DNA of 64,000 nucleotides. It comes from Nigrospora sphaerica (taxonomy: Eukaryota > Ascomycota > Sordariomycetes > Amphisphaeriales > Apiosporaceae). The stretch is from the NCBI GenBank assembly GCA_018287875.1, contig JAGVVL010000002.1, positions 186,001 to 250,000 on the forward strand. The letters are read 5' to 3'. The stretch's first letter is position 1; every line of letters begins with the position of its first letter. A program made the position numbers and the translations under genes. The notes beneath the pieces are model-generated. The model saw only the letters and a program-made list of their open reading frames with translations, was not told where the DNA came from and searched no databases. This document shows positions 1-64,000 of this stretch, piece after piece.

Positions 1-2
1 TA

Positions 3-1516
3 GGGGAGGACCATGCCAGCGTATGCGAGAAGTGGTGGCGCCAGTACAATCAGTCCGTCTACCAGATCAAGCTGGGAAACACGCGAGCTGTCGTCGTCAA
101 CTCGTTCGAGGACTGCAAAAAGATGCTCCTGGGCAACCAGAACGCCGTCATTGACCGGCCGACCTTGTACACCTTTCACGGACTCATCAGCAGCACGCAG
201 GGCTTCACCATCGGCTCCTCCCCGTGGGACGAGTCGTGCAAAAAGAAGCGCAAGGCGGCCGGTACGGCTCTGGGCCGGCCCGCCCTGCGCAACTACCACC
301 CCATGTTCGACCTCGAGAGCTATTGCATCGTCCGGGACATGCAGCGAGACAGCCGGGGTGGCAGCGTGGAGATTAACGTGCGTCCTTACATCCAGCGCTA
401 CGCGCTCAACACGACGCTCACGCTGTGCTACGGGATCCGCATGGATGCCGTCTACGACGAACTGTTGCGCGAGATCCTGCACGTCGGCTCAGCCATTTCA
501 CTGCTCCGGAGTGCGTCGGAGAACCTGCAGGACTACGTGCCGCTGTTGCGGTACCTGCCCAACAACGAAAAGAACCGGCGATCGAAGGAACTGCGCGACC
601 GGCGGGACGCCTACCTCAACCTGCTGCTGGACAAGGTGCGAGCCATGATCAAGAACGGCACGGACAAGCCCTGCATCTCAGCCGCCATCCTCAAGGACGA
701 AGAGACGAAGCTGTCGGGGGTCGAGGTGTCGTCCATCTGCCTGTCGCTGGTGTCGGGCGGCTTTGAAACCATCCCGGGCACGCTGACGTCCTGCATCGGC
801 TCGCTGTGCACGCCCGAGGGCCAGATCTGGCAAGACCGCGCCTACGCCGACATCAAGCGATACTACCCCAATCTTCGCGATGCCTGGGCCGCGAGCATCG
901 AGCACGAGAAGGTGCCATACCTCAACGCCATCATCAAGGAGGCCGGCCGCTACTACACCGTCAGCGCCATGAGCCTGCCCCGCAAGACCGTCACCGAGGT
1001 GAATTGGAACGGGGCCGTGATCCCGGCCAAGACGATGATTCTGATCAACGCCCAGGCGGGCAACCATGGTAAGTGACGCAGCATGGTTTGTCGTGCGCCC
1101 CTCAGAGCTCTCGTCCCCTTCTGACGTACGGATGATCAGATATCGACCATTTCGGACAAGACGCCGCCAGGTTCGACCCCGAGCGATGGCTAAAGAGCGT
1201 GGACCCGCCCGCTGAGCGCGAGACGCCGGGCCTGGGCCACCTGAGCTTCGGCACGGGGTCGCGAGCCTGCTCGGGCCAGTTCATCGCCCAAAGGCTGCTG
1301 TACACGGCCTTGCTGCGCCTCCTGGCCTCGTACAAGATCGTCGCGAGCGAGGCGGCCCCGCCCAACACCGATTACGTCGACTACAACCAGTTCAAGTCGG
1401 CCCTCGTCGCCATTCCCCGTGACTTCAAGGCCCGCCTCGTCCCCCGCGACGGCGCCGTCACCGAGCAGTGTCTGCGCCTCGCCGAGGAACGCACCAGGGA
1501 CCATTACAAGGAGTAA
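3..1516 (+). CDS. Cytochrome P450, CYP504 (phenylacetate 2-hydroxylase)-like, 5' partial
   Basis: Heme-thiolate monooxygenase; the N-terminus lies outside the window and the TAG at 1-3 may be an intron acceptor. Exons are <3-1068 and 1140-1516; the intron has a GTAAGT donor and the join is in phase (G|AT = Asp). Visible P450 marks are the I-helix stretch GGFETIPGT, a K-helix ExxR (EAGR), PERW, and the heme loop FGTGSRACSG with its cysteine ligand. The text around RPTLYTFHG and SSPWDESCKKKRKAA is close to what I know of the CYP504 family, which ortho-hydroxylates phenylacetate and related aromatic acids in Aspergillus and relatives. No other phenylacetate-pathway gene is visible, so the substrate is open. 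There are no lesions in the visible part, and the stop TAA ends a normal CYP C-terminus. Confidence 0.85.
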
Positions 1517-1926
1517 GTGGCGGACGTGGCCGAGTGCAGATGGAATTCCGCACGGCGAGAGCCACTACTTTGTCATAATAAACCCGGGCTGTTCACGTTG
1601 AACAGCTCTTGGCAAATGAGTAGCCCAGTACCGACAATATCGAGGACTGGGATGAATAGCAGAAAGTAACACGAGACAAGCCATGAATGCGGTCAATACT
1701 GTGTATAAAAACTATTAACTAACAATCACCCATCGTGAATCAGTTGAGACAGTTGCACGCATTTATTGTTATCAGCACATTTCCAGCCTGTGTATGCAAC
1801 GAGCGTTGCCTCCATGATTTGTAACCTACATTCTTTGCATGGTACCGATGTTTGGCGGGGTCGATCTCGGTGGTTCGGAAGGTGGCGTCTGTCAAGTTCT
1901 TCTATTTTAACACACTGCTGAAGCCG
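1517..1926. other. Intergenic stretch before the LINE array
   Basis: No convincing coding sequence. It holds the P450 3' flank and the left flank of the outer LINE; the LINE-like sequence starts around 1927, where a purine-rich run leads into the element's conserved 5' region. Confidence 0.5.
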
Positions 1927-2203
1927 GAAAAACTTTTCGAAACCGACCCCACACAGCGATAACTTCACAACCACGACTCTATAAGCTACCGGATAGCCCG
2001 GAAACTGTTCCTAGGGCTTCATTTAGCCTAGAAATGGTCGATTCACCACTCTCGAGGCAAAGCGCGGGTGGTGGGAGCCGCCATAGGCCCGCCCCACCCC
2101 CCGAGCCGTCACCTCCAGACTCAAGAACACCATCGCCAAGCAGCAACACAGCACCTGGACGCAGTCCAGAAGCCATTCGCAGCACCTTAAACAGCCTCAG
2201 ACG
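1927..2203 (+). mobile_element. Outer LINE copy, left (5') fragment
   Basis: This segment repeats, with few differences, the 5' end of the inner copy (about 2222-2500), including the region before ORF1 and the first 56 codons of ORF1 (ATG at 2034). It stops at 2203 where the inner copy is inserted and resumes at 7075. The left boundary is approximate because no target duplication for the outer copy was found. Confidence 0.85.
2189..2203 (+). repeat. 15-bp target-site duplication, left copy
   Basis: AAACAGCCTCAGACG occurs here and again at 7060-7074, immediately flanking the inner LINE. It is outer-element ORF1 sequence duplicated by target-primed insertion. Confidence 0.9.
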
Positions 2204-2323
2204 TGCACGGGTGAAAAAAAACCTTTTTGAAACCGACCCCACATAGCGATAACTTCACAACCACGACTCTATAAGCTACCGGATAGCCCGGAAACTGTCC
2301 CTAGGGCTTCATTTAGCCTAGAA

Positions 2324-3682
2324 ATGGTCGATTCACCACCCTCGAGGCAAAGCGCGGGTGGTGGGAGCCGCCATAGGCCCGCCCCACCCCCCGAGCCGTC
2401 ACCTCCGGACTCAAGAACACCATCGCCAGACAGCATTACAACACCTGGACGCAGTCCAGAGGATATACGCAGCACTATAAACGACTTTAAACGCTTCCTA
2501 GCTGGTGAAGTCAACATTGCGGCCTTAGCCGCAGCAGTTCAAGCCGCCATTCCGGTCCTAGAGACGGCGGCTAAGGAATCGGACAACCAGCCCAGCGTCG
2601 AAAGACGCATCAATGCTATCGAGAACACGCTGCAAGCTATCTATAAGGAAATTAAAGCTCCTAAGACGTACGCTGCAGCCGCTACTGCCCTTACCGCCGC
2701 CACAGCGCCTAGGGCCCCCCAGGTAGCCAAGACTCTGCCTCCTCGACACGAACGGGAGGTAACGGTCAAGGCCGCAGGAACTGAAGGCCGCACCTACGAA
2801 GAGATCGTGCGGAAAGTTAACGCAGCAACAGGTAAAGAAACAGCAATAGCCGCACGGAAGCTTCCCAGCGGAGACTATGCTATTACCTACAAGACAGCAG
2901 AAGAGAAGCGACAGCTGGAAACCGACCGGGCCTGGACTACCGAGGCCTTCGGAGAGAACGCCTCTATCCAGAAGAGAAAGATCCTGGTGGTGGCCCATGG
3001 CATCAACAAGGAGGCCATAGAGACGAACCAAGGGCAGCTAGGAGTCCAACTCCAGAACCAGCCCGGCGGCCCGATCGACGTCCTAGAGGCCAAGCTCCCT
3101 CGCAACGCTAAGACCTCGTCTAGGAAGGTCACGGCCCTATATATTGCAGTACCCACGGTTCAACAAGCGGAACAGCTATGCCGAGACGGCCTTATTTGGC
3201 AGTATGGCTACTATCCATGCGAGCCCTTCGCCGAAGGAGCCCAGCTTAAGCAGTGCTACCACTGCTACCGCTATGGATATATCGCCCGAGTCTGCCGCCA
3301 CGCACGTAGGTGCGGGCTCTGCTCTTCAACAAAGCATGGCGATAAAGAATGCCCAGAAGCCGAGAATAAGAGCCGGTACTGCTGTCCAGCATGCCGAGGA
3401 CCACACACTGCGTGGTCTAAGGAGTGTCCAGTCCGCCAGGAGCAGGTCCAGATCGCCAAGGCTACTTATATCACGAGACCGAAGGGATTCGCACTGCCCT
3501 CGCAAGAACCCCCTAAGCCAACAGCCGAGGACTGGCAGATAGTACAGCCGCGAAAGCGTCGAGCAACTAGCTGCCGCACTAGAAGCACTGGCAGAGCCCA
3601 CAGCAGAACCCACGAAGAGACAGACAACATGGACGTCGAAACACCGGAGTCAACACTAAACAGCATCCACGCTCGACCATGA
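2324..3682 (+). CDS. LINE ORF1 (gag-like) protein, 452 aa, inner copy
   Basis: Nucleic-acid-binding ORF1 protein of the inner LINE. It has a Pro/Ser-rich N-terminus (residues 1-50), a helical middle part, and a cluster of three Cys/His knuckles around residues 305-385. The first reads CYHCYRYGYIARVC, where the usual His is Tyr (the outer copy keeps GHIA). The second (CGLCSSTKHGDKEC) and third (CPACRGPHTAWSKEC) look intact. The frame is fully open. The stop TGA overlaps the ATG of ORF2 (ATGA at 3679-3682), which suggests termination-reinitiation. The outer copy's ORF1 has exactly the same length once the inner element is removed, which supports this start. Confidence 0.85.
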   Translation: MVDSPPSRQSAGGGSRHRPAPPPEPSPPDSRTPSPDSITTPGRSPEDIRSTINDFKRFLAGEVNIAALAAAVQAAIPVLETAAKESDNQPSVERRINAIENTLQAIYKEIKAPKTYAAAATALTAATAPRAPQVAKTLPPRHEREVTVKAAGTEGRTYEEIVRKVNAATGKETAIAARKLPSGDYAITYKTAEEKRQLETDRAWTTEAFGENASIQKRKILVVAHGINKEAIETNQGQLGVQLQNQPGGPIDVLEAKLPRNAKTSSRKVTALYIAVPTVQQAEQLCRDGLIWQYGYYPCEPFAEGAQLKQCYHCYRYGYIARVCRHARRCGLCSSTKHGDKECPEAENKSRYCCPACRGPHTAWSKECPVRQEQVQIAKATYITRPKGFALPSQEPPKPTAEDWQIVQPRKRRATSCRTRSTGRAHSRTHEETDNMDVETPESTLNSIHARP

Positions 3683-6600
3683 CAACGCTAAGGATCCTAC
3701 ACTGGAACACGCAGAAAAGCAAGAAAGCACAGATCCCGGCAGTCGATGCCATCTCCGAAGAGTACGACGTCCTGGCTATCCAAGAGCCCTGGCGAAACCC
3801 ACGTATACCGACCACTTACTGCCCGAGATCCTCTCCGTACTACCTTCTCTATGCCGCCAAGGGAGGCAGAGCTTGCATCTACATTAATAAGAAGCACCCC
3901 CTAGTGTAGTGGACTTATAAGGCGCAATCAGATAGGTGCAACATCACAATCCAGCTACCAGATGGTCCTATAATAGTTATCTGCGTATACTCGCCTCCTC
4001 CTGGATCGATTAGCAGATCAGACCTGCCAGCTATCGAAGCCCTCCTTACCGGTCCCCAGCTAAGACGAACAGTCCTCGTAGGAGACTTTAACGTTCACCA
4101 CCCTGTCTGGGGAGGACACAACGTCCGACCTCATAAGGCAGCCGATAAGCTACTCCAGCTAGCAGAATCCTGGAGACTCCAGCTTATCACTCCCCCTGGA
4201 ACACCGACATGGACTCGAAGAGGGTGCATGGACTCCACAATCGACCTGGCGTGGGCCACGGACGATCTCCGAGCTGCCTACGACGGGTACGCCCTATATG
4301 CTGGATCCGATCACCTCCCCCAGGTGATACGCATGGCTGGACCTCAAAACGACCCCCAGAACAAGCCACGGCGCAGCTGGAAAACAGCTGACTATAACCA
4401 AGCGAAGGCCGAGGCGACACACCTTCCGCAGCCAGGGCTACTCGAGACACCGGGGGAAATCGATAGATACACCGAAACGTTAACTAAGGAGCTAACTCGG
4501 ATAGCCGACCTAGTTGCCCCCCTCCGCCACTCTAAGAGGAGAGGCAAGGTATAGTGGAACCACGAAACAAAAGAAGCTATAAAAGAGGAGAGACGAGCCC
4601 AGCGAACATAGCTATCCGATAGGACAGACGCAGCCTGGCGAGCTCTTCGGCAAGCATCCCTTACGAAAAAGAAAACGATCCGCACTACAAAGACAGCGAC
4701 CTAGAGAAACATGCTTCACGAGGCCTCTAGCCAGCCAGCTAGCGTCTGGAACATCGCGAGATAGGCCAGAACCGAAGGAGCCGCACTGCCGCTACCTCCA
4801 GCCGTCCCCACGCTTCATACACCGCGAGGCGAAGCAACGACCCATAAGGAGAAAACGGAGGCCTTCCGGGAGAGGTTTTACCCTCTCCCTAAGGCCATGC
4901 ATACCGGCTTCCGTATAACAAACCGGCTCGCAGCGCCTCTCGACATCGACAGCGAGGTAACAGCGGAGTAGGTCTAAGACGTCTTAAGCAAGGCAGGCCA
5001 GTGGAAAGCACCCGGACCAGACCAGCTTCCGAACGGATTCCTTAAGCGCTTAAGAAAGCCCCTCTTCCAGGCCTTAGCCTCCCTAGCGGAAGCATGCTGG
5101 CGTATAGGATACTATCCAACAGCGTTCCGTAAAGCAGTGACCGTTATCCTCCGGAAACTAGGAAAGCAGCCAAACGAGTACCACTAAGCCGGCGGATGGA
5201 GACCTATCGCGCTACTTAACACCATGGGGAAGGTAATCGAGAGCCTGCTGGCGCAACGGCTAGCCAGCTTTGCGGAGGAAAACGGGCTGCTCCCAGACGA
5301 ACAGATAGGCAACCGGAAAGGCCGCTCCACGGAAACAGCCTTACGGTTGCTAACGGACCTAGTCCGCACAGCCTGGAAACATGGAGGTGCAGCAACCCTT
5401 CTATCGCTGGATATCTCAGGCGCTTTCGACTCCGTCGACCATGGAAGGCTCCTCGCTAACCTACGAGCGCTGAGGGTCCCTATATGGACTATTAGCTGGA
5501 TCCGAAGCTTCTTATCTAACCGGTCCACTACGCTGTTCTTCGATGGCCAGGAATCGGACGAGATCCCAGTCCCAGCAGGCGTCCCGCAGGGCTCACCCCT
5601 ATCGCCTATCCTCTTCTGCCTTTATACAGCCGGTCTCTACAAGGCCCTCCGCGCTATACCAGGGATAGCTACTATAGCCTTCGTAGACAACACAAACCTC
5701 GTGGGCTTCGGCTTAAACCCAGAGCAAACCTGCGAGCAGCTAGAAGCTGCTCATAGGGTCTGCAAAGAATAGGCAGTCAGCCACGGCATGACCTTTGCAG
5801 TCCAGAAATATCACCTAGTCCACTTCTCTCGAAGACGGAAAAGTCCGGATATAAAGATAGCCTTAGAAGGTCACGAAATCGAACCAGAAGACTCCTGCCG
5901 CGTCCTTGGCATCTAGGTAGATAGACGTCTCCTCTGGGACGTCCATATCCAGTCGATATCGAAGAAGATGGCGACGCAAGTCTATGCCCTAGACCGGATA
6001 GCCGGCTCGACATGGGGCGCATCTCTCCAGCGAGCCCGCCAAGTCTATACAGCGGTCGTACGGTCTGCGATAGGTTATAGAGCTTCAGAGTGGCACCGCC
6101 AGATCTCGAAAAACAGAGCTAAGGCACTTAACGACGTCCAAACAGAGTGCCTCCGAAAGGTCACAGGAGCTTTCAAAGCCACGGCTGCCGCAGTGCTAGA
6201 AACGGAAGCCTACGTGTCCCCCTTAGACACGTGGCTCAACAGAAGGGTGGCGGCATCGGAAGAGAGGCTCCAACAGCCGCGTATCGCATCACTCATCCAA
6301 GCGAGATGTGATAGCGCAGCTAAATGGATCCTAACAAGACCGACTCGCCGGCGTAGACCGAAAGGCCCCGACGCTCCTAATCGTAAGAGGTGGCTAGACG
6401 AATGGCTAGCTGGAGACTCAGCACACAAGGCTGAGGAGAGAGACTGGCTTCAGAGATGGCAACAAACGCAGCAAAATCGAATAGCACGAGCCCTGGCAGC
6501 AACTAAGATGCCGCCAGATAAGCACGTCCTTAAGCTCCATAGGGGACTCCATAAGGCAGAGAGCTCCATCCTCGTCTAAGCGAGGACTGGCAAGATTAGG

Positions 6601-6867
6601 CTACGAGACTTCCTTTTCAAGCGCAAGGTTCCAAGCTTCGACAGCCCATAGTGCGTCTGCAGTCAGGGCAGGGAGACCGTCCGACATATCCTCGTTTTCT
6701 GCCTAAGGGAGAGAGAAAGACGAGAGCATCTCGTCCAAGCTCTAGGAGAGCCGATCGACACAGACAGGATGCTAGACACGCCAGGAAAAGCTGGGATTAT
6801 CGCAAGATGGCTACTCCGCTCGGGAAGGCTAGGCATGTTCCAGCTTGCGAATCAGCTTATCAGCTAG
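3679..6867 (+). pseudogene. LINE ORF2 (endonuclease-reverse transcriptase), RIP-damaged, inner copy
   Basis: The frame runs 1063 codons from the ATG overlapping ORF1 to TAG at 6865-6867 with no net indel but many in-frame stops, the first at 3907-3909. Domains in order: an APE-type endonuclease (starts LRILHWNTQ; later GDFNVHHPVWGG and SDHLPQ); reverse transcriptase from about 4980 (KAPGPDQLPNGFLK, SLDISGAFDSVDH, GVPQGSPLSPILF); and a C-terminal Cys/His segment. The catalytic FADD box is mutated to FVDN here (about 5679-5690), so the RT is dead even without the stops. Compared with the outer copy, stops arise as TGG or CAG/CAA to TAG/TAA, that is CpA-to-TpA changes on either strand, as expected from RIP. 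Confidence 0.9.
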
Positions 6868-7059
6868 GAAGCGGGCACGCTAAGCCCGATCTCGGTATAG
6901 CAGGCTAGAGAGTAGACAAGTGCGGTGCGACGCAGCGGAACCTAGGTTTTTCACCCGGCCGGACGTTAGCCCGGAACGGTTTTCCTAGGCTAAGATGCGT
7001 AGGGGGTCCTCATGGCCTTGATAGGTCGCTAGGTGTAAGAATAATAATAATAATAAAAA

Positions 7060-7074
7060 AAACAGCCTCAGACG
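7060..7074 (+). repeat. 15-bp target-site duplication, right copy
   Basis: Second copy of AAACAGCCTCAGACG (see 2189-2203), directly after the A-rich tail of the inner LINE. Confidence 0.9.
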
Positions 7075-10000
7075 CTTCCTAGCTGGCGACTCCGACGTTG
7101 CGACCTTGGTCGCAGCTATACAAGCCGCCATCCCGGTCCTAGAGGCGGCAGCTAAGGAACCAGATAGCCAGACTAGCATCGAGAGACGCATCGATGCCAT
7201 CGAGAACACGCTTCAGGCTATCCATAAGGATATCAAGGCCCCTAAGATATACGCTGCTACTGCCACCGCTATAACCGCCGCTCCCTCACCTAGAGCCCCC
7301 CAGATAGCTAAGGCGCTTCCTCCCCGTCAGGAACGAGAGATCACCGTCAAGGCCACAGAGATAGAAGGACGCACCTACGCAGAGATCGTTCGCAAGGTTA
7401 ACGCCGTCGCAGGGAGAGAGGCAGCAGTAGTAGCACGCAAGCTTCCTAGCGGAGACTACGCCATCACATGCAAGACAGCGGCGGAGAAACAAGCCCTAGA
7501 AGCCGACCTAGACTGGACCGCCGAGGCCTTCGGAGAGAATGCCTCCATCCAGAAGAGAAAGATCCTAGTAGTGGCCCACGGTATCAACAAGGAAGCCATA
7601 GAAGTGAGCCAGGGACAGCTAGGAGCCCAACTCCGAAACCAGCCTGGTGGCCCCATCGACGTCCTAGAAGCGAAGCTCCCTCGCAACGCCAAGACGTCGT
7701 CTAGGAAGGTCACAACCCTATACATCGCAGTCGCCACGGTCCAACAAGCTGAACAACTATGCCGAGACGGCCTCATCTGGCAGTATGGCTATTATCCATG
7801 CGAGCCTTTCGCCGAAGGAGCGCAGCTTAAGCAGTGTTACCGCTGCTATCGATATGGACACATCGCCCGTGCCTGTCGCTACGCACGTAGGTGCGGGCTT
7901 TGCTCTTCAACTAAGCATGACGATAAAGAATGCCCAGAAACCGAGAATCAGAGCCGGTACTGCTGTCCAGCGTGCCGAGGGCCACATACGGCGTGGTCCA
8001 AAGAGTGCCCGGTCCGCCAAGAACAGGTCCAGATCGCTAAAGCCGCTTATATCGCAAGACCGAAGGGATTCGCACTGCCCTCACAAGAACCCCCTAAGCC
8101 AACAGCCGAAGACTAGCAGACGGTACAGCCGCGGAAGCGTCGAGCAACCAGCTGCCGTACTAGAAGCACTGGCAGAGCCCGCAGCAGAGCCCACAAAGAG
8201 ATAGACAACATGGATATCGAAACGCCGGAGTCAACACTGGATAGCATCCACGCTCGACCATAACAGCGCTAAGGATCCTACACTGGAACACGCAGAAAAG
8301 CAAGAAAGCACAGATCCCGGTAGTCGACGCTATCCACGAAGAATATGACGTCCTAGCTATCCAAGAGCCTTGGAGAAACCCACATATACCGACTACCTAC
8401 TACCCGAGATCCTCTCCGTACTACCTTCTCTATGCTACCGAGGGAGGTAGAGCGTGCATTTATATTAATAAGAAGTACCCCCCAGCGCAGTGGATCTACG
8501 AGGCACGGCCAGATAGCTGCTATCTCACGATCCAGCTGCCCGATGGTCCTATAACGGTCATCTGCGTATACTCGCCTTCCAGGTCTAAAAGCAGGTCAGA
8601 CCTACCAGCTATCGAAGCCCTCCAGGCCCGGCCCCAGCCGAGACGAACAGTCCTCCTAGGCGACTTCAACGTCCACCACCCCGTCTGGGGAGGACATAAC
8701 GCACGGCCTCATAAAGCAGCTAATAAGCTGCTCCAGCTAGCAGAATCTTGGAGACTCCAGCTGATCACACCTCCTGGCACACCGACACGGACACGAAAAG
8801 GATACACAGACTCTACGATTGACCTAGCATGGGCCACAGACGATCTCCGGGTTGCCTATGACGGATACGCACTGTACGCAGGATCCGATCACCTCCCTCA
8901 GGTGATACGCGTGGCTGGACCTTATATAGACCGCCAAGATAAACCACGACGCAGCTGGAAAACAGCTGACTATGACCAAGCGAAGGCAGAGGCGGCACAC
9001 CTACCACAGCCAGGGCAACTCGAGACACCAGAAGAAATCGATAGCTACACCGAGACGTTAACTAAGGAGCTAACTCGGATAGCCGACCTAGTTGCCCCCC
9101 TCCGCCACTCTAAGGGGAGAGGTAAAGCTTGGTGGAACCACGATACGAAAAGAGCTATAGAGGAGGAGAGACAAGCCCAGCGAACATGGCTTTCCAACCA
9201 GACGGACGCAGCCTGGCGAGCCCTCCGGCAGTCATCCCTCCTCAAAAAGAAGGCAATCCGCGAAGCAAAGACGGTAACCTGGAGACATATACTCCACGAG
9301 GCCTCTAGCCAGCCAGCTGGCGTCTGGAATATCGCGAGATAGGCTAGAACGGAAGGAGCGGCGCCGCCGTTACCCCCAGCAGTCCCTACACTTCACACAC
9401 CACGCGGCGAAGCAACGACCCATAAGGAGAAAACAGAGGCCTTCCGCGAGAGATTTTACCCTCTCCCTAAGGTTAGGCCGAACGGCTTCCGAATAATAAA
9501 CCGGCTCGCAGCGCCTCTGGATATGGACAGCAAGGTGACAGCAGAACAAGTCCAAGACGTCCTCACTAAGGCAGGCCAGTGGAAGGCACCTGGACCAGAC
9601 CAGCTTCCGAACGGATTTCTTAAACGCCTAGGAAAGCCCCTCTTCCAGGCCTTGGCCTCCCTAGCGGAAGCGTGCTGGCGTATAGGATACTATCCAAGAG
9701 CGTTCCGCAAAGCAGTCACCGTTATCCTCCGAAAGCCAGGAAAGCAGCCAAGGGAATACCACCAAGCCAGCGGATGGAGACCTATCGCGCTGCTTAATAC
9801 TATAGGGAAAGCGATCGAGAGCCTACTAGCGCAACGGCTAGCTAGCTTTGCCGAGGAGAACGGACTGCTCCCGGACGAACAGATAGGCAGCCGGAAAGGC
9901 CGCTCCACGGAAACGGCCTTGCGGTTACTAACGGACCTAGTCCGCACAGCCTGGAAACATAGAGGCGCAGCAACCCTTCTATCGCTGGATATCTCAGGCG

Positions 10001-11630
10001 CTTTCGACTCTGTCGACCATGGAAGGCTCCTCGCTAACCTGCGAGCGCTGAGGGTCCCTATATGGACTATCAGCTGGATCCGAAGCTTCCTATCTAACCG
10101 GTCCACCACGCTATTCTTCGACGGCCAGGAATCGGACGAGATCCCGATCCCAGTAGGCGTCCTACAGGGCTCACCCCTATCACCTATCCTCTTCTGCCTC
10201 TATACAGCCGGTCTCTATAAGGCTCTCCGCGTTATACCAGGGATAGCTACTATAGCCTTCGCAGACGACACGAACCTCGTGGGCTTCGGTTTAAACCCCG
10301 AGCAGACCTGCAAGCAGCTGGAAGCCGCTCACAGGATCTGTAAAGAATAGGCAGTCAGCCACGGTATGACCTTCGCAGTCCAGAAATATCACCTAGTCCA
10401 CTTCTCTCGAAGACGGAAAGGTCCGGACACAAAGATAGCCTTAGAAGGCCACGAAATCGAACCAGAAGACTCCTGCTGTGTCCTTGGCATCCAGGTGGAT
10501 AGACGCCTCCGCTAGGATGTCCACATCCAGTCGATATCGAAGAAGATGGCGACGCAGGTCTATGCTCTAGACCGGATAGCCGGCTTGACATGGGGCGCGT
10601 CTCTCCAGCGAGCCCGCCAAGTCTATACAGCCGTCGTACGGTCTGCGATAGGCTATGGAGCTTCAGAGTGGCACCGCCAGATCTCGAAAAATAGAGCCAA
10701 GGCACTTAACGACGTCCAGACAGAGTGCCTCCGAAAGGTCACAGGAGCTTTCAAAGCCACGGCCACTGCAGTACTAGAAACGGAAGCTTACGTGTCCCCC
10801 TTAGACACGTGGCTCAACAGAAGGGTGGCGGCATCGGAAGAGAGGCTCCAATAGCCGCGTATCGCATCACTCATCCAAGCGAGATGTGATAGCGCAGCTA
10901 GATGGATCCTAACAAGACCGACTCGCCGGCGTAGACCGAAAGGCCCCGACGCTCCTAATCGTAAGAGGTGGCTAAACGAATGGCTAGCTGGAGACTCAGC
11001 ACACAAGGCTGAGGAGAGAGACTGGCTTTAGAGATAGCAACAAACGTAGCAAAATCGAATAGCACGAGCCCCGGCAGCAACTAAGATGCCGCCAGACAAG
11101 CACGTCCTTAAGCTCCATAAGGGACTCCATAAAGCCGAGAGCTCCATCCTCGTCCAAGCGAGGACTGGCAAGATTGGGCTGCGAGACTTCCTTTTTAAGC
11201 GTAGGGTCCCGGGCTTCGACAGCCCCTGGTGCGTCTGTGGTCAGGGCAGGGAGACCGTCCGGCATATCCTCGTTTTCTGCCCACGGGAAAGAGAAAGACG
11301 AGAGCATCTCGTCCAAGCTTTAGGAGGACCGATAGACACGGACAGGATGCTCGACACCCCAGGAAAAGCAGGAATCATCGCAAGATGGCTACTCCGCTCC
11401 GGAAGGCTGGACATGTTCCAGCTAGCAAATCAACTTATCAGCTAGGAAGCGGGCGCGCTGAGCCCGATCTCGGTATGGCAGGTCAAAGAGTAGATAGAAG
11501 CGGTACGACGCAGCGGAACCTAGGTTTTTCACCCGGCCGGACGGTTGCCCGGAACGGTTTTCCTAGGCTAAGATGCGCAGGGGGTCCTCATGGCCTAAAT
11601 AGGTCGCTAGGTGTAAGAATAATAATAATT
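7075..11630 (+). mobile_element. Outer LINE copy, right fragment
   Basis: Continuation of the element begun at 1927: the rest of ORF1, all of ORF2, a 3' UTR nearly identical to that of the inner copy (CCTAGG, GGTTTTTCACCCG, CCTAGGCTAAGATGCG), and an (AAT)n tail ending near 11630. It is RIP-damaged independently of the inner copy. Confidence 0.88.
8260..11445 (+). pseudogene. LINE ORF2 (endonuclease-reverse transcriptase), outer copy
   Basis: Collinear with the inner ORF2 and one codon shorter. The initiator ATG has become ATA (8260-8262). The RT catalytic box is intact (FADDTN, about 10258-10275), unlike the inner copy, but GVPQ has become GVLQ and several stops are present. Stops private to this copy include TGG to TAG in the DVHI segment near 10515 and a run of three stops around 11029-11050 (CAG, TGG and CAG to TAG). 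Two stops are shared with the inner copy: after WNIAR near 9340, and after CKE near 10350, each where Trp is expected. A C-terminal CVCGQG...H...C zinc motif is preserved near 11230-11280. Confidence 0.88.
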
Positions 11631-12015
11631 ACAGGGGCTCTTAGAGGACATTAGTTCCGTGGCAAACTTTCGTTAAACTAATAAAAAGATAGTGAATAAA
11701 ACCACTAATCTATATAAACAATAATCATGCAACAGTGAAAAGGGCATCACTCATGGCTGGGAGGTGATACTATCCCAGCTGTTTTTCAGATCGTATTCCG
11801 ACGCCTCTAGCGTCTCTTGAGCAGCACAGAGATGGGAGTCAGGCTGGTCACGAAAATTCTAGCGCGCTAGCCTGCTATTAAACAGCTGAGAAAGAAACAG
11901 AAGACCCAACCAACCCTTCCGACTTGCCCGCTCATCCGCCACCATTTCCTCCGAATCTGATAGTTATCACATCTCGGACATTTCGAACCGACGCGACCAA
12001 GCCAGAGCAGCGACC
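11631..12015. other. Gap between the LINE array and the RidA-like gene
   Basis: No gene seen; the first part is AT-rich. The second part (about 11890-12015) is probably the leader of the RidA-like gene. Confidence 0.4.
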
Positions 12016-12467
12016 ATGGCGCCCAACGGCGAGACCTTCATCGTCAACCCGAGCCGGCGGCACAGTTGGCGCACGCGCGGCTGGCGTAGGCAGGCACGCA
12101 CCGCACCATATACGTGGCGGGCATGGCGTGCGTGCGGCCCGAGTACGGGACGTGGCCGGGGGTGACGGCGCAGGCCGACGGCGAGGGCTACGGTCTCGAT
12201 GCGCGGGCGCAGACGGCGGCGGCGCTGGCCAACACCGACGGCGTGCTCGCGGGGCTGACGGGCGCCAGCGCCGGCGTCGAACACCTCGTTGACGCCGTCG
12301 TCTACGTCGTCGACATGGCCCGCGACTACGCTGCCATCAACGCCGAGTGGAACCACATCTTTCCCACACACGCCGTCGCCCCCGCCCACGCCACCGTCGC
12401 CGTCCGCGCCCTGCCCGACCCGCGTATGCTCGTCGAAATCAAGGGCGTCGCCGTGGTGGAAATTTAA
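12016..12467 (+). pseudogene. RidA/YjgF/UK114-family protein, N-terminus broken
   Basis: RidA-type proteins are small trimers that hydrolyse reactive enamine/imine intermediates. The C-terminal 115 codons (about 12108-12467) show the fold's hallmarks: VEHLVDAVVYVVDM, then PAHATVAVRALP and VEIKGVAVVEI. An ATG at 12016 opens a plausible N-terminus (MAPNGETFIVNPS), but it is in another frame; the bridging text AQLAHARLA is followed by TAG at 12087-12089, then HRTIYVAGMACV. One frameshift plus one stop are therefore needed to join them, and no splice pair repairs this. The Arg normally found in the PAR(A/S) motif, which holds the substrate carboxylate in active members, is His. A sequencing error or a downstream start cannot be excluded. 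Confidence 0.6.
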
Positions 12468-12803
12468 AGGCGCCAGCCTTCAGGCGCAGTCCGGGGTTGG
12501 ATGTATCAGGGTCTCGGGAGATACATCAGGTCCCGGGGGATGCTTCGTGGGAACAATGTACCGACTTCTACAGCACCATCGGGGGGTTCCTAGACCGAAA
12601 TTGCTAGGAGGTCCGTGCGGTTATCGCAGGCGAGGCGGGGCAGAACACACTCGAGTTCCCAGTCCTCACGGCAATGAGGGCCAATGCCTTTCTCAACAAT
12701 GGATTTCAGAGAGCATCATTGATTTCGTCCTACGTGTGGTATTTCTGTAACGTGTGAGTCCTCGTCGCCTCTATGCCGGCTTCCGACGGTCGCGGAATCC
12801 AAG
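12468..12803. other. Gap upstream of the Zn2Cys6 regulator
   Basis: No coding sequence supported; presumably terminator of the RidA-like gene and promoter of the regulator. Confidence 0.4.
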
Positions 12804-15153
12804 ATGCCGCTGCAAACGTCGCCGGTGGCGCAAGCCCGGACGTCTTGTCAGCGATGCCACAAGCGCAAGAAGAGATGCGATCGGAAGCTGCCGCAGTGCG
12901 ACAACTGTCGGGCAGCGCTGGTGGCCTGCAGTTTCATCGATGACGACCGCCAGCTGGGTTCCTATCCTATCGCGTATGAGCGTTTCTGCCCCGGACGCTC
13001 ACAAAGGTCGCTGACTTGAGGGGGCACAGGTTCGTGCAGGGCCTCGAGAGACGTGTCAAAGAGCTGGAGCGACAGCTCGCAGACTCAAGGTCGATAAGCA
13101 ATGCGCCAGCCGGCGGCGCGAGCTCGGATGAGGGGTTGAGCAGCGAAAGACAATCGCTCCGTGGCAGCGTCTCGTCGGCAGCCTTGGGCGAGGGGCAACA
13201 CCCTGTTCACGCTTTCTCAGCCGCCCGGAATCCCGTCCGGGCCCAGTCGGTGATGCAGCCGCTGCCGCAACCACAGGCACCTTCGCCATCCCTGGCCGAG
13301 GAACTGAGAACCCTATCGCTCGAGGCCATGGCGGAGCGCCACCTGGGCTCCTCTTCGGGCGTCTCCTTTGCCAAGCTCACGCAGACGGTACTTCGTCGTT
13401 TGACCCCCGACAAGGCCGACTTCATTTTCGAAAACGTCCTGGAGGAAAGTCTAGAGGAGGTTGGTGCCAATACGTCCCCGAGGGGCGCTCTCGCCACCGC
13501 GTTCTCTCAACTTCCCCATAGTCCCGCTCCCTTCCCGCAACCCCTGTTTGGGCACATTGCGCTATCTGATATCACCGACACCGAGGTCTCGCTGGCCTCG
13601 CTCCCGCTCCCCCCCGAGGCCCATATGCGTCATCTGATCGACTTCTACTTTGCTCACACCCACACCTTGTACCCCATTATACCCCGGGCCGAGTTTAGTG
13701 ACGTCGTGGCCTGTACCCTAGCTGACCCCACTGGCCCCCTGGCCCAGTCGCCACTCTCCCTGTTTCGGTTGTGGATGGTACTCGCCATTGGCTCGACCAC
13801 ATACAGTGCCGTCACATTGGCCGAGGAGTCCGAATCTGTTCTCTACTACAGCAAGGCTCTGGATTATCTCGAGGCCGCCCTAGGATACGGCGATCTGGTA
13901 CGTCGCTGGGCTTCCGAGCCTGTGTACCGACGGGGTTATACTTCTGCTAATCCAAAAACTGACAGGCAGCGCTCGAGGTAATCATGCTGCAGGTTTGTTA
14001 TTCTTTTTTCAACCAGTTGGGTCCGAGTAAGTTGCCAGCTAATATCGTGGCCTGTGTGCTCTTGGTGAACTGATGACATGGCAGATACTTGGTTCTTGGT
14101 CGGATTGGCCGCTCGCCTCGCCATGGGTATCGGATTGCATTCCGCATCCACGTACGTGGGCTTTCCTTATGACCTAGTGCAGCGACGGAAGCGCCTTTTC
14201 TTTTCTATCTACATGATGGACAGGTGAGTAACCTCCAGGCGAAGATTGGCACCAGCGTTGCCTACTTATTCGTTTCCTGCGCCCAGGGTCGTGTCGATCG
14301 CGCTGGGCCGTCCCTTTGCTCTTCACGATGACGATATCGATGTTGAGGTAGGTCAAATCTGCTCACTGTACGGGAGAGGAAGAGTCGACGTGGCGTTCTT
14401 TCCCGGTTCGGCATCCTTTCGTTACGGGCAATACTGACCAGCTTACTTCCTTAGCCCTTCGACGATGTCGACGATGAGGATATTGATGCCAACGGCAGGC
14501 AGCCGCGGGACCCCTTCAAGCCTTCCCTCATGGCGGTTCCGCTGCACATCTTACGGCTGCGGCGCATCGCCAGCAAGACGGCGCGGCTCGTGTACGGCAA
14601 CCGGCTGGGGACGGCGGCAGGGCGCGTGGCAACGGCCGAGGGCGAGGCCATCGTGCAGGGGCTGCACCAGGAGCTTATCGAGTGGCGGCGGGCGATGCCG
14701 TTCCCGCTGCCGACGGCGCACGCGCAGGTGCCGCACCTCAGCAGCGGCTGGTTCGACCTCAACTACCACACGCATGTGGCGCTGCTGTACCGGCCGTCGC
14801 CGCTGCTGCCGCGGCCGAGCGGCGCGCGCGTTGCCACGCTTGCCGACGCCGCCGCCGTGGCGCTGCGCGAGGCCGCCGCACTGCACCGCCAGCGTCGCTT
14901 CGCCTACAACTGGCTCAACCTGCTCGCCGTCTACACGGCCGCCCTCGCCCTCGTCTACGCCACCACCGCCCGCCCCGACTGCCTGCCCGCCGCCCTCGCC
15001 GCCGCCCCCGCCGTCCTTGACGACCTCGCCCTCGCCGTCGAGCTCTTCGACACCCTCGCCGCCAAGTTCCCCGTGGCGCGCAAGACCAAGCGCATGCTCG
15101 AGGACATCCTCGCCCGTTACGAGAGCCTAAGAGACTCGGCAATACGAGCGTGA
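12804..15153 (+). CDS. Zn2Cys6 transcription factor with fungal-specific middle domain, 665 aa
   Basis: Nuclear DNA-binding regulator. Six exons: 12804-12973, 13030-13897, 13966-14026, 14085-14223, 14287-14347, 14455-15153, total 1998 nt. All introns are 56-107 bp with GT-AG ends and join in phase. The binuclear zinc cluster is complete: C15-x2-C18-x6-C25-x6-C32-x2-C35-x6-C42, followed by a short coiled coil (VQGLERRVKELERQLAD) that probably mediates dimerisation. The fungal transcription factor domain starts near HMRHLIDFYFAHTHTLYPIIPR and includes LVGLAARLAMGIGLH and the hallmark SIYMMDRVVSIALGRPFALHDDDIDVE. The target genes are unknown; the neighbours are a broken RidA gene and a peptidase, so no pathway is implied. 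Confidence 0.9.
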
Positions 15154-16578
15154 CCGAACCTAAAGGAGCTCTTGTCGTCCCATGTGAAATCCGCCGCTAC
15201 GCAGGGGTAAATTGTGACATTGTTACCAGGGCTCTTACTCTTCGCCAAAGGTCCGCTCACTACCCATTCGCTCCTAAATTATAGCCAAAATGCTGTTGGA
15301 AGCGGATGACAGAGCAGTCCGAAATATCTGACCACCTCGCAGCTTTTTCACAAGCCTTTCCACATAATCCCCTCGCCCCTTTGATATCCACAAGGGCTAC
15401 AAATCCGCTGCTCCAATCGGTTGATTGATTTGTTGTATATCTCCGGATGGTCTGCCTTAACCATGCCGCCCCCTGCGTCTAACCAATGAGCAAACTCGTC
15501 GGGAACCAGAATTTTTGGACATCACCCTTATCTTCTCGCCATTCATACAGACGGACATCTGGACGCGAAAATCGGGTATCAAGGAAACGACGGATGCATC
15601 CAAGGCACTCAGGCCGCAGATGCCGTGCACGACGCCGTGGTTCACCGCCCTGCCCATGCACTCTGCCGTAGAGGTGAAACCCCGTCTGGCAGCGCTTGAG
15701 AATCTGGTCGTTCGGGGTGGCGTCGGAGGTGCGGCAGCCTCCAGGGGTACTCAGCCTCGATGAGATCCTGCATGCCCTCGCCGCGCAGGAGCAAGTCTTC
15801 GACCCACCGCACGCTGTCACGCATCACTAGCAGGTCCAGGCCGTTTCAAAGAAGTTGACTTTGATCTACATCTGCTCCAGCGGGTCGGCGCCGAGGAGTT
15901 GCAGGTGGCACCGGCTGAGGAGGCGCAGCAGGTCGGAAATCACGGTGAGATAGTCACTTCCTATCTACCTCTCTGTAAATTCTGCGCACATCCGTGACCG
16001 GCCAGTATAACGGGCCTGGCATTCAAGTTCAACGCCGGAGGACGATATTCTTAGATCATCACGCTCGAAGTCTTCAGCATTCGGGATTTTTCACAATTTA
16101 CCCCATTCACTGACTATGCAGTTAGGCGAAAATGTAAACGTTTCCTAATCAGAGCTATCGGACACTCCTCCTGGATTTAATCTCCGAAATTCTGCCGTAG
16201 ACAGGTTTGGCAAAGTTTCGTCACTCAAGAATGAGTTCTTGCTTCTTAACTTCATGTCTGCTTCCAGCCGTTGGCACTTCGACGCAGTTTCGTCTCTTCG
16301 ATATCTCTGCCTCGTGTGAAAGGAATCATGTAAACGTGGCTAGAATGACACCGTATCCAGACACTGAGAGACCATCAAGGTAGCGCCCTGATGGCCACAG
16401 CCATGGTGCACGACCTCCGGTTGGGGCATTAAACCAACACGCCGCGGCTCATCAATAGTGGGGTGTTTGCAGAATGACATCTTGTTAATCTATATCTAGG
16501 GCTTATTAGGGGTTTGACACCAAACCTACCACTGAGCGGCCCTCTCTATCTCTCTACTCCCTAAATAATAATAAACCC
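15154..16578. other. Gap with an eroded minus-strand coding remnant
   Basis: No intact gene. Between about 15457 and 15827 three short minus-strand frames overlap and read like parts of one former protein (for example VRWVEDLLLRGEGMQDLIEAE followed in another frame by NDQILKRCQTGFHLYG), with stops and frame changes. I do not recognise the family. The rest (15830-16578) shows nothing. Confidence 0.35.
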
Positions 16579-18489
16579 CTAAATAAACCATCGGCGCACC
16601 ACGTTAGGTCCCGAAGCCTTAGCCGAGTTGTTGCTGGGCTTAAATATTTCCTTGTCGTCCACTTCGCAAAGAGTGCCAGGCTCAGGAAGCTTTCCGGTCT
16701 GGAAATATTCCCGGATCTTATTGTTTGTACATGTTGAAATCTGGGCAGTGGTTGCGTGCTGAGTGACGTTAGCCCCATCTTTCCGAATCGGTACTCTTTT
16801 CACACGATTCCAACAGTCTTGAACGAACTTGACAAGGGTCCAGGGGGAAGAACTTACACCATAGCCACCATGCTCCAGAAGAACGCTTCCCTCGAAGCCG
16901 GCACTCGCGTTGCGGGCCGACGTAAACGGCGTGATGGGATCCAATGTATTACCGATCAGCAGGACGGGGTGGTTCGTCTTGGCCGTGAAATTACCCTCGT
17001 AACGCTCCTTAGCCGCGAAGGGCCAGTGGGCGCACTGCATAAAAAGGAAGGCGATGCCGTCGCCCGCCAGCTTACTGTTAGCAATGAGGGTGTCGAGGTC
17101 CGGGCGCAGGTCGTCCAGCTTGGAAGCGCGCATGAAGGAATCGCCGCAGCTGATGCCCGACAGCGGATCAGTGCTGATACCGCCTGCCGCACCGCTGGCC
17201 GTCAGAAGCGGGTTGTTCTTGAGGCTCTCCAAGTCGCCCGTCAGCAGGTTGTCTAAGGCCGATGCCAGCGCGGGCCACTGGTCAGGCCGGTAGAGGATGC
17301 TGAAGACGACCATCTTAACAACCGAGTAGTCGAGAATGAAACCCATAAAGGGGATGGGCTCGTATTTCAATTTGTAGAATAAGTCGTACAGCTTCCCCTC
17401 TAGGTCGACGGCCGTGATGTTATTTCGTGCCAGCGGGCAGTTGGCAGGGGAGGCGGTGCATTCCTTAACAAAGGCAGTGAACAGCTCGTCGGCATCGCTG
17501 ACGCTTTCCTTCTGGCTGTTCAACACTGTCAGCTACTGGGACGGTGTGCAACACGGGTGCAGCTAGACTCACAGGCCTCGGTAGTACTCGTGGGGGTTAA
17601 CAACACCATCAAGAACCAACCTGTCAATCCTATCGGGGAACATATAGGCGATAGTGGATCCCAGAAGTGTACCGTATGAGATGCCTGGTTCGAGTATCAG
17701 TACGTAAAGGAATCGTCCGGAAACATGTCACTCATAGCCGGGTACTCACCCCAATACCGGAGCTTGCCGTCTTCCTTAAGCGCATCGACCACGGATATGA
17801 AGTCCCGGGCCACGAAAGCTGTGCCGATGAATTCGCCCGTCTTATTGCCAGGCGCGCCGGCACAAGAGTTGGCCTTCAGCTTGCCTTGCGCCCAAACTCT
17901 TCCTAGGGCTACATCGGACGCGTTGACCCCAATGTCAGGGAATTGCAAACGAGCTAACTGCGCTTCGGTGGGGGTCTCATAACATGAGAAAGGAATCGTG
18001 GTACCCGTGCCGCTACACTATATTTAGTGGCCTTGCGTTTATGGAAACATGGTGGGATATCCTACCGCGGATCAAAAGCTACGAGGTCGTGCTCTCCTCC
18101 CGTCACGCTGTAAGCCGGTGTTAGTAGGTCGCTCGCCTTCGGCCTATCTGGTCAACTTACTTCATGGCATAGGGGGCAAATACTGATAGAGTCTTTTGGG
18201 CCTCGCCGCCAGGCCCACCAAAGTTAAAGAGGATGCTCCCTTTGGAAGGCCCGGCGATGGCGGGTATCCTGGTAAGCTGAAGTACGAGGCTCTCGCTTAA
18301 GTTCTTGGCCGTGTAGTCCAGCGGCACCGAGACGTTGCCGCACAACACGGGCAGCAGGTACTTCCCCTGGTCGTGTGCGCAAGGACCCCATTGAATGCCC
18401 TCGGTGCCGTTGGAAATGTTGAGCGCCGTCGCCGAAGGCAGCAACAGCACCGAGGAAAGAAGGGTCTTCTTCAACCCCGACATGTTCAT
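16579..18489 (-). CDS. Secreted TAP-like serine peptidase (alpha/beta hydrolase, S33), 527 aa
   Basis: Predicted extracellular tripeptidyl-aminopeptidase-like hydrolase. Exons (genomic, minus): 18161-18489, 18066-18107, 17750-18012, 17573-17684, 16858-17515, 16579-16758; total 1584 nt, all joins in phase. ATG 18489 (or 18483) was chosen over 18519 because it puts the signal peptide (GLKKTLLSSVLLLPSATA) at the N-terminus. Catalytic triad: Ser214 in GISYG, Asp441 in GNTLDPITP, and His469, which is created at the last splice (GYG|H). The oxyanion region FNFGGPGG and TGGEHDLVAFDPRGTG are typical. The C-terminal TAP-like domain ends KLPEPGTLCEVDD. There are several N-glycosylation sequons. The last intron is 99 bp and in frame (see its own entry). 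The acceptor of exon 5 is the least certain. Confidence 0.88.
16759..16857 (-). other. In-frame 99-bp intron at the catalytic His (possible retained intron/exitron)
   Basis: It begins GTAAGT (16852-16857) and ends CTCAG (16759-16763). Its length is 33 codons, it has no stop in the coding frame, and both ends are at codon boundaries. Spliced mRNA reads GGYG-HATTAQ, restoring the expected GYGH motif; unspliced mRNA would insert 33 residues just before the catalytic histidine. Confidence 0.75.
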
Positions 18490-20934
18490 ATTTTTTGTAT
18501 GGTCGAGCCGAGGACTCATAAGGTAGACTTAAGTAATCGTCCAAGGTTCATGATTATGCGTCAGAGGAAAGGGAGTTCTTTATACACTAGAGCGGAGGTG
18601 CCAAGGCCGTTGCCGTTGCAACTTGATCTCGGAATAGCTCTCACCATGCCCACGCCTATGACCGTATCCTGTTGCCTGCAGAATTCCTGCAGACCACGTC
18701 GTACGTCACGTGTTCACGACTGGGGCTTGGGTTACTGCGTCACGTCCGTGGCGCTGTTGGTGTACGCGGCACAGCAGGCAGGAGGCTAACAGTCGTTGAC
18801 AGCCAATCCCAATGTCATTTTCGCAACGCACGGAACGGAAATAACACCCGTCTGCAGGGGTTGGTTGATTTGGCGAATCCTATAGGTCGCAGAGGCACGC
18901 GGGGCGCCGCAACCCAAGCCGTGTAAGCTGACAAGGCGAAGCGGGGTACCAAATACTCTCGACTTCCCGATTCAGATAACTCCTATGGCATTCGTATTCG
19001 TAAGATTCAGCCAGTAGGCGGGAGTGACGCGGTGGATACCAGGACACGTGGGGGTCCAGCCGTCGGTTCTGGATCCTATAAAACCTGTAACGACTCTTGC
19101 CGACGTTCCCGGGCGAGTCAGGCACCACCACCATCCGCCAGTTGACCTAGCCTATTCGGGTTATTCGCAGTCCCTTCGCGCCTCTTCGTTGCCGCTCCGG
19201 ATCCGACAACAAGCTGCGGCTGGAGAGGCAGTGTGCTCTAGCGCCTGGGCATTGTGGCGCTGTAGCAGAAGCGGGCCAAGCTGGAGGAATCGCCAAGACC
19301 AACCTCGCGGGGCACAGTCCCTGAACCTATTGCCTCAAGCAAGGTCGTCGTCTCAAACTAATTGGCTCGGGGAATTCTCACCAGCCCCTCCACGATGATA
19401 TTCCAGAACAAGGTGCCTCCTCTGCCCCTGAGAAAGCGGTATGCTCACACTTGACCGTGATGGGTTGCATAACCGTAGCCCACTGTTGTGTGATGATGCC
19501 CTTTGGGAAAATAACATACTCGCTTGCTGGATAAAGCGCGGCTTGGCTCGGTTCGGCTCGGTTCGGCTTTAAATTACTTTTGCAACATGAAGCTGTTCAC
19601 AGTTGTTTGGCAATTGGCCGCTAGGTCACGTAGTGCTTCCCAAATGCTAGGGTTCTCCCCGGGACAAGGGTCCAGGTGTTACTATATCTGCTACCTTACC
19701 TAAAGACACTATCAATTTTTTCTCTTCTGATGGATCAGTTGAACCTCACTTTCCGCCACCGTTGCAGTGAAATAATACCAAAGCGAGATGTTTCGTTCAG
19801 GCTACGTGACTGCAGTCGAGATGCCAGTAAGGTAGATCATATGATTCCAGCAATTTGAGAGAATGTTGGAAAGGCTTCATTTTGGTCGCTGGTCATTTGT
19901 TCGCAGCGCGTACACAGGAAACTTACCCCGTCCTCTGGGTCCTTGTCTACCTCTCATCTTCTTTTTCTTTTAATACAATCTCTCTCTTTAATTAATCAAT
20001 CGACCCAACTCAAACCGGTCGAGCAGAAAAATATCAGAACAAGCCGGTCGATCGGCGGTCCGGTCAAGCCGAGACAAAGTATACGGCAGTGACACCGGCA
20101 TTGTCGGAAATAGTGAAAAGCTGAGGAGGTGGACGTGCATCCCCTGCCTGTTTTCTAAACAACTACCGCCCTCTTCGGCTACGACGTTGTCTTTAAGTTT
20201 GACATTCTCAGGCATCTAAACTTTAGATGACGCTAAAAACGCCGTTAAGCCCTACCAGGGCCAATCCCCTTCCATTAGCGGCGTAGGGGAGGGACATTCC
20301 CCCACTCGACACGCCGCCATTATAGGTGAGTAATTCAAAGGGTTCATATCCACGACACTTCGCCTACTGGAGCGCCATCCCATGCCAGTGGAGGTTTCAG
20401 TTTATTTCTTGGAATGGCATTCCGGGGTACGAAGTTGAGGGCTCCGCCCTAAAAAGTGTTGGCGGGTGTCTTGCTCTGGACCCGCAGGCCAAGGAATTTC
20501 CTATTGTACTTAAGCAAAGCCGTCGTTAGGGCAGGTACGGACGACTGGAACAGTTTGCGCAGGTGCCTTCCGGATCCCGGCAGCCCGCGCAGGAATACGA
20601 TATTCCTAGTTCTTGGCATAGGGAAAAGAGCGGATCTTTGCATGACTTTTCATATTCAACATTCCATGTCTTTCGTGGCCGAGGAGTCGCCGCGCCGGCA
20701 ATGGCGGTTATCTCTCCGGTCCATCTGGAGAAATGTGAAGTGCAGCAAAGCTCCACCCGTTGCATCAGTTCGCTAATTGGTCCATTGAACCAATCTTGAG
20801 GCTTAAAATGGTAATTTACCCTTCCTATGCCCACAGAGACACATAATGAGACAGCGACGCACGGGGCAACGGTCAGCAAGAGCCCCCGGAAACAAGAATC
20901 TGAGCTACTACTTGGGCGGCAAATATAAGGCGCT
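18490..20934. other. Long gap with no recognisable gene
   Basis: Short frames on both strands show no family I recognise, including a 117-codon minus frame at 20526-20879 and a 67-codon plus frame at 20326-20529. A small GGCTCGGTTC-like direct repeat lies near 19546-19568. The left end (18490-18700) is the peptidase promoter. The stretch before the subtilase relic would be expected to hold its catalytic domain, but none is seen. Confidence 0.4.
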
Positions 20935-21818
20935 CAGCGACCGTAAGTTCGAGTTCAGCGACACTGCCCACTTTCGGGGAACTCATATGGTGACGCTCAC
21001 GAACACGGGGGACAAGCTCATCACGTACAATTTCTCCCTCGAGGCCGCCAGACCTCAGCCCCACGGTGAAAGCATGACATTCGGCCAAACAGCTTCAAGT
21101 GGTATGCTGACCTGAAGCCCATCAAGTTGGAGTCATCAGTGGCGATACCCGAGCCCCTCAAGGTGCAGCTTGGCGATACGGACACACCCAGGTTCAAATT
21201 CACGCCGCCCAGTGGCATGAGCGCGAGTGTAATACCCGTATACAGCGGTAACGTCCTTATCAAGTCCAGTGTCGGCGAGGAGCTTAGCATCCCGTACTTC
21301 AGCGTGGGGGCGGACGTGAAAAAGGCCATCCCGAATGTCTTCGACTACAATGCCCGAATCCCCTTCATATACTTGGGGGCCGGCCATATAAAGACGCCGC
21401 AAAAGACGCGCTTCGATTTCAACTTCTCGCGGAAGGGGCATGACTTACCACCGCTTACTGCCAAGTTGGCATTTGGCACGAGCGAGCTGCGCTGGGACAT
21501 TTACGGGCCTGAGCACCGCGAGGAGGCCGACTGGGCGCACCCGCCTGTCGTGGGCGAGCGCCACTACGTTGGCGCGACTACGACTTTCACACGCAGCCGC
21601 CTCGCCTCGTGGTTCGACCCCGAGCGCTACGGGGATAACAACACCTTTGCCTTCCCGCTTTACGACCAGCCTCACCATAGCCATGTCCTGTCATGTGGCT
21701 CGGTCGCTTCTCCAACGGCTCCCGCGTCACCGCCCTCCGCCCCTTCGGCAACCCTCGTTGCGCCGCCGACGGGGACATCTGGAACACGCCCCTCGCCACC
21801 GCCCTGTCCTTTACGTAA
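20935..21818 (+). pseudogene. Relic of a subtilisin-like protease C-terminal region (Fn3-like domain onward)
   Basis: Three successive frames carry parts of one protein. Part 1 (to about 21085): KFEFSDTAHFRGTHMVTLTNTGDK. Part 2 (about 21090-21690): FKWYADLKPIKLESS, then PPSGMSASVIPVYSGNVLI and ELSIPYFSVGADVKKA, like the Fn3-type domain after the S8 catalytic domain in large fungal subtilases. Part 3 (about 21685-21818): MWLGRFSNGSRVTALRPFG to a TAA at 21816-21818. At least two frameshifts separate them, and no splice signals explain the changes. The catalytic domain with the Asp/His/Ser triad is absent upstream, so this is a 5'-deleted, frameshifted remnant and not an active protease. Confidence 0.7.
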
Positions 21819-22325
21819 AATGAATGCCCCGGGCCGGTTGATACGAACAGGGGCCGCGAGTGAATAGGGAGGTTGCTAGCCACCAGATTTGTAAGGGCGG
21901 ATCTTGTTTCATTCTAGTAAATCGTATGAACTCCCACTCTCAAAATCTACTCATACATGAACCAGTTACATAAAGCGAATACATAATGTATACAATCTTT
22001 GCTGTTTGGAAGTCGCGGTTTCTTACGGTGGGTCAGTCTATTGTTGGCTAAGGATACATGTTGGCCTATCACGGCGAAAAAGTGCGAAGTAGCAGGGTAC
22101 GTGTGAGGCATTCCTTTCGAATGCCCACCCCCCTTCTGCCCTTTTGTGAGCGCAGCAGTTACACCAGCAGCACGGCCAGCAGCGGTACTGGCAGCAAGAC
22201 TAGCAGCTAAACCGGCAAGCCAGCACAAGGCTACTGACCAGACACATCACCTTTCGACGGGTCGAGTTTACGTATCATGCTCGGCGCCGATTCGGCTACT
22301 CATTATTGTATTGAAGCGATCTTCA
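21819..22325. other. Gap between the subtilase relic and the MFS gene
   Basis: No gene. It holds a short run of GCA/GCG-type triplets near 22150-22205 and presumably the 3' end of the MFS transcript. Confidence 0.4.
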
Positions 22326-23954
22326 TCACCGCCATCTATTGCTGTCCTTTCCCTTAATGAAAAAACCAGCAAAAATCATCATACCGCATACAGCGGTGTA
22401 AAAGGCCCACATATAACTCATGGCCTCAGTATATGTCACTCTGTTCTCCATCCCAGACTCAGCCCGGGCCACGTTGGCTCCCTGCATTTGTTTGTCGCCA
22501 GCTATACTGACCCCGCCCAGGTTCCGTTGCAGTACCACACTCCCAATGACGATGGACATTGATGTGAATAGATTTCGGATAAAGGTAACAGCTGAGATGG
22601 CGGCCGGCACATCCTGGGGTTCCACATGCGTTTGCAGCGAGATCATGGGCGCTTGGAAGACCGGGCCGGCGCCCAGCCCCGCTACGAGTTGGAAGACGAC
22701 TATTCGAGCCCAATCCGTAGTCGGCCCAAGAGCGATGAAAAGGCCCGTGCCGAGCGTCATGATAACGGCGCCCACGCGGATTGGCAACAGGTAGTTGCCC
22801 GTACGACGGACAAACATGCCGCCGCCGAATGTCATGGCAGAGAGCGGCACAACTAGTGCGAATAGCGACACGCCAGAGAGAATGGGAGTAAGGCCCAGTA
22901 CCGCCTGAAAGTACAGCGGCAAGAAATAGTCGTAACTGATGAAGACAAAGCTGTGTATGCAGGTGACGGCAAAGGATGCCACGTTCGTGGTCGATTTGAA
23001 GATGCGCACCGGCATCAGCGGTTGCCGCGCGACCCTGGCCTCGTAGGCGAAAAAGCAGGCCAATAAAACGACGCCAAAGACGAGCAGGCAGATGACCATG
23101 GCCGAGCCCCAGGGCTGGATCCCGCTGGCGCCTGTCTCCAGCCCGTAGAGGAAGGCGATGGTGCCACCAATGATGAGAGCCGACCCGGCCCAGTCCAGGG
23201 ACTTGAGGCCGTCGATGAGCCCGACGTGCGGCCAATCCACCTTGAGAACGAACCATAGGACGACCAAGGAGACGCCCTCGAAGGGCAGGTTGATGTAGAA
23301 ACACCAGCGCCACGAGACCCTCTCGGTAAAGACGCCGCCGAGGAGCGGGCCTAGGCTGCTGGCCAGGGCCCAGACGAGGCCCGTCAGGCCGTAGTACTTG
23401 GGGCGCTCCGCGAGGTGGAAGAGGTCGCCGATGAGGATGGTGACGAGGACGAACATGCCGCCGCTGCCGAGGCCCTGCAGGACGCGGCCGCCGATGAGCA
23501 TGCCGATGGAGCGCGACAGGGCAGCGAGGAGGCTGCCGGCCATGAAGACGCCGTTGGAGGCCATGATGGTGGATTTGCGGCCGATGACGTCGGACATCTT
23601 GGCCCAGATGGGCGTCGAGGCAGTCGAGGCCAGCGTGTAGGAGCTGCCGATCCAGGCGTACTCGGACGCCGTAGCACCGAAGACGCGGGCGATGGTGGGC
23701 AGCGCCGTGGCCACGATGGTGATGTCGAGGGCGGCGAGGAACAAGGCCAGGCAGAGCGAGAGCATAAGGACGCGCCGCTTGAAGGCGCCCATCCGCTGGC
23801 CCGGTGACGGCTCGGGCGCCGTCGTCGCCTCGTCGCCCTTTTCTTCGTCCGCGTTGGTAGCCGCCACACGCTTCTCGTCGGCCACAGCACACTTCTCGTC
23901 GGCCAAAGTGGCCGCTTTATGCCCCTCGGGGCCCTGGACGCGTTCGACAGACAT
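22326..23954 (-). CDS. MFS drug:H+ antiporter, DHA2/14-TM type, 542 aa
   Basis: Plasma-membrane exporter of the DHA2 group, which in fungi includes multidrug and toxin efflux pumps. Intronless and complete: a charged cytosolic N-terminus (residues 1-55) followed by about 14 hydrophobic segments. Family motifs are visible: LDITIVATALPTI in TM1, the loop 2-3 motif SDVIGRKSTI, QGLGSGGMFVLV, and WRWCFYINLPFEG. The length fits the family. No biosynthetic gene is adjacent; the divergent neighbour is a housekeeping-like helicase, so the substrate cannot be inferred. Confidence 0.92.
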   Translation of the reverse strand: MSVERVQGPEGHKAATLADEKCAVADEKRVAATNADEEKGDEATTAPEPSPGQRMGAFKRRVLMLSLCLALFLAALDITIVATALPTIARVFGATASEYAWIGSSYTLASTASTPIWAKMSDVIGRKSTIMASNGVFMAGSLLAALSRSIGMLIGGRVLQGLGSGGMFVLVTILIGDLFHLAERPKYYGLTGLVWALASSLGPLLGGVFTERVSWRWCFYINLPFEGVSLVVLWFVLKVDWPHVGLIDGLKSLDWAGSALIIGGTIAFLYGLETGASGIQPWGSAMVICLLVFGVVLLACFFAYEARVARQPLMPVRIFKSTTNVASFAVTCIHSFVFISYDYFLPLYFQAVLGLTPILSGVSLFALVVPLSAMTFGGGMFVRRTGNYLLPIRVGAVIMTLGTGLFIALGPTTDWARIVVFQLVAGLGAGPVFQAPMISLQTHVEPQDVPAAISAVTFIRNLFTSMSIVIGSVVLQRNLGGVSIAGDKQMQGANVARAESGMENRVTYTEAMSYMWAFYTAVCGMMIFAGFFIKGKDSNRWR

Positions 23955-24503
23955 ATTGAGCTGGACGGGAACCCGGGCGACTGACTGGTGACCTTACTTG
24001 TGTGGCCTGGGGTCGCAAGTGAGTACAAGGGGGCAATTTGATGTGGATGCCGGCCATTGGAGAGTCGTTTTAAACAGAAGGTCGACTCCGAGACGCAGCA
24101 AGTGGACCCCATTTGCCGACCCGGTCGCCAGCCGAACCGACCGGAGTTGAATTAGAACCGGGTGAGTTTTTGGGCAGGTACGGAAGTACTTCCCGGATAC
24201 CTTTGCACTGGCTGTGGCGCTCAGTACCATGCGGAAGTGGCTTTGATGTGGCTGATCACCTGCTCGTACAAGCTAAACCTGTTTTGCGCGTGAGAGTGCT
24301 TGCTTTGCTGGTGGGGCCGCTTGTGGTTCCACTGGTTGGTAGATACTGGGTGCAAATTGGTAACTCGACTTTTTTTGACGGTAGCAGCAGCAGAGAAGGG
24401 CAACGTCAACACCTCGCACTCATCCTCATCGTTCGCCCAAACGCCCTCTAGGCTCCGTGTCTGGGCCCCTTGGACCTCGTGGAGTGTATTGGCCCTACTC
24501 GTC
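23955..24503. promoter_or_regulatory. Shared divergent promoter region, MFS exporter / helicase
   Basis: 549 bp separate the start codons of two divergently transcribed genes. I see no other gene; an upstream in-frame extension of the helicase ORF (from 24300) is probably leader, because its residues do not resemble a conserved domain. Confidence 0.5.
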
Positions 24504-27500
24504 ATGTATCGGGCCTTTCTCCCGTCGCCAGCGCTTGAAGCAGGCCGTCGTAGCCTCCGCGTGCGCTGCACCACCGCCACCACCACCATTGCCTGCTTGC
24601 GCCACCCAGCTTTGCCTCTACAGTCCTTTTCTTCCACCTCGGCCACCCACGCGGCAGCAAAGGTTCAACCCCGCCGCCCGCTTGGGCAGCCGCGCAAGCA
24701 TGCCGTGCCCCCCGCCTCTGGCAAGGCCAGGAACAAAGCCAGTAACAAACCCCCCCTGACAACGACCGCCGCAGAGATTCGAAAAGCTGCTGGGGAGGCG
24801 CCAGACCCCGAACAGTTTCCCGCCTTGCCTGCCACCCTCTTCTCTGGTGAGCCCGCCGGCATCGAAGCGGGCTTTCAGAAGATAAGCAAAGCCTTGGATA
24901 TACGCCTCAAGCTCACCAAGGAACACACACGCCCTTCCAAAGAGCAACATCGCTGTCGCGTCGTACTGGAACTGGGTAAACACATTACGGCCAAGGGCGA
25001 TGCCGTCGCTCTCACCAAGGACTTCTCCACTAAGCTGGCCTTTGACATTTTACTGCGCCGACTGACCCGCAGCGGCGCTCTATCCGAAATTCATACCACC
25101 CTCGAGGAGGAGTTGGTCCCGGCAATGCCCAAGGTCGAGCATGAAAGCACTTACATGAGAACCAAGTCTGACGTCTACAACTTTTGCGCCGGCTTGGGCC
25201 TTATCCCCCGTTTCACATATAAGCCCCTGAAATTGAGCCATGTCAGCGTTAAGGGCCGCAAGTGGATCTACAGAGTCACCATTGCTGTCCCCGAGCTTGA
25301 CATTGAGGTCAACGCTACGTCGATGGATCCATCAACAGCTGACATATCTGCTTGTCAGAAATTCAAGACCGAGGTGGAGGAGAAGATGAAGGCGGGCGCC
25401 CTAAAGATGCTCGACGGCGATGTCGACTTCAAGGGCCTCTCTGTCTCTACCGCCCCTGACTTCTTCAGGTTTTATCGCCAAAAGACGCGTCTCCACGCCA
25501 ACATGGAGCTCGACATTCAAGACAATTACCAAAAGATGTCAGGCCTGCAAAAGGCAAGTGTCGAAATCAACGGCAAGGCCTGCGATGCTATCATCGTCAT
25601 TAAAGCACGGTCGAACCTCGAGAAGCTCGCGGAGCTGGTAGCAGCCGTTCAGCTTGCGAGGGATGAGCCGCATCTTGTCCCCGGATTTCAGGAAGCCCTC
25701 GAGCAGGGAGGAGGCCGGGTGCGTAATGAGGTCCCGCCGGTGGACATCGAGCTCCGCGACAGCGCCATCGATAGCATGTGGAAAAACAGCTGGGTACCGA
25801 GAGGCTCAGACAAGGACCATGACGCCGGCCCAGCAAAGGAAGAAATCGAAAGCCGGCCATTCGATCGTCGGCGCATGTTTCCCGGCCCGCGTAAAGACGA
25901 ACTGAATTCGGCATTGAAGCAGGAGCTGGAGCACTTCCGGACGGATCCCAGCTTTTCCGCCCTACGAGATCAACTAGCCTCGTTGCCAATGACGCAGTAC
26001 AGCCAAAAGGTCTTGACCATGATCGAGGGCTCGCGAACGCCATACTCCATCGTTGTTGGTGCGACGGGGTCAGGAAAGACGACGCAAGTACCGCAGATTC
26101 TTCTGAATGACGCCATTTCTCGCGGAGAGGGAGCCGACTGCAGCATCATCTGCACCCAGCCGCGTCGCATCGCAGCCACGTCGGTCGCCAGGCGGGTTGC
26201 TGCTGAGAGGGGCCAGTCCATCGGTCAGAGCGTGGGATACCAGGTACGGTTCGATTCCGCGCGTCCCCGCCGGAACGGCGGTATCACGTTTTGTACCACG
26301 GGTATCCTGCTAGAGCAACTCAAAGCTGATGCCGATGGCGTGCTCGACTACGCATCCCACATCCTGGTTGACGAGGTCCATGAGCGCGATCTGCCAATCG
26401 ACTTTCTTATGACCGTGCTCAAGAAAGCCGTGACCGACCGGCAGGCACGCGGCTTGCGTGTCCCCAAAATCGTGCTAATGAGTGCGACGCTGGACACGGA
26501 GCTGTTCGCCACCTATCTGAGCTCGAGGGACAGCCAGGGCACGGGGGTCGTGCCGGCACCATCCATCAGCGTACCAGGCCGGACATTTCCGGTCGAAAGC
26601 CGGTTCTTGGACGACATCATGTCCGATCTAAACCAGAGCCACGGACCAGAGATGAAAAGGATCCTAGCGAGAGATTCCAAGTTAACGCAGTATCTCGATA
26701 GCGAACTGCAGATGGAGCGCGCCACCCAAAAGTTCACTGAGAATAACCAGTCTGCCGACTCTGCGCCGGTAGTGGACTGGTCTAACAAGATTTCTACCGC
26801 TTCAGGTGATGACACTGCGGCCAAGGACCGCTTGGAAGCCATCGTCCCCACCGGGATTGTTGCTGCCACTATTGCGCGCATTGCCGAAACGACAGAATCA
26901 GGTGCCATTCTCGCCTTCCTGCCGGGTCTGCAGGAGATACTGGACACGGAAAAGGCGCTGATGGTGGACGACTTCGACCTGGGTTTCAAGGATGCGTCTA
27001 AATTTCGCATTTGTCTGCTGCACTCGTCCGTGCCCCGCGATGACCAAGCGGCTGCCTTTGACATACCGCCGCCCGGCTGTCGCAAAATCATTCTGTCGAC
27101 CAACATCGCCGAAACCTCTGTGACGGTTCCCGATGTGCAACACGTGGTGGACGCCGGAAAGCTCCGCGAGAAGCGTTACGACCAGTTGACACGAATCAGT
27201 GGCCTCCAGGTTGTGTGGGAGAGCAAGTCCAACTCGAAGCAGCGTGCTGGCCGTGCCGGGCGGGTGCAGAACGGTTTCTACCATGCCTTGTTTGCCCGCG
27301 CGCGCCACGAACAAATGCCGGCTGTTGGCCTGCCCGAGTTGCTGCGAAGTGATCTGCAGGAGACCGTGCTGGCGGTCAAGAAGCAACGCTTCCAACAGCG
27401 CGCTGCCGATTTCCTGGCCGAGTTCATCGAGCCGCCGTCTGGCGCTGCCGTTGACGCGGCTGTGGAGCATCTCACACGCCTCAAAGCCCTGACAGGCGAC

Positions 27501-28787
27501 GAGAAACTCACACCACTGGGCCGCTTGCTGGCGGAACTACCAGTCCACCCTTCATTGGGCAAGATGATCGTCATGGGTGTCATTTTCCGTTGCCTGGATC
27601 CCCTGATCATCATCGGCGCCGCAGCCGCTGAGAGGTCGCTCTTCGTCGCCCCGCTGAACGCAAAAGCAGAGGCCAGGGCCAGTCACCGGGCTTTTGGTGG
27701 TGAAGGCAGTGACCACCTGACAATGCTCAAAGCTTTCAACCAGCTGCGATTCCTGAGGAAGGAATACGGTGATCGCACGGCCCAGGATCATGCGTTTGGC
27801 AAGTTCCTCCACTGGGGCGCTTTTAACACGATTCACAAGACTGCCGAGTCCATTGTCGAAGTGCTCGTCGACAGCGGACTGGCGGCGAAGGCCGAAAAGA
27901 ACTCACCATCCTCTCCGAACGTTAAGGACTGGGCGGGCTGGCGCCAAAGCGCCAGCTCTCCCACTGGTGCCATGTACGGTCCTTCGTCCCTGAACACCAA
28001 CTCGCAGAACATGGAGCTCGTACGCGGCCTCATTGCCGCCGGCCTCTATCCCAATTTGGCAAGTAACTTGCGCAGCAGAATCTTTGTTTCGGGGAGTGAA
28101 GACCAAATCATCCTCCATCCGTCGTCGGAGAACACGACGAACTCCATGTGGCCTCGCGGAACACTTGTAGCCTATGGTCAGCTTCAGCGCCAGCCTGGTG
28201 GTGAAACCCTCTTTGCGCGCGATACCACAGTTGTCCAGCCCCTCACAGCGTTTCTATTGGCTGACAGTGTCGATTCTTCCGGGGGCCTGCCCAAGCTCGG
28301 CGGCTGGCTACCTTTCTTTATCAAATGCGCCGCAAAGTTTGGCGAGAGACCAAGTTTTCAACAAAACCGCAGCGCTACGAACGGTCTGTTACGGTTCAAG
28401 ACCTCGCTGGATCTCATGCTAGACCGCGCCTACAGAGACCTATCGGCCCTGCAGCGCGAACGGGCCACGTCGAACCCGAATATGCGGTCCCTCGTGATGC
28501 GGGGTGGCGCCGGCTTTCGGCGAATGCTCCCTGTCCAGAACCAGAGGGATTCGCAGGACGTCATGCTGGACCGGCTGCCCAGAGCCATTGTGGAGATCCT
28601 GTCCTTGCAGCCCCCAACGTTGACCAAGCCTCCCCGCCGAGAGAGGCGTGATGGTGACGAGGGCGGCCGACCGGCCGACCGACCGTCCGGCGGCCAACCA
28701 AGTGCCGCGCCGTCGCGCAGGATGAGCGGGCGAGACTTCGGGCGGTCATTTCGCCAGAGGCTTATGCCGCAGTCGACGACATCATGA
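24504..28787 (+). CDS. DEAH/RHA-type RNA helicase, probably mitochondrial, 1427 aa
   Basis: ATP-dependent RNA helicase of the DHX29/30/36/57-like group. ATG 24504 was chosen within a longer open frame because it starts an Arg/Ser/Ala-rich, acid-poor sequence (MYRAFLPSPALEAGRRSLRV) like a mitochondrial targeting peptide. Motifs: I GATGSGKTT at about 519-527; II DEVH at about 623; III SAT at about 660; V STNIAETS at about 865; VI QRAGRAGR at about 913. Motif II is DEVH instead of DEAH. The HA2 region (LTRLKALTGDEKLTPLGRLLAELPVHP) and OB-fold follow; the last 80 residues are Arg/Asp/Gly-rich and basic. An acidic linker lies between the two RecA lobes. Intronless. The long N-terminal part (about 100-480) is probably a dsRNA-binding-like accessory region. 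The mitochondrial location is inferred from the N-terminus only. Confidence 0.9.
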   Translation: MYRAFLPSPALEAGRRSLRVRCTTATTTIACLRHPALPLQSFSSTSATHAAAKVQPRRPLGQPRKHAVPPASGKARNKASNKPPLTTTAAEIRKAAGEAPDPEQFPALPATLFSGEPAGIEAGFQKISKALDIRLKLTKEHTRPSKEQHRCRVVLELGKHITAKGDAVALTKDFSTKLAFDILLRRLTRSGALSEIHTTLEEELVPAMPKVEHESTYMRTKSDVYNFCAGLGLIPRFTYKPLKLSHVSVKGRKWIYRVTIAVPELDIEVNATSMDPSTADISACQKFKTEVEEKMKAGALKMLDGDVDFKGLSVSTAPDFFRFYRQKTRLHANMELDIQDNYQKMSGLQKASVEINGKACDAIIVIKARSNLEKLAELVAAVQLARDEPHLVPGFQEALEQGGGRVRNEVPPVDIELRDSAIDSMWKNSWVPRGSDKDHDAGPAKEEIESRPFDRRRMFPGPRKDELNSALKQELEHFRTDPSFSALRDQLASLPMTQYSQKVLTMIEGSRTPYSIVVGATGSGKTTQVPQILLNDAISRGEGADCSIICTQPRRIAATSVARRVAAERGQSIGQSVGYQVRFDSARPRRNGGITFCTTGILLEQLKADADGVLDYASHILVDEVHERDLPIDFLMTVLKKAVTDRQARGLRVPKIVLMSATLDTELFATYLSSRDSQGTGVVPAPSISVPGRTFPVESRFLDDIMSDLNQSHGPEMKRILARDSKLTQYLDSELQMERATQKFTENNQSADSAPVVDWSNKISTASGDDTAAKDRLEAIVPTGIVAATIARIAETTESGAILAFLPGLQEILDTEKALMVDDFDLGFKDASKFRICLLHSSVPRDDQAAAFDIPPPGCRKIILSTNIAETSVTVPDVQHVVDAGKLREKRYDQLTRISGLQVVWESKSNSKQRAGRAGRVQNGFYHALFARARHEQMPAVGLPELLRSDLQETVLAVKKQRFQQRAADFLAEFIEPPSGAAVDAAVEHLTRLKALTGDEKLTPLGRLLAELPVHPSLGKMIVMGVIFRCLDPLIIIGAAAAERSLFVAPLNAKAEARASHRAFGGEGSDHLTMLKAFNQLRFLRKEYGDRTAQDHAFGKFLHWGAFNTIHKTAESIVEVLVDSGLAAKAEKNSPSSPNVKDWAGWRQSASSPTGAMYGPSSLNTNSQNMELVRGLIAAGLYPNLASNLRSRIFVSGSEDQIILHPSSENTTNSMWPRGTLVAYGQLQRQPGGETLFARDTTVVQPLTAFLLADSVDSSGGLPKLGGWLPFFIKCAAKFGERPSFQQNRSATNGLLRFKTSLDLMLDRAYRDLSALQRERATSNPNMRSLVMRGGAGFRRMLPVQNQRDSQDVMLDRLPRAIVEILSLQPPTLTKPPRRERRDGDEGGRPADRPSGGQPSAAPSRRMSGRDFGRSFRQRLMPQSTTS

Positions 28788-29783
28788 TCCCGGGGATACG
28801 TAAGCCTACAGCGTATTCACCATTACGACCTGTACAACACGCGGCGTCGACGGAGATTTCCGTTGGCATGCCCATATGATAATGGCTGGTGTAAGATAAA
28901 ATAAATAGATTTCATTGACACTGACAATCCCCTGTCAGATATCTGTAATACATCTGATAAGCATATTAATAGGGAACCGTATAGGGTGACAATTAAGTAA
29001 AGAAGAAGGATGCCCTTAAACTATGAGTTGGGAAAGTAGGAGGGCATTTACACCTGCTATCTAATTAGAAAGCCTCCTAGTTAGATCATCAGATAATACA
29101 TGCCCTCTTGAGACCTTAGCTTATCATGTCTTTAAACTTCCGACTCGACCTTTGGCCTTTTAGCCCCTCTATCGCATAAGCTATTCCCATGGCACCTCCT
29201 ATTATCTGTTAGGTTACGTGACAACCTGCCGGACCCCGGCGCGGGCCTCGTAGGCTACTGTGTATATCTGCCCAACTAAATAATTCCCCTTATTAGATTC
29301 CTTTCTTAGATAACTTAAACCCTTCGTCTCTCACGCCTTCTCTAGTGCGATAGTATGTCTAAGCAGCTACTATTTAAAGGCAGACCTAAGCACTCGGGGC
29401 TAAAATCAAGACTATTAGACTAAGGGAAAAGAAGAAGGTGGACTTAAGCCCCAATTCGAGCTTCGCGAGTATCGAAGATATCTACTAGGCACAGTTAGCA
29501 GTAAGGGATGTTGAAGGTAGACTATATAAAGAGAGCGACAGCCAAAGCTTAAGCGAGGCTAGTTCTTATATTATAGTTATTATGAATTGATAATACGTAG
29601 TCTATTAGATTGAGAAGAGTCTTTTCACACGTTTAGGCTAAGCGTCGCCAAATATGAGGTGTGGCTAAATGGGCGTCTCCTAACTTAAAGACTAAATAGA
29701 GGAAATATTAAATCGACACACAATAAAAATTCAGTAGGAATCTGTGAGACGCGTCAAGGCTGAGCCATTCCGGTCCTATGTGC
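28788..29783. other. AT-rich gap, probably degraded repeat DNA
   Basis: From about 28890 to 29740 base composition changes sharply: TA dinucleotides are very frequent (TTA, CTA, TATA) and CA/TG are sparse, unlike the flanking genes. No open frames. This is what repeated DNA looks like after RIP, but no transposon family can be recognised. Confidence 0.5.
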
Positions 29784-30389
29784 TTAAGAAAGCCCTAAAC
29801 CTGCGCACGAGTCTTCCTCTTGGGATTTTCTAAACGCTCGATGCAAGTCTTCCACCGAGCGTCTTAAATCACTAATCTCTTCCCGCAGATCCTCCAATGC
29901 CTCGTTACTGTTATTCTGTAAGGTATATATGCTGTTGAAACCTGCCCTGGTTTCCTGCCGGTGGGACGCGGCATGGTCGTGCGTGAGCCGTTGAATCAGC
30001 CGGTCGATGTCCTTCTGGTTTTCTTCCAGCTCCATTTGGTAATCGTGAATGTCGGGCTGACTTTTTCGGAACTTCTTGAAGAGCTTGAACTTGGATTGCT
30101 TCCACTCCCCGTGATTCATCTGCTGAAGGAGCTCCTCCAACTCCTCCAGGATGGCAGTGCGGTCCTCAAGTAGACCACGTCCCTCTTTATCGTGTTGAAG
30201 CCGGCTCCGTTCTCTTTCGGTTTTTCTCCAACATTCATCCACTTCGAAAGCTAGCTTGTCGAGCTGGAGAAACAGGCCGCGGTACTCTCGCCGAGTTTGC
30301 TTGATGTTTTGTATCAAGTCGTAGATTTGAATGCCGGTTTGGATCGAGGTAGCTAGGATGCCGACAACTTCCATGTTCGCGGCCTGCAT
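29784..30389 (-). CDS. Coiled-coil protein resembling an N-terminal domain of fungal STAND/NLR proteins, 201 aa
   Basis: Stand-alone single-exon gene; ATG 30389, or 30374 (MEVVGILATSIQ). It opens with a hydrophobic helix (VVGILATSIQTGIQIYDLIQ), then long charged helices with heptad spacing (EILEELEELLQQMNHGEW; MELEENQKDIDRLIQRL; LEDLREEISDLRRSVEDL). This arrangement resembles the helical N-terminal domains found on fungal NACHT/NB-ARC proteins (HeLo-like and related groups), which act in cell-death signalling. No NTPase or repeat domain follows, since the frame stops at 29784 and AT-rich DNA begins. It may be a real short gene or the surviving 5' exon of a lost NLR. The family call is by general resemblance only. 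Confidence 0.5.
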   Translation of the reverse strand: MQAANMEVVGILATSIQTGIQIYDLIQNIKQTRREYRGLFLQLDKLAFEVDECWRKTERERSRLQHDKEGRGLLEDRTAILEELEELLQQMNHGEWKQSKFKLFKKFRKSQPDIHDYQMELEENQKDIDRLIQRLTHDHAASHRQETRAGFNSIYTLQNNSNEALEDLREEISDLRRSVEDLHRAFRKSQEEDSCAGLGLS

Positions 30390-32371
30390 CAGTAAGTTAG
30401 CTACCTATTTTGGCCCGGTGACGGTGAAGTATTACAAGGGTTAGTCCTCACGAGACGTCTTAGGAAACGAGATTGTGGTGTAGCAGCCTCGTGTAATTCC
30501 GGAGAGCAGTTACAACCGGGGGGTTCGGAGCGAGATGTAGGAAAGAAACATGGACTTCGATTGATCCTCGGCTCAGTATGAGTAGTCGATCGAAATTGGC
30601 GTTTCTCGACCGAAGCAAGCTGTAGCTCGCGGCCACTTGCCGAGGCAACCGGTTGAAAAGCATCACAAGACTGGGAAGTACCAAGCCGGTTATCACGCGA
30701 CAGTTCCAAGACGTTGGGAAGCTGACCGTGAATTGGTGGCGTCCTGGTCTTTTTACAATTCGTTTGTCGCGTTACGCAACTCCATGCACACTAAAAATAA
30801 TGCGGATAGTATTTACAGATCGGGCCAGGCCTAAGCATCTATCACCCACAAAAGCCAGCCACCCTACTGCAGTTGCCTCATGGGATCATAGCACAGCCCT
30901 CGTGATATCAGCGCCATCAGGTGGGGGTCGTCAGTCAGGCAGTCTAGAACCGGAACTCGGCAGACAAAAGCAAGTACGCATCACGTGCTCATTGTTGCCT
31001 TCGAAAGGCTTGTGCCCGAGGCTGATCCTATAATGCGGCCAAGGCATGGGTCTGAGCGTTTTTCCCGCACCGAGACAGGGCAATGATCCTCTAAACTATA
31101 AATAGCCACCACGAGCACGGAATTGGAACAGGCTGAGGATAGGCAGTAGTATCGAGACTTATTCTGCCATGTCAGGTTCAGCAGAATGGTCACGACCCAG
31201 ACACGGGCGTAGTTTGTGACAAAGAGATACTAGAGACTACCAGTCGCCTCTTGGTTTTGCCGCCAGTATGGATCTACAACACCGAAAATTAAGCTCTATT
31301 CTGTAGAGACATGGGGGATCAAGGGTGAGATGAACCAGTCGCCATTGTACGTACGCTCTTGGGTTTTTCTGCTTTCTTTTGAGGCTGGCATTCTGAGCCT
31401 TGCAAACCGGTGAGGACTTCCAAAAGGAGTGGCAGAGTAAATGTAGAGCTGAAAAATAAAACCAAGAACCTATGGGCCCATACTTGATACAAAACTGATT
31501 AGTCTGTCTTAGTAGAGAGTCAAGCTACGTGGCCTTAAGCGGGGAGCTGAGACTCTACAGAGCCGCTCTAGGCGACAACGAAGGCACCCTTTGTGTCTGG
31601 TTAAGGCAGCGCGAAAGTGGACTGCAACCTTTGTGCTTTTTACTCAGGTCGCCAAATGTGGCTTGAGCCTCGCCCGTAATTCTAACGTGACCGGGACCCA
31701 AGACGTATTCCTCAGTTCGCCTAAGGCATCTAATAAAGACCATGAGCAACGTTCCATGCGCATAATTAGACCACCATAGAGAGTCGTCTTGCTGCTAGGA
31801 ACAGGCAGAGGACGGCCGGCTTAAAAAGCGAGGGTGGAGGACGGCTCCTAATAATAATACATGTAACCCTTTTTCGACTTATTAAGGACATTATTAAGGC
31901 TTTTATCTTTTAAGAAGAAGTATTAGCCTGCGAGTTTCGGTGTCTAGTGGAATAAGGGGTGACGGCCATATGTAACTATGACATACTAAGCTCGCTTATA
32001 CAGTGCCTCAGCCCTATAGGAATGTGGCCCTTATTAAGCGCCGAGGATTAAGAAACGACCGCCGCTGAGCTATAACAGACACTCTTTACGAAAACCATTA
32101 TACGGGAATATGATAGGCACCATCATTTCTATAAGGGTGTTTAGGGTAAGGACGACCGAGTTTCATAGTGCCCCGAGCTTATTATGGCTCTTAAAAATAA
32201 ATAGGAGGAGAAGTTAACATGCTAAGCTTTTAAATCGAGATTAATAGGCAATTAAGTACATAAAAAGGTGCGGAATACTAAAATAAAATCGTTAACAGCG
32301 GTAAATAATTTATCCTTCTTATCTCGTACTCTGGTTCTAATTAAAAGGTAGTAACATATTAGAGTGTAATT
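30390..32371. other. Gap; second AT-rich, RIP-like block at about 31800-32370
   Basis: 30390-31790 shows only short frames without recognisable families. From about 31800 the sequence becomes rich in TTA/TAA/ATA and looks like eroded coding DNA: short plus-strand pieces such as PYRNVALIKRRGLRNDRR near 32010-32065 are interrupted by TAA/TAG. This is consistent with a RIP-degraded transposon of unknown family. Confidence 0.4.
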
Positions 32372-35300
32372 TTAAGACGTCCTCTCTTGCTTAGCTACAT
32401 CAATGCACAGCCCTTCATTCAATCGACGAGCCAGCGTAAATTCCACATCATCCCATGAGCTGGCCCTGAGAACTTCGTCGTCGCCCATCCACTCGGCGCC
32501 TTCTGGAAAGCAGCTCCCTCGTTCCCCCCCGGTATGCTTCGGCCACAAGCCGCCCCCTGCTAGAAGAATCGCGACACCACCGACGGAGCACGGGTTGTGC
32601 GGCAGCAACTTGGTCCGCCGCATCGTCGCCCACGTGACGGTACCGCAGAGCGACATAAGGCCCAGTAGAATCTGCAGCACGAGTTTTGGGCCACGCCGCG
32701 AGTAGAGCCGCGACGCCCTGTAGGACACGCGCGCGGGGAGCACGCGGCGCGACGCGGCTGGGGCCCTGGACCGCATTGTCCGGCTCATAGCCTGCGCCAT
32801 GTATCGGCCGTACATCTTGCTGGTGGCGTCAAGGAGACGCGGCACGTTGGCCGCGCCCGCCAGCTCCGACGCATCGATGTTGCCCGTCAGGACGACGGCC
32901 TTAAAAAAGGAATCCAGGCTGTGGAAACGCGACAGGGAGTCGGAGAGGGCGGCGTCACTGGTTACCGGGAAGAAAGTACTGAGGATCGGGTAGGCCACTA
33001 AGAAGCCTTGTGAGTTGGTGGCTGACGTCGTGCCGTCGTTGACGAGTCGCGCCGTCGACTCGTCCGGGACTGGGGGCGCTCGCAGGTCCAGACTGAGGTC
33101 GTGGGCCCACAGCGTTACCCGGACGTCAACCTCCTGCACCACCTGGCGGCAGGCGAATGTGGTCACCTGCGCTTCGCTGGATGACAGGTTGAATGCCTCT
33201 TTCGACGGCCGGACCTCGCTTGGAAAAGACCCGTAGTAGAAAATCAGTGACTGGCAGCCTGCCTCATTCATGGTCGCGGGGGTATCGCTCTGGTAAAGCA
33301 GCTCCGCGCTGGCTTTCTCGGCCGTCTCCCACAGTTGGTTGAGCTTGCCACCAAATCCGGTTGGAATGTCTGTCGATATGGAAAGAGGCACTTCCTTTCC
33401 TCTGCTTCCTGGGCACGTGCTATTTACCCTTGTGTAGATGGTGGAGCGACCGTACTGAACGCCCACCGTCACGGTGTTCGGTCTGCTGGCGACACAGTCT
33501 AACATGGCCCTCCTTGCTGGGACTCGGAGAGTTAAAGTCGAGGTGTTGTCAAGATAGTCCGGACGCTCTCCGCTCCAGGCCATAGCGGGCATGGCTAAAT
33601 CCTCGTAGGTCCAGTCCGGCGCCGTCAGGTTTTGCCAAAGGACCAGCCCCAGAACCGGAGCGGCGCCACCATCCTGTCGCAGATCCCCGGCCTGCATCAT
33701 GTCGAAGCGGTCCGTCTGTTCCATGAGGACACTCATTTCCGTGCCGGATGGACGGACGCTGTAGAGGCCTGCCACGACGATGGTAAGAAAGGATCCGAGG
33801 AGGGTAGCGAACGCTGCGGCTGCCGGGGCCACGCGTTTTCTCCTGATCGACGACACTAGTGTGATCCACGGAAGCTGCCCAAGGCTGTGATCCAGTATAT
33901 CACGATTGAGAGTCGCATTTCCATTTGCCAGGGCTTGGTATGGTGTCAGAAGCAATGTGTTGAAGTTGATGGAAGAATACAAAGCGCCCACCCCCCACAT
34001 GGCTGTTGCTGGGACAAGCTTTGCAGCGTAGTGTGACATTTTGGATGAGCCAAGGGTGACAAACCCATTGTTTTTGTCGGAGGATCTTTGGACAGCTTCG
34101 AGAGCTGCGATGAGTGCAATTGGAAGAATGATGGCTAATGATCTGCACCAAGTCGAAAGTGTCAAGGGTTCCCAACAAGCTGTGGTCTCGGTCGTGGTTT
34201 CCATTTCCTTCTCTTCAGTAGTTGTTTCACTTGCAATCGGCTCTGAAACCAGTTTAAACCGTCTGGGCTGCGTTTTTGAGGTACAGCTGAGGAACAGTTT
34301 ATTGCGCACCTTGGCCAGTGTGCCTCGCATCCCCCCTGAGAAGTGGGGTTTCATCTCGTCGCTCGAATGCAAAATCATCGCAATGCCGCCGATACTTCTG
34401 GGGTCCCTGGACACAACATTCCTCGGTCGTATAAAGTGAATGGTGATTGATGCCGCCATACAGAGCCCCAGCAGTGCGCATATCGGAATCGCGGCGCCGT
34501 ACGCCACCAGGACTCGGTGCTCGTCGGAAGAGACGGTACCGACTGCCGGTTCCTCGCGGTATTCCAGCATACGGTTCGAGACAGAAAGGGCCGTCAAGGA
34601 TTTATATGTGTTTTTGACGTGAGTTGCCATCACGGCTGGATCCAGGAAATGTTCGAGGTAAGCGACGTTCGGATACGACTTGGTAAGCGGCAAGGCTGCT
34701 AAACGGAGGAATGGATCATTGTTGACGGCTTCGTCCTCTCGACGAGGTATAAGCGGCAAATGACTCTGCCGAGCGGTATTGACGATGCTGTTGAGAATTT
34801 CAACGGGGCTCAACCCGTCTAATTCTGTCTCCCCTAGTGACATTGTGGTCCAATCCACGCGGATGCTGTTCTGGGACGGGACGAACGAAACAGTGGCATT
34901 CGCGAGAGAATACCTGGGCACGCATAAGAGCGCGCTGTTGTTCTTAGTAATTTTTCCTTTGAAACAATCTATGAGAGAGCTTATGCGCACCTTGAACGAG
35001 TTATCGTCATGTCCTGCCCGGTTTCGGTGACTGCCGCAAGGAATTGTGACGATTCACCCCCGCAGTCTACCTGGCGGAAGGTTCCCATTAAACTGCGGTT
35101 GGGGAGCCGCGCCTTTTGCATCCACTCACGTACCTGAGTAGGGTCGAGCAATGGAAGATACAAGAGTACCTGGCATGAGTTCGAGCTGAATGTAATGTTG
35201 GTTGAGTAAGTCATATTGTTGACGACGGAATCACTTATAACATGGGCTTGCTCGCAGTCCATCCCCGGGAGGAAGCCAGTCGACAAGGCTTTATAGGGTG

Positions 35301-36249
35301 CCGTACCATTCCCGGGCAAGGGGGACCTGGCTTCGAACGGCTGAAATGTTGCGTTTTCGAGTACCCATGGTGGCCAGGCCAGGCCTTCGGCCAAAATCCC
35401 GTAATAGATGTTTGTAGTGATGTTGTCAAAGGCGCGCAGGTCCCATATCGACGGGTTAAATGCTGCTGTCCTGACTAGTGGGAAATCATCTCTATCAACC
35501 GGAATCGTCTCAACCTGCATCAAACTAGTTGACAGAAGCCGCTACTGAGGGTTAGGTTATTTCAAATCCATAGATTGATGCCCACAACCAAACATACAAT
35601 GAGACTTAGAAACACTGTGCCGCTCACAGCAAGAGCAGAAACCCAAGCTTGGATTTTCAAGCACGTCCAGAGCGCGACGGGGAGAATGGGTGTGATGAGG
35701 TCGAGGAACAGTGTGCGCTGCGCTGTCGAAGGTCCATCTTTGAGGTTCGACCAGGGCTGGAGCAGGCGAGAAGACAAATCGACTCCGTTCCAGAGGGCTA
35801 GTAGAATTGCGATGACTAACAAAAATTTATAGTTAATTTCACTGTTCTCGAAGGGTAGCTGATGCCTCACATGCGGTGGGGATGTAGGTCCATGCGTCAT
35901 AGCCTTTTTGATCAGGGGCATCGGGACTTGATCCGAGGCCGTCGTTCCGGGATGAAAAAACGGTTACTGTAATAATCACAACGGTGACCGAACCGAATAG
36001 AGCAGTACATGTAACCAACGTAGAGGCACGCAGCCACAACGGGTCCCAGAATCTGAGCTGGTCCTCCTTAGAGGTGACTGGAGTATTGGGCTGTGGAGTC
36101 TCGTTTTCTCTAGGCGGTTCTTCGATATCCTGCTCGGAGTCATGATCTATGACCCTGCTTGAACGGCAGTCTCTAGATTCGATCTGTTGCAATCGTCCCT
36201 GGTTGAAACTCCTCTCGCTGGCTGGGCTGGGTGTCGCTGCCGCATCCAT
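32372..36249 (-). CDS. DUF3433-family multipass membrane protein, 1231 aa
   Basis: Large fungal membrane protein of unknown function. Exons: 35871-36249, 35586-35815, 34991-35514, 32372-34934, totalling 3696 nt with all phases consistent. The join at 34934/34991 uses a TACTAAG branch point; the one at 35514/35586 uses a weaker GTGGGC donor and is the least certain. The two DUF3433 signature stretches are both present: SRDPRSIGGIAMILHSSDEM in the middle and HNPCSVGGVAILLAGGGLW near the C-terminus, showing the internal duplication of the family. Transmembrane segments occur near LWLRASTLVTCTALFGSVTV, ALWNGVDLSS, CRSLAIILPIALIAALEAV and LVLQILLGLMSLCGTVTW. There are many N-glycosylation sequons in the loops. 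Upstream ATG 36291 is an alternative start. Confidence 0.82.
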
Positions 36250-37248
36250 GGTGCCGGTGGTAGTGGGATCACAATACGTTACAAAGAACATGGAATAGAG
36301 CGATGACTATAAAAGGGTAACAATCTCTCGACTTTGGAAAGCGACTCGGCTGAGAATTTATGTTAATCGCCCCTGATTTTCGGGAAATGGCCTGTCCATA
36401 GCAGATAGAAGTAGTGCGCCTGGTTATGGAGGCCTGGTGTTACACAGCCTCGACAGCTTCCCCGCTAGGTGATCGTCTCAGCTTTGCAGAGAAGGTTATG
36501 ATGAATGTCATCTGGCTACCAAATCGTATGGGCTGGACAGGCACAAAAGTGCACAAAATATGCCTCACGCGGAGGTGGCGCCGTTTTTATGATACATAAC
36601 GACCTACGGATTCAGCCCTCTCCATCCAGCCGTGGACTTGGCACTAAATAACACCAGTAATAGTGTCTGCCCTGTCAATATTTTATTTTTAGCATCTAGG
36701 CGCCGCCGTCACAAGGCATAAAGATCTGCAGACCCAGCCCTTCCGGTTCAGCCGTGGGCTTGGCACCCAAAAATATCCCTGTTGCTACGGCACGTGGCTG
36801 GATAAGTCGACAGCTGATCTTAGATTGACCAAGGATAGCAACGTGAAGAAGAAAAGAAGGGAAACACATAATGGCTCTGGCAATCTCAAGGTATCCAAGT
36901 ACCTCGTGACGCACAGGCCAGCCCTCCTGCCAGCATCCACCGTCTGCTCATCAATCTACAGCTGCCAGCGCCGTAAATCGGAGACTAGAGAGGCCCGGTA
37001 CATCTCCCTGTTCTGTTGTACGCCACACAAGCCCGGCCAGCAGTGTACGTTCCGGCCGCCTTAGTCACCGAGTCCCCGAAATCTCTTCTATTTAAGGCGC
37101 CCTGCCGTCTAAATGTTTTCGCCCTGCACTCCGAACGAGGCTAGAGACCACGAGGCGAAAGTTGCCCACAATTCATCACCGAGAACAGGACTAGAGTGTT
37201 GGGAAGACTAAGAATGAAAGATCGACAGGCTAGCGAAGCTTTCCGTTT
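36250..37248. other. Gap without recognisable gene
   Basis: Only short unsupported frames. 36250-36360 is probably the promoter of the DUF3433 gene. Confidence 0.4.
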
Positions 37249-37742
37249 CTAAGCGGGTCGGTCCGTAACTCCGCCTGCAGACTTACCCGGCCACGCACAG
37301 GGCTGGCCGTAAATGGGAGAGAGAGTGCCCGAGCCGGGGCCGGCTACATCGATCCCGTTCATGGCAAAATAGCCGCTAATACAGCGCCTGTATCCGCTCT
37401 CTATTGCTTCAGCTTGGTTGGAAGCACTGCAAGGATGCAGCTCATCAGTGTGGTGGTTGGTGTTTACACTGATGAAAAGTCCATTGCTCACACGCCAGAC
37501 AGAATCACCCGAATTTTCCTTTAGATGGAGGCATGTTAGCCAATATTTCACAGACCGGTTAGAAGAAAATTACATATAGAGCTTAGGTCAATCGGCTCGC
37601 GAATGACTGACGCAGTTTTCGATGTCAAAAGTCTAGAAGTCGTCGTCGGCGCGCAGAAAAGCGGGGTTCCAAGGCCATGGTGTCTGACTATTGCTGCGGC
37701 GCGTCCGGCCAGGGTAACGGCAAAGACGGTAGCCCACTTCAT
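37249..37742 (-). CDS. Candidate small secreted Cys-containing protein
   Basis: ATG 37742 starts a good signal peptide (MKWATVFAVTLAGRAAA). The first frame ends at 37548 and a second frame in another phase runs to 37249 (VWRVSNGLFISVNTNHHTD, then LHPCSASNQAEAI, YRRCISGYFAMNGIDV). An intron with branch CTAAC near 37537 and acceptor AAAG is likely, but I could not find a donor that joins in phase, so the exon structure is unresolved. No family was recognised. It could be a secreted effector-type protein or an eroded gene. Confidence 0.4.
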
Positions 37743-37986
37743 TTCGTTTTTTGGGGGTGACGTGGGAGAGAGGGATCGTGAGTAGCGTGTCTCTAGATTC
37801 GCGAAGGAAACAGGCTGCGGATAGATTGCATCGACAAGAAAGTAACAGAGTTCTCATACTTTACATCACTTGTCCACCTCAGTGCGTACTATTGACCTAG
37901 CACATCAGTTGTCATGGTCGTAACGTTCGTCGATTTGCATTATCATCATCTATGGTACATAAGTTGCCCCTTTCTGCCCGGAACTG

Positions 37987-39819
37987 TTAAACATCTTGGC
38001 CCTTCACGTGTTCGATGTGTGCGGCCTGCATTTTCTCCTCCTCGGCTGCCTGCAAGGTGCGGTCGGCGACGAGGTCGTCAGGGGCGCCGAAGAGGCGGTT
38101 CATATCCTCCATGCTGACGTTCTTGGTCTCAGGCACGCAGAAAAAGACCCAGGGGGCGGCGACCGTCATGAAGGCGGCAAAGACGAAGTAGGTGCCGAAC
38201 CCGATGTTGGTGATCATGTAGGGCACGCTCCGGGCGATGACGAAGTTGAGGACCCAGTGCACCGCCACGCAGAGAGAGATGCACAGCGACCGGATCCGCA
38301 GCGGGAAGATCTCGGACGCGTAGATCCACGGGATACCCGCCCACGAGAAGCACCAGCCGACAGCGTAGACGTAGATCATGGCGATGCCCGCGTAGCCGGC
38401 CGTCGAGATGTTTGTGGACCCGTTGGCACCGGGCGCGGCAATCTTGACGTACGCACCAATGTACCACATAGCGCAGGACTGTACACGGCCATGGTTAGAA
38501 AACGAAGGGTGACACAGCCAAAGAGGCAGTCCCGGGGGAACGACTTACCATGATGAAGCTACCACAAATGAGTGTCCTCGTGCGGCCGAATTTGTCAACC
38601 ACGAAGATCATGGCGAAAATAATGGCGACGAATCGGACGAGTCCATAGATGCCGGTGGCGAAGAAGGACGTGTTGGAGCCCGCGAGGCCGATGCTCCTGA
38701 AGATGGCGGGGGAATAGTAGTTGATGGCGTTGGATCCGGCCATCTGCATCAAGGTAAACATGGCACAGCCAATGTACAGTCGCTTGAGGTTGGTGGGCTT
38801 GGAGATCTCGGCGAGCTGGGCCCGGAAACCATTGCCCTCGGTAATGCTGGCCTCGGCGTCGATCTGCTGGAAAATGGCGTGGACCTCGGCGAGCATGTAC
38901 GGGTGGTCGGCGGGGATTCCCCGGAGCCAGCGCAACGCGTCAATGCACGCCTCACGGCCCTTCTTCCCGGCAAGGTATCTGTCGGGGGGCGATATGCGTT
39001 AGTAGCCCGTGGTAGACGCAGCGCAGCTCACGTACTAGGACGTGAGTACCGGGAGAGTGGGAAGCATACCTGGGGGACTCGGGGATGATGCAGACACCGG
39101 CCATCAGCAGAACGCCAGGAATCAGCTGGATGGCGAAACTGATGATCCACTGGGCCGAGGTCTGGGGCACGTTCAACTTGAGGCCGTAGTTGATGAAGAA
39201 GCCAAGCATGGTGCCCATAGAGACAAAGACTTCGTAGATGCCGACAAGGCGGCCGCGGATGCGCGGCGGTGAGGCCTCGGCGATATAGAGCGGGACGACC
39301 ATGCTGGTGGCGCCGACTCCGATGCCGCCAATGGCGCGGCCGGCGAGCATCATGGCCCAGGAACCGCGGGCGCCCGTCTGCAGGGCCGAGCCGAGGTTGA
39401 AGAAGAGGGCCGTCAAGAGCAGGCTGGGCCGCCGGCCGTAATGGCTCGAAAAGGGCCCCGCCGCCAAGGAGCCGACGATGCAACCGGCCTGGAGGAGCGA
39501 AACCACGTTCGCCGAGAAGGCCGACTTTTCGCTCTGGCTAGCGTGTTCTAAGCCGAAGTCTCTGCACACACCCGATGGTTAGCCGCTTGCCGTCTCTTCT
39601 GAGCGGACCCTGCAGCCCAGGCATCTCGAGCAGGGTCGCTCTCACTCACTCTTGAAACGACGGCAGCTCAATGGCGGTACCGATGAAGCCCAGGTCGTAG
39701 CCAAACATCAGAGCGCCCATGCTCGCGATGATGGCAAGGATGTAGACGCGGGGCCCGTAAACCTCCTTGGGGACCTCGACGTCGGGGTCGACATCGACGG
39801 TGCTAGCGCCGCGACGCAT
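37987..39819 (-). CDS. MFS sugar/quinate-type transporter, 527 aa
   Basis: Plasma-membrane sugar porter (12 TM). Exons: 39650-39819, 39070-39561, 38549-38978, 37987-38478, totalling 1584 nt; every join is in phase with GTRAGT-like donors (GTATGC at exon 2). Signatures: GYDLGFIGTAIELPSF in TM1; HYGRRPSLLLTALFFNLGSA; RAIGGIGVGATSMVVPLYIAE; PESPRYLAGK at the exon 2/3 join; SWAGIPWIYASEIFPLRIRS; and the C-terminal PETKNVSMEDMNRLF. The shape fits the quinate/hexose transporter branch of fungal sugar porters; the substrate is not determined. The promoter holds a cluster of CreA-type sites (see 39999-40177), suggesting glucose repression. Confidence 0.92.
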
Positions 39820-41169
39820 GCTGGGCCAGCTGGGCAGGGCGAAAGGGCAAGGAGGAGGGGTATCGACGGCACGTCAAAGAGGTAGTTCCGGCGACCGTTG
39901 CGATGGGCTTGGGAAAGCTTGACACAGCTTGGCAAGACCCTCCCAGGGAAACCCCCAAGAAAAGGCCAAGACGACGCTGTCTTCAAATAGTCGGGCCCCC
40001 GGGGGCCGGAGAGTGGTCCGCCTCGCGCCCCCATCGGCCTCTCCATCGTGTCCTTTCTCTTGCCAAGCGATCCGTTCGGTCTCCCCCGTGGGGGGAATCG
40101 TGGGGATTGGTTCCATTGCGATTGGGGACGATGTAGTAGGTCATTGACCCTGTGGGGTTTTGATGGGACCGCCCCACCCCAAATACCGGCAACCACACCG
40201 TTGGTTCCCGCGGGAAGAGTAAAAACCGGGCGCAAACTGGCCATTTTGATCCCGCGGGATCTCCGGACCACCCTCAGCCGCCTCAAGCCATCCTTCCCAT
40301 GGGTAAAAAGAAGCACCCGAGGGGCGGGGTTTGGCCTCAACCCCCTCCTTCCCGTGTGAGCTGTCAGGCCATGGCCTCGAGAAGCAGGCGCCATGAACCC
40401 GACGAGCGGACCCAGCGTTCCGAGGAAAGAGCGTCCTATGTACATTGCCGGTTGCCGGCGTGACACCCCTGAAATGACTCGAATGCGGTACCTACGATAA
40501 GCTTTCCTGGCGGCTGCAGTTGCCGAACCTTACAGCCCTGGGGGGGCGACGAGTCATACGGGATAACCCTTATGTCCTCTCACGGTCCAGGTCACCTGGG
40601 CACCCGAGATGCGCTCATACCCATGGATGCCCTGGAGGTCCAGGCCATCAAGCTTCCGTCTGGTCTCTTCCCCGCGTCCTTGCTTCTAGCCAACAGACTG
40701 CTTGCTGCTTCTCGTTTTGCCCCTTTCACCACTCCCCCGCGCACTCGGGATGACAGCCACGTATCATTCAGGCTGCCCTTCCGCGAAGGGCCGTCCCGAC
40801 TTGGGGAAATCCGGGGGTGTCCCATAAGTAAAGCAGGATGCCGGTAAGTGAATTTGCTTCAAAACCTCGGCCCCAAGTTTCTTATCACTTCAACCAATTT
40901 CCCCGTACGAGTTGGTGGTTATTATATCTCGCATGACACATGAGCAAACTGTTATTTTCTATTTGTTGATCTGACCCAAAGCAACAAAGAACAGGTATAG
41001 GCGAGGCATTCCAATGTCGACGTCCTCCAGCCGGTTCAACCACGAGACCCTGAATCCATACTCCCAGCAGTCAACAATGAACCTGCCCCGCGGTGGTCAT
41101 TAAGTTCAACCACCACCCATGACAAAATATAGAAAAGGGAGTGACGCGGGGGCTGGACAAACAGTCAGT
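39820..41169. other. Gap upstream of the sugar transporter
   Basis: The first 400 bp is the transporter's GC-rich promoter. Beyond about 40450 I see no gene; frames on both strands at 40520-40850 are short and unsupported. Confidence 0.45.
39999..40177. promoter_or_regulatory. Cluster of CreA-type (SYGGRG) sites in the transporter promoter
   Basis: At least five cores match the CreA/CRE1 consensus SYGGRG: CCGGGG at 39999-40004, GTGGGG at 40088-40093, 40100-40105 and 40152-40157, and CCCCAC (reverse) at 40172-40177. They lie 180-360 bp upstream of the transporter ATG (39819). The consensus is established for Aspergillus CreA; function here is inferred from density and position. Confidence 0.45.
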
Positions 41170-41690
41170 TTACCGGTTGGAATACAGGTCAAAGTTCAAG
41201 AACGCGCTTTTGAGAGCTTGCTGGCGGAAAAAGTTGGTGAAGTTCTGCATCGGATCCTGGCCCGTCAAAGGCAGGTATCGCTCTGCGACCATCGACGCCT
41301 TCTGCTCGTCAGCTTCGTTGGGCCGCATGGCCTCCCCTAGGGCCACGGCGTTCATGTAGAGAGTGATGCGTATCTGGCGGTCGCCGAACTCGAACGTCTT
41401 GGTCCGCACCGAACCCGCGGGCGCACCTTGGATTCGATCGCAGAAGGCACAACAGAACAACCTATGCTGCCTTGAAGTCTGGCAACAAGCGCACGGGAAT
41501 GAAAGCTGAGTACCACAGGTGGGTACTGTCACTCGCCGCTTTTTGCACGTCGCCATCCTCCAAGAGTAGGTACAGCATGGCGATGTTGCGGGCCACTACA
41601 AGCGGGTCCTTGTCGTTCAAGACGATGGACATCTTGCCGTTGTAGTCCTGAGGGATTCCATCGATGGTCTTGTGTCACGGGACGACCTCA
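41170..41690 (-). pseudogene. Relic of a DUF4470-domain protein
   Basis: The reverse strand from about 41690 reads GIPQDYNGKMSIVLNDKDP, LVVARNIAMLYLLL and STHLWYSAFIPVRL, which closely resembles the DUF4470 core found at the N-terminus of many fungal MYND-finger proteins. A TAG follows (about 41458), and the continuation lies in another frame (VRTKTFEFGDRQIRITLYM to the stop at 41170). The region upstream of 41690 that should hold the domain start is degraded. No intron clearly repairs the break. I therefore call it a fragmentary pseudogene; a short unusual intron near 41420-41460 is the alternative. Confidence 0.5.
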
Positions 41691-42403
41691 AACACCGACC
41701 ATTAGGCCAAAAGACTAGGTAGACTGGATCGGTAGATCCAGTCTTCAGTGTGGCTATATAGCTTCGAACAGGCCTGCCCCACAGTTTCGGCAGCCTGTTA
41801 CACACAATGCTTCTTCGCTAAATTCAAGATTCGCACCCGTTTTTAACACGCCTAAAAACTTTCTTTGAGCATTTCCTTGAATCCCAAATGCTGGGATCTG
41901 TTGCAGAGAGGGGAAGTGAAGAGACGAGACAGACATGAATAAAAGGAGGTGCAAGAGAACCAAGCCTCGGTTTGGCGACGGGGAAAAGTCCCATGTAAAG
42001 TGTACATTGTGGCAATGGTGAGACAGAGCCTTCCAACGGTGTCTACCACTAGATCAAAGGTGAAGCTCCGTTCCCAAGACCTTGTTAGGGCAGGGATTTG
42101 AAGGGAATACTACCGACCCGGTCCTCTACAAAACATGTTTGCAGACATCATTGTCCCTCAGCGGTTAAGGTAGTGGCATACCAACACAGAACGAGGTAGA
42201 AAGGCCGAAAAATGGGAGACTGCTGGGAATGACTTAGTGCAGTCAATACGTTTTCCTTGTATCATTGTTTACAATATAACAGAAAACTCCCCGCTGCGTG
42301 GCGGAATCATCCAACGGTCAAAGATATCCGACAGTAGCTAAATCATCCCACATCAAAGATATCGACCGAAGCCAACTGCGAACCCTCGCCGGGGGAGGTG
42401 TGC
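41691..42403. other. Gap without recognisable gene
   Basis: No supported coding sequence; short minus frames at 41754-42049 have no family resemblance. Confidence 0.4.
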
Positions 42404-45400
42404 TCAATCTAGCCAATAGGAATCCAGGCCCTCGAGGAAGTCGAGGTCAACGTTGACGAAGCTTTTCCAGAGGTCGATCTCGCGCAGCCAGGGGCGGGTC
42501 TGCAGCGCGAAGGCCGCGGCAACGGCGCCGCGGAGCAGGTCGGTAGTGTCGGTGCCGAGGATGAGGATGACGTCGCCGCGGTGGCGGACGCGGTCGTGGG
42601 CAGTGAGATGTGGCCGCAGACGCTGAACGACGGCGCGCGTCTCCTCGTAAATGCTACCCTCGCTGACGTCGAAGTCCTTGGGCACGAACTTCCACTCCCA
42701 CGCACGCCCGACTGGGTCAAGGAAGTGGAACATGGACCGCTTCTGCAGCCCAATCATGAGCGGGTAGTAGTGCGGCGCCGACCAGATGCGCAGCAGGGCG
42801 AATCGCGTCTTATCCCGCCCGTGGGCCGCCGCAAAGTCCCGCGCGAACGGCAGCAGCGCCGGCCACGCCGACGACAGCTTCAGGTTCCCCGCAAAGCCCG
42901 GCGACAGCCCCGACGCCCCTTGCCGATCCGCGTAGTCGATGAACAAATCCTGCTTGCCCGGCCGGTGCGGCTCCGTGTTAGCGATCGCGTACCCTGGCAC
43001 AATGGACGGGTGCGGCTCCATGTGTGCCGGGGCAATGACGCCGGCCCGGTACATATGGGCGATGATGGGCCGGATGGCGGTGCTCCAGGCCAAGGGGAAC
43101 TGGTCCACGTAGCCCACGGCGTGCCTTTGGCAGTGGTCCAGTAGGGCTTGCCATTCCTTCCAAAACGACTTGGGCCGCGATCGGAAGCCCAGGCGCGTCC
43201 GGCGGTCGGGCAGCGTCTGCGATCGCTCATGCTGGCTAAAGAGGGCCGATTCTCGGAACTCGGAACCAGCTGGGGAATCCAGGAACTCCGTGATGGAGCG
43301 CACCTTGTCGAGGCCCCGGAAGAACGGGGCCATACAGGCAACGGCCTCGACCAGATCCTGGATGACAAAGGAGTGCGACCAGGGTGAGGGGCTACCACCG
43401 AGACCAGGGGGTTCTGCTTGAATGTTGAGCTGGTCCTGCATCTCCGTCACGAACCAGAACAGATCGCGAGCGCCCTCCGCATCTGTCGGCTCGCTGTCTC
43501 TTATGGATTCGACCATCCTCCTAGCAAAGGCATAATTTTCCTGTGCGCGAGGCTCAAGGTCCCCTAAATGGAGGCTTTTCTTCAAAGCTACAGCCTGTTA
43601 ACCACCATTCGATGCTGTTTGTGCCGGGGAATGTCGGCTCTTGGCGGGGCGCGGGAGGACGTTTCTTACCGATGCCGCGATCTCTGTCCATGACCTCGTA
43701 CCTCTCAGACGTCTGAAACTTGTTCTCAAAGCTGTCAATGGTCAAGTTGGCCAAGCTTGCCGTCGTTTTCAGGAGCTGTTTCTGCTTTGCGGAATGAGTG
43801 TCCAGAGATGCGGTCTGCGCTGCACACTTCCAGATGCGCGGAAGCTTCCATATGTGCCCCTCCTCGTCTTCCGGCTCCTCATCACTCGAGTACGCGCTGC
43901 TGTCGCTGTCGGCATCCATCCCCATCTCCAAGGCCTCAAAATCCTCATCCAACCCTTTGGGGTTCTTCAGCCTTCGGGTCAAGTATTGGATGTACGTCGT
44001 GCTTCCCAGCTCCAACTTCGCGATGGGGTTGGAGATCTCCTTGAAGAGCGCGTTCGGGTTCGCAGTGGTAAGCTCGTCTGGGAACAGGACCATGTCCTCG
44101 GCCGCATCCGCCTCGCTGTAGAACAGGGAGGTGTGTTCGGCGTGGGATCCGGAGTCAAAAATTTGCTGGTTGCCCTCGCTATCAATCACGACGTATTGAT
44201 TGCGTGGGTCCGTCACGATATCCCACATGCTCCGTGTTATTTCCCCGGGCTTGATGTCCCGCACCCGCTGCGTGTCTTCCTCGCGAGTGATGCTCCGTAG
44301 GAATCTCTCCCTGTTCAAGTACATGTCCGAAAGCTTCGTCATGCGACTTGCCTTCCGTAGCTCCTACAAGCTGTCAGCCATGGTACCAGCCCTCATCTGT
44401 GGAACCTTACCTGAACCATGGTGTTGTAAAGCACCATAGGGTTCTCTCCAGGCACAAAGTCCCAGAGCCATACCTCGTAGTAATCGTCAAAGGTCAAGTG
44501 GAACTTGCGCAGTAGATCGACTTTTAGGAAGTAGTAAGGCCCAACCTCCAGCCGACTGATCCATTCCGATTTGCTGGATCGTCCTACCCCTTGCTTTTCT
44601 CGCCAAGTCCAGAGATGCTCGCGGTCCGGCGCAGTGATGACTTTTCCGGTCTTGCCGTCTCGCACCATGATGAGGACTTCTCCAGCTCGCATGATACAGT
44701 ACTGAATGAAGCGGCGTGTCACGGAATCATTTCGTTTCATATGGCCGACAATGACATTGCGCGTCTCGACCAGGTCGTGCTGTCGCCGTGCGCCACGCTG
44801 TCGGTTGCCTATCTCGTGATGGTGGGTTCTTTGGCTCGCCGAGAAGTCTTTGAAGAAGGGGAAAAAGTTCTTTTGAATGTTAGCATCAAGTTTCGAATCG
44901 GAGGCGACCGAAACTCACCAGTCCGTTCAGTTGGCTCATGAGTTTATCAGACCCGGCGTTGATCCAGTTCGAGGCCGGGAAGTATTGCCAAGAGCAGAGG
45001 AAGTTCAGTTCGGCAAACTCGTCCCAGTTGCGGCACAGACTCAGAGCCAAATCGAACGGGCAATCCTTCGCCATGATTGAAAAGTGCAGCCAACCGCGGC
45101 GAGGCATGGACTTCTCGCTGGAGTAGTTCCAAACGGTTCTACCACAGACTCGGACCTTCATCCTGCGGAACGCTTTCTCCGGTGTTCCCACCAAGCGCTT
45201 GAGGTCCGCCCTAGGCCCGGGCGGGAGCATTTCGTACATCCTGTCGTCGAGCCAGCTGGGGTCTGACAGGTGCTGATGGCGGGGCATCTGCAACAAGACG
45301 TCTTCGATTGTCTCGTGTTCTTCCTCCACCTCTTTTTCGGGCTCCTCGTCTTCGGACTCGTCGCCCCTGAAAAGATCAGCACATGCGTCGCGGAGGTCTT

Positions 45401-46883
45401 GCAGGGAAGGCTTTTCAAGCTTCAAACACAAGTCGCGAAGGTCGACTTCGACAAGTTCCGGGTCTTCGAGGAATTCGTGGATGCTGTTGGCTTTGACGGC
45501 TTTTCGTAACAGAGCCGGTTGCGAGAGCAACAATCGACAGAAAAGGAGCTGCTTGATCTCCTTGACATCGCGGGCCACATCATTGATCTCGTCTTGGGTC
45601 AGGGGAGCCGAGCGCTCCAAGGTTTCGTGGGGGTTTTCGAAGCCGCCCACAAGCATCGCCCCCTGTAGGTTACTTAAGTCCCTCGCAACTCCAGTTGCGA
45701 CTAAGAACGATGTTAGGTACGCCTTTTCCTCGTTGTTGCTCATGTGCTTTAGAAAGGAAGGGGCGAAAGTGCACAAAAGTTGCAAGGATGAAAACTCACG
45801 TCGGGCCCGCATGTCAGCTTCGGTCTCGACGTTGGCCTTCTGGAACTCTGCTGTCCTGTTGTCGACCGCGGTCGCAGGCGTGGCCAAGGCCAGATCTTGG
45901 CCCCCTAACCTTTCCCCTCCCCCACTTACACCGGATTGCTTGGCTTGCGAGCTATCCGGCGCGGCTTTCGTCGTTTTGTATTTCGGTTTCTTCTTGGGCT
46001 TCGGCTTCTTCGCGGAGCCGTCGGCCGAGGCGGTCGGGGCGTCCGTCGATGAGGCAGGGCCGGGCTCGCCACTTGTGGCCGGCTCGGCACCGCCCAGCAG
46101 CTCCAGCCACAAGAAGTGCTGGATCAAATTAACGTAGTGCTTGTGTTCTTCCTCGTCTTCGATGGGATCCCAGTCGCTGAGGTCCTCTTCCTCGTCGGGG
46201 TTGACGGAAGCCCGGCGCTCCTGGGCTAGCGCGTCCAGATAAGCTTCTTGACGCTTCTGCTCATCTTTCTTGCGTTGGGCCTGCATGCGGGCCTCAAGGT
46301 TCTGGTAGTGGCGCCGAAACATGGCGGCTTCGGCCTTGACGCGCTTCTGTTCCTTTTCGCGGTTGACCTCGTCCTCTTCCTGGACGTTGCGGACCCATTC
46401 GTACCACTTCTCCTTCTCGTAGAGCACCTCGGCGGTGCGCATCTCCACCCGCTCCAGGGCGCGGAGGACAACATGGCGGCGATTGGTCAGGCTATCGAGG
46501 TAGGCCTGGTGGCCATAGTCCAGATTCAAGGGGTAAAAATGCTTATGATGGAGTTTCCTGGCATCGATGACTTTGCCGAGCAGCACGTAGAGCTCGAAAA
46601 GATGGTCGTGAATGGCCTGGAGAACGGCCTTGTCCTCAATGGTATGGAAGTCATCATTGGCAAGCGGAGTTTCGGCGTTGCGCAGGTACTCAGGAAGCTG
46701 GTCTGAGAGTGCATCAAGCTTCCGGTTGCGACGCTTGTATCCAGTGTACAGGGCGTGACACTGTTTAGCGTGAAATCGGCAAAACAGATTATGGGCAGCA
46801 ACCGCCAACTCCTTGCAGGGCTGGCCGTCGGACAGATTGAGGGCCTGGCAAATTGGTCGACACTCTGGCGATTCAAAAGTCAT
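42404..46883 (-). CDS. Large fungal protein of unknown function with N-terminal Cys/His motif, 1433 aa
   Basis: Four exons: 44919-46883, 44411-44869, 43670-44363, 42404-43587, totalling 4302 nt with all junctions in phase; donors GTGAGT, GTAAGG and GTAAGA, the last intron with a TTAAC branch. I do not recognise the full-length family. The N-terminus has a Cys/His pattern (CRPICQALNLSDGQPC, then FCRFHAKQCHALYTGYKRRN) like short zinc-binding CxxxG-C-C-H motifs of eukaryotic unknown-function proteins. Next come a charged coiled coil (about 150-230: EKEQKRVKAEAAMFRRHYQ), an acidic stretch (NPDEEEDLSDWDPIEDEEE), a Lys/Pro-rich linker (KKPKPKKKPKYKTTKAA), more acidic segments (SEDEEPEKEVEEEHE), and a globular C-terminal half rich in aromatic residues. 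No signal peptide or TM segment. The mix of basic and acidic low-complexity segments suggests a nuclear or cytosolic scaffold, but this is a guess. Confidence 0.8.
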
Positions 46884-48337
46884 CTTGGCTCGTAGTGATG
46901 GATGAGGGCATGTAGTAGATCACAGTCAATGAGGGAGTCCCAGCGCGAGCGCGTCTCGGTGAAAGCGCGTTACGGCGAGGGAGGAGGGGAACGCTTTCCT
47001 TTTTTGAGCTGGCGACATAAAAGCTGGTGCAGTTGGCCCGAGGGCCGACCAATAAGTTTTCTAAGAGGAAGGTCTAATGGGCCAGGCGCATCTCGGCGAC
47101 AGGACAGAATCCGGCACGAAGAGATTGAGCGACGGCAGATCTTCAAACAACCCGAATCCCTGGATGGCGTCGTTATCAAACGGCGAACCAAAAGGAGGCG
47201 TTCTCGCTAAGCCTACTGAAGCGTCGGGATTGCGCCAGTTCGTCGTCTGCCACTCTGGAACGGCAAAGGCACGGTGGGTAGATTGGTCGCACCAGGCCCG
47301 CCCTGTAGGCCGTGCGTTGCAGATGACGTCCGGCTGGGCGCGTCGGCGTGCTGGTGCACGGGCGCTCTGTCGCATCTCGTCCATTGTCACGGTGAATCGC
47401 CAGCTCGGCGCGTCGGCCGAGGCCCAGGCCGCCAGGCGCGCGTGGCACTTCTCGGCCAGGCGGGAGACGGTGCTGTCCGAAACTCCCGCCGCCGGGCTCT
47501 GTCGGTGCCGATGCTGCTTTGCTGGATCTACCAGATGTCCACAACGGCGAGCGCGCAAAAAGCTGCCGCATGGCGTCCACCAGAAAGCGCGTAGCAGCGC
47601 CTAGCGCTACGCTCCGGGGGGCATCGATTGTGTGCCACCCAGAAGGTGCGGCGCTGGCCTAGCAGGAAGATGTAGTCTATGCTCGGTGCTGCGCTCAAGC
47701 AATGAATGGTTTCGACCCTGGCGCCTATGCCGCTCCATGGGCCGCCCTGATGTGCCACGCTGGGCCGAAGGAACACCAGAACTTGTTCGTGCGCGCTGTC
47801 TGTATTAGGTAGAGAACCTGAAGCAGCCGCCCCTGGGCTACCTACGGCCTGCAAACGTTGCTTTACATCGCCATGAGGTACGGCGTGCAAGTGATGCGCC
47901 GCTGGGATAGTGAGATCCCCAGCGCCCCGGCCTGGCTATTCTCACCTGGCCCGAAGAGTATCTGTTGCACACGTGCTTCGGCGTCGACGAGATACGGCAA
48001 CATCGCGGCCGAGCGCCTGCTCGACGTGACCGCCACCGGCAAGACCGACGACTACGTCCACGCCCACGCCATCCACAACGGCTTCCCGCCCCTTACCCGC
48101 ACCACCCACCACCACAACTCCCACATGGAGGGCACTGTAGCCCTCAAGCACGCTCTCGTCGCCCGCATCGTTTACTTTAATTAAAGCATGTAGTTAATTT
48201 TTGATGTGTTTATTAATCTATATTACCAAGAAAGTCCTCTTATCTACCAAGCCCATGAACGCCCGCAGGCGCTTTCTATATTTCTCCAACTCATTTTCCT
48301 TGCTCTGCCCGAGTTACTGGCCACGCCCCGCCAGAAC
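46884..48337. other. Gap with eroded GC-rich frames
   Basis: Several overlapping frames exist at 47061-47604 on both strands; none resembles a family. A plus-strand frame at 47858-48184 ends in a protein-like text (AAERLLDVTATGKTDDYVHA, HAIHNGFPPLTRTTHHHN, MEGTVALKHALVARIVYFN) and may be the 3' remnant of a lost gene. 46884-47060 is the promoter of the large unknown gene. Confidence 0.35.
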
Positions 48338-49093
48338 CTAGAGGGCCAGGGCGGCCAGAGCGGCGATGGCCAGAGCGCCCGAGACGCCGAAAGAAGCGGC
48401 GCCGGCGGTCGGGGGGTGGACGGAGTAGGTGCCGTTACTGCCGCCAATCGTGTTGGGGGTCGCGGGCACAAAGGTATTGGGGACTTCGACCTGGGGGGTG
48501 CCGGCGCCGCCGTTGGCCGCCGAGGTGCGGAGGCGGGCGGTGAGACGCTCGAAGGTGTCGCGGCTGTGCTCAATGTCGGCGGCGGCGGCGTCCCTGTCCT
48601 GCTGGGGGTACTTGGCGGCGGCGGCCTGCATGAACTGGTCGAGTTGCTCGCCCATGTCCATCATCCACGTCATGACGCCGTTGCAGATCTTGGCCTCGGC
48701 GAAGAGGGGCAACTTAGCCTCGACGTCGGCGAGCAGGCCGTCGCAGGCGGCGCCGAGGCCGCCCGTAGCCTCGCTGAAGCCACCGCTGCCGCTGCCGCTG
48801 CCGCCCCAGCCCGAACCGCCGACGTCGCCCGCCGTCAGCACCGTCATGTTGCTGAGGCTGCGGGTCGCGCCCCGTGCCACGTCGACCAAGGTGGCCACGG
48901 CGCACTCGATCTCGTCGCCCGGCCCGCCTGCGTACGCGCGCACGACGTTGTCCACCTCGCCGGCGGCGTGGCTCACCTTGGCGCAGGCGCCCTTGAACGT
49001 CTCGGCGTCGCGCTTGAAGGTGGGGGGAATCCAGGCGGGCTGGGCGGCCATGGCGGCAGTGGCGAAGAGGGCGAAGGCGGTGGTGAAGTGCAT
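48338..49093 (-). CDS. GPI-anchored cell-wall protein, HsbA-like, 251 aa
   Basis: Single exon. Signal peptide MHFTTAFALFATAAMA; the C-terminus (TAGAASFGVSGALAIAALAALAL) is a typical GPI-attachment signal: small residues, then a hydrophobic tail. The mature core is helical, with conserved-looking segments (RDAETFKGACAKVSHAAGEV; AEAKICNGVMTWMMDMGEQL), broken by a Gly/Ser linker (GGSGWGGSGSGSGG). Size and layout resemble hydrophobic-surface-binding protein A (HsbA) and related galactomannoproteins, which adsorb to hydrophobic surfaces or sit in the wall. The family call is tentative; secretion and GPI anchoring are well supported by sequence. Confidence 0.7.
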   Translation of the reverse strand: MHFTTAFALFATAAMAAQPAWIPPTFKRDAETFKGACAKVSHAAGEVDNVVRAYAGGPGDEIECAVATLVDVARGATRSLSNMTVLTAGDVGGSGWGGSGSGSGGFSEATGGLGAACDGLLADVEAKLPLFAEAKICNGVMTWMMDMGEQLDQFMQAAAAKYPQQDRDAAAADIEHSRDTFERLTARLRTSAANGGAGTPQVEVPNTFVPATPNTIGGSNGTYSVHPPTAGAASFGVSGALAIAALAALAL

Positions 49094-50329
49094 TTTGACT
49101 GTTTTCGTTTGGTTGGTCGAATCGAGTCGGCTGATTTGGTCTGGTTGAGTGGGTTGGTTTGGTTCGGTGAGTTGATGCTGGTGAGGGAGGAAGAGAGGGT
49201 GGAAAGTTGGCCAAGTGAGTGTGGTGGAATGAGTGTGGTTTTAAAGACTGAATGAGTGAAAGGCTGATGATGCCGGTGCTGGGTGAGACTGAAGCATTGG
49301 GGGGGCAACGAGATGGCTTCATATATACAGATAACCAGGGGGCTGGACTCTGGCTGGATCACGCCGTTGGGCCTACAATTGCCGGTTGGCTTCTAGACCG
49401 ATCCAGCGAACCGCAACGTCGGCCGTCTTCCAACTCCAGAGGCCCATTTCACCGCACATGGCCACTTCCTGGCCCCGAATCAGCGGTGATGGCGCTGCGT
49501 GTCATTGCCTTGGGCGTCAGAAGAGTGCGATCACCGTGTCTCGTCCGGGGAAGGTGGAGATCACGGCGCCGGGTTGGCCGCAAACACGCCGCTGTCGGGT
49601 GAGACACGGCGCGGCCAAGATATTATGTCTCACCCCACGGGCCTCGCTCGAACCCAAAATTGGACGTGCGGCTCCGAGTCACCAAGATTGGTCCGGCCCG
49701 CCGGCCACGTTTACAATAGGAGCCTCTCGCCCGCCTCGGCCAGACAACAGCGCTCAGGCCCTCGCCAGCCAGTCTCGCCACCCACCAACCACCCGCAACT
49801 CATCATCGTGTTTTTCATTAATGCAGCCCAGGACTTATTGCAACGGCTTTCGACCGACCCATCGTAATTATGGGCCGTAGCTTTGATGCCCGGACCCGTG
49901 CCCGTTGACCGTCCGGATTCATGCGTCGAGTTTGCCCCCGTCGTTACCTACGACAACGACTGGTACGTCTTCAGGTACCTGCGACTGCCGGTGATGACGT
50001 GGAACCCCAGCCGCCATAAACTTGGTTTTATGATGAGCATGAAAAAATGAGAATATCAAAAACTCTCCGTGGTCAAATTGCTAGAATCAATTGAAGCTTT
50101 TCTTAGAACGGCAGGGGTAGAGGTTCGAACATTGATTTCCCCTTGGCACTGTCCATGTCATTCTCATGACTGCTCAATTTATCCCGACAAAGTGCTTCTG
50201 ATAGATGTCATCGATGGTAGACGTTGCCTGACCACCACTCAAAAACAGATGGTAACTTATCCCTTCTCGTCAGAACCAGGGTAATATTCACCATAAGGCT
50301 TCACCGCTTCAACAGCCACGATTGCTCCA
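49094..50329. other. Gap between the GPI protein and the tRNA
   Basis: The first 150-200 bp contains repeated GGTTTGGTT/GGTTGG-like runs (about 49105-49180, the leader of the GPI-protein gene). No further gene recognised. Confidence 0.4.
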
Positions 50330-50412
50330 GCCCGCTTGGCTTAGTGGTAAAGCGCATCACTAGTAAATACTCGGTTATGATGAGATCACTGGTTCGATTC
50401 CAGTAGTGGGCA
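50330..50412 (+). tRNA. tRNA-Thr(AGT) with 11-nt intron
   Basis: Acceptor stem GCCCGCT (50330-50336) pairs with AGTGGGC (50405-50411), one G-T wobble, discriminator A at 50412. D arm GCTTAGTGGTAAAGC. Anticodon stem CATCA (50355-50359) pairs with TGATG (50378-50382). The loop reads CT-AGT-A, then an 11-nt intron (50366-50376, AATACTCGGTT) at the canonical position 37/38, then A. T arm ACTGG-TTCGATT-CCAGT. The RNA polymerase III boxes A (TGGCTTAGTGG) and B (GGTTCGATTCC) are intact. The anticodon AGT decodes Thr ACU/ACC after A34-to-I editing. Confidence 0.93.
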
Positions 50413-50420
50413 GCATACAC

Positions 50421-50424
50421 TTTT
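50421..50424 (+). terminator. RNA polymerase III terminator T4 after tRNA-Thr
   Basis: TTTT begins 9 nt downstream of the mature 3' end; a backup T6 lies at 50473-50478. Confidence 0.6.
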
Positions 50425-50760
50425 GCCATGGTTGGCTCCGTGGGGGAAAGGGGTTCCCTCCCCCCGTTCACCTTTTTTATCTTACCATTTAACTATTCAC
50501 ACACCAGAACATGATCGGGACTAGGAGGCATGCTAATGGTTATTGGTATCATTGCTTGTAGTAACCCATCCCTTTTGAAAGGGTGGGTGAGGGGGGTAAA
50601 ACGCCGACTTCTCGAAGTCCCGTTGAGTTTGTTCCTCCGCACGTCCCATTTTGGCTTCGCTGTCAGACAGGACCGAGCACCTTTGGTTCCTTGCGGCCTG
50701 TCATTGTGCATGAGGAAGAAACTCATAGAAGCTAGGCTAAGCTTATCACGCTTTGACCGC

Positions 50761-51840
50761 CTAGCCCACGAGGGGCATTTGGTTGTTGGCGTAAGCCTGG
50801 ACAGCAACCCCTATCGCTTTCATATCCGGGTCATTGCCGTCGGACCAACCGGCCCTCGCCCCGGGCGAGGCGACGCCTTTCCTGACCAGCTCGACGGTTT
50901 CGAGTTCGCCTTGGGCGAGGCGGTCGGCTTCCCAGCGCTCGTAGGCGGCCCACCACCAGCGGTGGGTGACGCCGTCGCGGCCGCGATAGCCGGCGCGGCC
51001 GTCGGCGCCGACGCGGCGGGCCCAGGGCTTGTCGACGACGTAGTGGAGGCAGACGACGTCGGCGTCGTCGCGCCAGAGGTCGGCGTGCCAGTACCGCATC
51101 GTCTTGAGCGCGTTGTACTGCCAGCCGACGGCGTGCCAGCGCCCGCGGAAGAAGTGCGCCAGGAAGTCCTGATCCGGGAAGCGGAAGCCGGCGAGTAGCG
51201 ACGCCGGCGCCGCGCCGAGCGCCTCGCGCATCCGCCGCCAGAGCGCCGGCGACGGACGGAACACGAACATGCCGCCGTTGAGGAGGTGGTGCGTCGGCTG
51301 TGCGGGCACGCCCTCGGCGCCGGCGCCCGACGAGGACGCGTGGGCGCAGTGCGCCGGCGTCCAGTCGGCCGGGGCCCAGGGGTCGCCGTCGCGGTTGCAG
51401 ACGCACGCGTGGCTGGCGGCGAGGTGGTCGGGTTCGAGGCGGGGGGCCCAGCGGGCCAGGAGGGCGTCGGCGTCGCCGCGCACGGTCATGTCGGCGTCGA
51501 GGTAGCAAGCGGCGGCGTAGCCGTCGTTGGTGAGCGCCTCGAAGACGCGCAGCTTGGTCCATGTGTCCTCGAAACGCTCGGCGATCAGCGCCGCCTTGCC
51601 GGCGGTCCCGCCCGGCGGCAACAGCGCCTCGCACTGCCGCAGCACGAGCTTCTGCCGCGGCGCCTCGAGCTCGAGCGCCCGCACGGCCTCGGCCGACAGC
51701 TGCGCCGTGTACAGCACCACCAGCGGGTACCGGTTGCCCTGCCGGCGTAGCGTGTCGGCCAAGATCACGACGCCGGCCAGGTAGCTGGCGCGCGTCACCA
51801 GCGTCGCATAGGCGTAATTTCCGAGTGAACTGGAGGACAT
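50761..51840 (-). CDS. Glycosyltransferase family 8 (glycogenin/galactinol-synthase-like), 359 aa
   Basis: Retaining nucleotide-sugar-dependent glycosyltransferase with a GT-A fold. ATG 51840 was chosen because residue 8 onward (NYAYATLVTRASYLAGVVIL) is the GT8 N-terminus; an open frame extends to 51981 without family resemblance. Metal-binding DxD is at D115-A-D117 (CYLDADMTVRGD); later motifs are HLLNGGMFVFRPS (about 185-197) and LHYVVDKPW (about 265-273), matching the GT8 pattern H-x4-KPW. No TM segment or signal, so probably cytosolic. It is the outermost gene on this side of the mys-like group, next to the O-methyltransferase and in the same orientation. A role in glycosylating a mycosporine is an inference from position; glycogen or raffinose-type metabolism is the alternative. 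Confidence 0.87.
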   Translation of the reverse strand: MSSSSLGNYAYATLVTRASYLAGVVILADTLRRQGNRYPLVVLYTAQLSAEAVRALELEAPRQKLVLRQCEALLPPGGTAGKAALIAERFEDTWTKLRVFEALTNDGYAAACYLDADMTVRGDADALLARWAPRLEPDHLAASHACVCNRDGDPWAPADWTPAHCAHASSSGAGAEGVPAQPTHHLLNGGMFVFRPSPALWRRMREALGAAPASLLAGFRFPDQDFLAHFFRGRWHAVGWQYNALKTMRYWHADLWRDDADVVCLHYVVDKPWARRVGADGRAGYRGRDGVTHRWWWAAYERWEADRLAQGELETVELVRKGVASPGARAGWSDGNDPDMKAIGVAVQAYANNQMPLVG

Positions 51841-52618
51841 CGTGGGATTAGAGGCTGTCGGTTTGGATTCACACCTTCGGGAAACTCTGGTGGAACGACC
51901 GGCTCGCTTATTAGTAACTCCAAGCCGCTGAAGGTCGTATCGCTGCGGGCAAGGATGCCGAAGGCTACTACCCATGGACACTGAACAAGTGATGATTCAT
52001 GACCCGACGGTGCGGACATCATCCCATATGGTCAAGATTATCGTGGCATCCCGGGTCACGAAGCTAGAGAGCGCCCCTTAATCCACACCCCCTGTCTGCT
52101 AGTCGTTAGGCGCCTTTGGTAACAATGGTCAGCAGTAGTGGCGTGGATTACCCTGTCTCAGCAAGCTCGAATGGCAGATAGTGACATTGTGCTGGAATTT
52201 GCCGATCTATAGAACCGAATTTCGCACTATTGGATTCGCCAGATAGGAATGGTCCCATGGCACTTACGTACTACATGCAAGGCATGGATGCGAGGGCCCG
52301 TCTCAACCTCCCCCGTCGACCCATGCACGCGCATACACACCTACATTATTTCCCTATATGACGAGCCGCCGTTGCTAGTGCGGGGCTCGGATTGTTCCTA
52401 ACCGACCACGTCTGCTCTAGAACTCAAGATAGAGCCCTCCGTTGCGTACTGTGTTCATCCATCACCAAATTATCTAGGCAATGATAGCAGCAGTGGCATT
52501 GGCCAATTCAAAAACAGCAGAGCTCCCCCAACGAAGTCGCCACCAATAGAGGCCCTCCCGTGAGCATGGCTACTCGCTCAGGCTCCATTTGCCACGCAGC
52601 AGCAGGAAACTTTTCGTT
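51841..52618. other. Gap between GT8 and O-methyltransferase
   Basis: No gene seen. It holds the GT8 promoter and the O-methyltransferase 3' region. Confidence 0.45.
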
Positions 52619-53578
52619 TCACGTCTCGACGCCAACACATCGCGTGATTTCCAGAGCATCCTGTTCCCGTTAGTCACCGAACCGAGCTCGTCCTTTCTGT
52701 GAGCGACTTACGGGCACGCCGCTGGGCTCCCACCCCTCAACGAACTTGCTTTCGTAAAGAAGCTCCGGTCTTCCCTTGGGTTCTTCTTTCGCCACGCTTT
52801 TCCGCTTCTCCTCCACTGTGCTGCGGACGTACTTGAGGTAGAGCGGGTTTCCCGGTTTGACGACTGGGGTCGCGGTTAGCAAAGAGCCGCTGCCCTCGCT
52901 CTTGAAGGGGGGACCGGGCTCACCATTGTCAGCGGCGTAGACGGAGCCGGGGCCGACAAGGCGCAGGTCCTCACATAGCTTCAGGTCGGCCGTGTAGGCG
53001 GGCTTGTAGTGGTCGAGGAAGAGCAGGTCGATGCGGGCGAGGGCGCCGGTGCGATGCAGGCGGCGCAGCGAGTCGGCGCTGGGGCCGACGACGACCTTGA
53101 CGACGTCGGCGAGGCCGGCGAGGTCGACGAGCAGGGTGCTGACGGCGGCGAACTCGGGGCTCCGCTCGAGGCTGTAGTAGCGCCGCCCGCCGGCCGCCCG
53201 CACGGCGGCCCCGAAGGCGATGGCCGAGTAGCCCACGTAGCCGCCGAGCTCGACCATGACCTGCGGCTTGACCTCGCCGATGAGCTCCACCACCGTCCGC
53301 GACTTGTACTCGCCCACGTTCATGAGGTACTTCTGCGTCCGGCCGTACTCGTCGATGGCGGCGAGCACCCCGGCCGGGTTGCCGCGCATCTCCTCGAGCC
53401 GGGCGTGGTTGTACACGAAGTGCAGGAGCGCGATCTCGCGACCATCGTCAAACTGCACCGGTCGTCATTAGCCGCTGCCATTGCCAGCTAGGGTCCCAAA
53501 TGATAACTGGCTCACATAAATGTCCTCCTGCGGTTGGTAGGCCTGCCCCTCAAAGTCAGTCCGTTTCAAAGCCCCCAT
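52619..53578 (-). CDS. mysB-like: COMT-type O-methyltransferase, mysB-like, 281 aa
   Basis: SAM-dependent methyltransferase; in mycosporine pathways the equivalent enzyme O-methylates demethyl-4-deoxygadusol to 4-deoxygadusol. Exons: 53516-53578, 52712-53452, 52619-52660, totalling 846 nt, all joins in phase 0. The first exon (MGALKRTDFEGQAYQPQEDIY) ends at GTGAGC. The last intron has GTAAGT, branch GACTAAC and acceptor ACAG, and gives the tail VPDALEITRCVGVET; reading through would give an unrelated tail. Motifs: SAM-binding VELGGYVGYSAIAFG (88-102), acidic YYSLERSPEF, and the metal/catalytic LLFLDHYK (about 164-171), as in catechol O-methyltransferases. It is divergent from the cyclase gene across 1.2 kb. 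Assignment to mysB rests on fold plus neighbours. Confidence 0.85.
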
Positions 53579-53636
53579 GATGGCGTTTTCTTCCCGTCTC
53601 GTCGTACCAGATGTTCGCTTCAACCATGACCGAAAA

Positions 53637-54039
53637 AGGGGAGACAGAGCAGCGAAATACCCCTCTGCTCGCGGGCCGAGACCTCATATCTCGGGCGCCG
53701 CGATTGCCGGAGAGCTATGCCAACCCCGCCTTGTGCCTAGACCCCGCAAGGGGGGACGTCGTGATGACGGACGCTTGAGGAAGCTTACGCTAGTCTCGGT
53801 GGGCTGGCATGATCTTATTATTAGCGAGAGGGGTTCGGCGGATTCCAGATAAGCGAGGGCGGGATCGTGGGCTTCATTGGTCTCTCGGAATCCCTGTCCC
53901 CTTGCTTCCCTTGACCCCCCCTGTGCGTGGCAACATCTGATTGTCACATTCCCATCCCCCTATCGCCTTCTCCCATAGTGGCCCTCCGATGTGATTCTGG
54001 ACCCGACTAGTCGACCCCGCGGGTCAGACGCCAAAGGGG
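53637..54039. promoter_or_regulatory. Cluster of stress-response elements (AGGGG/CCCCT) in the divergent promoter
   Basis: Seven STRE cores in about 400 bp: AGGGG at 53637-53641, 53749-53753, 53829-53833 and 54035-54039; CCCCT at 53898-53902, 53918-53922 and 53957-53961. About one would be expected by chance at equal base composition, somewhat more in GC-rich DNA. STREs are bound by Msn2/4/Seb1-type stress regulators. They sit between the mysB-like and mysA-like genes (whole gap 53579-54806; no gene found in it). Confidence 0.45.
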
Positions 54040-54806
54040 GACTCACGGGCTCGAGCTCCGAGGACTTCGTCTAATACGACCAGGCACCATCGAGGGTACG
54101 CCGACGGCGGCGTGCCTGCTGGGTGACCTTCTAGTCGGTTGGGGAACCCTATTCCGAAGATACTTTCCGTTTTCCGAGATATCTACTTCCTAGGGTACAT
54201 GAGGTACGTCCGTTGCCTCCCTTTCAGGGCAGTACCGGCGAGTTGACATAGCAATACTTTGGATGTAAAGCGCCCGAGCGTGGACTTCTCACTCGCTACC
54301 CTCACGCCTTTACTTCTCACGTTATCCTCACGTGCTACCATGAGGCGTTTCCCTTCTCGCCAGCACATTCGTGAACGCAGGCGACGACGAGAGTTACCAG
54401 ATTTGTTCGTAGTTTGTACTGGTCTGGCGTACTCGACGTCTATCGTACTCTAGCCAGTAGCTATTTTGGAAAACTGAACCCAATTTTGGAAGGCAGGGGG
54501 TTCCCGCTGGTTGCTGCCAGTTACAGCGTTGTTGATTTTAACGACAACGCGTCATGGCGAGTTGACCCGAATGTATACGGCACTTACCCGAGTCAATACC
54601 AGTCGTTACTAGAGACGCCACGAACGACTGTACTGAGCGGCTCATGTCCTTCGCTGACATCTTGTGATCGGGGCCAGTCATCACCCGCACACCTCGACAT
54701 CTCCATTACTTCTTGTTCTTGTTTTCCACAGTCCATTTGTCGTGTTCTCGCGTTTTCCCCGTTCGCAGCATAGAACCTCCTCCGTCCTCTCCACATTCCT
54801 TTTGCC

Positions 54807-56162
54807 ATGTCCGACCTCAAGGCCAGCGTGAAGGAGACGCCGCAGGGGTTCCACGTCGAGGGGTACGAGAAGATCGAGTATGACTTCGCCTTTGTCGACG
54901 GCGTCTTCGACGTGGCCAACGCGGCGCTCGCCGAGTGCTACAAGAAATGGGGCCGCGTGCTGGCCGTGACGGACAAGAACGTCTACAGCCTGTACGGGGC
55001 CCAGATGAAAAAGTACTTTGAGCACCACGGGCTGGCGCTGCAGGTGCACCAGACGGCCATCGGCGAGAAGGCCAAGACGATCGAGACGTTCCTGAGCATC
55101 TGCGACTCCATGACCGAGTTCGGCATCATCCGCAAGGAGCCCGTCCTCGTCGTCGGCGGCGGGCTCGTGACCGACGTGGCCGGCTACGCGTGCGCCTCGT
55201 ACCGGCGCAACACCAACTTCATCCGCGTGCCGACGACCGTCATCGGCCTCATCGACGCCAGCGTGAGCATCAAGGTGGCCGTCAACTACGGCCGCTACAA
55301 GAACCGGCTGGGCGCCTACCACGCCCCCGTGCACACGTTCCTCGACTTCACCTTCCTGCGGACGCTGCCGGTGGCGCAGGTGCGCAACGGCTTCGCCGAG
55401 CTCATCAAGATCTCGTCGTGTGCGCGCCTCGACGTCTTCGACCTGCTGGACCGCTTCTGCGAGCGGCTCATCGAGACCAAGTTCGGCCGGGCCGACGGCG
55501 CGGCGGCCGAGGTGCGGCGCGCGGCCGACGTCATCAACCGCGAGGCCATCTTCGAGATGCTCAAGCTCGAGTCGCCCAACCTGCACGAGATCGGGCTCGA
55601 CCGCGTCATCGCCTACGGCCACACGTGGTCGCCGCTGCACGAGCTGATCCCCGAGACGCCGCTGCGGCACGGCCACGCCATCTCCATCGACATGGCCTTC
55701 ACGGCCACGCTGGCGCGCCACCGCGGCCTGCTCGCGCCCGCCGAGCACCAGCGCCTGCTCGACCTCTTCTCGCGCGCCGGCCTCGCCATCGACGACGCGC
55801 AGTTCGACGACGACGTGCTCGACCGCGGCACCGCCGCCATCCTCAAGACGCGCGACGGCCTGCTGCGCCTCGCCGTCCCCCATCCGCTCGGCCATTGCAC
55901 CTTTGTTAACGACGCCTCGGCCGACGAGCTCAAAGAGGTCCTGCGCCAGCACAAGGCCGCCTGTCAGCGCCAGCCGCGTCAGGGCGCCGGTCTCGAGGCC
56001 TACGTCGACGGCAGCGACACCGGCTACGCCGACCACGCAAGCGAGGCCCAGCCGGGCGACGGCGAGACCCTCATGGACAAGTCCAAGAAGATGGCGACGG
56101 GCCACGCCAGTGCCAATGGCCTGGTGAACGGGCACAGTCACGCTATCAAAGCCGAGGCGTAA
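54807..56162 (+). CDS. mysA-like: Sugar-phosphate cyclase, demethyl-4-deoxygadusol synthase (mysA-like), 451 aa
   Basis: 3-dehydroquinate-synthase-fold cyclase; DDGS enzymes convert sedoheptulose 7-phosphate to demethyl-4-deoxygadusol, the first step of mycosporine synthesis. Intronless. NAD-binding GGGLVTDVAGY (about 117-127); RVPTTVIGLIDASVSIKVAV; NRLGAYHAP. Zinc ligands: Glu198 in FAELIKI, His272 in YGHTWSP and a His in LRHGHAIS (288-290). The text is close to cyanobacterial DDGS proteins as I remember them (RNGFAELIKI, LDRVIAYGHTWSP, HGHA, TRDGLLRLAVPHPLG). EEVS is the nearest alternative; the adjacent mysB- and mysC-like genes argue for DDGS. The C-terminal 60 residues (Gly/Asp/Ala-rich) are outside the conserved fold. 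No organelle signal. Confidence 0.88.
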   Translation: MSDLKASVKETPQGFHVEGYEKIEYDFAFVDGVFDVANAALAECYKKWGRVLAVTDKNVYSLYGAQMKKYFEHHGLALQVHQTAIGEKAKTIETFLSICDSMTEFGIIRKEPVLVVGGGLVTDVAGYACASYRRNTNFIRVPTTVIGLIDASVSIKVAVNYGRYKNRLGAYHAPVHTFLDFTFLRTLPVAQVRNGFAELIKISSCARLDVFDLLDRFCERLIETKFGRADGAAAEVRRAADVINREAIFEMLKLESPNLHEIGLDRVIAYGHTWSPLHELIPETPLRHGHAISIDMAFTATLARHRGLLAPAEHQRLLDLFSRAGLAIDDAQFDDDVLDRGTAAILKTRDGLLRLAVPHPLGHCTFVNDASADELKEVLRQHKAACQRQPRQGAGLEAYVDGSDTGYADHASEAQPGDGETLMDKSKKMATGHASANGLVNGHSHAIKAEA

Positions 56163-57040
56163 AGTCGGGCCGCCCAAGGGAGGAGAAATGGTGGCGCAGG
56201 GTTTTGAAAAATGAGTGGAAAGTTTAGCATAGCCATAGAAGTCTTGCACGGTAATATGCGCCAGTAAAACCCACACGTCTGACATGCCGCCATGTGTCAG
56301 ACCATAAGCATACACTCTAATCTGCTGGGCCATTCGCTCCGTGTCGTAGTCGTACATCCGTGTCTTAATCATAGTCTTGGAAGCTGGCGCATGCCAATCC
56401 TGCAGCCGCTCTCGAGTCGTATACGTATTTTGAGCCTCATGCCAATGCCGCCGTCACTGTCTGCGGGGATGAAAAAGCAATTCGACCTACCCCCCCTCGT
56501 CTCGTGCCCTCGACCCCTGAAACGTCGGTCGCCCTTCTAGAGGGGGGGGGGGGGGGGGAGCAAGCGAGATCAACGGCCGACGGCATCTCTTTTACATGTT
56601 CTGTCGACATTAATGATTCATAACGAAAGCCTGCATGTCCCCGTCAATAGGGGCTCCCGCAGTCGCACCCAATCGGCTACGCGTGCAAGGATACATCCCT
56701 GCCGGCACGCTTCGGCTGCCTCGCCGGCGATGGCGCTACCGCTAGGCCCAGGAAGTCGTTAGACACCCGCCCCGATCGCTTGCCACAAGCCCCTGGTCCC
56801 ATCGGGGCGTGTCCCACTTGGATCGATCCGATTCCCGTTTTCCCGTGCGTGGGGATGCTCGTGAATACCTGCCGGGGTGGTAAGCGGGGTACAAGTGACA
56901 GCTGCCACGATTGATTTCCCTTTCGACCTACGCAGTGACATTCCTCGCCTTGTAAGTTCTCACAGCTCCTCGGAAGCTCGAGCTATCGAACCCTTCAAGC
57001 TGCCCTCCTCCCCGAGGAGAATCGGACAATTCAGAACAAC
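56163..57040. other. Gap between cyclase and ATP-grasp genes
   Basis: Contains the cyclase 3' region, the G17 run and the ATP-grasp promoter. Short frames at 56292-56540 and 56759-56941 have no support. Confidence 0.45.
56542..56558 (+). repeat. G17 homopolymer
   Basis: An uninterrupted run of 17 G between the cyclase and ATP-grasp genes. It could form a quadruplex, but the run length is also prone to sequencing error. Confidence 0.9.
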
Positions 57041-58657
57041 ATGGCGCGTTCAGAATTCCAAGACACAGCCAAGGCGCTGGGCCTCGTGGCCCTCAGCCTC
57101 CTGCTGCTACCCGTGTCTCTCGCCGTCCTCGCCCTGGGCCAGCTCTCCCTCCTAATCTCCCGGTCCCCTCCACCCCCAAAGGAAGCCCTCGCCGACCAGG
57201 GCCCACGGCGCACCATCCTCGTAACGGGCGTCGGCATGGCCAAGGGCCTGACGCTGGCGCGGGCCTTCCACGCGGCCGGGCACCGCGTGCTGGGCGCCGA
57301 CGTAGAGGCCGGGGGCATCCCGTGCCCGGGTCGCTTCTCGCGCAGCCTCGCGGCCTTCTACCGGCTGCCGTCCCCTGGGGCCCACGGCGGCGGCGCCGCC
57401 TACGCGGAGCGCCTCGTCGACGTCGCGCGCACCGAGGGCGTCGACCTCTGGGTGTCGTGCTCGGGCGTCGCGAGCGCGGCCGAGGACGCGGCGGCCAAGG
57501 CGGCGATCGAGGCGCGCACGCGGTGCCGCTGTGTGCAGCTCGGCGGCGCCGCGACGGCGCGCCTGCACGAAAAGGATGCCTTCGCGGCGGCCGCGGCGGC
57601 CGTGGGCCTGCCCGGGCCCGAGACGCACGTAGTGGCATCGGCGGGCGCCCTGCTCGCCCTCCTCGACGCCGCGCGCGAACGGGCCCCCACCCGCCGCTTC
57701 CTGCTCAAGCCCGTCGGCGTCGACGACATCCACCGCGGCGACCTGACGCTGCTGCCGCGGCCAACGCGCGCCGAGACCGAGGCCCACGTGCGCGCCCGCC
57801 TGCCCCGGCACGAAGACGGCGGCGGCGGCGACGACGACGCCCCCCCGCGCTGGATCGCCCAGCAGTTCGTCCCCGGCGGCGCCGAGTACTGCTCGCACGC
57901 GCTCGTGGTGCGTGGCGCCGTGCGCGCCTTCGTTGCCTGTCCCAGCGCCGAGCTGTTGATGCACTACGAGGCGCTGCCCGCCTCCTCGGCGCTGTCCCGC
58001 GCCATGCTCGCCTACACGCGCGAGTTCGTCGCTCGGAGCCGCGGCGCCGACGACGCCGGGGGCGACAAGGAGGCCTGGACGGGCCACCTCAGCTTCGACT
58101 TCATGATGGCCGACGGCGAGGAGGAGGAGGGGGAGTACAACGACGAGGGGGGGGGCGCCGTCGACGCTACGGGCTTCCGCCGCCGCCTCTACGCCATCGA
58201 GTGCAACCCGCGCGCCCACACGGCCGTGGTGCTGTTCGCCGGGGACGCCACCACGACACGCGCCCTCGTCCGGGCGTACCTTTCGGTCCTCGGTGACGAC
58301 AATGACGACGAAGAACCCCGGGCCATCAACGGCGAGCGGCCCGTGCCGCCCGTGGTGACGCCGCCCGCGCGCGCCGTGCCGCGGTACTGGGTCGGCCACG
58401 ACCTGGTGGCGCTCGTCCTGCAACCGGCCTGGGCCTGGGCGACGGGCCGGGCGGCGGGACGGGACCTCGCGGCTGAAGTCGCCGCCTTCGGCACCCACGT
58501 GCTCGTCTGGCGGGAGGGCACCTGGGCGGCGGAGGATCCGGGGCCCGCCCTCGCCCTGTACCACGTGTACTGGCCCCTAACCATCCTCAAGGCGTGGTGG
58601 GAGGGCCGCCGTTGGAGCCGCGTGAATGTTAGCACCACCAAGATGTTTATGTGCTGA
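57041..58657 (+). CDS. mysC-like: ATP-grasp ligase, mysC-like, membrane-anchored, 538 aa
   Basis: MysC enzymes use ATP to couple 4-deoxygadusol with an amino acid (glycine in cyanobacteria) to give the mono-substituted mycosporine. Intronless. Residues 12-42 form one or two hydrophobic segments (ALGLVALSLLLLPVSLAVLA), so the enzyme is probably tethered to a membrane. A preATP-grasp nucleotide fold follows (ILVTGVGMAKGLTLARAFHA, GHRVLGADVEAGG). ATP-grasp signatures: RFLLKPVGVDDIHRGDLTLL (about 218-237), SFDFMM, and the metal-binding YAIECNPRAHTAVVLFA (about 383-399). Insertions are Asp/Glu/Gly-rich (EEEEGEYNDEGGG). Same orientation as and 0.9 kb downstream of the cyclase. It could accept an amino acid other than glycine; this cannot be read from sequence. 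Confidence 0.87.
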   Translation: MARSEFQDTAKALGLVALSLLLLPVSLAVLALGQLSLLISRSPPPPKEALADQGPRRTILVTGVGMAKGLTLARAFHAAGHRVLGADVEAGGIPCPGRFSRSLAAFYRLPSPGAHGGGAAYAERLVDVARTEGVDLWVSCSGVASAAEDAAAKAAIEARTRCRCVQLGGAATARLHEKDAFAAAAAAVGLPGPETHVVASAGALLALLDAARERAPTRRFLLKPVGVDDIHRGDLTLLPRPTRAETEAHVRARLPRHEDGGGGDDDAPPRWIAQQFVPGGAEYCSHALVVRGAVRAFVACPSAELLMHYEALPASSALSRAMLAYTREFVARSRGADDAGGDKEAWTGHLSFDFMMADGEEEEGEYNDEGGGAVDATGFRRRLYAIECNPRAHTAVVLFAGDATTTRALVRAYLSVLGDDNDDEEPRAINGERPVPPVVTPPARAVPRYWVGHDLVALVLQPAWAWATGRAAGRDLAAEVAAFGTHVLVWREGTWAAEDPGPALALYHVYWPLTILKAWWEGRRWSRVNVSTTKMFMC

Positions 58658-59911
58658 TCCCGGCGGACGGTTGTCTCCGACTTCACATATGGTTGGGGGC
58701 TTCAATGCTCGTTACGGTTAACCTCCATCCTTGTCTGGGAGTGGCGTGGCTTGGAGGCGCTGAGCGCACGCAGCTCTTCGTGTGGCATGTTTTTAGCATA
58801 GCATGGGGTTTGTTGCGATCTCCTGCTGGTTTTCGGGAAAGATAGGGAAATTGCTAAAACAGGTAACCCCGTAGAAGGCAAAAATCAAACCAGATTGATC
58901 CATTCCAACGGGGCCCCCTTGCTTCTCAACAGGTCCGGGGTAAGCAGCTTCTCGTCCTCGACACCGAAAACCTTCCTCATCCTCTCCTTCTCGAATTCCA
59001 GGTCAGGCTCACTGATAATCTCGGAGTCGCTCCCCACCCGGTAAAAGTGACTTTGTGTCCTGATTCCTTCACTCCCGCTCTCCCTTGCCAGGGTATAAAT
59101 TGGTGGCACCGGTCCGTACAGGACTTCTCCTGCCATCAATCCGCTAACGTAGCAAACGCTGACAAGTGACCATTCATTTCTTGGCGGCCCGGCGTTGGGA
59201 CGAATCAGCAAAGGCCATGTTGAGCCTAGAGGGAAGAACAATCTGTCTCCCTTGTGGACTTCTTGGTGACTGAGACCGATATACCCATCTTCGGTCCGGA
59301 ACAACGCCCGCTCTCTCCACGCAGCATACGGCCCGTCCATCTCGTGTACGAGGTACGCAGCCCCGAGCACACGGCCTAATGCTGTGCCCGCTTCCGAAGA
59401 GAGCAGGCGGCGTAAATCTCGACGGCGCTCTTCTTTTTCTGCTTGAAGATCGCTCCGGGGGTAAATTCTCGTGCAGGAGTACTCGCCTCCGGTGATGGCA
59501 CAGACGAGGGCATGCCCGAAGGATAGGTTGCCATCTGCGTACTTCCCCTCCATGCGATCCGTGTGCACGAAACGCCAAATGGCGTCCGTCGCTTTGTCTA
59601 TCGTTCCGCCTAGCGGCTCGACGGATTCGACTTTGGACGCCATCATGCCTGCCAAGCGCAAGGTTCTGGTCCCAGGGAAATTGAAAAATGGGTAATTTGC
59701 ACTTGTGGCCACAGCCTCGATCGCCAGATAGCCAGCGCTGGTTTCCGTTGACCAATCGGGAACCCAACTTGGTAGATTCTCCATTCTGTCCCGTGTTAAC
59801 TCGCATGAATGGAAGAGAGTGAGGGTTTGGGATGTCTGGATGCAGTGTTTCGTGGCTGCTGTGTAAACCTCGGGAACAGAGAGATTGTAATTGACTTTAA
59901 GCTGATGTATA

Positions 59912-59956
59912 ACGTGGATGTCATACGAGTGGGCCAGTCATACGAGTGGGCCACTT
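59912..59956 (+). repeat. Left terminal inverted repeat (45 bp)
   Basis: Begins ACGTGGATGTCATACGAG and contains the 17-mer GTCATACGAGTGGGCCA twice in tandem (59920-59953), a likely double transposase-binding site. Confidence 0.9.
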
Positions 59957-60017
59957 CTAAGCACCTTCACGACAAATCAATCAATTACTTAACCACAACG
60001 CCTTAAATTAATTCAAA

Positions 60018-61673
60018 CTAATCGGAATCCGACTCTCCAGATGTTTCTACGTCTATTTTATATGTTCGCGCATTATGCCCAGCCGTTCCGCAGATACCAC
60101 ACCGCTGAGCGCGCGGTTCTGTCCTCGTCGCCCGACCACTCCTTATACACGTTTCCTCTCTTAACTGTGTATCGATATCCTTTTGATCTAAAAGATCTTA
60201 AGCCTCGCCAATCTCGAGTGTTCCTCCTTGCTGTAGACGCGTCTTTTTCGCTCTCCGACGTTTTGCGAGGCTGGAATTCGCCTCTCGAAGGGTCTTATTC
60301 TCCGCCTGGAGAAGAGCGACCTCGTGCATCATCGCTATTGCACCCTTAGCAAACTGGTCCACTGCTGATAAAATCGGTGTTGGAGAGCTTCCTTAGTGAC
60401 GGCGGACTCGATTCTTAATAAAATCAGTCTGCGAAGTCGCCTTAATCGGGTTATGTGGCGTCTGAGAGGCCCATGGGATACTCGCGGCCGGAAGGCTTCT
60501 AATAGGCGAAGGTGTTAATAACTTCATATCCAGCTTTGCGAGCACTCTATCCGGGTCTAGAGGGACTAAACCGGCTCCAGCAAATCCAGCTTTAACGTTA
60601 TTAAATGTGAAAACCTTTAAAAAGGCTGCTTAAAAGGCAATTAGAAACTCGGCCTTAGTGATGTGGTTAACGAGTGACTTCATAAACCCTTCGATTTCGC
60701 GACTGTACGCCCACTTTAATAGGCTGAAACACCCCACGTCAAGTGGCTGGAGTAGATGCGACGAGTGCGGAGGTATAGAGACCGTCACGATGTTCTTCTC
60801 TTTACAAAAAGCCTGGAATTCGGCCGAAACGTGGCTCTTGTGCCTATCAATCACTAACAGACGATATCGGCCTGTTGCGCGCGACGAGGTGTGTTTATCG
60901 AAATGCCGAATCCAGTCCAGGCCGGTCTCGTTATCTGTCCATCCATTCTGGGTCGGTTTGATTACCCAATCGCGCGGGAGAGTGCTGTCGGCGTACCAAT
61001 TAGCAAGGTGGTAGGCGCCTTTTACCACGATGAACGGCGGGACACACCAGCTGTCGGAATAGACGCCCTAGATCACGGTAACCCATTCCCGATTGCCAGG
61101 CTGGACCTTTTTTCGCTTTCCGCTCCGATCGGCGCCAGTCACGACTATCGAGGACGTGATTTGGCCTATCATAAAGCCGGTCTCGTCGAAGTTGTAGATA
61201 TCCTCGTCCCGGATGCCGTACTTGGCCTTCAGGTTCGCGAAGAGCGCGAACCAGCCCGCGATTTTTTCAGGATCTTCGCAGAGGGCCCTCTGATAGTCGT
61301 ATGCACGCGAAAAACGCGTCCGGAGGTCTCGTTATCGCTTAACGAAGTTCGCGGCCCAACACGTCCCGACACATGACGCGTCGCGCGACGCGGTAATAAC
61401 ATTCGCCATATCTTCCACATCGTGCAACCGCGGCGCAAATCCTCGTGAATCTAAGTCGAGGATGTATCGGACAAGCGTCTTCTCTTCTAATTCGGTAAGA
61501 CGAGTATTGTTGGCGCGTATATCGCGTCTAGCGTGTTTTCCGTTCATTCTGCGTTAGAGGGTAGTTCGCGAGATGTTGTAGATAGCCGCCGCTTATCGGC
61601 AGCTAAGTTTAGGGTTCTTCTTAATCGCCTGGATCGCTAGAATGATTCTAGACTCGCTAGAAGATTGTTCCAT
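60018..61673 (-). pseudogene. Fot1/pogo transposase, stop-interrupted (552 codons)
   Basis: ATG at 61673 to TAG at 60018-60020, with no net frameshift (1656 nt) but several TAA/TAG codons, for example two within the first 45 codons, where CAA fits (CR*AAAIYNISRTTL*RRMNG). Domains: an N-terminal helix-turn-helix (psq/CENP-B-type); the DDE_1 catalytic core, with YNFDETGFMIG containing the first Asp and LLVIDRHKSHVSAEF containing the second; then PPHSSHLLQPLDVGCFSLLK; and a C-terminal knuckle-like CGICGTAGHNARTY in which the final Cys is Tyr. The changes are CpA-to-TpA type, as expected from RIP. Confidence 0.88.
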
Positions 61674-61726
61674 AACTATTGGTTAAGTTAAAGGCAATTG
61701 AAGTTGGAAGAGTTGAAATAAGTGGA

Positions 61727-61771
61727 AAGTGGCCCACTCGTATGACTGGCCCACTCGTATGACATCCACGT
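61727..61771 (-). repeat. Right terminal inverted repeat (45 bp)
   Basis: Exact reverse complement of 59912-59956, with the same tandem 17-mer. Confidence 0.9.
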
Positions 61772-62872
61772 TAGCGTCGTCTCCTAAGATAGCAAACATG
61801 CCATAAACTCGGTCACGCGGGTCGGTACACTTCTTGGCCCCGGTTATAAACCTCAAGTTTGACCACGGTATCGGGTTAGGGTATCCTATGCTGTAGATTG
61901 TCGTTAAATTCGAAGTTCGATAAAACGATGCGAAGTAGAATGCCGCCGTGATAAATGTGGTCCATTCGGCTTCGGAAGAGCCGCAAAATATCACGGACCG
62001 TTGCGCAAGGTAAACTTCCTGGTGAACCCATAAACGATCGAACCAATCTCTTTTAACGAGTCTGTGAATGGAGGTTTGTAACCCTGTAGAGTTCTGTACA
62101 GTTTGCCAAAGTTCGCCGAAGGAGTCGGAGCGTCTCACAATCAGCGCCGCCCAGTCGATTTCGAGATGTTCTCCTAGGTTCTGTAACAACTCCATGGCGA
62201 ATGCGCTGCCGTCGCGCTCGGTACCAAGCCATACGATAACCCGATCTGCATCGCGATAGATTCGGGTCATGAATGGGACTTGGTGGCTCTTCTCGTCGTT
62301 ATCCTCCTGATTCATGCACAGTGCGTCGACCCATAGAAGTTATGTGGAGGTGGTGTCGCGAATACGTCGGAGAGCATCTGCCAGGTTGTCTCTAACAGCT
62401 ATGGCTTACGAGCTTCCGTCGTTGGCATCGACGATGACACGCTGGTTGGGTTCAGACGTCCCCCATGCGTATGATAAGGCTTCATATTCGACCTGCGGGT
62501 TATTTTGCAGATCGACGTGGTCGAGACGGATGTGGATCTCATCGGATTCCTCCCCGGGGGCCAGGGTCAGGAGCCGTATTTCGTGTTGTCCCAGAGCTCG
62601 GTAAGCGTAGGGGATGGCAGTAGGGTGATTGAGATGGTCTGAGACAAGTGACATGCTGGCCTGCGTGACGGGATTGTTTTTGAGACGATTAGGAACCATT
62701 CTCAGAAGATGGGCTGTGATGATGGAGGAAATTGCCAGTAATTGAGTACGTCAGCGGATTGCGTACTCTTTTCAACCATCTATTGTCCAAACGGGCGTGC
62801 AATACAGCCCTGTCTCGTGTCAGGCTCCCTCCCTACAGGCTTGGGTCATTGCACATTACCGTATTAGCCGCT

Positions 62873-64000
62873 TCATGGAGATAGGCCCTCATCCGACCAC
62901 AGCCACCGCCACATGCGCAGCAATCGTTCGCGATCCAATGGCTGTACCCCACCAAGTGTCTGTGACCCCGCCTTGCTAACTAACAGGTCAAAAGATGGTG
63001 ATGTTCCCTGCTTGGATGTTGAGCCTTCGGAATATCTGCGCCTCCACAACTCCAACAGCCCCTGCGACGAGTGCGTCGATTTTACCTCGGCAAGGCTTTC
63101 CTCCAACCTCCGGAACCACTGCGGCGGCGGCACCATTTCGACCACACCGCTCCCTGCTTCCTCGACGATCATCTCCAGCATTTGGTGCCAAGTAGGCGTT
63201 CTGTGTGGGTTCAGGACATGCAGCACGGGGAGTTGCCCCGCGGGGCTCTGCCCGTCTGGCCGGGCCCCATCCAACGCCATCTCTAACACGATTTTGGCGG
63301 CCACGTCGACAGGCAGCCAGTTCAGCGGTTCGTCCCCGAGGTCCGGCAGGCAGCCCAGGAACTTGGCCGTCGACAGCAGTAGCGGGTACGCCTCGCTGGC
63401 GTTCCAGATGCCGGCGCGGTTGGCGAAGAGCTGGCCTACGCGGATGATGGCCACGGGAATCCCCCGCTGCTCGTGCGCCGCGGTGCAGATGCGCTCACCC
63501 ACCCACTTGGAGCGGGCGTAACCCAGCGGCGCGGCGTGGGCGGGGTCCGTCGAAGGTGCCTCGGCGATCGGATGGGCCGGCGTCTTCGTCGTCGCCGCCC
63601 CCGCATGGGACACGGCCGCCGTCGAGCTTACGAAGTAGAAGCGGGCGCCCGCGGCGGCGGCTAGGTTGATAAGGTTGCGCGTGGCGGCGAGGTGCGGCGT
63701 GAAGGAGGCCAGGCGCAGGGTGAAGTTGACGGCCCAGGCCGCGTGGATGACGACGGTGGTGTCGCGGAGCAGGCGATCCCTCGCTTCGGCGGCGAGGCCG
63801 AGGTCGGGGTCGCTGAGGTCGCTGGGGAGACACACAAGCTTAACTTCGGCGGCGGCGGCGGCGGCGTCGGGGCATAGGAAGCCAGTTAGACGGCGCTGAG
63901 AGAGCGCCTGGGCCACGCGGTCGTGAGCGGCGAGGGGCGAAGTGACCCGCACTAGGCAGTAGATCCTGCGCACGTGGGCATCTTTAAGCAGTTCGTGCAC
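62873..64000 (-). CDS. C-terminal thioester-reductase domain of an NRPS-like enzyme, partial
   Basis: The open frame runs off the window's right edge, so only the last 376 codons are seen. It is an extended short-chain dehydrogenase of the NAD_binding_4 (thioester reductase) type: HELLKDAHVRRIYCLVR follows the expected Rossmann glycine motif (outside the window); later LRDTTVVIHAAWAVNFTLRL; VSSTAAVS with the catalytic Ser/Thr; Y161-ARS-K165 (YARSKWVGERI, numbering within the visible part); then PVAIIRVGQLFANRAGIWN and DEPLNWLPVDVAAKIVLEMA. In fungi this domain ends A-T-R proteins (including Lys2-like reductases) and some NRPS/PKS, releasing the carrier-bound acyl chain as aldehyde or alcohol using NADPH. 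Upstream A and T domains are expected but not visible. With the mys-like neighbours it could reduce an amino acid carboxyl to an amino alcohol. Confidence 0.85.
   Translation of the reverse strand: MHELLKDAHVRRIYCLVRVTSPLAAHDRVAQALSQRRLTGFLCPDAAAAAAEVKLVCLPSDLSDPDLGLAAEARDRLLRDTTVVIHAAWAVNFTLRLASFTPHLAATRNLINLAAAAGARFYFVSSTAAVSHAGAATTKTPAHPIAEAPSTDPAHAAPLGYARSKWVGERICTAAHEQRGIPVAIIRVGQLFANRAGIWNASEAYPLLLSTAKFLGCLPDLGDEPLNWLPVDVAAKIVLEMALDGARPDGQSPAGQLPVLHVLNPHRTPTWHQMLEMIVEEAGSGVVEMVPPPQWFRRLEESLAEVKSTHSSQGLLELWRRRYSEGSTSKQGTSPSFDLLVSKAGSQTLGGVQPLDRERLLRMWRWLWSDEGLSP

Follow-up and report, generated by a model that had tools for sequence, protein, structure and literature searches.

A probable mycosporine gene cluster in Nigrospora sphaerica with candidate reductase and glycosyltransferase genes of its own

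In a 64,000-nucleotide stretch of Nigrospora sphaerica DNA (the window; the source genome comprises 51.6 Mb and lies near Apiospora), we found what is probably a mycosporine cluster that carries its own tailoring enzymes. Judged from the sequence, the genes for a 2-desmethyl-4-deoxygadusol synthase (DDGS), an O-methyltransferase, a MysC-type ATP-grasp ligase, an adenylate-forming reductase with A, T and R domains (A-T-R) and a GT8 glycosyltransferase are all intact, and relatives keep GT8, DDGS, ATP-grasp and reductase together. Mycosporines of fungi are known in the form of amino alcohols and glucosides, and our literature search found no gene for a mycosporine reductase or glycosyltransferase. 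The conserved cluster names candidate genes for both missing steps, the reductase with an adjoining aldo-keto reductase for one and the glycosyltransferase for the other, and the co-kept reducing and sugar-adding genes suggest a possible source of the alcohol and the sugar in fungal sunscreens. The cluster also makes testable whether the alcohol forms before or after amino-acid attachment, and offers candidate enzymes for producing water-soluble sunscreens.

Pfam, phmmer and splice or fold models, together with the assembly, bear out all five gene families where an earlier note on this DNA had placed them. The GT8 gene (50761..51840, minus strand, 359 aa; PF01501, E 3.8e-07) adjoins the O-methyltransferase gene (52670..53578, minus strand; PF13578, E 1.7e-11; PF01596, E 9e-09), which is modelled as two exons, 53578-53517 and 53452-52670, encoding 281 aa. 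The DDGS gene (54807..56162, plus strand) is a single open frame of 451 aa, identified by phmmer and a tree, and the ATP-grasp gene (57041..58657, plus strand) encodes 538 aa. From O-methyltransferase to ATP-grasp the span is 6.0 kb, in agreement with the classical core set within about 6 kb that had been claimed. The C-terminal (reductase) part of the A-T-R gene occupies 62873..64000 on the minus strand (PF07993, E 1.7e-33; TIGR01746) and, past the window, is followed in the assembly by two genes that the earlier note lacks, one for an aldo-keto reductase and one for a fungal transcription factor. HET and transposase sequences, all on the minus strand, split the core from the reductase: a transposase fragment (60630-61067; PF03184) with at least 150 relatives in the same genome, a HET-domain gene (61683-62339; PF06985) and two frames (58885-59937 and, beside the HET-domain gene, 62406-62750) that have no Pfam match and look HET-like by eye. 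This stretch, 58885..62750, on which the earlier note is silent, probably consists of later arrivals rather than pathway genes.

By their sequences, the O-methyltransferase, DDGS and ATP-grasp genes are identified as the classical mycosporine core. The cyclase belongs to the Pfam family DHQ_synthase, which would also fit an EEVS or DHQS and a locus for a valiolone-type or shikimate-type compound. In a tree of 27 rows (the window, 11 of 120 fungal matches, 10 of 80 bacterial loci, four PDB rows and the genome's own AROM), however, it groups with DDGS/MysA as the earlier note had supposed, apart from DHQS and from the single EEVS tested, which is one long-branch row. Likewise, phmmer gives 485 bits (E 2e-144) to 5tpr versus 238 bits to 4p53, and the protein agrees with the Phaffia DDGS signature (PMC10057719) at 23 of 30 positions. 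An ATP-grasp relative occurs in 80/80 bacterial DDGS loci and an O-methyltransferase relative in 65/80, where a relative anywhere in the locus suffices. The tree and these bacterial neighbourhoods led us to reject the EEVS or DHQS assignment, to which we attach next to no probability. The bacterial loci comprise one from Candidatus Melainabacteria, the rest bearing actinobacterial titles, so that 5tpr, presumably of cyanobacterial origin, is the only other cyanobacterial point in the tree. The window DDGS is 86% identical to one further contig and 79% to Apiospora. In one bacterial locus (L018), the O-methyltransferase match lies about 4 kb away on the opposite strand.

The ATP-grasp protein has no Pfam match, and a sequence search of the PDB returned only a weak SDR match. 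Its predicted structure has an ATP-grasp fold, its IECNPR motif is invariant in 16/16 aligned proteins, and the gene is present as a single copy in the genome. For the second amino acid, a cyanobacterial-type cluster with a MysE-like ligase was considered and rejected: NRPS-like MysE has an A-T architecture with a thioesterase, and the NRPS-like enzyme here ends in a reductase domain. Among the annotated neighbours of the core, no MysD gene is seen.

This NRPS-like enzyme is, by its sequence features, identified as an A-T-R adenylate-forming reductase. Its gene is complete in the assembly, with A, T and R domains (Pfam), a long exon free of stops and a proposed start at contig base 252292 (window-equivalent 66292), 2.3 kb past the window end. 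The AMP-binding domain is accompanied by a PP-binding domain with the GVDS serine and an NADPH thioester reductase domain with Y-x-x-S-K, key residues that are invariant across 16 aligned proteins. The A domain, which gave only weak matches against the PDB, carries a His in place of the Asp typical of amino-acid-activating domains (weak alignment, E 0.054), so that a free alpha-amino acid is not expected as substrate. The neighbouring aldo-keto reductase (PF00248, E 1.4e-23 on exon 1; 281 aa when spliced, E 3.2e-58 to 3f7j) has an intact barrel sequence, and its catalytic tetrad is recognised by eye. We infer that the A-T-R enzyme may act on an amino-acid carboxyl, which fits both the missing A-domain Asp and the adjoining aldo-keto reductase. 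A second trio of A-T-R, aldo-keto reductase and transcription factor genes, in the same order and on the same strands, occurs elsewhere in the genome with no mycosporine genes nearby; the aldo-keto reductase of this trio has nearer relatives than the one in the cluster. Our reductase tree was built from 78 rows; of the Fusarium rows it includes about one third, and it leaves out the rows added for the full contig comparison.

The GT8 motifs DAD and HYxVDKPW, which correspond to the DxD metal site and the HxxxxKPW motif, are invariant in 27 aligned proteins, and the predicted model is a glycogenin-like GT-A fold for which Foldseek ranked glycogenin, a glucosyltransferase, first. By sequence, the best PDB match is an alpha-galactosyltransferase, and the source names of several homologues read galactinol synthase or inositol 3-alpha-galactosyltransferase. 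GT8 is a retaining family (CAZy), hence an alpha-hexoside would be expected, with galactose also possible as the sugar. Two Apiospora GT8 proteins are source-named 'NADP-dependent oxidoreductase domain-containing protein'; an aldo-keto reductase part is absent from all homologues listed.

Conservation of these genes was followed in relatives using the best 120 homologues each, with a contig available for 118/120 GT8, 120/120 DDGS and 120/120 reductase rows; the same contig here means the same species name and a longest contig of equal size. For species in both lists, among the matches listed, GT8 and DDGS share a contig in 18/21, reductase and DDGS in 27/30, and GT8 and reductase in 17/18. All three lie on one contig in at least 14 other assemblies, one such contig being only 19,050 bp long. 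Furthermore, gene models of the Xylariales Xylaria curta, Whalleya microplaca and Daldinia bambusicola fuse the ATP-grasp straight into the reductase, none of them including an aldo-keto reductase. The grouping exceeds chance; expected counts, calculated for genomes of 45 Mb and for species taken as independent, are descriptive. Of the best 120 DDGS rows, most are without visible linkage, 28 lying on the contig of a listed reductase and 20 on that of a listed GT8, and exceptions to co-location are found in Apiospora arundinis, Hortaea werneckii, Teratosphaeria nubilosa, Pyricularia oryzae and Xylariaceae sp. FL1272. Because of the contigs shared in 14 assemblies and the fused models, the placing of reductase and GT8 in a conserved cluster is supported at the sequence level. 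The synteny that the earlier note set as a test is thus found for GT8, DDGS and reductase, with ATP-grasp and reductase adjacent in three species, and, together with the cyclase grouping, it supports both tailoring genes as cluster members. Its wider reading, that the set could make the whole molecule, stands as far as this membership goes, carried by co-location, while carboxyl reduction and glucosylation are what we infer.

Our preferred reading, which we hold to be probable, is a mycosporine-amino acid that is reduced at its carboxyl and then receives a sugar on the alcohol so formed. DDGS and O-methyltransferase would convert sedoheptulose 7-phosphate to 4-deoxygadusol, whereupon the ATP-grasp ligase would add what is probably glutamine, glutamate or serine. 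Next, the A domain may activate the free carboxyl of the resulting mycosporine-amino acid, the T domain carry this acid and the R domain release an aldehyde, which the aldo-keto reductase, or a second R-domain reduction, would turn into the amino alcohol. Finally, GT8 would move a hexose from a UDP-sugar onto the new hydroxyl, with a predicted alpha-linkage; glutamicol-5'-O-glucoside likewise bears its sugar on a hydroxyl of the reduced amino-acid part. The amino acid and the sugar used, as well as the sequence of steps, are putative. In its fullest form, this would be a genetically complete route to reduced fungal mycosporines glycosylated as alpha-hexosides, with a dedicated A-T-R enzyme, helped by the aldo-keto reductase, acting on the finished mycosporine-amino acid and GT8 on the new alcohol; this fuller version we consider quite possible, though short of probable. 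If true, it would give adenylate-forming reductases a new job and put names to the reductase and the glycosyltransferase that fungal mycosporine synthesis has been missing. Several points speak against the preferred reading, among them the lack of visible linkage in most DDGS rows, the exceptions to co-location, the nearer relatives of the second trio's aldo-keto reductase and the HET and transposase sequences between core and reductase. According to the available text on Phaffia (PMC10057719), three core genes alone give mycosporine-glutaminol in yeast without such a reductase, and the glutamicol glucoside reported from another fungus is beta, the only anomer found in print, versus the alpha-hexoside expected from GT8.

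The Phaffia result bears on the order of steps, as its authors have glutaminol incorporated by the ATP-grasp enzyme (available text of PMC10057719). The A-T-R enzyme and aldo-keto reductase might correspondingly make a free amino alcohol such as glutaminol, which the ATP-grasp ligase then couples to 4-deoxygadusol. That the trio occurs elsewhere in the genome away from mycosporine genes means that it would be able to act on something else, which also favours this order; the A-domain His, by which a free alpha-amino acid is unexpected, argues against it, and we consider an early alcohol unlikely. The same trio, the HET-type and transposase sequences between core and reductase, and the other neighbours of the homologous reductase in two Fusarium gene models could further suggest a plain mycosporine cluster of three genes whose neighbours, reductase and GT8, are independent of it and serve other pathways. 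Such an arrangement is very improbable, since GT8, DDGS and reductase lie together in many Xylariales, in three of which the ATP-grasp directly adjoins the reductase; chance neighbourhood is rejected on these grounds.

It is also conceivable, if on the doubtful side, that a reduced mycosporine is made but that the end product is other than a glutaminol or glutamicol glucoside, be it through serine giving serinol, through galactose or through an aldehyde that reacts further. The sequence fixes neither amino acid nor sugar, the galactosyltransferase match and homologue names of GT8 would suit galactose, and the reported beta-glucoside misfits a retaining enzyme. Glucose, on the other hand, is favoured by the Foldseek rank of glycogenin and by close GT8 homologues, among the matches listed, in Hortaea, Neophaeotheca and Aureobasidium, fungal names reported as makers of glutaminol and glutamicol glucosides.

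Compared with the proposed reduction and glycosylation route, known systems cover parts. The Phaffia rhodozyma MYC cluster (DDGS-OMT-ATPG) is, as far as the available text states (PMC10057719), the first functionally tested fungal cluster; it has three core genes only, and their expression in yeast gave mycosporine-glutaminol as judged by HPLC co-migration. It resembles the window in its three core families within a few kb and in DDGS and OMT on opposite strands, but, in the same text, lacks reductase, aldo-keto reductase and glycosyltransferase, glucosylation being assigned outside the cluster. In Hypoxylaceae, NRPS-like 'mycosporine-like' clusters with unidentified products were already flagged in most genomes (PMC8403587), and many homologues of the window reductase, among the matches listed, lie on DDGS contigs from this family; a role in mycosporine reduction, GT8 and aldo-keto reductase are unmentioned in the available part of that source. 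For Colletotrichum genomes, the accessible part of one report gives no mycosporine cluster (PMC4974774).

The A-T-R architecture is shared with Fusarium NRPS11, whose product is listed as not known in the part of the source at hand (PMC3694855), and with other fungal A-T-R enzymes; Fusarium relatives are 47-53% identical to the window reductase, one from F. poae being named nrps11, yet differ from it in their neighbours in two gene models. The window GT8 shares motifs and fold with glycogenin, galactinol synthase and Skp1 alpha-galactosyltransferase but differs in its predicted small-molecule acceptor and its setting in a biosynthetic cluster. Bacterial mysA-mysB-mysC loci resemble the window in the core relatives counted above, whereas a GT8 relative occurs in 0/80 of them and a carboxylic-acid-reductase-like match in 3/80 (26-27% identity, E 1e-17 to 1e-22). 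In three Rhodococcoides loci, a carboxylic-acid-reductase-like gene lies about 3 kb from the cyclase.

The fungal assembly carrying the window comprises 51.6 Mb in 33 contigs, and coordinates on contig JAGVVL010000002.1 (C12) convert to window coordinates by subtracting 186000. Within the window, a GT8 glycosyltransferase gene (51840-50761, minus strand) and a two-exon O-methyltransferase gene (53578-52670, minus strand) are followed by the genes of a DDGS-like cyclase (54807-56162, plus strand; DDGS, 2-desmethyl-4-deoxygadusol synthase) and an ATP-grasp enzyme (57041-58657, plus strand). The reductase gene, on the minus strand, ends at window position 62873 and starts outside the window at C12:252292; its long exon is stop-free, and its Pfam content (AMP-binding, AMP-binding_C_3, PP-binding, NAD_binding_4) identifies the product as an adenylate-forming reductase with adenylation, thiolation and reductase domains (A-T-R). 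Directly behind it, beyond the window and hence invisible to the earlier note, lie an intact aldo-keto reductase gene (281 aa; C12:252937-253449 and 253572-253904, plus strand), which may serve the final reduction, and a gene for a fungal transcription factor (PF04082; C12:254027-256543, minus strand) that could regulate the pathway. Between ATP-grasp and reductase, we found a HET-domain gene (PF06985, window 61683-62339), further frames within window 58885-62750 that look HET-like, including one without Pfam match that follows the ATP-grasp gene, and a 145-codon piece of a DDE_1 transposase, for which the genome holds at least 150 relatives. We infer that the HET-type and transposase sequences are later arrivals. 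The transposase fragment (window 60630-61067) marks an insertion separating the core from the reductase. A tRNA-Leu predicted by ARAGORN lies just upstream of the cluster (window 50330-50412), and a gamma-glutamyltranspeptidase gene (PF01019; 7852-9744 of the genomic stretch L004) is found outside the window, roughly 14 kb past the reductase start.

The earlier note had proposed a core of mysA-B-C type, and both phylogeny and bacterial gene neighbourhoods bear this out. The cyclase matches 5tpr, which we take to be the Anabaena DDGS, with E 2e-144, and 4p53, presumably the EEVS ValA, with E 1.2e-69; in the database the two entries are called no more than 3-dehydroquinate synthase and cyclase. 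A 27-row tree puts the window cyclase in a fungal group (100/100), which is united with bacterial MysA-like proteins and 5tpr (96/99); 4p53, the single, long-branched EEVS row, lies outside, and DHQS proteins, including the genome's own AROM, stand apart (100/100). This grouping, in which EEVS is represented by that one row, and the bacterial neighbourhoods make an identity as EEVS or DHQS very unlikely. Among 80 bacterial loci retrieved by the cyclase alone, and thus independently of gene names, all 80 hold a relative of the ATP-grasp enzyme and 65 one of the O-methyltransferase; relatives of the reductase occur in three (26-27% identity) and of the GT8 in none. Those three are Rhodococcoides loci (L048, L050, L051) with a carboxylic-acid-reductase-like gene in their first 2 kb, ~3 kb from a mysA-like gene, perhaps an independent pairing or chance. 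The ATP-grasp protein gave no match in the Pfam scan; it keeps the IECNPR motif of bacterial ligases, and the structural matches of its predicted model (mean pLDDT 76.6) are biotin carboxylase, PurK, PurD and RizA. In the genome, neither a second DDGS besides AROM nor a second ATP-grasp enzyme of the same kind was found. With the Phaffia DDGS signature, as quoted in the part of PMC10057719 available to us, the window cyclase agrees at 23 of 30 positions.

That the reductase and GT8 belong with this core, as had also been proposed, is supported by their distribution in relatives. We matched contig size and species between the homologue lists of GT8, DDGS and reductase, the best 120 matches each. 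Among the matches listed, reductase and DDGS share a contig in 27 of the 30 species that appear in the lists of both; for GT8 with DDGS this holds in 18 of 21, and for GT8 with reductase in 17 of 18. In at least 14 cases one contig carries all three. For the three pairs, random placement in 45 Mb genomes would give about 1.5, 1.2 and 1.4, respectively, a descriptive comparison because species are not independent. Apiospora arundinis is an exception in all three comparisons, joined by Hortaea werneckii and Teratosphaeria nubilosa for GT8-DDGS and by Pyricularia oryzae and Xylariaceae sp. FL1272 for reductase-DDGS; since the A. arundinis, Hortaea and Pyricularia rows pool several or many sequences, their longest contigs may stem from different strains. 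When every row is counted, a listed reductase sits on the DDGS contig in 28 of 120 DDGS rows and a listed GT8 in 20; the other rows, which include many lichens, Dothideomycetes and Aspergillus, show no shared contig among the best 120 matches per list. GT8 accompanies the reductase in Apiospora hydei, A. phragmitis, Fusarium zealandicum, Paramyrothecium and three further contigs, whose DDGS are absent from the best 120 DDGS matches.

Locus tags in relatives agree with close linkage: DDGS 009726 and reductase 009729 in Apiospora marii, 004452 and 004448 in A. saccharicola, 12759 and 12763 in Pestalotiopsis fici, and g784 and g783 in Xylaria curta; GT8 001695 and reductase 001700 in A. hydei, and 5996 and 5994 in F. 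zealandicum; GT8 013398 and DDGS 013399 in Neoarthrinium; and 070570 and 070590 in Anthostomella. The best linkage evidence of all comes from gene models in X. curta, Whalleya microplaca and Daldinia bambusicola that fuse ATP-grasp (44-49% identical to the window's) to reductase, so that the two genes must be immediate neighbours there. Among the matches listed, cyclase, reductase and GT8 each have their closest named relatives in Apiospora, and a 19,050-bp contig holds homologues of all three (DDGS 86%, reductase 78%, GT8 77%). In a 78-row reductase tree, all 29 DDGS-linked rows fall within one 51-row part, the remaining 27 forming a separate, mostly hypocrealean part. In this part of the Xylariomycetidae, then, we regard both GT8 and reductase as conserved members of the cluster. 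In Fusarium circinatum and F. agapanthi (P0337, P0343), long models of the homologous reductase run on into what by eye resembles a regulator, and one of them also takes in a part resembling an FAD enzyme, a different neighbourhood.

The presence of these further enzymes points to a reduction step encoded by the cluster itself. In the adenylation domain, a P-x-Y-H-G-G motif is invariant in 16 of 16 aligned proteins, its His occupying the Asp position of the FDIS motif in an alignment to linear gramicidin synthase (a weak match, E 0.054). In amino-acid-activating domains the FDIS Asp holds the substrate's alpha-amino group, and its replacement by His implies that the preferred substrate should be an acid lacking a free alpha-ammonium. 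A mycosporine-amino acid, whose nitrogen is part of the enaminone, is an acid of this kind; free glutamine is not. The reductase domain, whose nearest solved structures are thioester-reductase domains such as 8aep, keeps T-G-A-x-G-x-L-G and Y-x-x-S-K across the 16 aligned proteins. It would release an aldehyde for conversion to the alcohol by the aldo-keto reductase next door, which closely resembles YvgN and 2,5-diketogluconate reductases.

The Phaffia pathway, as described in the accessible part of PMC10057719, speaks against a cluster reductase being required: DDGS and O-methyltransferase yield 4-deoxygadusol, from which the ATP-grasp enzyme forms a product that the authors call mycosporine-glutaminol. 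They report this product in yeast from these three genes, assigned by HPLC co-migration, and attribute glucosylation to a gene outside the cluster. The objection would fall if the peak were something other than the alcohol, or if yeast itself carried out the reduction. That A-T-R and aldo-keto reductase work as a pair is favoured by a second trio outside the window (C12:4397489-4404969; L087, L088), where A-T-R, aldo-keto reductase and Zn2Cys6 transcription factor genes recur in the same order and strands (35%, 33% and 22% identical to the cluster's, the last with E 1.5e-4), although another aldo-keto reductase in the genome is closer to the cluster's than the one in this trio. No mycosporine genes lie beside this second A-T-R, so the pair can also act outside mycosporine synthesis. 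NRPS-like clusters related to mycosporine clusters are already known from most Hypoxylaceae, with products unidentified (Kuhnert et al. 2021, PMC8403587); the portion of that paper available to us names neither a role in amino-acid reduction nor a GT8 or aldo-keto reductase. In a search of mostly open-access literature, we found no report assigning mycosporine carboxyl reduction or glycosylation to such genes.

As for the sugar step, the DAD and HYxVDKPW motifs of the GT8 are invariant in 27 aligned proteins; its predicted model is glycogenin-like (mean pLDDT 73.7; Foldseek E 1.5e-12), its best PDB match by sequence is an alpha-galactosyltransferase, and its own genome holds one closer (42%) and one weak relative. 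GT8 is a retaining family, and the cluster product is thus predicted to be an alpha-hexoside. From Ascochyta fabae, a soluble UDP-glucose:mycosporin glucosyltransferase was reportedly described in 1983. In contrast to the alpha anomer expected here, a compound from a Dothiora is given, in the section of PMC6272891 consulted, as glutamicol-5'-O-beta-D-glucopyranoside; either the cluster makes a different glycoside, or the Dothiora glucoside comes from another enzyme. In the Dothiora compound the sugar is carried by a hydroxyl of the reduced amino acid, tying glycosylation to reduction. According to the accessible text of PMC7760651, glucosides of glutaminol and glutamicol are reported from Phaeotheca triangularis, Hortaea werneckii and Aureobasidium pullulans, among others, and the matches listed include close GT8 homologues in Neophaeotheca triangularis, H. 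werneckii and Aureobasidium melanogenum; this co-occurrence of homologues and reported glucosides fits the predicted role. Two Apiospora GT8 proteins (P0007, P0011) carry the source name "NADP-dependent oxidoreductase domain-containing protein", which may echo an aldo-keto reductase neighbour.
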